DNA from: Gammaproteobacteria bacterium
GTDB taxonomy: Bacteria > Pseudomonadota > Gammaproteobacteria > Pseudomonadales > Azotimanducaceae
NCBI GenBank assembly: GCA_002728675.1
Contig: PBVL01000029.1
Coordinates: 10,446-54,480 of the forward strand
DNA length: 44,035 bases
Direction: 5' to 3'
The translations under genes were made by a program, and so were the position numbers. Positions 1 to 44,035 of this stretch are shown here, one piece after another. The notes under the pieces were generated by a model that saw only the letters and a list, made by a program, of their open reading frames with translations, was not told the origin of the DNA and did no database searches. Position 1 is the stretch's first letter, and each line of letters starts with the position of its first letter.

Positions 1-439
1 CTTCATAGATGCGGCCGCCAATACTGCTGTACTCGCCTTCGGTATTCTCGCGCACGACCCAGAAGTCGATATCCTCGGCGGTGCGGCCGGCGAGCGGTGT
101 CTCAACCCCGGGCATCAGCCGACAGGGCCGGAGGTTGACGTACTGATCGAAAGCGCGCCGAATGGGGATGAGGAGTCCCCAGAGCGAGATGTGATCCGGT
201 ACACCGGGAAACCCGACCGCGCCAAGAAAGATGCTATCAAACTCCGCTAACTGCTCGATGCCGTCTTCGGGCATCATGCGTCCTGTCTTATGCCAGGTTT
301 CACAGCTCCAGTCGAAGTTCGTCCACTCGAAGGAGAAGCCGTGCTTCGCGGCAGCCGCGTCGAGTACACGCATACCCTCTGGAATGACTTCCTTGCCTAT
401 CCCGTCACCAGCAATCACGGCAATCCTGTATGTTGACAT
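1..439 (-). CDS. Tartrate/D-malate dehydrogenase family protein (3' end cut by window)
   Basis: This gene is missing from the ORF track because it has no stop inside the window. Reading the minus strand from the ATG at 439 gives MSTYRIAVIAGDGIGKEVIPEG, the nucleotide-binding start of the isocitrate/isopropylmalate dehydrogenase family. It continues with FLGAVGFPGVPDH and ends at VVRENTEGEYSSIGGR, where the Arg-Glu-Asn substrate-loop motif lies. The spacing and the GFPGVPDH stretch fit the tartrate/D-malate branch (TtuC/DmlA, NAD-dependent oxidative decarboxylation in the cytoplasm) better than LeuB or Icd. About 146 of the usual 350 or so residues are present. Its start overlaps the start of the divergent lipoprotein gene by 10 bases, so there is no separate promoter space. 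Exact substrate is inferred. Confidence 0.85.
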   Translation of the reverse strand, partial: MSTYRIAVIAGDGIGKEVIPEGMRVLDAAAAKHGFSFEWTNFDWSCETWHKTGRMMPEDGIEQLAEFDSIFLGAVGFPGVPDHISLWGLLIPIRRAFDQYVNLRPCRLMPGVETPLAGRTAEDIDFWVVRENTEGEYSSIGGRIYE

Positions 440-1968
440 GTCCCGTCCCAGTCCAGATTCAAGCGCGCAACACTAGCCCTTCAGGCCGCGCCACACCAGC
501 GCCACGCGGGCTGCGGGCCCTCACGTGTTGTCTCATCGCGTTCCTGTTGTCCGCATGTTCGGGGACCGTCGACGATGTCGGTCGTGCCGACGAATCAGAA
601 AGCGCCGAACCGCGGTGGCTCGCGGGAGACCATCACGTCCACAGCAGGTTCAGCGTGTGCTGGAATCGCGAAACGGATCCACCGGAGCCGATCGTCGGTG
701 GGGATGCCATCTACCCGATCGCCATGAACACGCTGATGGGTCGTCACTACGGGCTTGGCTGGATGGTGACGACGGATCACGGCGGGCCGGGTCACAGTCG
801 GGTCACGCGCGAATGGGCCTACCCGTCGTTGTTGCGTTCCCGCGCCGTTCTGCCGGACGTCATCCAGTACCACGGACTCGAGCTCAACTCGCCGGGCGGT
901 GACCACGCGACGCTGATTGTTCCGTACGGTCCGGATGAAGCTGAACAGCTGTTCAACTATGAGGTCGCGTACGACCGAAACGAGATCTGGCCGCAGGACG
1001 GTTCACGAAACACGACCGACCTCATGGTGACCGTGTTGACCGACATGAGCCAGGCTGCGGTACCGCCAATCGTCATTGCCAACCATCCCTCGCGGTCCTC
1101 TCGCGGTCGGCATGACTACGGACTCTACGAGCCCGCAGAGCTGCGTACCTGGAACGACTCCGCCCCGCGCGTGGCGATCGGGTTCGCCGGTGCGCCCGGG
1201 CATCAGGCGATCACTCTGGCGCCGGACGGCTCGCAACGCGCGGACATGCCGCGCGGTGGATATGGCGCGCACCCGACACGGGGTGGCTTTGATCCGATGA
1301 CCGCTGAACTGGGTGGGCTGTGGGACTCGTTGTTGGGGGAGGGCAGACGTTGGTGGATTACCGCGAACTCCGATTCGCACCGGCATTACACCGAACAGGG
1401 CGGGGACTTCTGGCCGGGCGAGTATTCAAAGACCTGGATCCATGCGGCTCCGTCACCGGGTCAGGTGTTCGAAGCGCTTCGCGGCGGGCGGGTATTTGTC
1501 AGCACGGGTGATCTCGTCAACGGACTCAGCATGATGCTTACGATCGATGGAGAAGCCAATGAGGTCTGGCCAGGCGACACGGTCAGGGTGGCGCCGAGTG
1601 CGGAGATCAGTCTGACCGTCACGGTGACCGACCCAGAGGCGCCGAACAGTGCCGGCCGGACACCGGATTTGGCGCGACTGGACATTATCGTTGGCCACGT
1701 TGAGGGCCCAGCAATGTCACGCGCCGCTGACGTCAACGGCTCGACCCGGGTTGCGGCAAGGTTCGCGCGGAAGGACATGCTGGTGAATGGCGAGAATCTG
1801 ACGGTTCGGTCAGATCTTACCCTGCGGGGCGACACGTACGTGCGTCTGCGAGGGACCAACACTGGAGAGTTGGAGCCGGAACCGGATCCCATGGGCGAAG
1901 GCCCGTGGGACGACCTGTGGTTCTACAGCAATCCGATATTCATTGAATTTGGCAGGCGTGAAGGATGA
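430..1968 (+). CDS. PHP-domain metal-dependent hydrolase, predicted lipoprotein
   Basis: The 512-residue protein has a hydrophobic stretch ending in a lipobox (AFLLSAC, Cys about 43), so it is probably a lipid-anchored envelope protein. The mature part begins with GDHHVHSRFS (about 67-76), the first metal-binding motif of PHP phosphoesterases. Later metal-ligand motifs follow in order: VTTDHG, HGLELNSPGGDH, ANHPSR and NSDSHRHY. This supports a metal-dependent phosphoesterase-like fold; the substrate is unknown. The only standard in-frame start before the signal is the ATG at 430 (or TTG at 433), which gives an unusually long n-region and overlaps the divergent dehydrogenase start. A CTG at 511 would give a classic short signal peptide, so the start is uncertain. 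The stop overlaps the next gene by 4 bases (ATGA), which indicates an operon. Confidence 0.75.
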   Translation: MLTCPVPVQIQARNTSPSGRATPAPRGLRALTCCLIAFLLSACSGTVDDVGRADESESAEPRWLAGDHHVHSRFSVCWNRETDPPEPIVGGDAIYPIAMNTLMGRHYGLGWMVTTDHGGPGHSRVTREWAYPSLLRSRAVLPDVIQYHGLELNSPGGDHATLIVPYGPDEAEQLFNYEVAYDRNEIWPQDGSRNTTDLMVTVLTDMSQAAVPPIVIANHPSRSSRGRHDYGLYEPAELRTWNDSAPRVAIGFAGAPGHQAITLAPDGSQRADMPRGGYGAHPTRGGFDPMTAELGGLWDSLLGEGRRWWITANSDSHRHYTEQGGDFWPGEYSKTWIHAAPSPGQVFEALRGGRVFVSTGDLVNGLSMMLTIDGEANEVWPGDTVRVAPSAEISLTVTVTDPEAPNSAGRTPDLARLDIIVGHVEGPAMSRAADVNGSTRVAARFARKDMLVNGENLTVRSDLTLRGDTYVRLRGTNTGELEPEPDPMGEGPWDDLWFYSNPIFIEFGRREG

Positions 1969-2882
1969 GCCTCAGGTTCTGGATTGGATTGAGGCGCTAC
2001 GACACAATCGTCGCAGACGCTCAGGAGGCTGAGTCGCAGGGGTTTGCGTTCGCCAGCATTGGTGAGCATGTTTTTTTTCACGGCCCGATTGGCAACGGTC
2101 TGATTGCGCTTGCTGCGGCAGCGGGCGCGACGACAAAAATCCGCCTTCTGTCCGCAATCACACTGGTACCACTCTACCCGGCCGCGTTACTGGCCAAGCA
2201 GGTGGCCACTCTGGATGTCGTGTCCGGGGGGCGGTTCGACCTCGGCGTCGGGGTTGGCGGGGAGTACGAACCCGAATTCATCGCCTGCGGCGTCAAACGT
2301 TCGCAGCGGGGCGCGCGAACGGACGAAGCTCTCGAAGTCATGTCCCGGCTGTTCACGGAGGACGACGTTCGGTTCGAGGGCCGATTCACGGAACTGACGG
2401 GTGTGACGCTTGCGCCGAAACCCGTGCAGCGCGGAGGTCCACCGGTCTGGGTATCCGGACGGAGCGAAGCCGCGATGCGCCGCTGCGCGCGATACGGAGA
2501 CTTCTGGCTGCCGTACATGTACACACCGGAACGCCTGTCATCGAGCCTGGAAACGATTGGAACCTTCGCCGCCGATGCAGGGCGCGAGGGCGCGGTCGAA
2601 CCCGCGATTTTCCTCTTTTATGCGGTACACGAAGATCGTGAGACAGCAATCCGGATGGCGAGCGATCAGTTGTCGGCGCAGTACAACCAGGACTTCTCAG
2701 GACTCGTCGGCAAATATGCGCTGGCGGGTAACCCAGACGATTGTATTGCGCGACTCCGCGAATACGTTGATGCCGGCGCGAGCACGGTGATCCTCAACGC
2801 CGCGTGTCCCACGGACTATATGGCGGACAACCAGGCGTTGCTCGCAAAGACCGTGCTGCCCGCTTTTGCGGCGGAGCGCTGA
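1965..2882 (+). CDS. LLM-class (bacterial luciferase-like) flavin/F420-dependent oxidoreductase
   Basis: The 305-residue protein has the luciferase-like TIM-barrel pattern: ASIGEHVFFHGP near residue 30, a strand with IRLLSAITLVPLYPAALLAKQVATLDVVSGGRFDLGVGVGGE (about 60-100), and PKPVQRGGPPVWVSGRSEAAMRR in the middle. Such enzymes reduce or oxidise varied substrates using FMN or coenzyme F420. Which cofactor is used cannot be told from the sequence. The ATG overlaps the stop of the PHP lipoprotein (ATGA), so it is probably translationally coupled, and the SIS gene follows two bases after its stop. This is one of three LLM genes in the window. Substrate unknown. Confidence 0.85.
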   Translation: MSLRFWIGLRRYDTIVADAQEAESQGFAFASIGEHVFFHGPIGNGLIALAAAAGATTKIRLLSAITLVPLYPAALLAKQVATLDVVSGGRFDLGVGVGGEYEPEFIACGVKRSQRGARTDEALEVMSRLFTEDDVRFEGRFTELTGVTLAPKPVQRGGPPVWVSGRSEAAMRRCARYGDFWLPYMYTPERLSSSLETIGTFAADAGREGAVEPAIFLFYAVHEDRETAIRMASDQLSAQYNQDFSGLVGKYALAGNPDDCIARLREYVDAGASTVILNAACPTDYMADNQALLAKTVLPAFAAER

Positions 2883-2884
2883 GC

Positions 2885-3931
2885 ATGGCACCGGGCAAAG
2901 GTTCGGCGATGTACGCAACGATGCATCGGCAGCCGGACGACCTGCGCCGGGTGCTTGCGGACGGCTGGCCAATTGCGCGGGCGGTGGGTGATGCCGTCGC
3001 GAGCACTCGGCAGTGCTGGCTCGTTGGGATAGGCACGAGCTTCCACGCGTCCCTTGCCGGGCGCTGGATGCTGCGCGAGTTCGGGGTGAACGCCCATGCC
3101 GTCACGTCGTTCGATTTCGCCGCATACCCGGAGGCGTATCCCGTCGGACCCGGGGATTCGGTCCTGCTGTTGTCGCATTCGGGGACCAGGCAATATTCAA
3201 AGGCCGCCCTGGAACGTGCGGCTTCGAGCGGGGCGAACGTCTTCTCCGTTGGGGGTCAGACGGCCGAGCACCCGGGGTCGGGCATCGTGCTGCGGACCAC
3301 CGAGCAGGAGACCTCGGCGACGTTCACATCCTCGCACCTGGCCGCGATGACGGTCCTCGCTCAGGTCAGCGCGGGCGCGGCCGAGGCCGCGAACGATCCC
3401 CGCCGGGATGCGCACGAGGCCTCGATCGACCGGCTGCCGGAACAGGTCGCAGCTGTTCTTGCGCGCGAGGATGAACTCCTTGCCCTTGCCGAACGCTGCC
3501 AATCCGCACACACCTACGCGGTTGGTGCGGGCTCGGGGGAGGCCGCGGCGCTCGAGGCGGTCATCAAGTGTCGCGAGGCTGCCCATGTGCGCATCGACGC
3601 GCTGCCGCTCGAACAGTTCATCCACGGCCCGATGATCTGCCTGCAGCCGGAAGATCAGGTGTTGCTTGTGCGGGCATCGGGGGCCGCCGCGCAGCGTGAA
3701 GCCGACGCGGCGCAGTTGTTTGCGACGCTTGGGTCCGCGGTGTTCGAGGTGGGTGACACGACGACGGGGTTCAGCGTGCCGGCCACGCGGGAGACGCTTT
3801 CACCAATCCTGATGACAGTACCGATGCAGATCCTCGCGCACCATCTCGCCATGCTGAAAGGGATCGATCCGGACACGTTTCGGACCCACGAACCGCGTTT
3901 CGGCGAGGCGATTCGTGCTTTGAATCTCTGA
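2885..3931 (+). CDS. SIS-domain sugar-phosphate isomerase/deaminase (GlmS C-terminal-like)
   Basis: The protein has two SIS domains and no glutaminase domain, the layout of GlmS-like isomerase-only proteins such as NagB-II or FrlB types. The first SIS domain includes WLVGIGTSFHASLAGRWMLREFG and LLLSHSGTRQYSKAALERA. The second includes YAVGAGSGEAAALEAVIKCREAAHV and LPLEQFIHGPM, and the C-terminus ends DPDTFRTHEPRF. I place the start at ATG 2885, giving 348 residues, two bases after the LLM stop. The ORF track's 2804 start runs through the coding end of the LLM gene. It likely acts on an amino-sugar or sugar phosphate, or a fructosamine; the substrate is not determined. It is the last gene of a three-gene plus-strand run and converges on the 126-residue unknown gene. 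Confidence 0.8.
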   Translation: MAPGKGSAMYATMHRQPDDLRRVLADGWPIARAVGDAVASTRQCWLVGIGTSFHASLAGRWMLREFGVNAHAVTSFDFAAYPEAYPVGPGDSVLLLSHSGTRQYSKAALERAASSGANVFSVGGQTAEHPGSGIVLRTTEQETSATFTSSHLAAMTVLAQVSAGAAEAANDPRRDAHEASIDRLPEQVAAVLAREDELLALAERCQSAHTYAVGAGSGEAAALEAVIKCREAAHVRIDALPLEQFIHGPMICLQPEDQVLLVRASGAAAQREADAAQLFATLGSAVFEVGDTTTGFSVPATRETLSPILMTVPMQILAHHLAMLKGIDPDTFRTHEPRFGEAIRALNL

Positions 3932-3936
3932 GCCCC

Positions 3937-4317
3937 CTAACGAGGCAGGATGATCCTCGGACCGTCATCCTCGGGAACGGGATCGGGATCGGCGTTGACG
4001 GTCCCGGCAGGCTGAGTCCCGACCTGCTCAGGGTAGAGGTCAGCCGCGCCGCTGAGTTGGCCCGCGTATCGGAGATGCTCTTCGAGCGCGCGATCAACCG
4101 TCCGGTCGATCGCACGCTCCAGTTCATCCCTGTCCAGCGTCGCGAATCGCCGCAGGACCGGTCCGATGTTGTAGAGCGCCTTTCTGGACATTGAGCGGGG
4201 TACGAACTGCTGGTCTTCCAGGGTGTACTCGAACGTCACGCGTACCGGGATGTCGACAAGCGCGTCACCGGTCGACATGGCGTGCTTGATGATCTTCTTG
4301 TCAGAGACGATGATCAC
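3937..4317 (-). CDS. Hypothetical protein, translationally coupled to D-aminoacylase-like gene
   Basis: The 126-residue protein is not recognised. It is soluble-looking with no signal peptide or membrane segment. Residues 20-35 are beta-like (DIPVRVTFEYTLEDQQFVP). A helical, charged middle follows (LDRDELERAIDRTVDRALEEHLRYAG), then a Pro/Asp-rich tail (NADPDPVPEDDGPRIILPR) that is probably disordered. Its ATG overlaps the amidohydrolase stop (ATGA), so the two are very likely co-translated. A role as partner or regulator of that enzyme is only inferred from position. It converges with the SIS gene with a five-base gap. Confidence 0.65.
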   Translation of the reverse strand: MIIVSDKKIIKHAMSTGDALVDIPVRVTFEYTLEDQQFVPRSMSRKALYNIGPVLRRFATLDRDELERAIDRTVDRALEEHLRYAGQLSGAADLYPEQVGTQPAGTVNADPDPVPEDDGPRIILPR

Positions 4318-5801
4318 GCGCCGTGGTGACTTCGGCGGAAACGCAGCATTTTTCCTGTCCCACTGTTCGTGTGCCGGCCCTGCTCCAGAGCGACCGCACC
4401 GTTGACGAAGACGCGATCGATCCCCGCCGGCGCCCGCTGTGGATCATCGTAGGTGGCAAGGTCTTCGATCACGGCCGGGTCGAACAACACGAGGTCCGCG
4501 AAGCTCCCTTCACGCAGGGTGCCGCGTCCGTCCATGCCAAACGTCGCGGAGGGTAGTGACGTCATGCGCCGAACCGCCTCGGGCAGACTGAGCACCCCCT
4601 GATCCCGGACGTACCGCGCGAGGATCCGAGGAAATGTCCCGAAGAGCCTGGGATGCGGCTTGCCTTTGAGTTCGGGGATGCCGTCCGAACCGACCATCAT
4701 GTCCGCATGTGCCAGATTCGTACGGACGTCGTCTTCGTCGATGATGAACTGGATGCAAAGCGTACGGTCACCCTTAGGCGCGGTAAGAATCTGCTTGACC
4801 AGGCTGACCTCGGTGGTGTCGCCTTCGGCGGCCAGATCGGTCAGGGACCGGCCTTCATACTCGGGGAAGGCCGGACAGCTTGCGATTCGGATCACTCGGG
4901 CCAACTCCTCGGAGGGATTGTCCAGATCGAAGTATTCGATCATCCGGCCGCTTCCGGCGGTATATGGATAAACGTCCAGCGTGACCGGCTGACCCGAGGC
5001 CAGCGCGGCGTCCACCTTGGTCAGTGATGCCCTGACCTTTCCCCAGTTTGCAGGGCCTGCCGCCTTGTGATGTGAGATGTGCAGGTGTGCGTCGCTCGTC
5101 CTGCCGATCGCAAGCGCTTCGTCCACCGCGTCAAGGAGTCGATCGCCTTCGTTTCGCATGTGGGTCGCGTACAGCGCATCGAAGCGGCCGGCGACCGCCG
5201 CCAGTTCCGCCACCTCTTCGGTGTCGCTCCAGCGGCCGGGGCGATAGATGAGCCCCGACGAGAAGCCGCAGGCACCCTGTTCGAGGGCACGCTCGACATG
5301 ACCCCGCATGACATCAAGCTCGGCCAACGTCGGCTCCCGCCGTGCCATGCCCATGACCAACGTACGCACGGTGTTGTGTCCGACGAGCATCATGTTGTTG
5401 ATGGCGGGCCCCCGTGCCAGCACCGCATCGAAATAGCCGGCGAGGTCGGTGAACTCATCGGTGAGGCCGGCGAGAATACCGCCGCTGGCAGCGGCCGCGT
5501 CAGCGTCAGGATTTGCCGGGATTGCCGAAAACCCGCAGTTACCCGCGACTACCGTTGTCACGCCCTGATCGAGTTTGAACTCCATGCCCGGGTAGCGAAG
5601 GAAGGCGCCGTCATCGTGTGAGTGTACGTCGATAAATCCGGGACAAGCCGACAGCCCGGTCGCGTCGATCTCACTGCGTGCCGGGCCGGACACGGAACCG
5701 ACGGCCGCGATCCGGTCGCCTTGGATCGCGATGTCCCCGGTGAACGGTTCGCGACCGAATCCATCGAGAATCTGTGCGTTGCGGATGATCGTGTCGTACA
5801 T
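4314..5801 (-). CDS. N-acyl-D-amino-acid deacylase family amidohydrolase (D-aminoacylase-like)
   Basis: The 495-residue cytoplasmic metallo-hydrolase belongs to the amidohydrolase superfamily. The N-terminal beta-sandwich strand MYDTIIRNAQILDGFG is followed by GFIDVHSHDDG (about 56-65), which holds the first two metal-ligand His. GNCGFS (87-92) carries the Cys that D-aminoacylases use as a zinc ligand. Downstream are HMRNEGDRLLDA, LHISHHK and MMVGSDGIPELKGKPHPR, where the Asp is the expected catalytic base. The family cleaves N-acyl-D-amino acids and related cyclic or N-acyl compounds; the exact substrate is inferred. It is the first gene of a two-gene unit with the 126-residue protein and diverges from larA across about 96 bases. 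A paralog lies at 34721-36427. Confidence 0.85.
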   Translation of the reverse strand: MYDTIIRNAQILDGFGREPFTGDIAIQGDRIAAVGSVSGPARSEIDATGLSACPGFIDVHSHDDGAFLRYPGMEFKLDQGVTTVVAGNCGFSAIPANPDADAAAASGGILAGLTDEFTDLAGYFDAVLARGPAINNMMLVGHNTVRTLVMGMARREPTLAELDVMRGHVERALEQGACGFSSGLIYRPGRWSDTEEVAELAAVAGRFDALYATHMRNEGDRLLDAVDEALAIGRTSDAHLHISHHKAAGPANWGKVRASLTKVDAALASGQPVTLDVYPYTAGSGRMIEYFDLDNPSEELARVIRIASCPAFPEYEGRSLTDLAAEGDTTEVSLVKQILTAPKGDRTLCIQFIIDEDDVRTNLAHADMMVGSDGIPELKGKPHPRLFGTFPRILARYVRDQGVLSLPEAVRRMTSLPSATFGMDGRGTLREGSFADLVLFDPAVIEDLATYDDPQRAPAGIDRVFVNGAVALEQGRHTNSGTGKMLRFRRSHHGA

Positions 5802-5897
5802 CGTGCCTCCTCGCGCTTGCCTGCATCATACCGGTGCGTGCGCTGCAGTCGCGCTTTCCGGACGTGTATGCTCGACCAGTGTCTCGGGGGATCGAAC

Positions 5898-7187
5898 ATG
5901 AACCAGTCGGTACATCTTGCATACGGTCGTGAAGGGCGGACCTTCGACATGCCGGCGCATGCTGAGTTGACGCTCCTGCGTAAGAGCGTCGCCGCGATGC
6001 GCGGTGATCCGCAGAGTCGGGTGCTCGCAGCACTGGCATCACCTGTTGACGCGGCGCCCATCCGGAAGGAAGCACGCGGCGCGCGAACCGCGTGCATCGT
6101 GATCTGCGACGTCACGCGCCCCGTGCCCAACGGACTTCTGTTACGGCCGATCATCGATGAACTCGTTGCGGGGGGCGTGCCGCTGACGGGCATCTGCATT
6201 CTCGTCGCCACCGGATTGCACCGGCCAAACGAGGGCGCCGAACTTGCGGAACTGATCGGTGATCCGTGGGTGACCGCGCATGTCCAGATCGAAAATCACG
6301 ATGCCAGGCGGGATGAGGATCACACCGACCTCGGCCAGACAGAGGCCCGCAAGACGCCGATCATCCTCGACCGCCGTCTCGTTGAAGCAGACGTGCGGAT
6401 CGTCACCGGGCTGGTCGAACCGCACTTCATGGCGGGCTATTCGGGCGGACGCAAGGTGATCGCGCCCGGCGTCGCCCATCACACGACCATCCGCACGTTT
6501 CACTCGGCCCGGTTCATGGAACACCCGGCGGCACGAACCTGCAATCTGGCGGGTAATCCGCTGCACGAGGAGCAGTTGGCGATCGTCGCGGCGCTGGGAC
6601 GCGCACTTGCCGTGAACGTTGTGCTGTCGGACGAAAGGGACCTCGTCCACGTGAACTACGGCGAGGTCGTCGCAAGCCATGCGGCTTCGGTTGAAGTTGC
6701 CGCCGGATTGTCCGAGGTATCGGTGCCGCGACGTTTCTCGACGGTGGTTACGTCAGCGGCCGGCTATCCCCTCGACCGGACGTACTATCAGACCGTCAAG
6801 GGCATGGTCACGCCGCTCGACATCCTCGAACCGGGCGGTACGCTGATCATCGCGGCCGACTGTGGCGAAGGGCTGGGCTCGCCCGACTACCGGGCGGCGC
6901 AGGAGCAGTTGCTGGCACTTGGCCAGGACGCGTTCGTCAGCGGACTCGAGGCGAAGGCGTTGGCGGACGTCGATGAGTGGCAGACCGAGATGCAGGTCAA
7001 GTCGACGCGACGCGCGGATGTGGCGCTCTACTCGGAGGCACTTGGAGACGACCACTCGCTGACGGGCGTGCGCCGCATCGATGACGTCTGCGACGCGGTG
7101 GCGCAAAGCATCGGGCGCACCGGGGACAACGCAGTTGCCGTGATCCCCGAGGGGCCCTATGTCGTGCCGTTCTGTCGACAGACTTGA
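5898..7187 (+). CDS. larA: LarA-type nickel-pincer racemase/epimerase family protein
   Basis: The start is the ATG at 5898, preceded by a purine-rich GGGGGA; the track's 5622 start runs back into the divergent amidohydrolase. The 429-residue product matches the LarA fold. It keeps the residues known from Lactobacillus plantarum lactate racemase: a catalytic His in TGLHRPN, a second His in VEPHF, a Lys ten residues later in SGGRK (covalent cofactor attachment), and a His 16 residues after that in TFHS (nickel ligand). The H-to-K-to-H spacing equals that of H174, K184 and H200. LarA homologs racemise or epimerise diverse 2-hydroxyacids, so the substrate need not be lactate. The cofactor-building genes larB, larC and larE are not in the window. 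An FMN-dependent 2-hydroxyacid dehydrogenase lies about 1.7 kb away. Confidence 0.85.
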   Translation: MNQSVHLAYGREGRTFDMPAHAELTLLRKSVAAMRGDPQSRVLAALASPVDAAPIRKEARGARTACIVICDVTRPVPNGLLLRPIIDELVAGGVPLTGICILVATGLHRPNEGAELAELIGDPWVTAHVQIENHDARRDEDHTDLGQTEARKTPIILDRRLVEADVRIVTGLVEPHFMAGYSGGRKVIAPGVAHHTTIRTFHSARFMEHPAARTCNLAGNPLHEEQLAIVAALGRALAVNVVLSDERDLVHVNYGEVVASHAASVEVAAGLSEVSVPRRFSTVVTSAAGYPLDRTYYQTVKGMVTPLDILEPGGTLIIAADCGEGLGSPDYRAAQEQLLALGQDAFVSGLEAKALADVDEWQTEMQVKSTRRADVALYSEALGDDHSLTGVRRIDDVCDAVAQSIGRTGDNAVAVIPEGPYVVPFCRQT

Positions 7188-7229
7188 GCGTTAAGAACAG
7201 CCTTGAGCGAGAGAACAGCCCTGAGCGCC
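7183..7229. repeat. 19-bp imperfect tandem repeat at the larA stop
   Basis: Two adjacent 19-base units, CTTGAGCGTTAAGAACAGC and CTTGAGCGAGAGAACAGCC, are followed by a partial third copy (CTGAGCGCC). The first unit contains the larA stop codon (TGA at 7185-7187). The array fills most of the 50-base gap between two convergent genes. It looks like a local slippage duplication. Confidence 0.7.
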
Positions 7230-7240
7230 TTTCTCGCTCA
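7204..7240. terminator. Inverted repeat between convergent larA and crotonase genes
   Basis: TGAGCGAGA (7204-7212) and TCTCGCTCA (7232-7240) are perfect 9-base reverse complements separated by 19 bases. The right arm contains the stop codon of the minus-strand crotonase gene. The position between two convergent genes suits a shared transcript end, but the loop is long and there is no clear U-tract, so terminator function is only a suggestion. Confidence 0.35.
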
Positions 7241-8026
7241 GCTTTCCCCAGCAACCCCGCGGAAGTCGGGTGCACGTTTCTCGAGGAACGCGCTGACCGC
7301 TTCCTGATGCTCCGCCGAGGCGTACGCCTCGTTGAGCAACTCACCTTCGCGCTTCATCACCAGTTCCAGATCCGTCTCGGAGCCGTTCTCGGTCAGCAAC
7401 CGCTTCACCATGCCGAGCTGCAGGCTGGGGTTCGCGGCAATCTCGCGGGCGAGTTCCATGGCCTTCGGCATGAGTTCCTCGTGCGGTACGACGTGATTGA
7501 CGAGACCACGTTCATGCGCTTCCGCCGCTGAATACAGTTTGCCCGTAAGGCACATCTCGCTTGCGTGGCTGAAACCCACGCGCTGAACGAGGAAGTGCGA
7601 CGACGCAAGCTCTGGCACGACGCCCATCTTCACGAACGCGAGGCCGAACCGGGCCTGTTCAGACGCGACCAGAACGTCGAACGGCAACATCAGAGTGACG
7701 CCAACTCCGACCGCTGCACCGTTGACCGCGGCAATGATGGGTTTGGAGCCACGCATGAAGGTCACCCAGTTCGTGGTGGGCGGTCCGGAAGCGTCGCCAT
7801 CGATCCGCGCGGCAAACGTGTCCTTGATGTCCGCGCCCGCGCAGAACCCACGACCGGCGCCGGTCACGACGATGGCACCAATCGCCGGGTCGTCGTTCGC
7901 GCGCCTGACCGCGTCGACAATGTCGCGGTTCATCTGGTTGGTCCACGCGTTGAGGCGTTCGGGCCGGTTGAGCGTCACGATCGCGACGTCGTCCTGAGTT
8001 TCGAAGAGTATGGTCTCGTAGGTCAT
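7238..8026 (-). CDS. Enoyl-CoA hydratase/isomerase (crotonase) family, isomerase-like active site
   Basis: Starting at ATG 8026 (MTYETILFETQDDVAIVTLNRPERLNAW) the product has 262 residues; the longer track ORF has no crotonase homology upstream of this. The oxyanion-hole segments GRGFCAGADI and AVNGAAVGVGVT are present. Neither of the two Glu of classic hydratases is where expected: the first is replaced in AVGVGVTLML, the second in FGLAFVKMG. Instead the protein carries VKMGVVPELASS, where a Glu follows Pro as in ECI2-type enoyl-CoA isomerases. I therefore favour isomerase or another crotonase reaction over plain hydration. It converges on larA and diverges from the glutathione transferase gene across about 120 bases. 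Confidence 0.85.
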   Translation of the reverse strand: MTYETILFETQDDVAIVTLNRPERLNAWTNQMNRDIVDAVRRANDDPAIGAIVVTGAGRGFCAGADIKDTFAARIDGDASGPPTTNWVTFMRGSKPIIAAVNGAAVGVGVTLMLPFDVLVASEQARFGLAFVKMGVVPELASSHFLVQRVGFSHASEMCLTGKLYSAAEAHERGLVNHVVPHEELMPKAMELAREIAANPSLQLGMVKRLLTENGSETDLELVMKREGELLNEAYASAEHQEAVSAFLEKRAPDFRGVAGES

Positions 8027-8148
8027 GGTCGGGTCCTTGGGCTGCCGGCTGAGAATGCCGCAAAGCAGGGGGCCGCGCCATGTCCCTATGCTGGCGGGCG
8101 ACGGCGCTTTTCTGCGAACATCCGCGCTTTGGCTCCCGGAGGACGGAC

Positions 8149-8913
8149 ATGATCGACGTGCATTACTGGCCAACGCCGAACGGCTGGAAGGTCACAATCA
8201 TGCTCGAAGAGTGCGGACTCGATTACTCGATCGTGCCGGTCGATATCGGTGGGGGTGATCAGTTCAAGGCAGAGTTTCTGGCGATCAGTCCGAACAACCG
8301 GATGCCCGCGATCATCGATCACGAACCGCTGGGAGGCGGCCCTTCGCTCGCACTCTTCGAGTCAGGCGCGATTCTCGAATACCTTGCTGAGAAGACCGGG
8401 CGCTTCCTGCCGGTGGACCCTGCCGGCAAGTACCGTACGCTGCAGTGGGTGCATTGGCAGATGGCGAATCTCGGTCCGATGATGGGCAACGCCAACCACT
8501 TCAAGAACTACGCGAAGAACATCGCGGACGATCCGGCCCAGCTCGAGTACGCGACGCGGCGTTTTGTTGGAGAGGTTGACCGCCTTGCAGGCGTACTCGA
8601 CGCGCAGCTCTCGGTCAACCGCCACATCGCGGGGGAGGACTACTCCATTGCGGACATCATCACCTGGCCGTGGGCGTTCCTGCTCGCCCGCATGAGCGAC
8701 GAGTCAGCGTGGGAGACCTTCCCGAATCTGAAACGCTGGGTGGACGAGGTTGGGGCGCGCCCGGCGGTTGATGCGGGGCGTCGGGTCGGCAGCGACCTTG
8801 GCAGGAAGGAGCTGACCGCGGAGGAAGAAAAGGCGCGCCAGGACCTGCTCTTCAACCAGACCAACGACAAGGTCCGCGCCGCCCGTAAGGCCGCCGCCCG
8901 CGCGGCGCGTTGA
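8149..8913 (+). CDS. Glutathione S-transferase family protein (YfcG/YghU-like)
   Basis: The start is ATG 8149 with a strong GGAGG just upstream; the track's 8080 start is upstream of that ribosome-binding site. The 254-residue cytoplasmic protein has an N-terminal thioredoxin-like domain (HYWPTPNGWKVTIMLEE, then SPNNRMPAIID with the cis-Pro, then ALFESGAILEYLAEKTGRFLP). A C-terminal helical GST domain follows (LQWVHWQMANLGPMMGN, then YSIADIITWPWAF). The SPNNRMPAI and ESGAILEYL blocks resemble the Nu-class disulfide-bond oxidoreductases YfcG/YghU. The last 25 residues form a basic Ala/Arg-rich helix (DKVRAARKAAARAAR), an unusual tail. Its stop is 14 bases before the next start, so the two genes are probably co-transcribed. 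Confidence 0.88.
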   Translation: MIDVHYWPTPNGWKVTIMLEECGLDYSIVPVDIGGGDQFKAEFLAISPNNRMPAIIDHEPLGGGPSLALFESGAILEYLAEKTGRFLPVDPAGKYRTLQWVHWQMANLGPMMGNANHFKNYAKNIADDPAQLEYATRRFVGEVDRLAGVLDAQLSVNRHIAGEDYSIADIITWPWAFLLARMSDESAWETFPNLKRWVDEVGARPAVDAGRRVGSDLGRKELTAEEEKARQDLLFNQTNDKVRAARKAAARAAR

Positions 8914-8927
8914 ATCCCGTGGACAAG

Positions 8928-10067
8928 ATGACGTGCATTGAGGATTTGCGGCTTGCTGCCCGCCGCCGGATGCCGCGGATGTTTTATGACTATGCCGACT
9001 CCGGATCGTGGACCGAGAGCACGTATCGCTCGAACGAGTCCGATCTTGCGGCCATGCGCCTTCGCCAGCGTGTCGCGGTCAACCTCGAGTCCCGCATAAC
9101 CGCGGCGACAATCCTTGGCGAACCGTTCTCCATGCCGCTTGCGCTCGCGCCGGTTGGGCTGACCGGCATGATGCACGCCGATGGCGAGATGCTTGCCGCC
9201 CGGGCGGCACACGCGGCGGGGGTGCAGTTCACGTTGTCCACGCTGTCGATCTGTTCGATCGAGGATGTCGCAAGCGCGGTTGCGCGCCCGTTCTGGTTTC
9301 AGCTCTACGTCATGCGCGACCGTGGATTCGTCGAGGCCCTGGTCAAGCGCGCCGAAGAAGCCGGTTGTAGCGCGCTCGTCGTCACGCTGGACCTGCAGGT
9401 GCTCGGCCAGCGCCACAAAGACATTAAAAACGGGCTGTCGACACCGCCCAAACCGACGCTGGTCAATTTGCTGAACCTGGCGACGAAGCCGGCGTGGTGT
9501 CTCGGGATGCTCGGGACGCGACGCCGGAGCTTCGGGAATGTCGTCGGTCATGTGCGTGGCGTGGAGGACGTAACGTCACTGTCAGACTGGGTGGGTCAGC
9601 AGTTCGACCTGACGTTGTCCTGGGACGACGTGGCATGGCTGCGTTCGATCTGGCCGCGCAAACTCATTCTGAAGGGCATTCTCGATCCCGAAGACGCGAG
9701 GCTCGCGGTCGCGTCGGGCGCGGACGCGCTGGTTGTGTCCAATCACGGTGGCCGTCAACTCGACGGAGCGCCGTCGACGATTCGAGCCCTGCCGGCGATT
9801 GTCGACGAAGTCGGCAGCGCGATCGAGGTCCTGATGGACGGCGGCATCCGCTCGGGTCAGGACGTACTCAAAGCCGTGGCGAGCGGAGCGAAGGCGGTTC
9901 TGGCCGGGCGGGCGGCGGTCTACGGCCTCGGTGCCGGAGGCCAGACCGGTGTGTCAAAGGCGCTCGCCTTGATCCGCAACGAGTTGGACCTGACGATGGC
10001 GTTCTGTGGGCACACGGATATCGGGCAGGTTGGGCGTGACGTACTCCTCGGAGACCCACCTCAGTAG
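8928..10067 (+). CDS. FMN-dependent alpha-hydroxy-acid oxidase/dehydrogenase (LldD/glycolate oxidase family)
   Basis: I choose ATG 8928 (MTCIEDLRLAARRRMPRMFYDYADSG), which begins at the conserved N-terminus. The track start is a TTG at 8910 that overlaps the GST stop. The 379-residue TIM-barrel enzyme has LALAPVGLTGMMHADGE (FMN binding), FQLYVMRDRG, LILKGILDPEDA (flavin Lys) and VVSNHGGRQLDGAPSTI, which holds the catalytic His and the substrate-binding Arg. VLMDGGIRSGQDVLKAVASGAKAVLAGR binds the FMN phosphate. Such enzymes oxidise L-lactate, glycolate or mandelate-type 2-hydroxyacids to oxoacids. The substrate is not resolved. Together with the nearby LarA homolog it could form a route for interconverting and oxidising a 2-hydroxyacid; this is inference. 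It ends in TAG and overlaps the convergent TPR gene by seven bases. Confidence 0.85.
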   Translation: MTCIEDLRLAARRRMPRMFYDYADSGSWTESTYRSNESDLAAMRLRQRVAVNLESRITAATILGEPFSMPLALAPVGLTGMMHADGEMLAARAAHAAGVQFTLSTLSICSIEDVASAVARPFWFQLYVMRDRGFVEALVKRAEEAGCSALVVTLDLQVLGQRHKDIKNGLSTPPKPTLVNLLNLATKPAWCLGMLGTRRRSFGNVVGHVRGVEDVTSLSDWVGQQFDLTLSWDDVAWLRSIWPRKLILKGILDPEDARLAVASGADALVVSNHGGRQLDGAPSTIRALPAIVDEVGSAIEVLMDGGIRSGQDVLKAVASGAKAVLAGRAAVYGLGAGGQTGVSKALALIRNELDLTMAFCGHTDIGQVGRDVLLGDPPQ

Positions 10068-11461
10068 AGGTTGAACTCCCGGCGTATGGTGAGGTCGGCG
10101 GTCTCCACGACCTCGCCGTCCACGACGCGTGGGCGAAAGCGTGCCTGCCCGAGCCGTCCTCGCAGACGCTCCTTGATCTGGCTGGGGACGTTGCCATCGA
10201 TTGTGGTGAAACGCCTTGCGCGTCCGTCCGCGCGAACGACATAGCCCAGTTCCAGGTAGTTGATGCGGCCCTTGCGCCAGGGTCGTTCCCTCAGCGCGAG
10301 TTCAAAGCGATCGGTCGACAGTTGCTTGGGCTCGCCAAACAGTTCGTACCGAAGGGTGTCGTACTGTTCACTCTCGGGGATCGCCTCCCAGGCGTCACGG
10401 TAGGCCTTTGCAGCGCGGTGATCGTCCCAGAGCGTGTACAGGTCCGCGAGCTCGACTTTCGCGTACGCGACGTCCGAGACGTCGGAACCCGCGTTTGCGG
10501 CCACGATGTCGTGTGCCCGCTGTATCGCCGCAACCGCGTCGCCCTTGCCAAGCCCTCGTTTGAGCTTGGTCTCGGCAATCATTCGCAGGACCTCGATGAT
10601 CCTTGGGTCATCTTTGCCGTAGTGTTGTTCCAGTATTTCGAGCGCTCGCTCGGAGTGCCGGAGCGACTCCCTGAACGCATGGCTTTGAGCCACGAAATCC
10701 GCCGAGCCGCCCAGGAGTACGAAATAGGACCGCGGCCGTTTCCTGGCACCCTTGTTCGCCAGGTGTTCTGCCATTCGCATGAGCGCCGGAACGATTCGCG
10801 GGTCGTCTTTCCCGAAGGCTTCTTCATGGACTTTCAGATTGAAGCTCGAGAGCGTGTCGACCATTTCGCCTCGGCTGGACGGACCGCCAACCGTCAGCAG
10901 CATGTCCAGGATGGGCAGCTGGTCGGTGTTGTAGACCCCCATGTGTCTGTGTGTCAGGTGTTGCGCACGACGGAGTGCGGCGGTCGCGCTGGAACTGCGG
11001 CCGGTTTCGATGTGCGCGATGGCAAGACCGCGCAAGGGCGGAATCAGACGCTGGTCGAATCGGCCGTATTGGCGCTCGATAAGCTTGGCTGCGCGATCGA
11101 GGTGCGACAACGCGGAGTAGGTTTCTCCGATGTCGAGCTGGAGCAATCCGAGATAGAGCGACGGGGTCGCGAGCAGGGTGCTGTCGCTGCCGTACTCCTG
11201 CCTGAACCCGGTCAGCAGCGCTTCGGCGGCGAGCGATGCTTCCTCCTTCTCGCCGTCGAGCAACAGGTCCAGGACTTCCTGGTAAAGAGGATCGAGTTCG
11301 GGGGTCAATCCCGGTACGGCGGCGATCCGCACCGCGGTGGCCTGATCCCGCGCGCTCAATTCGATGGAATATGCTGCCCGCGGAAAGCCAGCAGTGCACA
11401 ACACGCTGACGACGAAACACGCACCGATCCTGAGGGCAGTTCGCGCGGACCTGCGAGCCAT
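10061..11461 (-). CDS. Exported TPR-repeat protein with TonB-like C-terminal domain
   Basis: ATG 11461 is preceded by GGAGA at good spacing; the track's 11476 start is a TTG. The 466-residue product has a basic start and hydrophobic segment (TALRIGACFVVSVLCTAGFPRAAYS), a probable signal peptide. Several degenerate tetratricopeptide repeats follow, for example PSLYLGLLQLDIGETYSALSHLDRAAKLIE and RESLRHSERALEILEQHYG. The last 75 residues (YLELGYVVRADGRARRFTTIDG to LGQARFRPRVVDGEVVETADLTIRREFNLY) resemble the C-terminal beta domain of TonB-like proteins. It is therefore likely a periplasmic scaffold or interaction protein. No exact function is assigned. It converges with the hydroxyacid dehydrogenase gene with overlapping stops. 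Confidence 0.75.
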   Translation of the reverse strand: MARRSARTALRIGACFVVSVLCTAGFPRAAYSIELSARDQATAVRIAAVPGLTPELDPLYQEVLDLLLDGEKEEASLAAEALLTGFRQEYGSDSTLLATPSLYLGLLQLDIGETYSALSHLDRAAKLIERQYGRFDQRLIPPLRGLAIAHIETGRSSSATAALRRAQHLTHRHMGVYNTDQLPILDMLLTVGGPSSRGEMVDTLSSFNLKVHEEAFGKDDPRIVPALMRMAEHLANKGARKRPRSYFVLLGGSADFVAQSHAFRESLRHSERALEILEQHYGKDDPRIIEVLRMIAETKLKRGLGKGDAVAAIQRAHDIVAANAGSDVSDVAYAKVELADLYTLWDDHRAAKAYRDAWEAIPESEQYDTLRYELFGEPKQLSTDRFELALRERPWRKGRINYLELGYVVRADGRARRFTTIDGNVPSQIKERLRGRLGQARFRPRVVDGEVVETADLTIRREFNLY

Positions 11462-11583
11462 CCGGAATCTCCGCAATTTACACCGGGTCCTGAATGTTGC
11501 TTCCGACAGCGTCCAGCGTCAAACGCCTGTCGACGGTTCGGTCCGCTTTTTTCCGGGACACACGGGGCTGGAGGCACAGTCCG

Positions 11584-13122
11584 TCAGTAGGCGTAGCTGG
11601 ATTGCAGACCCAAAGGCAGACCGAATCCCCAATAGGCCAGCAAGAATGCTGTCCAGGCGATCAGAAAGGCGACACTGAAAGGCAGCATCAACGCCACGAC
11701 TGTCCCGATGCCGGTGTCCTTCACGTATCGCTGGCAGTAGACGACGATCAGTGGGAAGTAAGGCATGAGTGGCGTGATGATGTTTGTCGATGAATCGCCA
11801 ACCCGGTACGCGGCCTGGGTCAGGTCAGGCGAAATCCCCAACTCCATCAGCATGGGAATCAGGATCGGGGCAAGGAGCGCCCATTTCGCAGAGGCTGACC
11901 CCACGAAGATGTTGACAACGCAGGTGATGGCGATGACCCCGAGCACCGTGCCGACCGCCGGCATGGCAATCGCGGACAGGAAACCGGCGCCCTGCAGGGC
12001 GAGCAGCGCCCCGAGGTTGGATCGCCCGAACTCGGCAATGAACAGCGCGGCGAAGAACGCCATCACGATGTAGTAGGAAAGACCCGACATCGACTGGCTC
12101 ATCCCCTCGATGATGTCCCGGTGCGACCTGACGGTGCCCGCCGCGTATCCGTAAACGATCCCCGGAACGATGAACAGCAGGAAGATCAGCGGCACGATGC
12201 TCGCCATCAGCGGTGCACCCGCTGTTGCGAGTCCTCCGTCCGCACCGCGCCAGGCTGATCCCTCAGGGAATGCGGTGACGAGCAGGAGCAGTCCACCCAT
12301 CGCCATGGCGCTGCCCGCCAGGGCGAGGGCCCGGCGCTCGGCTGGTTCGAGCGGCTCGAGGGACGGCGTTTCCGATGCGTCCTCTTCTGCCGCATCGACG
12401 GGCGCGTGGGCAAGCCTTGGTTCGATGATCCGGTCGGTGATATACCAGCCGAGCAGCACGATCGGCAGGCACGACGCGCTCGTGAAAAACCAGTTGTTCA
12501 AGGGGTTCAGCGTGAGCGCCGGATCGAGGATCTGCGCCGCCGCCTGGCTGATGCCCTGCAGCATGGGGTCCAGCATCGACGGTACAAAATTTGCGCTGAA
12601 GCCGCCCGAAACACCGGCAAAGGCACAGGCGATGCCGGCCAGCGGGTGGCGGCCGGCGGCCGCGAACATGACGCCGCCCAACGGGATCACCAGCACGTAC
12701 CCCGCATCTCCGCCGCTGTGTGACACGATCGCGATCAGCAGCAGCATTGGCGTGAGGATGCGTGTTGACGTCACGCCGAGCAGGCCACGCAGTCCGGCGC
12801 GGATGAATCCGGTGTAGTCGGCTACCCCGATCCCGAGCATCGCGAGCAGCACGACGCCAAGCGGATGGAACTGCACGAAGGTTTTCACCATGCCCGACGT
12901 GAAAGCGGTCAGCGACGCAGGCGTGAGGAGATTATTGACGACAATGGCGGAACCCGTGCGCGGGTCGACATGCGTGTAGTCGAACTGGGCAAACAGCGCT
13001 GACGCCAGCCAGACGACGATCAACAGGCAAAAGAAGAGCAGGGCGGGGTCGGGCAGACGATTACCGATCCGCTCGATGGCGTCGAGAAACCCGCGTCCTT
13101 CCATCGGCCTCGTGTTGGTCAA
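11584..13122 (-). CDS. AbgT-family transporter
   Basis: This 512-residue inner-membrane protein has about 11-13 hydrophobic segments. It begins FLDAIERIGNRLPDPALLFFCLLIVVWLASALFA, a typical AbgT/MtrF start. Family-like blocks are SHSGGDAGYVLVIPLGGVMFAAAGRHPLAGIACAFAGVSGGFSAN and, near the C-terminus, YRVGDSSTNIITPLMPYFPLIVVYCQRY. AbgT proteins import p-aminobenzoyl-glutamate or export sulfonamides; the ligand here is not known. The start is a TTG at 13122 preceded by GAGG at seven bases, and this TTG overlaps the lactonase stop (TTGA). The alternative ATG at 13104 has GAGG only two bases away. Cotranslation with the lactonase-fold protein is likely. Confidence 0.88.
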   Translation of the reverse strand: MTNTRPMEGRGFLDAIERIGNRLPDPALLFFCLLIVVWLASALFAQFDYTHVDPRTGSAIVVNNLLTPASLTAFTSGMVKTFVQFHPLGVVLLAMLGIGVADYTGFIRAGLRGLLGVTSTRILTPMLLLIAIVSHSGGDAGYVLVIPLGGVMFAAAGRHPLAGIACAFAGVSGGFSANFVPSMLDPMLQGISQAAAQILDPALTLNPLNNWFFTSASCLPIVLLGWYITDRIIEPRLAHAPVDAAEEDASETPSLEPLEPAERRALALAGSAMAMGGLLLLVTAFPEGSAWRGADGGLATAGAPLMASIVPLIFLLFIVPGIVYGYAAGTVRSHRDIIEGMSQSMSGLSYYIVMAFFAALFIAEFGRSNLGALLALQGAGFLSAIAMPAVGTVLGVIAITCVVNIFVGSASAKWALLAPILIPMLMELGISPDLTQAAYRVGDSSTNIITPLMPYFPLIVVYCQRYVKDTGIGTVVALMLPFSVAFLIAWTAFLLAYWGFGLPLGLQSSYAY

Positions 13123-14150
13123 GAGTGCGCCTCATGGGTGAACAGGATGCAGACCGGAGTCGGAACCCGCGTTGTCTTTGCGCTGGCATTGACCGGCAGT
13201 CCGTCTTCCAGCGCGTAAACGGTCACCGTGTCACTGTCCTGGTTGGCGGCGAGCAGCCATGACGCCGACGGATCGAGCGTCAGGTCACGGGGATGTTCCC
13301 CCAGCGTTGGCACAAGGGTCCGGGAACCGAAGGCGCCGTCGCGGTCGAGCGTCACCGCCACAATGCTGTCAGCACCCCTGTTCGTCGCGTAGAGGCGGTG
13401 CCCGTTGCGGTGAATGCGGAGCGCCGCGGTCGCGCTTGCGACGGCAGCGTCATCGGGGAGCGTCGCAACGGACGACTCGACGGCAAACCGTCCGTCGTTT
13501 CCCGGTGCGACCCTGACGATCGTGTTGTCGAGTTCATTGATGACGTAGTACGTGCCCCGCAGCGTCGGATGGGCCACGACATGGCGGGGCCCGGCGCCTG
13601 CGGGCAACCCGGTGAAGCCTTCGAGTTGAAGGACCCCGCGCTCGATGCCGTAGCGATAGAGACGGTCGCAGCCCAGATCCGGCACGAACAGTCGCTTTGC
13701 CCAGGGGTCGGGGTAGACCATGTGAGCGTGCGGCCCGCTCTGGCGCCGCGCGTTGGGTCCGTGGCCCGCGTGCTGCTCGACGCTGCAGATGTCGCCGAGC
13801 GCGCCGTCGGAGCTCCTGGTCAGGAGCGTGACGGATCCGCTGCTGTAGTTCGCCACCGCAACGCGGTCAGCAACGACCGAGATATGGCATGGGTGCGAGC
13901 CCATGGACGGCTTGCGGTTCAGCAGGGTGAGCGTGTTCCCGTCACGGCGGAGCGCCGCAACTTCGCCTTGCTCGTCCTCCAGGACCGCATAGACGTGGTT
14001 GCCGGCCTGTGCGAGATATGACGGATTCGGCAGGGCTGCGGCCAGGTAGCCCAGTTCGAAAGCGCCGGTCTCGTCGTCGAATGTCGCGGCATAGATGCCT
14101 TCGGCATCTCGCCGCGTGTAGGTACCAACGAAGGCCTTGTGCACGCTCAT
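13119..14150 (-). CDS. Lactonase family beta-propeller protein (6-phosphogluconolactonase/YkgB-like)
   Basis: With ATG 14150 (MSVHKAFVGTYTRRDAEGIYAATFD) the product has 343 residues, the usual length for the seven-bladed lactonase family. Conserved pieces include SYLAQAGNHVYAVLE, HPCHISVVADRVAVANYSSGSVTLL, SGPHAHMVYPDPWAKRLFVPDLGCDRLYRYG and GAGPRHVVAHP. The HAH and PRH motifs match the putative active face of the propeller. Members hydrolyse 6-phosphogluconolactone or related lactones, but many have unknown substrates. It is the upstream gene of a pair with AbgT and diverges from a crotonase gene across about 160 bases. Confidence 0.82.
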   Translation of the reverse strand: MSVHKAFVGTYTRRDAEGIYAATFDDETGAFELGYLAAALPNPSYLAQAGNHVYAVLEDEQGEVAALRRDGNTLTLLNRKPSMGSHPCHISVVADRVAVANYSSGSVTLLTRSSDGALGDICSVEQHAGHGPNARRQSGPHAHMVYPDPWAKRLFVPDLGCDRLYRYGIERGVLQLEGFTGLPAGAGPRHVVAHPTLRGTYYVINELDNTIVRVAPGNDGRFAVESSVATLPDDAAVASATAALRIHRNGHRLYATNRGADSIVAVTLDRDGAFGSRTLVPTLGEHPRDLTLDPSASWLLAANQDSDTVTVYALEDGLPVNASAKTTRVPTPVCILFTHEAHS

Positions 14151-14308
14151 GACGTGCTCGCTGTCGCAATGAGGGTCGCGGGATTGTACTGGATTCGCGG
14201 CGCCCCAAGTGTGGTGTGTCACTCAACACCTGGCCCGATCTGGGGACCGGAGGGTCCGGGCGGGTGTATGATGCGCGGCCGCTTATCCCGCGAGAGGACG
14301 TGTTGCCC

Positions 14309-15088
14309 GTGGCCAGCTACGAAAACCTGACATACGTCGAAGAGTCACATCTGGCGATCATCACGATCAACAGGCCTGAGAAACACAACGCCATTTCTCT
14401 TGGAACGCTCGAAGAACTTCACAGCGCGGTCACGGTAGCGGCCACGAACGATGAGATCCGCGTGATCTGCATCACCGGCGCCGGAGGACGCGCGTTCGCC
14501 TCGGGTTCGGATCTGAACGAGGTCAAACACCGAGATCTGCGCAAGAGTCTCGAACCCATCGTCCAGGGCCTGGCTGATCAACTCGAACGGACCCCCAAAC
14601 CCTCGATCGCCGCCATCGACGGCATCTGCATGGGCGGCGGTCTCGAGATCGCCCTTGGCTGTGATCTCCGGATTGCGACCCCGCGTTCCAGATTCGCGAC
14701 CCCCGAAGGCAAGATCGGGATCATCCCCGGCGGCGGTGCCACGGCGCGCCTGCCGCGCATTGTCGGACGCGGCTGGGGCATGGAGATGCTCCTGATGGGT
14801 GAGCCGATCGACGCGGATCACGCGCTGCGGATTGGACTCGTCACGCGGCTCGTCGAACCGGACGCGCTGATGGACGAGGTGCGCAAAATGGCGTCCCACC
14901 TGGCCGGCTTCGCGCCCTTCGTCCCGCAGTTCATGAAGGCCATGGTCAACGCCGGCATGGAAGGTTCGCTCGCGACGGGACTCGCCCTCGAGAAATTCGC
15001 GCAGGCCGCCCTCGTTCAGACCGACGACAAGCACGAGGGGATCTCGGCGTTCCTCGAGAAACGTGACCCGGTCTGGAAGGGCCGCTGA
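14309..15088 (+). CDS. Enoyl-CoA hydratase (crotonase family), complete catalytic residues
   Basis: The homologous part begins ASYENLTYVEESHLAIITINRPEKHNA. An AGAGGA lies just upstream; the start is GTG 14309 (259 residues) or the TTG at 14303, and the track's 14216 start is too far upstream. Oxyanion-hole segments are GGRAFASGSDL and GICMGGGLEIAL. Both classic catalytic Glu positions are filled: one in GGGLEIALGCD and one in FATPEGKIGIIPGGG. This contrasts with the crotonase at 7238-8026 and supports reversible hydration of 2-enoyl-CoA in beta-oxidation or amino-acid breakdown. The gene stands alone on the plus strand, about 100 bases before the argE-like gene. Confidence 0.86.
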   Translation: MASYENLTYVEESHLAIITINRPEKHNAISLGTLEELHSAVTVAATNDEIRVICITGAGGRAFASGSDLNEVKHRDLRKSLEPIVQGLADQLERTPKPSIAAIDGICMGGGLEIALGCDLRIATPRSRFATPEGKIGIIPGGGATARLPRIVGRGWGMEMLLMGEPIDADHALRIGLVTRLVEPDALMDEVRKMASHLAGFAPFVPQFMKAMVNAGMEGSLATGLALEKFAQAALVQTDDKHEGISAFLEKRDPVWKGR

Positions 15089-15187
15089 CGGCTGACTGGC
15101 ACCGTCGGTTCGCCAGCAGGCGTCACGCAGCAGGATCACGCATGTGCCGTGCTACGATCCGGGCCGCATCAATGATCGGAAACCCGG

Positions 15188-16348
15188 ATGGCTGAGCTTA
15201 CGCCCCACGACATGATTGGCCGCCTGGTGGGGATTCCGACGGTCTCCCGGGACTCGAACCTCGACCTGATCGATTTCGTCGCCAACTACCTCGATGGGTA
15301 CGGCTTCGAGGCCCACCTCGTCCGTAGCGATGACGGCGGGAAAGCGAATCTGTACGCAACAATTGGCCCCGAAGAACCAGGCGGCATCGTCCTGTCGGGA
15401 CACACCGATGTCGTCCCGATCGATGGACAGGACTGGAGCAGCGACCCGTTCGCGCCGGAGGTGCGCGACGGCCGCATGTTCGGCCGCGGCACGTGCGACA
15501 TGAAGGGGTTCTGTGCGCTGGCGCTCTCCCTCGTCCCGGAAATGCAGCGCCTGCGCCGCCCGATCCACTTTGCGTTTTCGTACGATGAAGAGGTTGGCTG
15601 CGTCGGGGCACCGCGGATGATCAGGGCAATCCGGGCCAACGTGCCGGAGCCGAGAGCGGTCATCGTGGGCGAACCCACCAGCATGCAGATCGTCACCGGC
15701 CACAAGGGTATTCTGCACTTTCGCTCCCATGTGCGGGGCTACGAGGCGCACTCGAGTCAGCAGCAGCGAGGGGTGCCCGCAATCATGTACGCGGCGCGGC
15801 TCGTCAACTGGATGGCTGAAAAGCAGGCCGCACTGGCCGCGGGCGGAGACCTCGACGAGCGGTTCGAGCCGGCATTCACGACCTTGCACTGCGGCGTGAT
15901 TCACGGAGGTACGGCACACAACATCACGTCCAAGGACTGTCACTTCGAAGCCGACATCCGTTCGGTTCCCGGTGTCTCTGCCCGCGACTTCTTCGACGAA
16001 CTCGAGCGCTACGCCCGCGAGGTGCTCGAACCCATGATGCACGCGATCCAGCCGAACACCGGAATCGACTTCGACGTCACGTCAGACGTGCCGTCGTTCG
16101 CGGTGGACGAGGACGAACCGGCCGTGGCCATGCTGCGTCAGCTGACCGGCCGTAACGATTCCGGAGTTGTCCCTTTTGCCGCCGAATGCGGTCAGTTCCA
16201 GGAGGAGGGCTTCTCGGTCGTCATGTGCGGCCCGGGCAGTATCGATCAGGCTCACCAGCCCGACGAGTTCATCAGCCTCGAACAGGTGGACGCCGGGCTG
16301 ACGTTCCTCCGAAGCGTCATCGGGCAGCAGCAGGAACTGCCTCGATAG
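15188..16348 (+). CDS. argE: Acetylornithine deacetylase-like M20 metallopeptidase
   Basis: The 386-residue length and motif order match ArgE. LSGHTDVVPIDGQDWSSDPF carries the first zinc His and the catalytic Asp. RGTCDMKGFCAL holds the bridging Asp, SYDEEVGCVGAP the general-base Glu pair, and VGEPTSMQIVTGHKG follows. A dimerisation domain begins at SHVRGYEAHSSQQQRGVPAI. The late His in GSIDQAHQPDEFIS completes the set. It would deacetylate N-acetyl-L-ornithine or another N-acyl amino acid in the cytoplasm. Catabolic M20 deacylases can look the same and no other arginine genes are nearby, so the role is not fixed. It ends in TAG and its 3' end overlaps the convergent MATE remnant. Confidence 0.82.
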   Translation: MAELTPHDMIGRLVGIPTVSRDSNLDLIDFVANYLDGYGFEAHLVRSDDGGKANLYATIGPEEPGGIVLSGHTDVVPIDGQDWSSDPFAPEVRDGRMFGRGTCDMKGFCALALSLVPEMQRLRRPIHFAFSYDEEVGCVGAPRMIRAIRANVPEPRAVIVGEPTSMQIVTGHKGILHFRSHVRGYEAHSSQQQRGVPAIMYAARLVNWMAEKQAALAAGGDLDERFEPAFTTLHCGVIHGGTAHNITSKDCHFEADIRSVPGVSARDFFDELERYAREVLEPMMHAIQPNTGIDFDVTSDVPSFAVDEDEPAVAMLRQLTGRNDSGVVPFAAECGQFQEEGFSVVMCGPGSIDQAHQPDEFISLEQVDAGLTFLRSVIGQQQELPR

Positions 16349-16759
16349 CGGCTTGCTCTCGGTCCAGGGTTGCCGCGTTCCAGCGCCAGCCCGGGATCCC
16401 CATGAGGATGTTCGCGGCCGCAATCGCGCCGAAAATGCCGACGAATCCGAACAGATTATCACCCAGCAGGGCGAGCGGGACGTACACGACGAGGAGCCGT
16501 GCAAGAGACGGGATCAACGCCGGCATTGGCCGGCGGACGGCGTTGAAGCAGTGATTGCGACGTTGAGCATTCCCATGAAGTCAATGCTGATCGGCACAAT
16601 CGCGAGAAACAGGGTCGCGGTGCTGACGAGTTCCGGGTCGTCGTTGATCCAGCCGACAAACGTCTCTGCACCCAGCCACATGATGCAGGCCGCGATCAGC
16701 CCCCAGCCAAGGCAGGACAGGTAGCAGACCGCATGCTTTTGCGTACGGGGCTGAGTCGC
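16317..16759 (-). pseudogene. C-terminal remnant of a MATE-family exporter, truncated and frameshifted
   Basis: On the minus strand, immediately after the formamidase stop, the reading continues in the same frame without a start codon as QKHAVCYLSCLGWGLIAACIMWLG and FLAIVPISIDFMGMLNVAITA. This is the pattern of the later helices of MATE multidrug exporters. Around 16550 the frame must change by one base to continue as FNAVRRPMPALIPSLARLLVVYVPLALLG and FGAIAAANILMGIPGW (the track ORF 16317-16526). About 145 of the usual 450 or so residues are left. The 5' two thirds are missing, and the break is flush with the end of the dimethylformamidase-like gene. This looks like a deletion or insertion junction followed by decay. 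Confidence 0.7.
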
Positions 16760-18895
16760 TCAGGAGTCCGGGAACGTGAATGGCTCGGAGTCGAGGAATC
16801 GCTTCAGCACGTTGCCCGTCAGCCGCGCAATGTCATTCTGATAGTCGTTGGGGCTGAGGGAGCCGGCGTAGGAAATGCTTCCGGTCGAAAACACCGCGCC
16901 CCCCGATGGGGTCTCGAAGAACGTGATGTCAGCCCGGACGTCGTCGTCGGATCCGTTCGACCCCGTCATGTGTACCTCTTCGATCGTCCGCAGCATGCCC
17001 GGTCTGTGTTCCCGTGAGGACGCGATGACGAGCGCATGAGCGGGTGACCCGAGTTCCGGGTCCCAGCGGTCGATTTCTTCGCCCGCGGCGCCGCCTGCCT
17101 GGGTGCCATAGGTGCCGATATGCGGACCCTCCTCGAGTCCCTCGAGGATGAAGGAGGCACGCGCGTCCCGTGCACCGTCCTGGAGTTCGTAATACGTGCC
17201 GCCGTCGAATCCCTGCGCTGCAAAGCCAATGCCGACAAGCTGGTTCGGGGGCCGCCCAATCCGCCGCCACAGCCCGCCGTACTCCCCCGTGAACTGGTGG
17301 TAGTACTCACCAGGGCGTGAAATCCACGCGCGAGTGCCGTCCTCCGCGCGCCGAACTTCCATGAGACCCGGCTTGTCGGGGTGAAATGCGACCCGCCAGT
17401 AGAAGCCGTTACCGCCGAGGTACATCAGACGTCCGCCCGCGTCGAGCCACGCGGCAATCCCGTCCAGCATCTCCGTCGAATGGTATTCGGGGTGGCTGCA
17501 GGTGAGGATGGTCCGGTAGCCCTCGAGTGCAGCAGCGCCGTCCCGGTGCAGATCCTCGTCGGCGACGACGTCATAGGGCTGATCGATGGCCTCGAGCCAG
17601 GCGACGATGTTGGTGTCAGCACAAAATCCCCAGGTCAGGACTTTCGGAGCGAGGTTCAGAACCGGACGCAGGTGGGATGAGAAGTGGACGCCGCTGCCGT
17701 CCCGGTGATAGTCGTATTGTGACAGTCCGATTTCCGGATGCTCCAGCAGCCACGCGTCGGACGTGTTGCGTGCGCGCGGGTTCTTGAGGATTGCGCTGGG
17801 GCGCAGGCTCATCTGCTGGTTGGCGTAGGACAGATAGGTGGCCGTCGAGACGAGCAGCGCGAGCCGTTCGCGCTTTGCCCGGGCCGCGGTCACGCAGATG
17901 GGCAGGATGAACTCGTCTTCAGCGGCGGGGGAGGGCTGACCCGACGCATCGAGAGCGACGAGTTTTACGCCATAGACAGCCGAATGCAGACTGTCGGGGA
18001 TGGTCCACCGAAAGCTGACGTCCCAGTTGCAGTCCGTCAGGTCATCGTCATGAAAGTGGGCTGCACCGTAGTGTGCTGGGTCATCCGTGTAGCGATGTAC
18101 CGAGCCGTCCCAACGGACGCCGGTCACGGCGCGCGTGGGCTGCTGATGCAACATCGCCGGATGCGCGTCGCCCAGGGCGTTCGGGACCGTGTCGCGGGTC
18201 AGCGCGGCCGCGAAGTCCCAGCGGGCAATGGGCGCCAATACGGGTGACCCGGTCGTGTCGGCGGGGTCAACCTCACCCGAACCAATGCACGGCGACTCGA
18301 TTCGACCGTTCCAGGTGCCCCCGTCGCCTGAGGAGCAGAGCAGCCAGTCGCCTGCCCGGGCGGTGAAACGTCCGGGAACCTCGATGCGTCCCTCGATGCC
18401 GGGCGAACTCACAACCCGTTCGGAGACGAGTTGAACGAACGAGGCGCCCGCGTGCGTTCCCACGAGCAGGCGGTACCAGCGCCAGAGCTCGAGCTGCACC
18501 GGAACCTCGAACCAGCTGCCGTCCAGCTGCAGCGCAAGATTTGTGTCACGCTGCACGATGCGCCAGTCGGGCGTCGTGAGCAGCGTCTGCTCGCCGCTGT
18601 CGATGGTCGGCATCAGCCAGCAACTGAACGCTGCAGACTCGAGTGCCGGGAGGGCACCGAGCCGCGCGTATGAACCAGGAATGATCGGCTGGACTTGCCC
18701 TGGGTAATCCCCGTCGAAATCTGCCGTAGCCGCCGCTTCGGCATAGCCCGTGCCGCGCGGTCGCGAATCTCCGGAGATGATCCGCACGAGACTCGCGCGG
18801 TACCGGGGCGCCTCCGAGCTCACCATGATGTCCACGGTCTCCCCGGCGCCAGCGGACAGGCGGCTCGCATAGGCAACCAGCCGTTTGGCGGGCAT
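16760..18895 (-). CDS. N,N-dimethylformamidase-like large subunit
   Basis: With ATG 18895 (MPAKRLVAYASRLSAGAGETVDIMVSSEAPRYRASLVRIISGD) the product is 711 residues, close to known DMFase large subunits; the track's 19048 start runs into the SlyD-like gene. The protein has an N-terminal beta-sandwich, a laminin-G/lectin-like middle and a glutamine-amidotransferase-like C-terminal domain. The 2-Tyr-1-Glu iron site known from Paracoccus DMFase appears present: tyrosines in TYLSYAN and SQYDYHRDGSG, then TCSHPEYHS with His-Pro-Glu, and an Asn 26 residues later in YLGGNGFYWR. DMFase releases formate and dimethylamine from dimethylformamide; the real substrate may be another formamide or amide. No gene for the small subunit (about 130 residues) is visible nearby. 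Confidence 0.82.
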   Translation of the reverse strand: MPAKRLVAYASRLSAGAGETVDIMVSSEAPRYRASLVRIISGDSRPRGTGYAEAAATADFDGDYPGQVQPIIPGSYARLGALPALESAAFSCWLMPTIDSGEQTLLTTPDWRIVQRDTNLALQLDGSWFEVPVQLELWRWYRLLVGTHAGASFVQLVSERVVSSPGIEGRIEVPGRFTARAGDWLLCSSGDGGTWNGRIESPCIGSGEVDPADTTGSPVLAPIARWDFAAALTRDTVPNALGDAHPAMLHQQPTRAVTGVRWDGSVHRYTDDPAHYGAAHFHDDDLTDCNWDVSFRWTIPDSLHSAVYGVKLVALDASGQPSPAAEDEFILPICVTAARAKRERLALLVSTATYLSYANQQMSLRPSAILKNPRARNTSDAWLLEHPEIGLSQYDYHRDGSGVHFSSHLRPVLNLAPKVLTWGFCADTNIVAWLEAIDQPYDVVADEDLHRDGAAALEGYRTILTCSHPEYHSTEMLDGIAAWLDAGGRLMYLGGNGFYWRVAFHPDKPGLMEVRRAEDGTRAWISRPGEYYHQFTGEYGGLWRRIGRPPNQLVGIGFAAQGFDGGTYYELQDGARDARASFILEGLEEGPHIGTYGTQAGGAAGEEIDRWDPELGSPAHALVIASSREHRPGMLRTIEEVHMTGSNGSDDDVRADITFFETPSGGAVFSTGSISYAGSLSPNDYQNDIARLTGNVLKRFLDSEPFTFPDS

Positions 18896-18914
18896 CGGCG
18901 CCCGCGGGTCTGCG

Positions 18915-19415
18915 TCAGTCGTGGTGATGCGCCGCTCCGTCCATCCCGTGCGCGTGCCCGTGGGCGAGTTCGTCCTGGGTTGCAACGCGGACGGCTTCGA
19001 TGTCGATCTCGAACGTGACCGTCTTGCCCGCCAACGGGTGATTCGCATCGATGTCGACGTTGAACTTGCCGACCTTCACGATGGTCGCGTCGCGCATGCC
19101 CTGTGCCGTCTCGATCCTGACCATTGCACCTGGCCTGAGCTTCGCCGGTTTCAGGTTCAGACGTTTTTTCGAGATGCGGGTCAGGGCGGTGTCGTCACGC
19201 TGGCCGTAGGCTTTCTCGGGCGGCAGCGTCACGCTGAGCGAGTCGCCCACCTGTTTGCCCGCGAGCGCGTCCTCGAGCGCCAGCAGGATGTTCCGCTTAC
19301 CGTGGAGATAGGCCATGGGTCCATCCTCGCGGTTGTTTTCGAGTTCCTCTCCCGCCTCGTCCCTCAGCGTGTAGAAGAACGCGCCAACCTTGCCGTAGTC
19401 GATCGAGTTGGTCAT
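18915..19415 (-). CDS. slyD: FKBP-type peptidyl-prolyl isomerase, SlyD-like with His-rich tail
   Basis: The 166-residue cytoplasmic protein has the SlyD layout. A split FKBP domain (YGKVGAFFYTLRDEAGEELENN, then GPMAYLHGKRNILLALEDALAGKQVGDSLSVTLPPEKAYGQRD) surrounds an insert-in-flap chaperone domain (about 75-125, MVRIETAQGMRDATIVKVGKFNVDIDANHPLAGKTVTFEIDI). It ends in a metal-binding tail, HGHAHGMDGAAHHHD. SlyD proteins fold nascent chains and store nickel for metalloenzyme maturation. Whether it serves the LarA homolog is speculation. The ATG overlaps the acyl-CoA dehydrogenase stop by one base (TGATG), and the formamidase gene starts 19 bases after its end. Confidence 0.88.
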   Translation of the reverse strand: MTNSIDYGKVGAFFYTLRDEAGEELENNREDGPMAYLHGKRNILLALEDALAGKQVGDSLSVTLPPEKAYGQRDDTALTRISKKRLNLKPAKLRPGAMVRIETAQGMRDATIVKVGKFNVDIDANHPLAGKTVTFEIDIEAVRVATQDELAHGHAHGMDGAAHHHD

Positions 19416-20617
19416 CAGTCGGGCAGGCTCAGCACGCGTTTGGCGAGGATGTTGAGCTGCACCTCATTCGAGCCGCCGGCGATGGAGCCGGCTTTCGACC
19501 CCAGCCAGTTGCGGGTCAGTTCCCGCTCCTCCTGCGTGAACAGATCGTCACCTTCCCAGCCGAGAGACTGGGTGCCGCGTACCTTGAGTTGCAGTTCGAG
19601 CTGGGTCTTGCGGACTTCCGCGCCATAGAACTTGAATATCGACGTCGCGGCGCCGGGGGTACCACCCTCCGACTCCTCGACCGTGCGCCGCTGCGTGAGC
19701 GAGAGCGACCGTTCGTTCATGCCGTGCTGCGTGATCTCGTCGCGCAACGTGGCATCGCTGATCGATCCTGAGTCGTCGGCAAGATAGTGTTTGGCAGCTT
19801 CCGGCAGGGTCATGCCGGTCTGCGCGCGTTTGGTGGCGGTCGCGGCCGCGGCCATCGTGTGGATGCCGGAGCGCTCGTGCTGGAGCAGGCGCTTGGCAAC
19901 CGTCCAGCCCTGATTCACCCGGTGCACGACATTCCCTTTCTCCGCGATCGCATCGTCGAAGAACGTCTCGCAGAAGGGTGAAGACCCGCTGATCAGCCGG
20001 ATTGGCTTCACCGTCACGCCGGGCTGATCCATGTTGAAGAGCATGAAACTGATGCCTTCGTGTTTCGGGGCATCCGGGTCTGTGCGGACAAGACAGAAAA
20101 TCCAGTCGGCGAAGTTGGCGCCCGAGGTCCAGATTTTCTGGCCGTTGATGCGGTAATGATCGCCCTCGTCGACGGCCCGGGTCTGCAGGCTCGCAAGGTC
20201 AGAGCCAGAGCCGGGCTCGCTGTAGCCCTGGCACCAGCGAACTTCGCCGCTCGCAATCCGGGGGAGGTGGCGTTCCTTCTGCTCGTCGGTCCCGTACTCG
20301 AGCAGCGTCGGCCCGATCATGATCGTCCCCATGCCGGTGAGCGGAGTCCGCGCGTTGATGCGCGACATCTCCTCGAGGAGGACCACGTATTCCTCCATCG
20401 ACAACCCGGCACCACCGTACTCCTTAGGCCAGTTGGGCACGGTCCAGCCCTGCCCGGCCATGCGTTCGAGCCACACGTAGGAGTCGGGGTTCGGACTGCG
20501 GTGCTTGGCTCCGCCACTGATCATCTCGTTTTCGACCATCGGCGTGCGCATGCTCGCCGGGCAGTTCTCTTCGAGCCAGGCGCGCGTGTCCGCACGGAAT
20601 TCGCTGAGTTCGCTCAA
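19415..20617 (-). CDS. Acyl-CoA dehydrogenase family protein
   Basis: The 400-residue FAD enzyme has the standard three-domain layout. An N-terminal helical domain contains GWTVPNWPKEYGGAGLSMEEY. The middle beta domain contains WCQGYSEPGSGSDLASLQTRA and YRINGQKIWTSGANFADWIFCLVRTD. The C-terminal helical domain ends in GSIAGGSNEVQLNILAKRVLSLPD. It would introduce a 2,3-double bond into an acyl-CoA and pass electrons to ETF. The QKIWTSGA and AGGSNEVQ variants are common in the branched or steroid acyl-CoA dehydrogenase group; chain specificity is not known. It is coupled by a one-base overlap to the SlyD-like gene. Confidence 0.88.
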   Translation of the reverse strand: MSELSEFRADTRAWLEENCPASMRTPMVENEMISGGAKHRSPNPDSYVWLERMAGQGWTVPNWPKEYGGAGLSMEEYVVLLEEMSRINARTPLTGMGTIMIGPTLLEYGTDEQKERHLPRIASGEVRWCQGYSEPGSGSDLASLQTRAVDEGDHYRINGQKIWTSGANFADWIFCLVRTDPDAPKHEGISFMLFNMDQPGVTVKPIRLISGSSPFCETFFDDAIAEKGNVVHRVNQGWTVAKRLLQHERSGIHTMAAAATATKRAQTGMTLPEAAKHYLADDSGSISDATLRDEITQHGMNERSLSLTQRRTVEESEGGTPGAATSIFKFYGAEVRKTQLELQLKVRGTQSLGWEGDDLFTQEERELTRNWLGSKAGSIAGGSNEVQLNILAKRVLSLPD

Positions 20618-20638
20618 GACGTTCTCCTGTGAAATGTT

Positions 20639-20669
20639 GGTCGGCCCGCTAGTGTGCCTCGGCCCGACC
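20639..20669. repeat. Imperfect inverted repeat between LLM and acyl-CoA dehydrogenase genes
   Basis: GGTCGGCC (20639-20646) can pair with GGCCCGACC (20661-20669) with one bulged base across a 14-base loop. It sits in the 90-base gap downstream of the LLM gene and upstream of the acyl-CoA dehydrogenase start. It could attenuate transcription between them, but there is no T-tract. Confidence 0.3.
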
Positions 20670-20707
20670 GGGCATGAAAGTCCACCCTCGTCCGGCGACG
20701 CCCCGGG

Positions 20708-21673
20708 TCACATGATGCGGGGCAGCACTTCCTCGTTGAACAGGGTGAAGCTCTGTTGTGACAACGGTGCGCAGAGCAGGTAATTGAGATGGCCGGCTTC
20801 GGCATTCTCCAGAATCATGTCGGCAACCGCTTCAGGGGTGCCCCACATGATGACCTCGTCGACGTAGCGCTGAACGGGGTCCTTGCCGCCGACCGGCCCG
20901 CCCTTGGCGTAGCTGCCCGTCGTCCACCGCGCGCCGTTCTCGGCGACTTCCCTTGCGGCTTCCGCCGTGGGTGCGATCGCGAGGAGCCGCGCAACCGGCG
21001 TGTCCTGCAGTTCGCGTCCGTGGCCTGCTGCCTCGCGCGCATCGAGGTACATCGCCTGCTTCTCCGCGATGGCCTCCATGGACGAGTGCGGATCCATCAT
21101 GATCATGCGCCCCATGCTGCCCGCCCACTCGACGGCGGGTGGTGACGATGCCGCCATCCAGACCGGTGGGTGCGGGTCCTGCAGGGGTTTTGGCAGCACC
21201 ATCACGTCTTCGTAGGTGTGATATTCGCCGGCGTAGTTCAGCTTCTCGCTGCGCCACGCCTCGAGGACAATCTCGACGTTTTCACGGAAACGCGGGTAAC
21301 TCTCCTCACGATCGACGCCGAACGCGCTGAACTCTTTCGGGTCGAAACCGCGGCCCGCGCCCCAGTTCACGCGTCCGCCGGACAGTACGTCGAGCAGGGC
21401 AACCTCCTCCGCGAGCCGCAATGGGTTGTAGAACGCGGCCAGTGACACGCCGGTACCAATACGCAGGTTCTTCGTTTGGGCAGCAAAGTGAGTGCCCATC
21501 ATGTGAATCGACGGGCAGACGCTGTAGGTGCTGAAATGGTGCTCGGCAATCCAGACGGCGTCGTATCCGTTCTGGTCCATGATCTGCACGCGTTCGATTG
21601 CGCGATCGTACACTTCGCTCAGTTCGCCCCGACGGCCCGGCCAGCTGAAAAACTGCAGTACGCCAACTTTCAT
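20708..21673 (-). CDS. LLM-class flavin-dependent oxidoreductase
   Basis: Starting at ATG 21673 (MKVGVLQFFSWPGRRGELSEVYDRAIERVQIMDQNGYDAVWIAEHHFSTY) the product has 321 residues; the upstream track extension is low-complexity shadow sequence. AEHHFS, KNLRIGTGVSLAAFYNPLRLAEEVALLDVLSGGRVNWGAGRGFDPKEF and PKPLQDPHPPVWMAASSPPAVEWAG are classic luciferase-like monooxygenase motifs. These enzymes use reduced flavin or F420; the substrate is unknown. It begins the minus-strand run leading through the acyl-CoA dehydrogenase and SlyD-like genes to the formamidase gene, and diverges from the formate dehydrogenase operon across 128 bases. Confidence 0.86.
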   Translation of the reverse strand: MKVGVLQFFSWPGRRGELSEVYDRAIERVQIMDQNGYDAVWIAEHHFSTYSVCPSIHMMGTHFAAQTKNLRIGTGVSLAAFYNPLRLAEEVALLDVLSGGRVNWGAGRGFDPKEFSAFGVDREESYPRFRENVEIVLEAWRSEKLNYAGEYHTYEDVMVLPKPLQDPHPPVWMAASSPPAVEWAGSMGRMIMMDPHSSMEAIAEKQAMYLDAREAAGHGRELQDTPVARLLAIAPTAEAAREVAENGARWTTGSYAKGGPVGGKDPVQRYVDEVIMWGTPEAVADMILENAEAGHLNYLLCAPLSQQSFTLFNEEVLPRIM

Positions 21674-21764
21674 GTGATTCCCCGCCGATGTCGCAAAAAA
21701 GCGTCCGCAGTGTAACAGCGCACCACGTGGCTGCGGCACCGGCCGGGGTAGCGGGGCGCTTATG

Positions 21765-21770
21765 TATACT
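21765..21770 (+). promoter_or_regulatory. Candidate -10 element upstream of fdsG
   Basis: TATACT matches the sigma-70 -10 consensus at five of six positions and lies 31 bases before the fdsG start in the only substantial intergenic gap of the formate dehydrogenase operon. No good -35 hexamer is seen 17 bases upstream, so an activator may be needed. The call is tentative. Confidence 0.35.
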
Positions 21771-21801
21771 GCTGTCGCTATTGGTTTTTTGGGGCGTGTG
21801 C

Positions 21802-22257
21802 GTGTCGAGTGAGGTCGAACCGGTGTTATGCGAGGTCGTGGCGGCATGGGCCGACAGGCCAGGAGGCTTGCTGCCGGCGCTGCGCGAAGCCCAACTGCAG
21901 CTCGGGTACGTGCCCGCGGAAGCAGTGCAGGTGTTCGCAGACGGATTCAACATCTCGCGCGCGGAAGTCCACGGCGTGCTGTCGTTCTACCACGATTTCA
22001 GGACAACGCCGCCGCCGCCAACAACCATCCGGCTCTGTCGGGCGGAAGCGTGTCAGGCCGTTGGTGCGGAGTCGGTGGCCCGTGCGCTGGAAGCCGCCTG
22101 TGGAACGACATTTGGCGCTGAAGATGCGTCGGTCGTGGCCCTCGAGACTGTCTACTGCTTCGGCAACTGCGCGGTGGGCCCTACCGCTGAGGTGAACGGA
22201 AGACTCGTCGCACAGGCTGACGCCGAACGCCTGCTCTCGCTTGCGGAGGTCAACTGA
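21802..22257 (+). CDS. fdsG: NAD-dependent formate dehydrogenase gamma subunit (NuoE-like)
   Basis: The start is GTG 21802 with GGGG seven bases upstream, giving 151 residues; the 21688 track start adds an unlikely hydrophobic leader. The thioredoxin-like fold carries one [2Fe-2S] cluster. Four Cys are seen as C-x4-C (LCRAEACQ, 79 and 84) and C-x3-C (YCFGNCAVGP, 119 and 123), as in NuoE and FdsG. LQLGYVPAEAVQVFADGFNISRAEVHGVLSFYHDF is the typical N-terminal helical part. With FdsB it forms the diaphorase module passing electrons to NAD+. The stop overlaps the fdsB start (TGATG). Confidence 0.92.
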   Translation: MSSEVEPVLCEVVAAWADRPGGLLPALREAQLQLGYVPAEAVQVFADGFNISRAEVHGVLSFYHDFRTTPPPPTTIRLCRAEACQAVGAESVARALEAACGTTFGAEDASVVALETVYCFGNCAVGPTAEVNGRLVAQADAERLLSLAEVN

Positions 22258-23768
22258 TGGAAGTCAGTGTACCTGCCGACGCCACCGCCAATGCGTTGGG
22301 AGCCGACCGTGTTGCAGATCTGCTGACGCTCGCCGGGCACGATGTCGTGCGACGCGGCAGTCGTGGGTTGTTTTTCCTCGAACCCCTGGTCGAGGTCACC
22401 CTGAATGGCGCGGTAGTCGGCTTTGGCCCGATCCTTGAGGCCGATGTACCCGGACTGATCGAAGCGCTCGCGAGCGCCGAGCCGATGTCCCATGCGGCCT
22501 GCATCGGGCCCGTGCATGAACATGCGTACCTGCGTGACCAGACGCGAGTGACGTTTGCACGCGCCGGTGAGGTCGTTCCAGGTGACCCGGACGACTACGC
22601 GCGGCTGGGCGGCTTTGACGGGCTGAAACGAGCGATCGAACTTGGCCCTGCGGGAACGCTCGACGAAATCGAAGCATCGGGTCTGCGCGGCCGGGGCGGC
22701 GCGGCATTCCCCGCGCACATCAAGTGGCGGACGGTCGCCGCCGAACCCGCTGCCCAACGCTACATCGTGTGTAACGCCGACGAAGGGGATTCCGGCACCT
22801 TTGCCGATCGCCTGCTGATGGAAGCGGACCCGCTGCAACTCATCGAAGGTATGACGATTGCCGGAATCGCCACCGGCGCCACCCTGGGCTACATCTATCT
22901 GCGTTCCGAATATCCGGATGCAGCCACCGTGCTGACCAACGCGCTTGCCCGAGCGCGGGAATGCGGGGCGCTGGGCGCCGACGTCTTCGGCAGCGGCGCC
23001 GCGTTCGACATCGAAGTGAGGGTTGGGGCGGGCGCCTATATTTGCGGCGAAGAGACGTCGTTGCTGGAGAGTCTCGAAGGCAAACGGGGGGTCATCCGTG
23101 CGAAACCGCCGCTCCCCGCAATCAGTGGGCTGTTCGGGCAGCCGACGCTCGTGCACAACGTGCTGTCACTTGCCGCGGCGACAACCATCCTCGCAGAAGG
23201 CGGCGCCCGGTATCAGGACTACGGCGTCGGCCGATCACGCGGGACCATGCCGTTCCAGCTTGCCGGCAACGTGCTTCGCGGAGGCCTCGTCGAGGCACCG
23301 TTCGGGCTCTCGCTGCGTCAGCTGATCACGGACTACGGCGGCGGGACCCGTTCCGGGCGTCCGCTGAAGGCCGTGCAGGTAGGCGGTCCGCTCGGCAGCT
23401 ACCTGGCAGGGGATGACCTCGACGTAGCGCTGGGGTACGAAGACATCGCGGAAATCGGCGGTCTTCTGGGGCACGGCGGCGTTGTCGTGTTCGACGATAC
23501 GGCTGACATGGGCGCGATGGCCCGCTTTGCGTTCGAGTTCTGCGCGGCGGAGTCATGCGGCAAGTGCACACCCTGCCGGATTGGCGCCGTGCGCGGAGTC
23601 GAAGTCGTGGATCGGCTGCGGGCGGGTGAGGACACCGAAGCCAATCTCATCGTTTTGCGGGATCTCTGCGACACCATGGAAGCGGCGTCTCTCTGCGCGA
23701 TGGGCGGGCTCACACCGAACCCCGTGCGCAGTGTCCTCGCACATTTTTCGGACGAATTGGCGCGCTGA
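22257..23768 (+). CDS. fdsB: NAD-dependent formate dehydrogenase beta subunit (NuoF-like)
   Basis: The 503-residue protein has a ferredoxin-like N-terminal domain without the usual cluster Cys, followed by a NuoF core. GLRGRGGAAFPAHIKW (about 142-157) and CNADEGDSGTFADRLLMEADP bind FMN and NADH, and GAYICGEETSLLESLEGKRG is the NuoF Gly-rich block. Near the C-terminus ESCGKCTPCRIG plus a later Cys ligate a [4Fe-4S] cluster. It oxidises the flavin with NAD+ as final acceptor. The gene overlaps fdsG by one base and is followed by a 57-base gap before fdsA. Confidence 0.93.
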   Translation: MEVSVPADATANALGADRVADLLTLAGHDVVRRGSRGLFFLEPLVEVTLNGAVVGFGPILEADVPGLIEALASAEPMSHAACIGPVHEHAYLRDQTRVTFARAGEVVPGDPDDYARLGGFDGLKRAIELGPAGTLDEIEASGLRGRGGAAFPAHIKWRTVAAEPAAQRYIVCNADEGDSGTFADRLLMEADPLQLIEGMTIAGIATGATLGYIYLRSEYPDAATVLTNALARARECGALGADVFGSGAAFDIEVRVGAGAYICGEETSLLESLEGKRGVIRAKPPLPAISGLFGQPTLVHNVLSLAAATTILAEGGARYQDYGVGRSRGTMPFQLAGNVLRGGLVEAPFGLSLRQLITDYGGGTRSGRPLKAVQVGGPLGSYLAGDDLDVALGYEDIAEIGGLLGHGGVVVFDDTADMGAMARFAFEFCAAESCGKCTPCRIGAVRGVEVVDRLRAGEDTEANLIVLRDLCDTMEAASLCAMGGLTPNPVRSVLAHFSDELAR

Positions 23769-23825
23769 AGCGAGACGTGTCAGAGGCGCCCCTGTGGGGC
23801 AAAATGGCCGACGGAGGCTATCGAC

Positions 23826-26045
23826 ATGCTCAAATACTACGTTCCGCAGAAGGATTACGGCACTCCCGCGCCACCGGTGAGTGACCGGACGGTCACTCTG
23901 ACCGTCAACGGCACACCGGTCACGGTGCCTGAAGGCACCTCCGTCATGCGCGCCTCGGCCGAGCTTGGCATCAAGGTGCCGAAGCTCTGCGCGACCGACG
24001 CCGTCGACGCGTTCGGTTCGTGCCGCCTCTGCCTCGTGGAGATCGAAGGCATGCGCGGCTACCCGGCAAGCTGCACGACCCCGGTCGCGGAAGGCATGGT
24101 CGTGCGCACGCAGACCGAGCCCCTCGCGAAGCTGCGTCGGAACGTGATGGAACTCTACATTTCGGACCACCCGCTCGACTGCCTGACCTGCCCAACCAAC
24201 GGCGACTGCGAACTGCAGGACGTCGCGGGCGAGGTGGGGCTGCGGGACGTGCGCTATGGCGATGACGGCGCTAACCACCTTGCCGCTGAAAAGGACGCTT
24301 CCAATCCCTATTTCACGTTCGATCCATCGAAGTGCATCGTGTGTTCGCGCTGTGTGCGGGCCTGCGAGGAAGTCCAGGGTACCTTCGCGCTGACGATCGA
24401 GGGGCGGGGGTTCGAGTCCAGGGTGTCACCGGGTGGCATCGAGTTCATTAACTCGGAATGTGTCTCCTGCGGTGCTTGTGTCGACGCATGCCCGACCGCC
24501 ACGCTGTCGGAGAAGTCGATCGCCGAGCACGGCACGCCCCAGCATTACGCGGTCACGACCTGCGGCTATTGCGGTGTGGGCTGCTCGTTTCGGGCGGAGA
24601 TGAAGGGCGACCAACTGGTGCGCATGACGCCCTGGAAAGACGGCAAAGCCAACGACGGCCACTCGTGTATCAAGGGTCGGTTCGCATACGGCTACGCGAC
24701 GCACCGCGACCGGGTGACCGAACCGATGATCCGGGATTCGATCGACGAACCCTGGCGGAAAGTGTCGTGGGCAGAGGCGATCACCTTCGCGGCGGGACGG
24801 ATACGTGACATTCAGAAGCAGCACGGCGTGAAGTCCGTTGGCGGCATCACGTCTTCGCGCTGTACCAACGAGGAGACGTTCCTCGTCCAGAAACTCGTGC
24901 GCACCGCCTTCGGCAACAACAACGTCGATACCTGCGCGCGGGTCTGTCATTCTCCAACGGGCTACGGGCTCAAGACCACGCTTGGGGAGTCCGCGGGCAC
25001 GCAGGCATTCAGTTCGGTTGCGAAGGCCGACGTCGTCATCGTCATGGGCGCGAACCCGACCGAAGCGCACCCGGTTTTTGGCTCGCGCCTCAAGAAACGC
25101 CTGCGCGAAGGGGCAAAGCTCATCGTCATCGATCCGCGTCGGATCGATCTCGTGCGCTCCGCGCACATCAGCGCCGACTATCATCTGGCACTGCGGCCGG
25201 GCACCAACGTCGCACTCATCAACGCGCTTGCCCACACGATCGTCGAAGAGGGACTCGAAGACCGCGCCTTCATCGCGGAACGCTGCGAGAAACCGGCTTT
25301 CGATCTCTGGCGGGACTTCATCCTCGAACCCCGGAACTCCCCGGAGGCGCTCGAGGAGGCGACCGGCGTCCCTGCGGCCGACGTCCGCGCCGCAGCCCGT
25401 CTGTACGCCGGGGCCGACAACGGAGCCGTCTATTACGGGCTTGGGGTCACCGAACACAGCCAGGGCTCAACCACCGTGATGGGCATCGCAAATCTTGCGA
25501 TGCTGACCGGCAACCTTGGGCGCGAGGGCGTGGGGGTGAACCCGCTGCGAGGCCAGAACAACGTGCAGGGCGCGTGCGACATGGGTTCGTTCCCGCACGA
25601 ACTCCCGGGCTATCGCCACATCTCGGACGCCTCGACGCGGGCCTTGTTCGAAGATGCCTGGGACGTCTCCCTGGATGACACCCCCGGGCTGCGAATCCCC
25701 AACATGTTCGATGCCGCCCTCGACGGCGACTTCCGCGCGCTGTACTGCCAAGGTGAAGACTTCGCGCAGTCCGATCCGAACACGCTGCATGTCGAGGCGG
25801 CGCTGTCGTCCCTCGACTGCCTGATCGTGCAGGACATCTTCCTGAACGAGACCGCACGTTTTGCCCACGTGTTCCTGCCGGGTGCGACGTTCCTCGAAAA
25901 GGACGGCACGTTCACCAACGCCGAGCGCCGGATTTCACGCGTACGCAAGGTCATCGAACCGATCTCGGGCAAACAGGACTGGCAGGCGACGCAGGCGCTC
26001 GCGAACGCGCTCGGCTGCACCTGGGACTACAGCCATCCGTCGTAG
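23826..26045 (+). CDS. fdsA: Formate dehydrogenase alpha subunit, N-terminal part ending at an in-frame amber codon
   Basis: The 739-residue segment carries the whole electron-transfer and most of the catalytic part of FdsA. It opens with a [2Fe-2S] domain (LCATDAVDAFGSCRLCLVEIEG) and a His/Cys cluster (HPLDCLTCPTNGDCELQ). Two ferredoxin [4Fe-4S] motifs (CIVCSRCVRACEEVQ, CVSCGACVDACPTA) and the cluster next to the molybdenum site (CGYCGVGCSF) follow. CARVCHSPTGYGL places Cys, not selenocysteine, as the molybdenum ligand. Translation meets TAG at 26043-26045, after DYSHPS. The reading frame continues unchanged after it as IMAEIAGLTP, where intact FdsA proteins read HPSEIM, so a GAG-to-TAG change is the simplest reading. 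Without the C-terminal cofactor-binding domain this product should be inactive. Confidence 0.9.
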   Translation: MLKYYVPQKDYGTPAPPVSDRTVTLTVNGTPVTVPEGTSVMRASAELGIKVPKLCATDAVDAFGSCRLCLVEIEGMRGYPASCTTPVAEGMVVRTQTEPLAKLRRNVMELYISDHPLDCLTCPTNGDCELQDVAGEVGLRDVRYGDDGANHLAAEKDASNPYFTFDPSKCIVCSRCVRACEEVQGTFALTIEGRGFESRVSPGGIEFINSECVSCGACVDACPTATLSEKSIAEHGTPQHYAVTTCGYCGVGCSFRAEMKGDQLVRMTPWKDGKANDGHSCIKGRFAYGYATHRDRVTEPMIRDSIDEPWRKVSWAEAITFAAGRIRDIQKQHGVKSVGGITSSRCTNEETFLVQKLVRTAFGNNNVDTCARVCHSPTGYGLKTTLGESAGTQAFSSVAKADVVIVMGANPTEAHPVFGSRLKKRLREGAKLIVIDPRRIDLVRSAHISADYHLALRPGTNVALINALAHTIVEEGLEDRAFIAERCEKPAFDLWRDFILEPRNSPEALEEATGVPAADVRAAARLYAGADNGAVYYGLGVTEHSQGSTTVMGIANLAMLTGNLGREGVGVNPLRGQNNVQGACDMGSFPHELPGYRHISDASTRALFEDAWDVSLDDTPGLRIPNMFDAALDGDFRALYCQGEDFAQSDPNTLHVEAALSSLDCLIVQDIFLNETARFAHVFLPGATFLEKDGTFTNAERRISRVRKVIEPISGKQDWQATQALANALGCTWDYSHPS

Positions 26046-26048
26046 ATC

Positions 26049-26675
26049 ATGGCCGAGATCGCAGGGCTCACGCCGACCTTCCACGGCGTCTCGTACGAGC
26101 GCCTCGATGAGGAGGGGAGTATTCAGTGGCCCTGCAACGACGGCGCACCATCCGGCACGCCGACGATGCATGTCGACACGTTCGTACGCGGTGAAGGTCT
26201 GTTTGCAGTCACCGATTTCGTGGCCACCGATGAGAAGGTCAACCGGCGCTTTCCGATGTTGCTCACGACGGGAAGGACATTGACGCAATACAACGTCGGC
26301 GCACAGACCCGGCGGACCGAAAATGTGCAGTGGCACGAGGAGGACCGCCTCGAAATCAATCCGGCGGACGCCGAAGACCGCGGCATTGTCGAAGGCGACT
26401 GGGTGGGGATCCAGAGTCGTCAGGGGGATACGGTGCTGCGCTCACATCTTACCGATCGGGTGCAGCCGGGAGTCGTCTACACGACCTTTCACTATCCGCT
26501 GTCCGGCGCGAACGTCATCACGACCGACAACTCGGACTGGGCGACAAACTGTCCTGAATACAAGGTCACAGCCGTCCAGGTGTCGAAAGTTTCCTCGCCG
26601 TCCAGCTGGCAGAAGCAGCAGGTCGATTTCAACAAACTGCAGCAGCAGTACCTTGATGCTGCGTCGGTCGACTGA
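26049..26675 (+). CDS. fdsA: Formate dehydrogenase alpha subunit, C-terminal part (molybdopterin dinucleotide-binding domain)
   Basis: This 208-codon ORF is in the same frame as the preceding one, separated only by TAG ATC. It encodes the last FdsA domain: GVSYERLDEEGSIQWPCN, then RFPMLLTTGRTLTQYNVGAQTRRTENVQWHEEDRLEINPADAEDRGIVEGDWVGIQSRQG, and VQPGVVYTTFHYPLSGANVITTDNSDWATNCPEYKVTAVQV. These are the conserved strands that bind the second guanine dinucleotide of the bis-MGD cofactor. There is no Shine-Dalgarno sequence before ATG 26049, so independent translation would rest on re-initiation. I treat it with 23826-26045 as one interrupted gene. fdhD follows after three bases. Confidence 0.9.
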   Translation: MAEIAGLTPTFHGVSYERLDEEGSIQWPCNDGAPSGTPTMHVDTFVRGEGLFAVTDFVATDEKVNRRFPMLLTTGRTLTQYNVGAQTRRTENVQWHEEDRLEINPADAEDRGIVEGDWVGIQSRQGDTVLRSHLTDRVQPGVVYTTFHYPLSGANVITTDNSDWATNCPEYKVTAVQVSKVSSPSSWQKQQVDFNKLQQQYLDAASVD

Positions 26676-26678
26676 CAC

Positions 26679-27497
26679 TTGCGCGACTCTGCAGATGGGG
26701 CGGGTACCGCAAGGCTCAATGCCGGCCGTTGGAACGGGGACGCGCTGCTCGACGAGGAAGACGGCGTCGCGGTCGAGGTCCCCGTTGCGCTCGTGTACAA
26801 CGGCGTCTCGCATGCTGTCCTGTTGGCAACGCCCTGCGACCTCGAAGACTTTGCGTACGGCTTCACGCTGAGTGAGGCGATCGCGACCGACGCGGGCGAA
26901 CTGCTTGGCGTCGAAGTGGGTGATCGTGATGCGCTCGGCGTCACGATTGATGTCAGACTGACTTCGCGCGCCTTCGCTCGGCTGTCCGACCGGCGCAGAA
27001 CGCTCGCGGGCGCGACAGGCTGTGGCCTGTGTGGCGTCGAATCACTGGAGCAGGCAACGCGCGCGGTCGACCCTGTCCCCTCGACGATTCACCTCGACCC
27101 GAAGGTCGTGCCAGGTAGTCTTGCGCAGCTGATCGACGCGCAACCCATGCGAGCCGAGACAGGTTCCGTTCACGTCGCCGCGTGGATTGGTCCGGATGGC
27201 AACCTGCAGCTTGCCCGGGAAGACGTGGGTCGTCACAACGCGCTGGACAAACTCCTCGGCGCCCGTGCCCGCGGGACGTCGCGCGACGGGTTCGCCGTGA
27301 TATCCAGCCGTGCGAGTTACGAGATGGTCCTCAAGGCAGCAACGATGCGCGTCGAGATGCTCGTCGCGGTGTCCGCGCCGACATCGCTCGCGGTGCAGAC
27401 CGCAGAGACCGTCGGCATGACACTGGTCGGCTTTGCGCGAGGCAGGCAGTTCAAGGTGTACACTCGGCCCGAAAGGTTTCGGACGGGTCCGCGTTGA
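26679..27497 (+). CDS. fdhD: Formate dehydrogenase accessory sulfurtransferase FdhD
   Basis: The 272-residue protein carries the CGLCG motif (115-119, in GATGCGLCGVESLE), the Cys pair that passes sulfur from IscS to the molybdenum cofactor. Other family blocks are VAVEVPVALVYNG, LATPCDLEDFAYGFTLSEAI, REDVGRHNALDKLLG and SSRASYEMVLKAATMRVEMLVAVSAPTSLAV. It matures the FdsA active site. The track start is a TTG three bases after the fdsA stop, compatible with coupling. It occupies the fdsC place in an fdsGBACD-type operon, and its stop overlaps fdsD (TTGA). Confidence 0.93.
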   Translation: MRDSADGAGTARLNAGRWNGDALLDEEDGVAVEVPVALVYNGVSHAVLLATPCDLEDFAYGFTLSEAIATDAGELLGVEVGDRDALGVTIDVRLTSRAFARLSDRRRTLAGATGCGLCGVESLEQATRAVDPVPSTIHLDPKVVPGSLAQLIDAQPMRAETGSVHVAAWIGPDGNLQLAREDVGRHNALDKLLGARARGTSRDGFAVISSRASYEMVLKAATMRVEMLVAVSAPTSLAVQTAETVGMTLVGFARGRQFKVYTRPERFRTGPR

Positions 27498-27703
27498 GTC
27501 AGCAGCAGGAACACACGGTACGGATGCTGAATCAGATTGCGGCAAATTTCGCGTGGGCCGATGAAGACGAAGCCACCGCGCGCGTGCTGGATCACATCAC
27601 GCGATTCTGGAGCCCCGCAATGCGCCGGATCGTCCGGACCTACGCGGAGAGCGGTGGTGCGGACCTCGCGCCCACGGCCCGGGCCGCAGCACTCAAGACC
27701 TGA
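27494..27703 (+). CDS. fdsD: NAD-dependent formate dehydrogenase delta subunit
   Basis: This small gene is hidden in the track inside the ORF 27182-27703. From TTG 27494 it encodes 69 residues (VRMLNQIAANFAWADEDEATARVLDHITRFWSPAMRRIV), and an ATG at 27524 is an alternative start. The (V)RM-NQIA-NF and HI-RFW-PAMR blocks are the signature of FdsD, the small cytoplasmic subunit needed for a fully assembled NAD-linked formate dehydrogenase. The TTG start overlaps the fdhD stop. It closes the fds operon, and the LLM gene follows after 19 bases. Confidence 0.85.
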   Translation: MSQQQEHTVRMLNQIAANFAWADEDEATARVLDHITRFWSPAMRRIVRTYAESGGADLAPTARAAALKT

Positions 27704-27722
27704 CACAGCAGGGGACAGATAC

Positions 27723-28883
27723 GTGAAATTCGGGATCTTCTTCGAACTCTCGACACCGCGCCCGTTCACACGTGAAAACGAAGCGGCCGTCTACCACAAC
27801 GCGCTCGAGCAGTGCCGGCTTGCCGACGCGCTCGGCTTCGACCACGTCTGGGCGGTCGAGCACCACTTCCTCGAAGAGTATTCGCACTGCTCGTCACCGG
27901 AGGTCTTTCTGACGGCGGTTGCCGCGCAGACACAGCGCATTCGGGTGGGACACGGCGCGGTCGTGTGCGTCCCCGAGATGAACCATCCCATCCGGGTTGC
28001 TGAACGCGCCGCTGCGCTCGACATCCTGTCTCGCGGTCGACTGGAGTTTGGCACCGCCCGTTCGTCGACGTGGACCGAACTCGGTGGGTTCGAGGTCAAC
28101 CCGGACGACACCAAGAAGACCTGGGACGAGTTCTGCCGCGTGCTGCCGCAGATGTGGACACAGGATGAGTTTGAATGGGAGGGCAAGGCGTTCTCGATGC
28201 CCTCGCGGAACGTCCTGCCCAAACCCTACCAGGATCCTCATCCGCCGATGTGGGTCACAGTGACGTCACCGGGGACAGAGCTGGATGCTGCCGACCGGGG
28301 GCTTGGGTGTCTCGGCGTATCGGCTGCGGGTTACGAAGAGCAGGAGCGCCGAACGAAGGAGTACCACCGCCGAATCCGCGAATGCGACCCCGTAGGCGGT
28401 GTGATCAACGATCAAGTTCACACCATGAATTTCCTCTACTGCCACGAGGACTACCGGCAGGCGAGGGACGCGGGCGTACCAATGGTGACGGCGTTCAACG
28501 TTGCGAATTCCCACCTCTACTGGACTCGCGAAGCGTACCCGACACGCGCATATCAGACGCTTGGCAACGCTGGCGCGGGAATGAAAGCGAAGAAGCCGCC
28601 AGCAGACAACCCGAGCGTCGCAAAAGGACTTCCCGAAGGGGTGGGCGTGGGTGACCCGGACCATCTCATTCGCACGATCAAACGCTGGGAGGACATCGGC
28701 GTCACGGGCATCAACTTCCTGCTGAACGCGATGGAAATGATCCCTCAGGAACAGGTGCTCGCGAGCCTCAGACTGTTTGCGGAAGAGGTCATGCCACAGT
28801 TCCGGACCGCGGAGGAGCGCGCGGCGCCCGTCTTCGCGCCAACCGTCGTTCGGTCGATCGACTTTGCTGCGGGGGGCGCCTGA
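27723..28883 (+). CDS. LLM-class flavin-dependent oxidoreductase
   Basis: The start is GTG 27723 with GGGGACA upstream; the track's 27537 start lies within fdsD. The 386-residue product begins MKFGIFFELSTPRPFTRENEAAVYHNALEQ. It shows DHVWAVEHHFLEEYSHCSSPE, IRVGHGAVVCVPEMNHPIRVAERAAALDILSRGRLEFG and PKPYQDPHPPMWVTVTSPG, all typical of long luciferase-like enzymes. It is coupled by a one-base overlap (TGATG) to the acetoacetate-decarboxylase-like gene, so the two probably work on one pathway. It follows the fds operon closely and could share its transcript. Substrate unknown. Confidence 0.86.
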   Translation: MKFGIFFELSTPRPFTRENEAAVYHNALEQCRLADALGFDHVWAVEHHFLEEYSHCSSPEVFLTAVAAQTQRIRVGHGAVVCVPEMNHPIRVAERAAALDILSRGRLEFGTARSSTWTELGGFEVNPDDTKKTWDEFCRVLPQMWTQDEFEWEGKAFSMPSRNVLPKPYQDPHPPMWVTVTSPGTELDAADRGLGCLGVSAAGYEEQERRTKEYHRRIRECDPVGGVINDQVHTMNFLYCHEDYRQARDAGVPMVTAFNVANSHLYWTREAYPTRAYQTLGNAGAGMKAKKPPADNPSVAKGLPEGVGVGDPDHLIRTIKRWEDIGVTGINFLLNAMEMIPQEQVLASLRLFAEEVMPQFRTAEERAAPVFAPTVVRSIDFAAGGA

Positions 28884-29617
28884 TGCTGCTTGGTACAGCG
28901 GACGTCGGGGCACTCCTTGCCGACGCACCGACGATCGACGGATTCGACCCCGAACCGACCGTCCTTCAAGAGGTCACGTGTTTTCAACTGTCTGCAGAGA
29001 TGCGCAACGTCTCGCGGGAGGCGCTGCTGCCGCCCAGTCTGCACCCAACCATTCCTGCGGCGCTGACGATCCAGTTCTGGGATGTAGGCGAATCCCCGCT
29101 CGGCGCGTTTACCCTCGCGCTCGTGCGGGTCTCATGCCGCAGCGGAGTCCGGGCACGGGGCTTTACGACCCGCGTGATCTGCAACGTGCCGGAAGTGACC
29201 GATCGCCTGCGGTCGGCGTGGGGATTTCCCGCGCGGACGGGTGATGTTGCGTTGAGGGCGAGCTATGACGGTGTGGAGGGCGCCGCGAGTCTTGATGGCG
29301 ACGTCGTCCTCGAGGCCTCCGGGATCGATCCTGAACCAATGGGCGATAGCGACGTTCAGTACACGGGCACGATGAACATCGCGCATACGCCGAAGGGCCC
29401 CCGACTGATTCAGGTCGAGGCGCATCACACCGCTACCCGGGTCGAGCGCGTGGACCCGCGACTGCATGTCTTTGATCCCATTGCATTGGGCCACGAACTG
29501 TTGCTGCCCGCGCGTGAGATCGCCGCAACCGTCGCATCAGAGTCCGTCACGTTCTCGCCGGTACGATTCGTGTGCAGTACCGAGGAACTTGCGTTTACCG
29601 GCACGGAAGCCGTTTGA
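28883..29617 (+). CDS. Acetoacetate decarboxylase-like protein lacking the catalytic lysine motif
   Basis: The 244-residue protein has the acetoacetate decarboxylase fold pattern: LLPPSLHPTIPAALTIQFWDVGESPLGAFTLALVRVSCRSG (about 48-88), ARGFTTRVICN, and a C-terminal half with YTGTMNIAHTPKGPRLIQVEAHHT. Classic enzymes carry a Pro-Lys-Lys in the helix after the WGF/GY turn, the first Lys forming the Schiff base. Here the same place reads AWGFPART (112-119) with no Lys. It is therefore unlikely to be a Schiff-base decarboxylase and may be one of the family's hydratase/aldolase-like or binding members. It is translationally coupled to the upstream LLM gene and followed by a hairpin. Confidence 0.72.
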   Translation: MLLGTADVGALLADAPTIDGFDPEPTVLQEVTCFQLSAEMRNVSREALLPPSLHPTIPAALTIQFWDVGESPLGAFTLALVRVSCRSGVRARGFTTRVICNVPEVTDRLRSAWGFPARTGDVALRASYDGVEGAASLDGDVVLEASGIDPEPMGDSDVQYTGTMNIAHTPKGPRLIQVEAHHTATRVERVDPRLHVFDPIALGHELLLPAREIAATVASESVTFSPVRFVCSTEELAFTGTEAV

Positions 29618-29622
29618 AACGC

Positions 29623-29641
29623 GCCGGCCTTCGGGGCCGGC
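29623..29641. terminator. GC-rich hairpin after the acetoacetate-decarboxylase-like gene
   Basis: GCCGGCC (29623-29629) and GGCCGGC (29635-29641) form a perfect 7-base stem around a TTCGG loop, an RNA-stabilising UUCG-type arrangement. It lies six bases after the stop codon but is followed by CAAGGGGGAG rather than a U-run. It may therefore stabilise the upstream 3' end or weakly terminate, while AAGGGGG serves the next start. Confidence 0.5.
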
Positions 29642-29653
29642 CAAGGGGGAGAT

Positions 29654-30012
29654 TTGGCCCTGCATGTTGTGCCCACGGATTCGGGCCTGGTGGTTGTAAC
29701 CGCAGACAGTCTGCCGACATTGGTGGAAATCGTTTCAGCCATTGACGAGGCGGCGACCTACAAGTCGCGGAGACGCCTTTGGGACCTTCGCACAGGCATC
29801 AGTCTGAGCCGGGAAGAGATCCAGCGTGTGGCCACGCACGCAGGGTCAGCGGTCCCGGGCGACTTGCGCTCCTGACGAGTGACGACATCAGTTTTGGCAC
29901 GCTCCGGACGCTCGAGGTGTATCGAAGTCAGCGCGGTCTGGAGAGCCGGGTGTTCCGCCATGAGGAGAAGGCGCTCAGCTGGCTTCACGAACTTGCCGAT
30001 TCTGCCGACTGA
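29654..30012 (+). pseudogene. STAS/SpoIIAA-like small protein split by a one-base frameshift
   Basis: Two track ORFs complement each other. From TTG 29654 (with AAGGGGGA upstream) the first reads MALHVVPTDSGLVVVTADSLPTLVEIVSAIDEA and RRRLWDLRTGISLSREEIQRVATHAGSAVPG, then stops at 29875. The -1 frame continues without gap as RLALLTSDDISFGTLRTLEVYRSQRGLESRVFRHEEKALSWLHEL to 30012. Joined by one extra base near 29860 (at a CCCGGGC run) they give a 119-residue protein. Its pattern is that of the SpoIIAA/STAS-like family, with a beta strand LWDLR and a C-terminal ARVFR-EEEALAWL helix. It is either a recent pseudogene or a one-base sequencing deletion. Confidence 0.65.
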
Positions 30013-30019
30013 GACCTGC

Positions 30020-31222
30020 TCAGGTGCAGCGGATCGTGCCCGCCTCCGCGAGTTCGTCCACTTCCTGGTCAGTCAAACCGAGCAACTCCCGCAGCGCGCT
30101 CCGCGTGTGCTCGCCCAACCGCGGTGGCGGTGCGAACTGCGCCACTGGCGTCTGTCTGAACTGAAACGGCGACCGGACCAGGGCAAACGCTTCGTCGCCG
30201 TCATCGATGTGGTGTACGAGGTCGCGCTCGGCCACCTCGGGTGAGCCGTATGCCGCGTCCAGCGTCCTCACCTTGCCGGCGGGGAGGTCCCGCATGAGGG
30301 GCACCCAATGGTCGGCGGGTTCCGTCATCAGTCGAGCCTCAAGGGTGTCGCGGAGTTCGTCGCGGTGCGAAAGTCTGGCGCCGGGCGTCGCGAAACGTTC
30401 TTCTTCGGCCAGCCCGGGCGTACCCAGGATGCTGCACAGCTCGCCAAAGAGTCGGTTTGAGCCGACCGCGATGTACATGGGCTCCGTCGCCGTGCGGAAC
30501 AGACCGTTTGGCGTCGAGTGAATGTGATTGTTGCCAGCGCGCTGTGGGACCGTTCCCGTCGCCAGCCACGTCGAGCCCATGTTGCCCAGGGCCGCCATCG
30601 CGGTATCCATCAGCGCGAGGTCGATGTAGTCACCACGACCGGTGTCGGCGCGAGACATCAGGGCGGCCAATACCGCCGTCGTGAGGTGCGCAGCCGTGAG
30701 TGTGTCAATCAGTGACAGCGCCGTGCGCATCGGCGGACCGTCCGGCTCACCGGTCAGTTCCATCATTCCGGATTCCGCCTGCAAGACGGGGTCGAAACCG
30801 GGGCGGGTGCGCATTGTGGTGTGTTCTCCGTAGGCGGACACGGACACGTAGACAAGGCTTGGGTTGAGCGCTTCAAGGGCTGTGTGATCGAGGCCAAAAC
30901 GCTCCATGACGCCCGGTCGGTAGTTCTGCACCAGCACATCGCACCTGGTTGCGAGATCGCGGGCCAGGGCCTGACCGGCGGCGCTCCTGAGGTCAATGGC
31001 GACACTTTGTTTGCTGCGGTTGAACGCGATGAAGAACGGACTGCGCGCCGGTTCACCGTTGGCGTCGACGCCGCGCACCTCGTCGCCGGTGACAGGGTTC
31101 TCCACTTTGATGACAGTTGCCCCAAGGTCGGCGAGCTGCTGCGTAGCGAGCGGTCCGGCAATGACCCTCGAGAAATCCAGAATCCTGATGCCCGCAAGCG
31201 GCGGTCGAGTCGTATCGTTCAT
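30020..31222 (-). CDS. CaiB/BaiF family CoA transferase (class III)
   Basis: The start is ATG 31222 (MNDTTRPPLAGIRILDFSRVIAGPLATQQLADLGATVIKVENP), giving 400 residues; the track ORF extends back to the uup start without homology. Family marks are GDEVRG, FFIAFNRSKQSVAIDLRSAAGQALARDLATRCDVLVQNYRPGVMERFGLD and RPGFDPVLQAESGMMELTG, whose Asp is the expected catalytic residue that forms the CoA thioester. GRGDYIDLALMDTAMA follows. It transfers CoA between carboxylic acids. The substrate is not known, but it fits the acyl-CoA chemistry nearby. It faces the STAS-like gene convergently with a seven-base gap. Confidence 0.88.
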   Translation of the reverse strand: MNDTTRPPLAGIRILDFSRVIAGPLATQQLADLGATVIKVENPVTGDEVRGVDANGEPARSPFFIAFNRSKQSVAIDLRSAAGQALARDLATRCDVLVQNYRPGVMERFGLDHTALEALNPSLVYVSVSAYGEHTTMRTRPGFDPVLQAESGMMELTGEPDGPPMRTALSLIDTLTAAHLTTAVLAALMSRADTGRGDYIDLALMDTAMAALGNMGSTWLATGTVPQRAGNNHIHSTPNGLFRTATEPMYIAVGSNRLFGELCSILGTPGLAEEERFATPGARLSHRDELRDTLEARLMTEPADHWVPLMRDLPAGKVRTLDAAYGSPEVAERDLVHHIDDGDEAFALVRSPFQFRQTPVAQFAPPPRLGEHTRSALRELLGLTDQEVDELAEAGTIRCT

Positions 31223-31356
31223 GTTGGTGTCTGATCCTGTAACAGGCGGGCGGATTGTAATCCCGAAAGGCATCGGGCCTATCGCTGCCAGGCAGCGACT
31301 ATTCATGAAGCGGGCGAAAAGAAGGAGGTGAACGGGTCGGAAACCCGGAAAAGCCG

Positions 31357-31386
31357 AGGCCATCTTGTCACCCAATCGAATGGCCT
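31357..31386. repeat. Inverted repeat in the CoA transferase-uup divergent gap
   Basis: AGGCCAT (31357-31363) and ATGGCCT (31380-31386) are perfect reverse complements separated by 16 bases, close to a helical-turn-and-a-half spacing. The repeat sits in the 248-base gap between two divergent genes, just upstream of the candidate uup promoter. It could be an operator, but no known binding site is recognised. Confidence 0.35.
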
Positions 31387-31400
31387 TCCTGAAGGGCCTG

Positions 31401-31429
31401 TTGGTCGAAAACCGCCTTTCACGAATAAT
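31401..31429 (+). promoter_or_regulatory. Candidate sigma-70 promoter for uup
   Basis: TTGGTC, a 17-base spacer, then AATAAT (31424-31429). The -10 matches consensus at five of six positions, the -35 at three of six, and the spacing is ideal. The predicted start of transcription is about 35 bases upstream of the uup ATG. The rest of the 248-base gap holds an AAGGAGGTG purine run at 31322 with no start codon after it. Confidence 0.4.
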
Positions 31430-31470
31430 CCGGGCTAGACTGCGCACCGCGTCCACTATCCTGTTCCGCA

Positions 31471-33396
31471 ATGGCCCAGAAGCCCGTCCTCGCAGTCGCC
31501 GACCTCACCGTGCAGTTTGGTGAAGACGTCGTGCTGAGCGGCGTCGACTTCAGCATTGGTGCCGGCGAACGCGTTTGCATCACCGGCCGCAACGGCAGCG
31601 GCAAGAGTACGCTGCTGCGGGTGCTGGCGGGCGCGATCGAGCCGGATCAGGGCACGGTCTGGCGCGGCGAAACGGTACGGATTGCCAGTCTGGAACAGAC
31701 ACTCCCTGCCGGAACCGACGTCAGCGTCTACGATGCCGTCGCGGCGGGGGTTGCCGACCGCGGCGCTCAACTGTCCGAGTACCGCCGGCTTGCCGAGCAA
31801 CTGGACGAACTGGGTGCCGCCGACCGAATGGCGGAACTGCAGCAGGAGATCGAAAGGACCGACGGCTGGGCGCTCGACTACGAAATCCAGTCAGTGATCT
31901 CGCGCCTCAGCCTCCCGGCAGACGCGAAACTAGCCGAATTGTCAGGTGGGTGGCGCAAGCGCATCGCAATAGCCCGCTCGCTCGTGGTTCGCCCGAACGT
32001 CTGGTTACTCGACGAGCCAACCAACCATCTCGACATCCCCACGGTCCAGTGGCTCGAACGTGAACTGCTCGAATTCGAGGGCACGCTCGTCTTCATCACG
32101 CACGACAGGGAACTCATGCGCTCGGTCGGCAACGTTTTCGTCGACATCGGGCTAGGACACCTGCGCCGCTACGCCTGCGGTTATTCCACGTTCGTTGAAC
32201 GCCGTAACCACGACGATGAAGTGCTCGCCGCTCAGGAACGCCGCCTCGATGCCCGGCTCGCCGAGGAGGAAGCGTGGCTGCGCAGCGGCGTCAAGGCGCG
32301 CCGGACCCGCAACGAGGGGCGGGTACGCATGCTGGACACCTTGCGTGCGCGTCGTGCGGAACGACGCCAGCGAGGTGTACTGCAACTCGAAATGGACGCG
32401 GGGGCGCGCTCAGGGACAGTCGTCAAGGAGTTCGAGGGTGTGAGCAAGGCCATGGGTGACCACAGGGTCATCCGAAATCTCGATCTCACGATCCGGCGCG
32501 GCGACAGGATTGGTCTGGTTGGGGCGAACGGTGCCGGAAAGTCGACGTTGATTCGCCTGCTGCTCGGCGAACTGACTCCCGATGCAGGGCAGGTCAGGTC
32601 AGGCACCCGACTCGAACATGCCTACTACGATCAGCAACGCTCCAGCCTTGACCCGGAGAAGAGCGTCGCGGACACCATTGCGGACGGCCGCGAATACGTC
32701 ACCATCAACAATCGCGATATCCATGCCGTCACCTACCTCCGGAGCTTCATGTTCACGGGCGACCAGGCGCGGGCCCCGGTCCGGGTCCTGTCCGGCGGCG
32801 AGCAGAACCGTTTGCTGCTCGCACGGCTCTTTTCGTTGCCGGCCAATCTGCTGGTGCTCGACGAGCCGACGAACGATCTGGATGTCGACAGTCTGGAACT
32901 CCTCGAACAACTGCTCCTCGAGTATTCCGGCACCGTGCTGCTGGTCACCCACGACCGGGCCTTCCTGGACAACGTCGTGGATTCGATCCTGGTACTGGAC
33001 GGCGTCGGAGGCGTTGTCCAGCACGTGGGAGGCTACACCGACTGGCTGCGGTCCGGAGGGACGTTCCCCGCAGACAGTATGCCGGGGTTCCAGGTGACCG
33101 GCGCGGTGCGGTCCGCCGCCGAAGCGCCGGACAAGGCCAGCGCACCGCGGCAGGATCGCGCGGCACGCAAAGTCGCGAGGGCCGCCGCCCGGGAACTCGA
33201 ACGGCTCCCCGGCCGGATCGAAGCGATCGAAGAGCGGATCGCTGCGCTCGAGGAGCAGATGGGCGAGCCCGGCTTCTATCAACAGCCGCACACCGAACAG
33301 CAGAAGGTCTTCTCCGCGAAGGAGGCTCTCGAGTCCGAGTTGCAGGTGCTGTACGAACGCTGGGAAACGCTCGAAGCCGAAGCCGAAGCAGAGTGA
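31471..33396 (+). CDS. uup: ABC-F family ATPase Uup
   Basis: The 641-residue soluble protein has two ABC ATPase domains and no membrane segments. Domain 1 has Walker A GRNGSGKST (about 39-47), signature LSGGW and Walker B VWLLDEPTNHLD. The interdomain linker is basic and helical (ERRLDARLAEEEAWLRSGVKARRTRNEGRVRML), as in Uup. Domain 2 has GANGAGKST, LSGGE and LVLDEPTNDLD. The final 70 residues form a coiled coil (ELERLPGRIEAIEERIAALEEQM to LYERWETLEAEAEAE), the DNA-binding C-terminal domain of Uup. ABC-F proteins act on ribosomes or nucleic-acid structures; Uup is linked to suppression of transposon excision and to replication intermediates. It stands alone with its own candidate promoter. 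Confidence 0.92.
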   Translation: MAQKPVLAVADLTVQFGEDVVLSGVDFSIGAGERVCITGRNGSGKSTLLRVLAGAIEPDQGTVWRGETVRIASLEQTLPAGTDVSVYDAVAAGVADRGAQLSEYRRLAEQLDELGAADRMAELQQEIERTDGWALDYEIQSVISRLSLPADAKLAELSGGWRKRIAIARSLVVRPNVWLLDEPTNHLDIPTVQWLERELLEFEGTLVFITHDRELMRSVGNVFVDIGLGHLRRYACGYSTFVERRNHDDEVLAAQERRLDARLAEEEAWLRSGVKARRTRNEGRVRMLDTLRARRAERRQRGVLQLEMDAGARSGTVVKEFEGVSKAMGDHRVIRNLDLTIRRGDRIGLVGANGAGKSTLIRLLLGELTPDAGQVRSGTRLEHAYYDQQRSSLDPEKSVADTIADGREYVTINNRDIHAVTYLRSFMFTGDQARAPVRVLSGGEQNRLLLARLFSLPANLLVLDEPTNDLDVDSLELLEQLLLEYSGTVLLVTHDRAFLDNVVDSILVLDGVGGVVQHVGGYTDWLRSGGTFPADSMPGFQVTGAVRSAAEAPDKASAPRQDRAARKVARAAARELERLPGRIEAIEERIAALEEQMGEPGFYQQPHTEQQKVFSAKEALESELQVLYERWETLEAEAEAE

Positions 33397-33481
33397 GGCG
33401 CTCGCCCGCCCGGTCACCTCCGGGGCGCGACGGCCGGCTTCCCGACAGTTAACATTCACGGTAGCCGAGCGGAGACACACC

Positions 33482-34693
33482 ATGGATTTCAGCGACTCAC
33501 CTGCCGAAGCAGACTTCCGCGCCAAAGCGCGTGCATGGCTTGCCGAGAACGCGCCCGCGTTCGAATATCACGCCGGGCCGGACGACAGCGAAGCGGACAT
33601 GCTGACCGCGGCAAAGCGCTGGCAGTTCGCCAAATACGAAGCGGGCTGGGCCTGCCTCACGTGGCCGAAAGAATACGGCGGCCAGGGCCTCAGTTCTGTC
33701 GAGGCATCGATCTTCGCATCGGAAGAATCCGGGTGGTCCGTGACCAGCAGCCCGTTTGGAATCGGGCAGGGCATGGCCGCACCGACGATGATGGCGTACG
33801 CCAACGACGAGCAGAAGGCGCGTTTTCTGCCGAAGCTCGCGAGCGGTGAGGAAATCTGGTGTCAGCTCTTCAGTGAGCCCGCCGGCGGCTCCGATCTCGC
33901 GGCACTCCGCACCCGTGCGATCAGGGACGGGGACGACTGGGTCATCAACGGCCAGAAAATCTGGACCAGTGGTGCCCACTACAGCGATTTTGCGATCCTC
34001 GTGACACGCAGCGACCCGGACGTGCCGAAACACCAGGGTCTCACGTACTTCTTCCTCGACATGAAGTCGCCGGGCATCGAGGTCAAGCCGATCAAGCAGA
34101 TCAGCGGCGAATCCCACTTCAACGAGGTGTACTTCACCGACGTGCGCATTCCCGACGCGCAGCGACTTGGTGCGCCCGGAGAGGGCTGGAAAGTCTCCAT
34201 CACGACGCTCATGAACGAACGCGCTTCGATTGGCGGTGGCGGCGGACTGGGCTTCGAAAGCGCGTTCGAGCTTGCATACAACACCGAACTTGCTACCGGT
34301 CCCGCGATTGACGACCGGGCGGTTCGCGCACAACTGGCGACCTGGTACTGCCGGGAAGCCGGCCTCGAGTACACGAACGCGCGCACACAGTCCGCGCTGT
34401 CCCGTGGTGAAACGCCAGGCCCGGAGAACTCCATCGGCAAACTTGTCGGCGCCAAACAATCGCAGGACATTGCGTCGTTCTGCATCGACCTGCTCGACAT
34501 GGCGGGCGTTGCGAACTCGGACGCGAACGCGTTCCTCGATGCTTACATGTCCATCCCGGGCCTCCGCATTGCGGGCGGCACGGACGAGATCATGCTGAAC
34601 ATCATCGCTGAACGCGTGCTGGGACTCCCGCAGGACATCCGCCCGGACAAGGGCGTCCCGTTCACGGACATTCCGACCGGCGCCAACAACTGA
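33482..34693 (+). CDS. Acyl-CoA dehydrogenase family protein
   Basis: The 403-residue FAD enzyme starts MDFSDSPAEADFRAKARAWLAENAP, with GGAGA nine bases before the ATG. It has WPKEYGGQGLSSVEASIFASEES, WCQLFSEPAGGSDLAALRTRA, WVINGQKIWTSGAHYSDFAILVTRSD and C-terminal GLRIAGGTDEIMLNIIAERVLGLPQD. The fold and length match medium-chain-type acyl-CoA dehydrogenases. It is a paralog of 19415-20617 but on the opposite strand. It oxidises an acyl-CoA with ETF as acceptor; specificity unknown. It converges on the second D-aminoacylase-like gene with a 27-base gap. Confidence 0.9.
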   Translation: MDFSDSPAEADFRAKARAWLAENAPAFEYHAGPDDSEADMLTAAKRWQFAKYEAGWACLTWPKEYGGQGLSSVEASIFASEESGWSVTSSPFGIGQGMAAPTMMAYANDEQKARFLPKLASGEEIWCQLFSEPAGGSDLAALRTRAIRDGDDWVINGQKIWTSGAHYSDFAILVTRSDPDVPKHQGLTYFFLDMKSPGIEVKPIKQISGESHFNEVYFTDVRIPDAQRLGAPGEGWKVSITTLMNERASIGGGGGLGFESAFELAYNTELATGPAIDDRAVRAQLATWYCREAGLEYTNARTQSALSRGETPGPENSIGKLVGAKQSQDIASFCIDLLDMAGVANSDANAFLDAYMSIPGLRIAGGTDEIMLNIIAERVLGLPQDIRPDKGVPFTDIPTGANN

Positions 34694-34720
34694 ACCGCAC
34701 GGTCAGAGGCGGAAAGACCC

Positions 34721-36427
34721 TCAGCGCGAGGCGGCGAGCGGGCCGCGCAGAAGCTGCCCCGGTAGTGCGCCGGTGTGCTCGTTGCCGCGCATCAGCACGC
34801 CACCGTTGACGACAGTTGCGAGAATTCCGCGTGACTTCTGCATCAGCCGGCGCGCGCCCGCCGGGAGGTCGTGCACGATCTCCGGCATCAGCGGCTCGAT
34901 GGTCGCCGGGTCGAAGATCGTGAGATCGGCGGCGAAGCCCTCCCTGATCTGGCCCCGTCCGCTGAGTCCCCAGTAGGTCGCGGGAATGAGCGTGACCTGA
35001 CGCACGGCTTCTTCGACTGTGAGCGCCTGCCGGTCGCGTACCCAATGCGCGAACAGGTGGGTCTGGAGCGACGAGTCCATGATTTGGGACACGTGCGCGC
35101 CAGAATCCGAAAACGTCACGACCGAGCGCGGATGTTTCATCATTTCGAGGACGTGATCGTCGTCTTCGTTGGCAATGGGCTGCATGAAGAACATGTTGAA
35201 GTCCGTCTCCATCGCCATGTCGAGCAGGACTTCGACGGGATGGATGCCGCGCTCCGCGGCAATGCTGGCGACCGAGCGATGCGGGCCGGCAATGGTCTCC
35301 AGCGGGAAGAGCCAATCGTAGTCGGGTGCGCGCGCCTCGGTGCCGATCCGGCGCGGTCCGTCGTACGGGCGGCTCGCGATCTCAACGAGCCGGGCGCGGG
35401 TCGACGGGTCGCTGTACGCGGCGCGCTGGGCGTCGAGCGGCTTCTCCCTGATCTCGCTCCACAGCTCCCAGGTGTCGAATGGCATGGTCGAGCGGAAGGA
35501 CAACAGCACGTTCAGTGCACGGGAGTGCACCTGGGCGAACATCCGACCGCCTGCCTCGGCGACCTCGTCGAGGAGGTCGAAGTACTGGCGCCAGTAGTCC
35601 GGCGCGCGGCGGGTGCCGAACATGCCCCAGGTCACGGGCCGGCCTGTATCGACTGCCAGCGCCTTGAGTCTGTCGAAGTAGTCGCGGATCCGGTCCGGGT
35701 CGCGTCCGACCTGTTCACCGGCGATCTCGAAGACCCCGGCGTTCAGGTCTCCCATCACCCCGACCAGATGCCGGACCTCGTCCCAGCTTGCCAGGCGGCT
35801 TGCGACCGGCCGGCGGTCAGCCGTTTCGTGGTTCGGCGTGCGGGATGTCGAAAAGCCGATCGCCCCTGCACGAATGGCGTTCGCAACCTCGCGGCCCATC
35901 GCCTCGAGATCGTCTGGCGTCGCTTCCTCCTCGAAGGCCCGCTCGCCCATGACGTACGTGCGCAACGCGGAGTGCCCGACGTAGCCGGCGTAGTTGATGC
36001 CCTTGGGCAGTCCTTCGACGGTGTCCAGGTAATCGGCGTAGGTCTCCCAGGTCCAGTTGATCCCGGCTTCCATCGCGACCGGGGAGATGTCCTCGGCGCG
36101 CTCGAGGTTGCGCATGACCATGCCTTTGTCCGGCTCCGCGCACGGTGCGAGGGAGAAGCCGCAATTGCCCATCACGACGCTTGTCACCCCGTGCCAGCAG
36201 GAACAACTGCCCAGAGGGTCCCAGGCAACCTGTGCGTCCATGTGCGTATGGCCGTCGATGAAGCCCGGCGCAACGATGTGGCCCTCGGCGTCGATGGTCG
36301 AAGCCGCCGCTTCGCGAATCCTTCCGATGTTTGCGATACGTCCGTCAATGATGCCGACGTCGGCCCGGAATCCGGGCATGCCGGATCCGTCAACAATCGT
36401 TCCGTTCTTTACGACGAGGTCGTACAT
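34721..36427 (-). CDS. N-acyl-D-amino-acid deacylase family amidohydrolase (second copy)
   Basis: I prefer ATG 36427 (MYDLVVKNGTIVDGSGMPGFRADVGIIDGR), preceded by GTGAG at seven bases, over the GTG at 36439. The result is 568 residues. GFIDGHTHMDAQ (about 56-66) gives the first metal His pair, MGNCGFSLAPC (86-96) the zinc Cys, and VVTFSDSGAHVSQIMDSS the catalytic Asp region. The protein is about 75 residues longer than the copy at 4314-5801 and diverged from it, so different N-acyl substrates are likely. It follows the alpha/beta hydrolase gene on the minus strand with a 57-base gap and may share its transcript. Confidence 0.87.
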   Translation of the reverse strand: MYDLVVKNGTIVDGSGMPGFRADVGIIDGRIANIGRIREAAASTIDAEGHIVAPGFIDGHTHMDAQVAWDPLGSCSCWHGVTSVVMGNCGFSLAPCAEPDKGMVMRNLERAEDISPVAMEAGINWTWETYADYLDTVEGLPKGINYAGYVGHSALRTYVMGERAFEEEATPDDLEAMGREVANAIRAGAIGFSTSRTPNHETADRRPVASRLASWDEVRHLVGVMGDLNAGVFEIAGEQVGRDPDRIRDYFDRLKALAVDTGRPVTWGMFGTRRAPDYWRQYFDLLDEVAEAGGRMFAQVHSRALNVLLSFRSTMPFDTWELWSEIREKPLDAQRAAYSDPSTRARLVEIASRPYDGPRRIGTEARAPDYDWLFPLETIAGPHRSVASIAAERGIHPVEVLLDMAMETDFNMFFMQPIANEDDDHVLEMMKHPRSVVTFSDSGAHVSQIMDSSLQTHLFAHWVRDRQALTVEEAVRQVTLIPATYWGLSGRGQIREGFAADLTIFDPATIEPLMPEIVHDLPAGARRLMQKSRGILATVVNGGVLMRGNEHTGALPGQLLRGPLAASR

Positions 36428-36484
36428 GAGTGTGCTCACCGCTGGTCAGTTCGGTGGCCATCATACCGCCGGCGCCCCGGTCCG

Positions 36485-37159
36485 TCAGATGCCCTTCGCG
36501 TCCAGCCACTCCGCGGCGACGCGTGCCGCCTCGACGTAAATGTCCTCGGCGTCCTTGCGCGTGCGCTTCAGGATTTTGAAGCTGTGGTCGCCGGTAAAGA
36601 GCCTGTGCACCGTCGCCTCGCCGACGTTTTCGAGGGCCGCGGCCAGTTGGTCTTCCTCGGCCATATTGTCACGCGTTCCGGAGAGAAACAGCATGGGCTG
36701 CGTGACGTCGGGCAGGTGCGCAGCACGCTTGATCGACGGTTTGCCGGGCATATGCAGCGGGAACGAGAAGAACACGAGACCGGCAACGTCGGAGAGCGAC
36801 GGTTCGAGCACCGCGTGAGAGGCCATCCTTCCTCCGAACGAGTGGCCCCCAAGCAGCAGCGGCTTGCCCCTGGCGCGGGTCCGGCCGGCTTCCGCAACGG
36901 CGGCATAGACCGCGCTGCATACCTCGACACGATCCGTTCGGTTCTTGCCGAGTTCCATGTAGGGGAAATGGAAGCGCAGCACCGCGACGCCGCGCTCGTT
37001 GAGTGCGGCCGTGATCGAGGCCATGTGGCCATGGTTCATACCAGCGCCGGCGCCGTGACCGAGCACGATCAGCGCGCGGGACTCGGCAGGTGCATCGAAG
37101 ACGGCGGATACCAACTCGACGTCGCCGACATCCACCGGAATGGACAGAGCTTCACTCAT
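36485..37159 (-). CDS. Alpha/beta hydrolase, KANL3/Tex30-like family
   Basis: The 224-residue cytoplasmic protein has IVLGHGAGAGMNHGHM (oxyanion region, about 31-46) and VLRFHFPYMELGKNRTDR. LLLGGHSFGGRMASH carries the nucleophile Ser at about 107, LFLSGTRDNMA the acid region, and FTGDHSFKILKRTRKDAEDIY the catalytic His. GHGAGAGMNH, HFPYM and GDHSFK are signatures of the Tex30/KANL3-like dienelactone-hydrolase branch. The substrate is unknown; esterase or thioesterase activity is possible. It lies directly downstream of the broken anti-sigma gene, 28 bases after its stop. Confidence 0.85.
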   Translation of the reverse strand: MSEALSIPVDVGDVELVSAVFDAPAESRALIVLGHGAGAGMNHGHMASITAALNERGVAVLRFHFPYMELGKNRTDRVEVCSAVYAAVAEAGRTRARGKPLLLGGHSFGGRMASHAVLEPSLSDVAGLVFFSFPLHMPGKPSIKRAAHLPDVTQPMLFLSGTRDNMAEEDQLAAALENVGEATVHRLFTGDHSFKILKRTRKDAEDIYVEAARVAAEWLDAKGI

Positions 37160-37187
37160 TGGGGGTATCCCCTGAGAGTCATACGCC

Positions 37188-37833
37188 TCAGAATACTATC
37201 CGTGCCCGGAAGTCCGCAGCAATTGCGTGCATCGTCCCCGCGTGCGCCCGGGCATCGGTGATGACGGCGACCTGTCCATGGCCGTGCTGCGTCAGCACAC
37301 CGTGCCAGCGTCCGCTCGCGAAGCGGGAGGCAGGGCCTGTCGCGTCGGGCAGGAGCATCACCGTGTACTGGCCTTCCGCGGTCTCGATCCCGAAATGGGC
37401 GGCCAGCTGGCCGTCGATCACGCAGTTCGAGGCGTAGACCACCCGCGGCAGTGCCGCGTCGGCGTGCAACAGACGGGCGCCGGACTGGGCCACCGTGTAC
37501 GCCAGCTGGCTGTCGTCGATGGTACCGGACTTGCCGTGCACCTGGTGTACTTCGTTTTCGATATGGTCGACCAGCGTTTCGGCAAAGGCGGGCTCGCGTA
37601 CGACTACGGCGATCGTCAGAACCGTGACCGCTCGTACGGAGCATGATGCGAGCCGCCAGTCCTTCCGGCACCGGGACGTCAAGCGCGCGTTCGATTTCGG
37701 CATCGAGGGCCGCAAGCTCACCCGCGAATCGACGGCAGGCGTCACACGCGGCGGCGTGTTCGGCAAGTGCCGGTTCGGTTCGCGCGAGGCGAGGATCGGC
37801 CAACGCCTCACGGCGGAAATCCAGGCAGTTCAC
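37188..37833 (-). pseudogene. DUF3379-type anti-sigma factor disrupted by a frameshift/deletion
   Basis: The N-terminal part, from ATG 37833, reads MNCLDFRREALADPRLARTEPALAEHAAACDACRRFAGELAALDAEIERALDVPVPEGLAARIMLRT. It holds a zinc-finger-like anti-sigma motif (HAAACDAC) and the V-PEGLA-RI--R block of DUF3379 proteins. Past this point the frame runs into Arg-rich nonsense. A second frame supplies the rest: VTVLTIAVVVREPAFAETLVDHIENEVHQVHG through FGIETAEGQYTVMLLPDATG to FRARIVF at 37188. The break is near 37630-37660, at the membrane helix, which is also shorter than normal. An intact protein would sit in the inner membrane and hold the sigma factor. The start overlaps the sigma stop by four bases (ATGA). 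Confidence 0.7.
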
Positions 37834-38336
37834 GAGACATCCTTCTGGTCCGCGGTCAACGTGGCGCGGAGCTTCTGGCGTGCCCTGTGCAGCCGTGTCG
37901 CGACGGTGTTGCGCGGCAGCTCGAAGACCGCCGCAATGTCGTCCAGGCTGAACCCCTGCAGCACCCGCAGCACGAGAGGCTCACGGTACTTGGGCGGCAA
38001 CTGGCGCATGGCATGCCGCAGGGCGAGCGTCTCTGGGCGGGGGTCGAAGTCGACGGCCTCAGAGGGAATCGCATCAAGCTCGGCTTCCGCCATCGAGAGT
38101 CGCCTGCGCTCGTACCTGCGGGCGTTCTCGCGCCGCAGGATCGTCGTCAGCCAACTCCTGGCGGAGCCCTCGTCCTGCAGCGCATCGAGGAATCGCCATG
38201 CCCGCAGGAAGGTCTCCTGCACGAGGTCTTCCGCGGCACTTCGATCACTCGTGAACCAGTAGGCGTAGCGGTACAGCCAACTGCTGTAGGCGTTGACCAG
38301 TTGTTCGAATCGAGCGTCTTTCTGCATGGTCTGCAT
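37830..38336 (-). CDS. ECF-type RNA polymerase sigma factor (RpoE-like)
   Basis: The 168-residue protein has sigma region 2 (FEQLVNAYSSWLYRYAYWFTSDRSAAEDLVQETFLRAWRFLDAL). This includes the DLVQETFLRAW core that melts the -10 element. Region 4 follows (LPPKYREPLVLRVLQGFSLDDIAAVFELPRNTVATRLHRARQKLRATL), a helix-turn-helix that reads the -35. There is no region 3 and no extra domain. The start is ATG 38336 or the ATG nine bases later; neither has a clear Shine-Dalgarno. It is coupled to the broken DUF3379 anti-sigma gene, so its activity may be unrestrained. A candidate autoregulatory promoter lies directly upstream. Confidence 0.9.
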   Translation of the reverse strand: MQTMQKDARFEQLVNAYSSWLYRYAYWFTSDRSAAEDLVQETFLRAWRFLDALQDEGSARSWLTTILRRENARRYERRRLSMAEAELDAIPSEAVDFDPRPETLALRHAMRQLPPKYREPLVLRVLQGFSLDDIAAVFELPRNTVATRLHRARQKLRATLTADQKDVS

Positions 38337-38364
38337 AGACCGGCGCCGCGTGACGGATGTTTCA
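38336..38364 (-). promoter_or_regulatory. Candidate ECF-type promoter upstream of the sigma gene
   Basis: On the minus strand TGAAAC (38364-38359) is followed after 18 bases by GTCTA (38340-38336), resembling the AAC-rich -35 and GTCTA/TCTGA -10 of RpoE-type sigma factors. The -35 overlaps the stop codon of the upstream unknown gene. The -10 abuts the first ATG, so the transcript would start near the second ATG (38327). This hints at a leaderless message or at the second ATG being the real start. No experimental support is available here. Confidence 0.35.
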
Positions 38365-38811
38365 CGGTGACGCGCACGGCATTTGCAGGCGGCGGTGCCA
38401 GCCGGTGGCGCCGGGCTCCGTCAGGTCAACGCGCCAGATTGGCCGACGTGTGTGTGCCTTCTCCGTGGCTACAACGCGCAGGTCCGGCAGGGACAGACCA
38501 AGAACCGCGCTGACGGCAGAGGCTGCAACGCCGAGCGCCTCGACCTCTGCAGCCTTGCGCGTCAGGTCGCAGTAGTCGCTGCGTATGTTGCGCAGGAAGA
38601 CGCGGGCGGGCTCGGTTGCAAGTTCCGATACGGTGTAAACCCGCTCCTGGAGGTGTTTGCCCGCCCAGTCGAGGAGGTTGAGCAGCGCGTGTTGACCGCA
38701 GCTGCATTCAGCGATGGCATCCGTGACGCCGTCATGGGCGTCGATCACGAAGACCAGCGGAAGCGTTTCGCCAACGCAGTTCCAGGCATGGCGTTGGTGC
38801 GTCTCAGCCAA
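38362..38811 (-). CDS. Hypothetical protein between FMN reductase and sigma factor genes
   Basis: The 149-residue protein is not recognised. It begins at a TTG that overlaps the FMN reductase 3' end by eight bases, which suggests coupling. The N-terminal half is compact, with LPLVFVIDAHDGVTDAIAECSCGQHALLNLLDWAGKHL, where a Cys-x-Cys-Gly-x-His cluster could bind metal. The middle is helical (YCDLTRKAAEVEALGVAASAVSAVLGLSL). The end has IWRVDLTEPGATGWHRRLQMP. No signal peptide or membrane span is seen. The coding assignment rests on gene order, absence of a competing ORF and the coupled start; it is less certain than its neighbours. Confidence 0.6.
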   Translation of the reverse strand: MAETHQRHAWNCVGETLPLVFVIDAHDGVTDAIAECSCGQHALLNLLDWAGKHLQERVYTVSELATEPARVFLRNIRSDYCDLTRKAAEVEALGVAASAVSAVLGLSLPDLRVVATEKAHTRRPIWRVDLTEPGATGWHRRLQMPCASP

Positions 38812-39373
38812 GGCGTTCGGCCATGTCGATCAATTCGCCTGCGATGCTCGCGGCCTGCACGGTCGCCCGCTCGTCAGTGAGCGCGCCGGCGTCGTCGAAC
38901 GCGCTGAAGGCACTCCTGACCGAAAACGCCTGCGGCAGGACAAGCGCACCGATACCGGACAGGAAAGTCCGCAGTTCGCGCGACGCACGCATCCCGCCAA
39001 GGGCCCCCGGACTGGTGCTGGTGATTACCGTCAGCTTGTTGCGGAAGGGGCCGAGATCGGGCGTTGCCTCGGCCGACCGTGTTGCCCAGTTGAGTGCATT
39101 GAGCAGAACGGGGGTCATGTAGCCGTTGTACTCAGGGCAGCCGATGATCAGTCCATCGTGTGCGGCGATCGCCCGGCGAAGTCGCTCAATACCGGCCGGC
39201 AGCCCGGATTCATCCTCCAGGTCACCGTCGTACAAGGGGGCGGCAACGTCCCGCAGTGAGATGCGGGTCACGTCACCACCGGCAGCCTCGACCGCATCAC
39301 AGAAGACGTCGAGGACGCGCTGATTGAAGGAGGCCGCGCGAACGCTGCCGCAGAAGGCGAGAAAACTGGCCAA
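38804..39373 (-). CDS. NADPH-dependent FMN reductase family protein
   Basis: The homologous region begins at TTG 39373 (LASFLAFCGSVRAASFNQRVLDVFCDAVEAAGGD) with GGGGA five bases upstream, giving 189 residues; the track's extension to 39529 lacks homology. GSVRAASFN is the FMN phosphate-binding loop, CPEYNGYMTPVLLNALNW the flavodoxin-like second loop, and STSPGALGGMRASRELRTFLSGIGALVLPQ the third. The enzyme would reduce FMN, quinones or similar substrates with NAD(P)H. It could supply reduced flavin to the LLM enzymes of this region, but that is only a possibility. It diverges from the DUF35 gene. Confidence 0.87.
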   Translation of the reverse strand: MASFLAFCGSVRAASFNQRVLDVFCDAVEAAGGDVTRISLRDVAAPLYDGDLEDESGLPAGIERLRRAIAAHDGLIIGCPEYNGYMTPVLLNALNWATRSAEATPDLGPFRNKLTVITSTSPGALGGMRASRELRTFLSGIGALVLPQAFSVRSAFSAFDDAGALTDERATVQAASIAGELIDMAERLG

Positions 39374-39417
39374 GTCCGTCCCCGGTTGCAGGCGATGCGG
39401 CAGCGTCGCACAGGTCC

Positions 39418-39464
39418 CGGGTACGGGCAAACGCTGGCGGTACCCGTGAGCCCTGCATGCAGGG
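39418..39464. repeat. Palindromes in the FMN reductase-DUF35 divergent gap
   Basis: Two symmetric elements lie in the 154-base divergent gap. CGGGTAC (39418-39424) is the exact reverse complement of GTACCCG (39440-39446). CCCTGCATGCAGGG (39451-39464) is a perfect 14-base palindrome. Their placement between divergent starts makes them candidate operator sites. No match to a named regulator is claimed. Confidence 0.4.
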
Positions 39465-39527
39465 TCAGGTTGCCGCGGCCGTACCGGAGGTTTACGCTTG
39501 CCGCGTTTGTCGATCAGGATTACGCCC

Positions 39528-39950
39528 ATGTCAGAGTCATCCGCGCCGTTGCCCGTAGTGGATTGGTTGAAACTCCCCGAGGGCGATGATCCCTACATGG
39601 AGGGGCACAAGTGCACCGAGTGCGGTGCGATCTTCCTGGGTGAGCGGGACAACTGCTCGAGCTGCGGCAGCCGCGGGATGATGGCAGCGACCAAACTCTC
39701 CAACACCGGAAAGCTCTATGCATACAGCATCGTGCACCGCAGTTTTCCCGGCATCGAGGTACCTTACGTGTCTGCAATCGTCGATCTGGACGGGGGCGGG
39801 ACAGTCAAGGGGAATCTGATCAACATCGATCCGGACCCCGAGAAGATTCAGTTTGATATGCCTGTCGAGGTCGTTTACAAAGATGCGCTGGGGCGCAAAG
39901 ACCGCGACGGTAACAGCTACATCAGCTATTTCTTTCAGCCCGCGGCGTAA
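39528..39950 (+). CDS. Zn-ribbon/OB-fold (DUF35) protein, thiolase partner
   Basis: The start is ATG 39528 (MSESSAPLPVVDWLKLPEGDDPYMEGHKCTECGAIFLGERDNCSSCGSRGM), giving 140 residues. The four Cys in two pairs (KCTEC and NCSSC) form the rubredoxin-like zinc ribbon. The rest (LSNTGKLYAYSIVHRSFPGIEVPYVSAIVDLDGGGTVKGNLINI) is the OB fold that contacts CoA. DUF35 proteins form complexes with thiolases or thiolase-like aldolases and ketosynthases, and channel acyl-CoA. The thiolase gene follows after 48 bases, which is the usual arrangement. Confidence 0.9.
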   Translation: MSESSAPLPVVDWLKLPEGDDPYMEGHKCTECGAIFLGERDNCSSCGSRGMMAATKLSNTGKLYAYSIVHRSFPGIEVPYVSAIVDLDGGGTVKGNLINIDPDPEKIQFDMPVEVVYKDALGRKDRDGNSYISYFFQPAA

Positions 39951-39998
39951 CAACCGCGACTCAGAGGCCGGCAGAGCCTGGAGCCAAAGGAGCAGACT

Positions 39999-41141
39999 AT
40001 GAACGACGTGTATATCGTCGGCGTGGACATGATCAAATTCGGGCGTTTCCCCGAGAAGACCGTGCCGCAATTGGGCGCAACCGCAGCGTTGATGGCGCTG
40101 GACGACGCGGGCCTTGCGATGAAGGACATGCAGGCTCTGTACTGCGGGAACCTGGGCCAGGCGAGCGGCATGGTAGGACAACGCATCCTCCAGGAAATCG
40201 GTCAGACCGGGATCGGCGTGGTCAACTGCGCCAACGCGTGTGCCACGGGCGCAACCGCGTTCCGGGAAGCGTGGATGTCCATCAAGGCGGGCGTGCACGA
40301 CGTCGCAATCGCCGTTGGCGTCGAGCAGATGGGTAAAGGCCTCCTGGGCGGTGCTGGCGGTGGCGCCGGTATCCCGAAAGAGGGACTGCTCGGTTCGGGC
40401 ACGATGCCCGCCGTGTTCGCCGAAGCGGGAATGGAACATTCCCGGAAGTACGGCACAACGTTCGAGCAGTTTGCGAAGGTGTCGGTCAAGAACCATCACC
40501 ACTCGACCCTCAACCCGAAGGCGATGTATCAGATCGAGACTCCGCTTGATACGGTGATGAATGCGGAGATGATCTCGTACCCGAACACGAAGCTCATGTG
40601 TTCGGTGAACGTGGACGGCGCCGCGGCTGCAGTCCTCGTGTCCGAGGCCAAGGCCAAGGAGCTTGGACTCTCCCGTGCCGTCAAGGTGCGCGCCTCGGTG
40701 CTGACCAGCGATCCGTATTCGGATCGCGACCTCGTCATGCCGGACGTCAATGCCTGTACCAGGCGCGCGGCCGCCCAGGCTTACGAGCAGGCCGGGGTCG
40801 GACCGGAAGACATCGACCTCGTGGAACTGCACGATTGCTTCGCGACCGCGGAGATCCTGCACTACGAGAACCTCGGACTGTGCGGTGACGGCGAAGCCGG
40901 CCGGATGATCGACGACGGCGAAGTGGCCCTTGGTGGACGCATTCCCGTCAACGTATCCGGAGGCCTGCTGTCGAAGGGGCACCCCCTCGGAGCGACCGGC
41001 ATTGCCAACATCTACGAAGTGTCGACGCACCTGCGCGGTGAGGCGGACAAGCGCCAGGTCGAAGGCGCTCGCCTCGGCATGACGCACGTGATCGGTCTGG
41101 GTAGCGCCTGCGGGATTCACATCCTCGAAAGCGTGGCCTGA
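39999..41141 (+). CDS. Thiolase family protein (acetyl-CoA acetyltransferase/SCP2-type)
   Basis: The 380-residue enzyme begins MNDVYIVGVDMIKFGRFPEKTVPQLGATAALMALDDAGL. The nucleophile Cys is in NCANACATGATAFREAW (about 81). ELHDCFATAEILHYENLGL and GGLLSKGHPLGATGIANIYEV give the expected His residues, and a Cys in LGSACGIHIL stands where thiolases have their second Cys. The presence of Cys81 argues for a thiolase or acyltransferase rather than an inert homolog. DUF35-paired members can also be side-chain aldolases in steroid breakdown. A strong terminator follows 41 bases after the stop, closing the two-gene unit. Confidence 0.9.
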   Translation: MNDVYIVGVDMIKFGRFPEKTVPQLGATAALMALDDAGLAMKDMQALYCGNLGQASGMVGQRILQEIGQTGIGVVNCANACATGATAFREAWMSIKAGVHDVAIAVGVEQMGKGLLGGAGGGAGIPKEGLLGSGTMPAVFAEAGMEHSRKYGTTFEQFAKVSVKNHHHSTLNPKAMYQIETPLDTVMNAEMISYPNTKLMCSVNVDGAAAAVLVSEAKAKELGLSRAVKVRASVLTSDPYSDRDLVMPDVNACTRRAAAQAYEQAGVGPEDIDLVELHDCFATAEILHYENLGLCGDGEAGRMIDDGEVALGGRIPVNVSGGLLSKGHPLGATGIANIYEVSTHLRGEADKRQVEGARLGMTHVIGLGSACGIHILESVA

Positions 41142-41182
41142 TCGAAGGGGCACGATCGCCGCGCAATGCGAGGTGAGCACCG

Positions 41183-41208
41183 AACCGGGGCCCTGTGGCC
41201 CCGGTTTT
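41183..41208 (+). terminator. Rho-independent terminator after the thiolase gene
   Basis: AACCGGGGCC and GGCCCCGGTT form a perfect 10-base GC-rich stem around a CTGT loop, followed by TT. This is the clearest intrinsic terminator in the window. It lies 41 bases after the thiolase stop and separates that unit from the phosphodiesterase gene. Confidence 0.8.
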
Positions 41209-41281
41209 GGTTGAGTCGCCCATCGTCACAAACGGCAATCAATCTGGTCCTGCCAAGGGCTGACATTCGAGGGGTTTTGAT

Positions 41282-41770
41282 TTGAGAATCGGGGTTGTCA
41301 GCGACACTCACAACAACCTCCGGAATGTCGGGCAGATCGTTGAGCAGTTCAACGCCGCAAACGTGGAGCATGTCGTGCACACCGGCGACATCACCCAACC
41401 CAAGACCCTCGCAGCCTTCAGTGATCTCGTCGCACCCATGACCGGGGTCTTCGGGAACAACGACATCGGTGAACTCGACCGTCTGGCGCCGGCCGCCCGC
41501 CGGCACGGCTATGAGTTTGTCATGCCGCCGCTTCGGCTGACGTGGGCCGGTCGCCAGATCGTCGTGGTCCACGACCCACTCGAACTTGAACCCCTGGACC
41601 TGCGAGCGTTCGACCTTGTTCTGCATGGCCACACCCATCGTCGCACCATCGAGGCCGAGGCCGGACGACTGCGCTTCAATCCCGGTGAATGCGCGGGAAT
41701 GATGGCGGGCTACAACGCTGTGGGCGTCGTCGATCTTGCAACCCTCGAACCGGAGATCCTGACCTTCTGA
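41282..41770 (+). CDS. YfcE/MJ0936-type metallophosphoesterase
   Basis: The 162-residue protein starts at TTG 41282 with GAGGGG seven bases upstream. It has all motifs of the small calcineurin-like phosphoesterases: GVVSDTHNN (metal Asp and His at 8 and 10), HTGDIT, FGNND, VVVHD and LHGHTHR. These ligate a two-metal centre, usually manganese. Members hydrolyse phosphodiesters in the cytoplasm; the physiological substrate is not known. It follows the strong thiolase terminator and needs its own promoter. Confidence 0.9.
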   Translation: MRIGVVSDTHNNLRNVGQIVEQFNAANVEHVVHTGDITQPKTLAAFSDLVAPMTGVFGNNDIGELDRLAPAARRHGYEFVMPPLRLTWAGRQIVVVHDPLELEPLDLRAFDLVLHGHTHRRTIEAEAGRLRFNPGECAGMMAGYNAVGVVDLATLEPEILTF

Positions 41771-41820
41771 GCCAGGGTTTCGCAGGTCCACCTACAGGGG
41801 TCAGGACTTGCACCGTATGG

Positions 41821-41849
41821 TTGCACCACCGGGCGTGACTCGCTTTAAT
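41821..41849 (+). promoter_or_regulatory. Candidate sigma-70 promoter for the alpha/beta hydrolase gene
   Basis: TTGCAC, a 17-base spacer, then TTTAAT (41844-41849). The -10 matches at five of six positions, the -35 at three of six. TTGCACC also occurs 12 bases earlier. The promoter lies about 50 bases upstream of the ATG at 41899 and supports that ATG as the intended start. Confidence 0.4.
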
Positions 41850-41898
41850 GCAGTCGTTTCGAGCGCGGAGCCCGGCCCATCAGGAGTACGAAACACAC

Positions 41899-42727
41899 AT
41901 GTGCTGCGCTATTCAGCCTTGCGCTGCTTGCGAGCCTGACGGCATTCGCCGAGCCGTCCGCGCAGACCGCGTTCTACGGTCCTGAGGGTGACTATCAGCG
42001 CAGCCTCGACATCTACAGCGGCGCGGACGGCCCACCGCTGCCGGTTGTGCTTTTCGTACACGGCGGCGGCTGGGCGTTTGGCGACAAGACCGACGTCGGC
42101 GCCAAACCCGGTTTCTTTCTCGACAACGACATCGCGTTCGTGAGCATGAATTACCGTCTGCGCTGGGACTACCAGGTCGCGGATCGGGCTGCCAATGTCG
42201 CAGCCGCCCTGGCCTGGCTCCGGCGACAGACCGAAGTGCACAACATCGACGCGCACCGTGTCGCGCTGATGGGGCACGGCAGCGGTGCACATCTCGTTTC
42301 GCTTGTGGCGACGGACAGCAGCCACCTCAAGGCGGCCGGACTGGAACTGCGGGACGTCGGCGGTGTGGTTGCGGTTGCAGGCGATGCCTTTGACATCGGC
42401 AGGCAGATGCGTGAGTTGGGATCGTTCCTCCAGCGCCGGCGTCTCGAGCTCATTTTCGGCAGCGAGGAGAAGCGCTGGGCAGCTCAATCGCCGATGACTC
42501 ACGTCGCGCCGGGCAAAGGCATGCCGGCGCTTGCGCTTCTGCACGTGGACGAAGAGCTCGCCGCACTGCAGACGCGTGGATTCGCAAAGCGCCTGACGGA
42601 CGCGAATGTTGATACAGTCCTGCTCCCCGCCCGTGGCGAGACCCGTGATTCGCTGGGCAGCAAGCTGGGGCAGGGCAACACGCCCGCCAGCATCGGGTTG
42701 CTGACCTTCCTTCGGGCACGACTCTAA
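41899..42727 (+). CDS. Secreted alpha/beta hydrolase (esterase-like), frameshifted within the signal peptide
   Basis: The track's GTG start at 42047 would begin inside the core strand LFVHGGGWAFGDK and is implausible. The same frame is open upstream to a TAA at 41846 and encodes a signal peptide, AALFSLALLASLTAFA, then EPSAQTAFYGPEGDYQRSLDIYSGADGPPLPVV. However, there is no ATG, GTG or TTG in that frame. An ATG at 41899, with GGAG upstream, lies one base out of frame. Removing a single base after it gives ATG followed directly by AALFSLALL. The hydrolase shows HGGG (oxyanion), SMNYRLRWDYQVADRAANVAAALAWLRRQ and a nucleophile-elbow position reading GHGSGAH. It resembles BD-FAE/kynurenine-formamidase-like esterases. 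A conventional His is not obvious at the C-terminus. Confidence 0.7.
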
Positions 42728-42733
42728 ACACCC

Positions 42734-44035
42734 GTGCCTGTTCCGATCAAGTTGCGCGCGACGCTGCTCCTGTTTGTCTGGGTACCCGTTGCCCTCGCGG
42801 CAACCGAAGAGAGCGTACCGGAGGCGATCGATCCGACCCTGACGATCGAAACCCGGATCGACGCGTTGCTCGCTCGTGTCACTGATCGAACGTCGCCCGG
42901 TGAGGGTGAACCCGCTTTGATCGATCAGCCGGTCAACCCGGCCGAGCGCCTCCTGGTGCGGCAGTTGCTCCACGAGATATGGGGCCCTGGCCGGTTCGAC
43001 GCGCCCGCCGATCGAATCGGGCGCCTCGACCAACTGCGTCGACGCTGGCAGCAGTTGCCGGCCCCGACGGCGAAGCCGCCGGGGACTGTCGAACTGTCAC
43101 TGATGGAACCGGCCGGGCCGGGCAGGCAGGCGCGGGCGACCCTGGATCTGCAGGTCAACTCAACGCTGGATGAGGGCGCCCGGCTGATCCTGCCGGCCGA
43201 TTCATGGCTGGGCCGGGCGGTCCGCGTGCGAGGCAGGGTCATCATGCCCCCTGAACCGGGCGATGCACGCGGCGTGAACCCGGAGGTGTCGGGGGCCGTG
43301 CCCGATGCCGACGCAATTGGTCCTGATGCTCCACGCGTGGACGCCCGGGTCGACGACGTCCGCGGCGAAGTTGGCCTCGGCGGCTTCACGCCTGCCCCGA
43401 CACCCCGACTCCAGGCCGCCAGCACGCATCTTGGTTGGGAATTCACGCTGACCGGAGCTCCGGTCGCTCTCGGCACGCCGATCCAACTCACCGCGCTCGC
43501 CACAGCGCCCCGCGCCGCGAGGGCCGCGGCAGTCGTCTGGCTGCGTCCGGTGTCCGGTCAGCCCGCCGTGCCAATCACGTCCAACACCGTTGCGTTGAGG
43601 GTGCCACCAGAGCGCAGCGTGACGATTGATGCGCCCACGCTGCTTGCCGCAGGCTCGCCGGCGGTGGCACGCATCGAGGTGCTCGACGGCGCGGGAAGGG
43701 CGTTGCCCCGGGACCAGTGGCCAGCACTCGATGTCCTGGTGAACGGCGCGTTCAGGGAACGCCTGACCGGTGCCGCGGAGATCGACCTCGTCTTCGCCGA
43801 ACCGGGGGTTTACCGACTGGAGTTGAGGTCCGGTGGCGGTGGCACGCGTGGTGAGTCGAACCCCATCGTGGTCCGGCGACATGCGCCAGCGCGCCTGCGC
43901 TGGCAGGTCCCGCTGACACCGCTGGCGGAGCACGGTGGATCATCCACGGCCTCGGACGCCGCCCGGTTTGCCTATCAGGTAGATGAACGCCCTCTGCGCA
44001 GGGGCGGGGCGGCTGCCTTTGTGTTGACCGGCCCG
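42734..44035 (+). CDS. Exported protein of unknown function (3' end cut by window)
   Basis: This reading frame is absent from the ORF track because it has no stop before the window ends. From GTG 42734 it is open for 434 codons. A signal peptide (IKLRATLLLFVWVPVALAA) is followed by a helical region (IETRIDALLARVTDR, then PAERLLVRQLLHEIWGPGRFDAPADRIGRLDQLRRRWQQL). A long beta-rich, Pro/Ala/Val-rich region comes next, with repeating strand patterns such as ATLDLQVNSTLDEGARLILP and ARIEVLDGAGRALPRD. LDVLVNGAFRERLTGAAEIDLVFAEPGVYRLELRSGG looks like an Ig-like or carbohydrate-binding beta sandwich. It starts six bases after the hydrolase stop, so it is probably in the same operon. I do not recognise the family. 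Confidence 0.65.
   Translation, partial: MPVPIKLRATLLLFVWVPVALAATEESVPEAIDPTLTIETRIDALLARVTDRTSPGEGEPALIDQPVNPAERLLVRQLLHEIWGPGRFDAPADRIGRLDQLRRRWQQLPAPTAKPPGTVELSLMEPAGPGRQARATLDLQVNSTLDEGARLILPADSWLGRAVRVRGRVIMPPEPGDARGVNPEVSGAVPDADAIGPDAPRVDARVDDVRGEVGLGGFTPAPTPRLQAASTHLGWEFTLTGAPVALGTPIQLTALATAPRAARAAAVVWLRPVSGQPAVPITSNTVALRVPPERSVTIDAPTLLAAGSPAVARIEVLDGAGRALPRDQWPALDVLVNGAFRERLTGAAEIDLVFAEPGVYRLELRSGGGGTRGESNPIVVRRHAPARLRWQVPLTPLAEHGGSSTASDAARFAYQVDERPLRRGGAAAFVLTGP

Follow-up and report, generated by a model that had tools for sequence, protein, structure and literature searches.

Does this locus carry an intact ECF sigma factor gene beside a genuinely broken membrane anti-sigma gene, and if so, what would that mean for the sigma factor? 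The stretch of DNA analyzed (44,035 nucleotides; hereinafter the window) comes from contig C62 of a draft genome that totals 4.66 Mb over 252 contigs, a metagenome bin that is 91% complete and 7.6% contaminated. On its minus strand lies a gene for an ECF sigma factor, followed by a gene for a DUF3379 (PF11859) anti-sigma factor and a hydrolase gene. The features on which the argument turns, all on the minus strand and given in the direction of transcription, are:

38336–38364 (–): ECF-type promoter TGAAAC-N18-GTCTA, with the -35 at 38359–38364 and the -10 at ~38336–38340 (pattern found once in the window; family motif)
37830–38327 (–): ECF sigma factor, 165 aa, intact (Pfam, NCBIfam, 62–69% identity to family homologs)
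37637–37833 (–): N-terminal half of the anti-sigma gene, a zinc anti-sigma domain in frame from the GTG at 37833 (PF11859, profile of relatives, motif, RsiW match)
37605–37640 (–): junction, with a frame change and ~56–70 nt (2 mod 3) missing (anchor span, codon-usage swap)
37188–37615 (–): C-terminal half, a membrane-helix remnant and periplasmic sensor domain in the other frame, with its stop codon at 37188–37190 (PF11859, profile of relatives)
37156–37833 (–): the ORF actually read from the anti-sigma start, 225 aa, comprising the zinc domain and a 159-residue out-of-frame tail (ORF list)
36485–37159 (–): alpha/beta hydrolase (Abhydrolase_11), the next gene after the anti-sigma gene (Pfam, synteny)

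Sigma factor gene and promoter

The sigma factor is intact, as the initial annotation had stated: its product shows sigma regions 2 and 4 only (Pfam Sigma70_r2, E = 8e-17; Sigma70_r4_2, E = 4e-18) and belongs to the PRK12517 subfamily (201.2 bits against an NCBIfam cut-off of 197). The annotated ORF extends to 38336, where its first ATG overlaps the -10 element; as the homologs begin with (M)xDKQARxxxLV, we take the second ATG, at 38327, to be the probable start. Accelerated evolution of the sigma factor was considered and rejected, for although its end branch is long, its relative distance of 1.13 falls within the range of the neighboring genes (1.05–1.22). The two genes share the four-base overlap noted earlier, GTGA, in which the GTG start of the anti-sigma gene (37833–37831) runs into the TGA stop of the sigma gene (37832–37830). 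Several genomes share the upstream neighbors (a Zn-ribbon protein, a thiolase and a phosphoesterase) and the downstream alpha/beta hydrolase, which follows the operon in six genomes besides this one, and this synteny indicates that the locus is orthologous among them. Just upstream of the sigma gene there is also an unnamed conserved protein of 149 aa (38362–38811, minus strand) that belongs to no Pfam family and has homologs in the corresponding position in five further genomes.

The ECF-like motif that had been reported directly upstream of the sigma gene is indeed present, and ends 8 nt before the probable start codon. Taken alone, the exact TGAAAC-N18-GTCTA lies close to what chance would give (0.30 expected per window after shuffling). 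Across the family, the pattern [GT]GAA[TA]-N16-20-GGTC occupies the same position before 16 of the 19 homologous sigma genes against a shuffled mean of 0.14, figures that are descriptive because the pattern was drawn from the very sequences in which it was counted; one relative (G188) has the same TGAAAC-N18-GTC form. The proposed search for the motif elsewhere in the genome added little, with two exact matches against one for the reversed control and, in a regulon search, no genome-wide match to the family form GGAATATT. Judged by the sequences, the operon is probably autoregulated, its promoter being recognized by its own sigma factor. In most of the family the -10 element lies ~8–10 nt before the sigma start codon (window positions 38327–38364; upstream regions of L005–L011), a short distance that suggests that the sigma mRNA may be leaderless or nearly so. 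A perfect inverted repeat, GGTCT-ATGC-AGACC, spans the -10 element and the first ATG at 38328–38341 and is not evident in the homologs.

A DUF3379 gene in two frames

Searches with PF11859 matched the anti-sigma gene in two pieces, model positions 1–83 in the frame of the start codon and 60–220 in the next frame. As these score 64.9 and 43.1 bits, each above the curated cut-off of 33.2 bits, both the zinc-finger-like start and the C-terminal sensor half are recognizable, as the initial annotation had it. A profile built from 17 relatives likewise placed the N half (E = 1e-24) and the C half (E = 8e-34) in different frames. Codon-usage scores learnt from the neighboring genes favor the first frame to ~37640 and the second from ~37610, which puts the swap at ~37605–37640. 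The change of frame claimed for the membrane-helix region is thus located there, but it is no slip of a single base. Alignment with DUF3379 homologs, which had been suggested as a way of sizing the missing segment, shows that the span from the end of the LAAR motif to a conserved periplasmic histidine measures 82 nt (1 mod 3) in the window and 138–189 nt (median 147) in the 17 relatives; accordingly, roughly 56–70 nt are missing, a length that the frames require to be 2 mod 3. The missing stretch covers the positively charged linker and the first half of the membrane helix.

The N half retains the zinc motif H-x3-C-x2-C, seen both by motif and in the alignment, and its profile matches the RsiW zinc domain solved in complex with SigW (5wuq; E = 2e-4); this motif and the homology to a solved structure identify it as a zinc class I anti-sigma domain (ZAS). 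The 159-residue tail that follows it in the actual ORF carries a net charge of +30 and contains no membrane helix (best 19-residue Kyte–Doolittle hydropathy of the ORF 0.68, against 1.37–2.72 in the 17 relatives), so that the transmembrane helix in frame with the zinc domain that marks a membrane anti-sigma factor is absent from this product. That such a tail should stay open over its length is expected by chance in 4–16% of cases. The one continuous frame through zinc domain, helix and sensor that typifies DUF3379 proteins is likewise lacking at the window locus; going by its sequence, the gene is a damaged one and not a working member of the family. PF11859 occurs at this single locus, with no other copy of the gene and no duplicated locus in the genome, and a contig scan with the C half as query returned one distant match only.

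Lesion, assembly error and decay of the operon

The gene was sought in two genome samples, of the family (207 genomes) and of the order (392 genomes), and was found in 18 and 23 of them, respectively, with the window genome counted in both. In every one of the 38 other genomes that have it, the match runs in a single frame, and the split is confined to the window genome. Homologs with the same short helix in frame, which had been named as the finding that would speak against a break, were looked for and none was seen: a hydrophobic helix is present in every relative examined.

Both halves of the window gene keep most of their strongly conserved columns (17/19 in the N half and 10/12 in the C half), within the range of the intact relatives. 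As the halves and the sigma factor are as conserved as elsewhere, either the break is recent or it is an error of assembly. In the latter case the organism would possess an intact gene from which the consensus has lost a stretch, for instance through a mixture of strains or at a GC-rich spot of low coverage. The source being a draft metagenome bin with 7.6% contamination, the lack of decay in either half or in the sigma factor, and the single frame in every other genome are all consistent with such an artifact. We nevertheless regard it as rather unlikely, given that the site offers no repeat or second copy that could confuse an assembler, that the junction lies mid-contig and at no homopolymer, and that the Pfam match is neither split nor truncated in any of 20 further window genes scanned, which argues against a general frameshift problem in the sequence. 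Artifacts seldom remove ~60 nt from unique sequence. An error that deleted so much from a unique, mid-contig site would be atypical, and for this reason we hold with reasonable confidence that the lesion is real. That the gene is functional after all, with programmed frameshifting or a separate start yielding both halves, appears very improbable: both frames are open over a long distance, but chance alone would leave a second frame open at the rate given above, and even an exact shift would leave the segment between the anchors ~20 residues shorter than in every relative. Moreover, the RNA structure at the junction is ordinary (z = +1.18), and no ATG, GTG or TTG was seen near the junction in the frame of the C half.

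The best explanation, to which we assign a probability of about 0.6, is accordingly that an ECF sigma/DUF3379 operon with probable autoregulation recently lost ~56–70 nt by a deletion that broke the frame, linker and helix of the anti-sigma factor; we infer that this lesion is present in the organism and not in the assembly alone.

The operon is patchily distributed (18/207 family genomes), and the sigma gene carries stop codons in the operons of two of the 17 relatives, both of one genus. In one of these (G045; L011/L014/L045) the sigma gene has two in-frame TAG codons and the anti-sigma gene one TAA; in the other (G179; L030/L049) the sigma gene has one TAA and the anti-sigma gene is intact. 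As the stops fall at different codons, the two represent independent decay on the sigma side. Recoding of TAG in G045 was considered and rejected, as neighboring conserved genes on its contig are free of in-frame TAG and both genomes also carry TAA. A patchy operon that is damaged elsewhere as well suggests, at the sequence level, a dispensable system that has been lost repeatedly; with stops in the sigma genes of two relatives, the likeliest reading of the break in the window is as a stage in the repeated decay of a dispensable regulon. A further relative (G029; L013/L051, G029:C33) has a second, diverged sigma copy with no recognizable DUF3379 gene downstream, a possible orphan sigma factor.

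Consequences for the sigma factor and known counterparts

By analogy with other pairs of ECF sigma and membrane anti-sigma factors, the zinc domain would normally hold the sigma factor at the membrane, and the periplasmic half would sense envelope stress, whereupon proteolysis would free the sigma factor. After the break, the sensor would be severed from the zinc domain and control over the sigma factor lost; the remaining product would at best be a soluble zinc domain carrying a foreign tail, and it is probably unstable. The initial annotation had concluded that the sigma factor would be constantly active. Its picture of a broken anti-sigma gene beside an intact sigma gene with an ECF-type promoter holds, but with the zinc domain intact, constant activity is one of three outcomes compatible with the sequence: the sigma factor may be on, it may be off, or the operon may be dead. 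Activation is plausible because frameshifted mucA alleles activate AlgU (PMC6546240, PMC3750012), and the stops in the sigma genes of two relatives mean that the operon may simply be dying.

The opposite outcome, in which the soluble zinc domain left by the break still binds the sigma factor and locks it off, draws on the fact that this domain is whole and in frame from its proper start codon, with the conserved columns noted above. Its best solved relative is itself a soluble RsiW domain of 80 residues bound to SigW (5wuq), and 35% of class I anti-sigma domains, about a third, are naturally soluble (PMC7406223, PMC8999054). Against this, the long, highly charged tail would likely cause degradation, and the mucA allele CF1003M, which encodes 59 native and 35 foreign residues, is still mucoid (PMC3750012). 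We consider such a locked state unlikely, though a serious rival to activation, and partial or full release of the sigma factor somewhat more likely than permanent inhibition. Bolder still is the idea that the lesion is fixed in the lineage and has turned a membrane sensor into a soluble, sensor-less zinc anti-sigma factor (or none), so that the set point of the sigma factor has shifted for good, within a family whose operon has been broken repeatedly on either side; we judge this quite improbable.

Under the preferred reading of a real deletion, the lesion belongs to a well-known type of regulatory damage, and the pair that it affects is an ordinary one. Its closest precedent is algU/mucA of Pseudomonas aeruginosa (mucA22 and others; PMC6546240, PMC3750012), whose mutants share with the window an intact ECF sigma gene followed by a frame-disrupted membrane anti-sigma gene. 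They differ in that mucA22 arose by loss of one base, retains 143 native residues and is favored by selection during chronic infection, whereas the window gene lost its ~56–70 nt at the helix itself; its zinc domain is also of another family than that of MucA. With the DUF3379 anti-sigma factors encoded beside PRK12517-type sigma factors, the window gene has in common the sequence family, gene order, four-base overlap, promoter motif and downstream hydrolase, and differs from those of the 38 other genomes in the two samples in being the only one split. RsiW of Bacillus subtilis resembles it in the zinc anti-sigma domain and is in its full form a membrane anti-sigma factor; unlike the window protein it is intact, and its sensor half is unrelated in sequence. 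A search of one literature library found no paper on DUF3379.

If real, the lesion would parallel, in a natural environment, the mucA lesions known from clinical Pseudomonas, and would allow one to ask whether loss of the sensor in the wild means activation, silencing or decay of the regulon. The family comparison, for its part, yields a family promoter that can be tested, and it assigns the DUF3379 proteins to the zinc anti-sigma factors, with a sensor in the periplasm. AlphaFold modeled the sensor half of the window gene (37191–37586) with a pLDDT of 88.8 and the anti-sigma factor of an intact relative with a pLDDT of 81.6. For both models the leading PDB matches are RseB/MucB (weak E of 0.006–0.1, TM up to 0.5); these make up eight of the nine top matches of the window model (probability 0.96–1.00, weak E of 0.02–0.12, TM 0.43–0.50). 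An hhalign comparison of the sensor half with MucB_RseB_C (25 RseB C-terminal domains) gave a probability of 0.1%, that is, no sequence-profile homology, and the source genome also encodes an RseB of its own. Going by the predicted folds, the DUF3379 sensor half is perhaps an RseB-like sensor fused to the anti-sigma factor.
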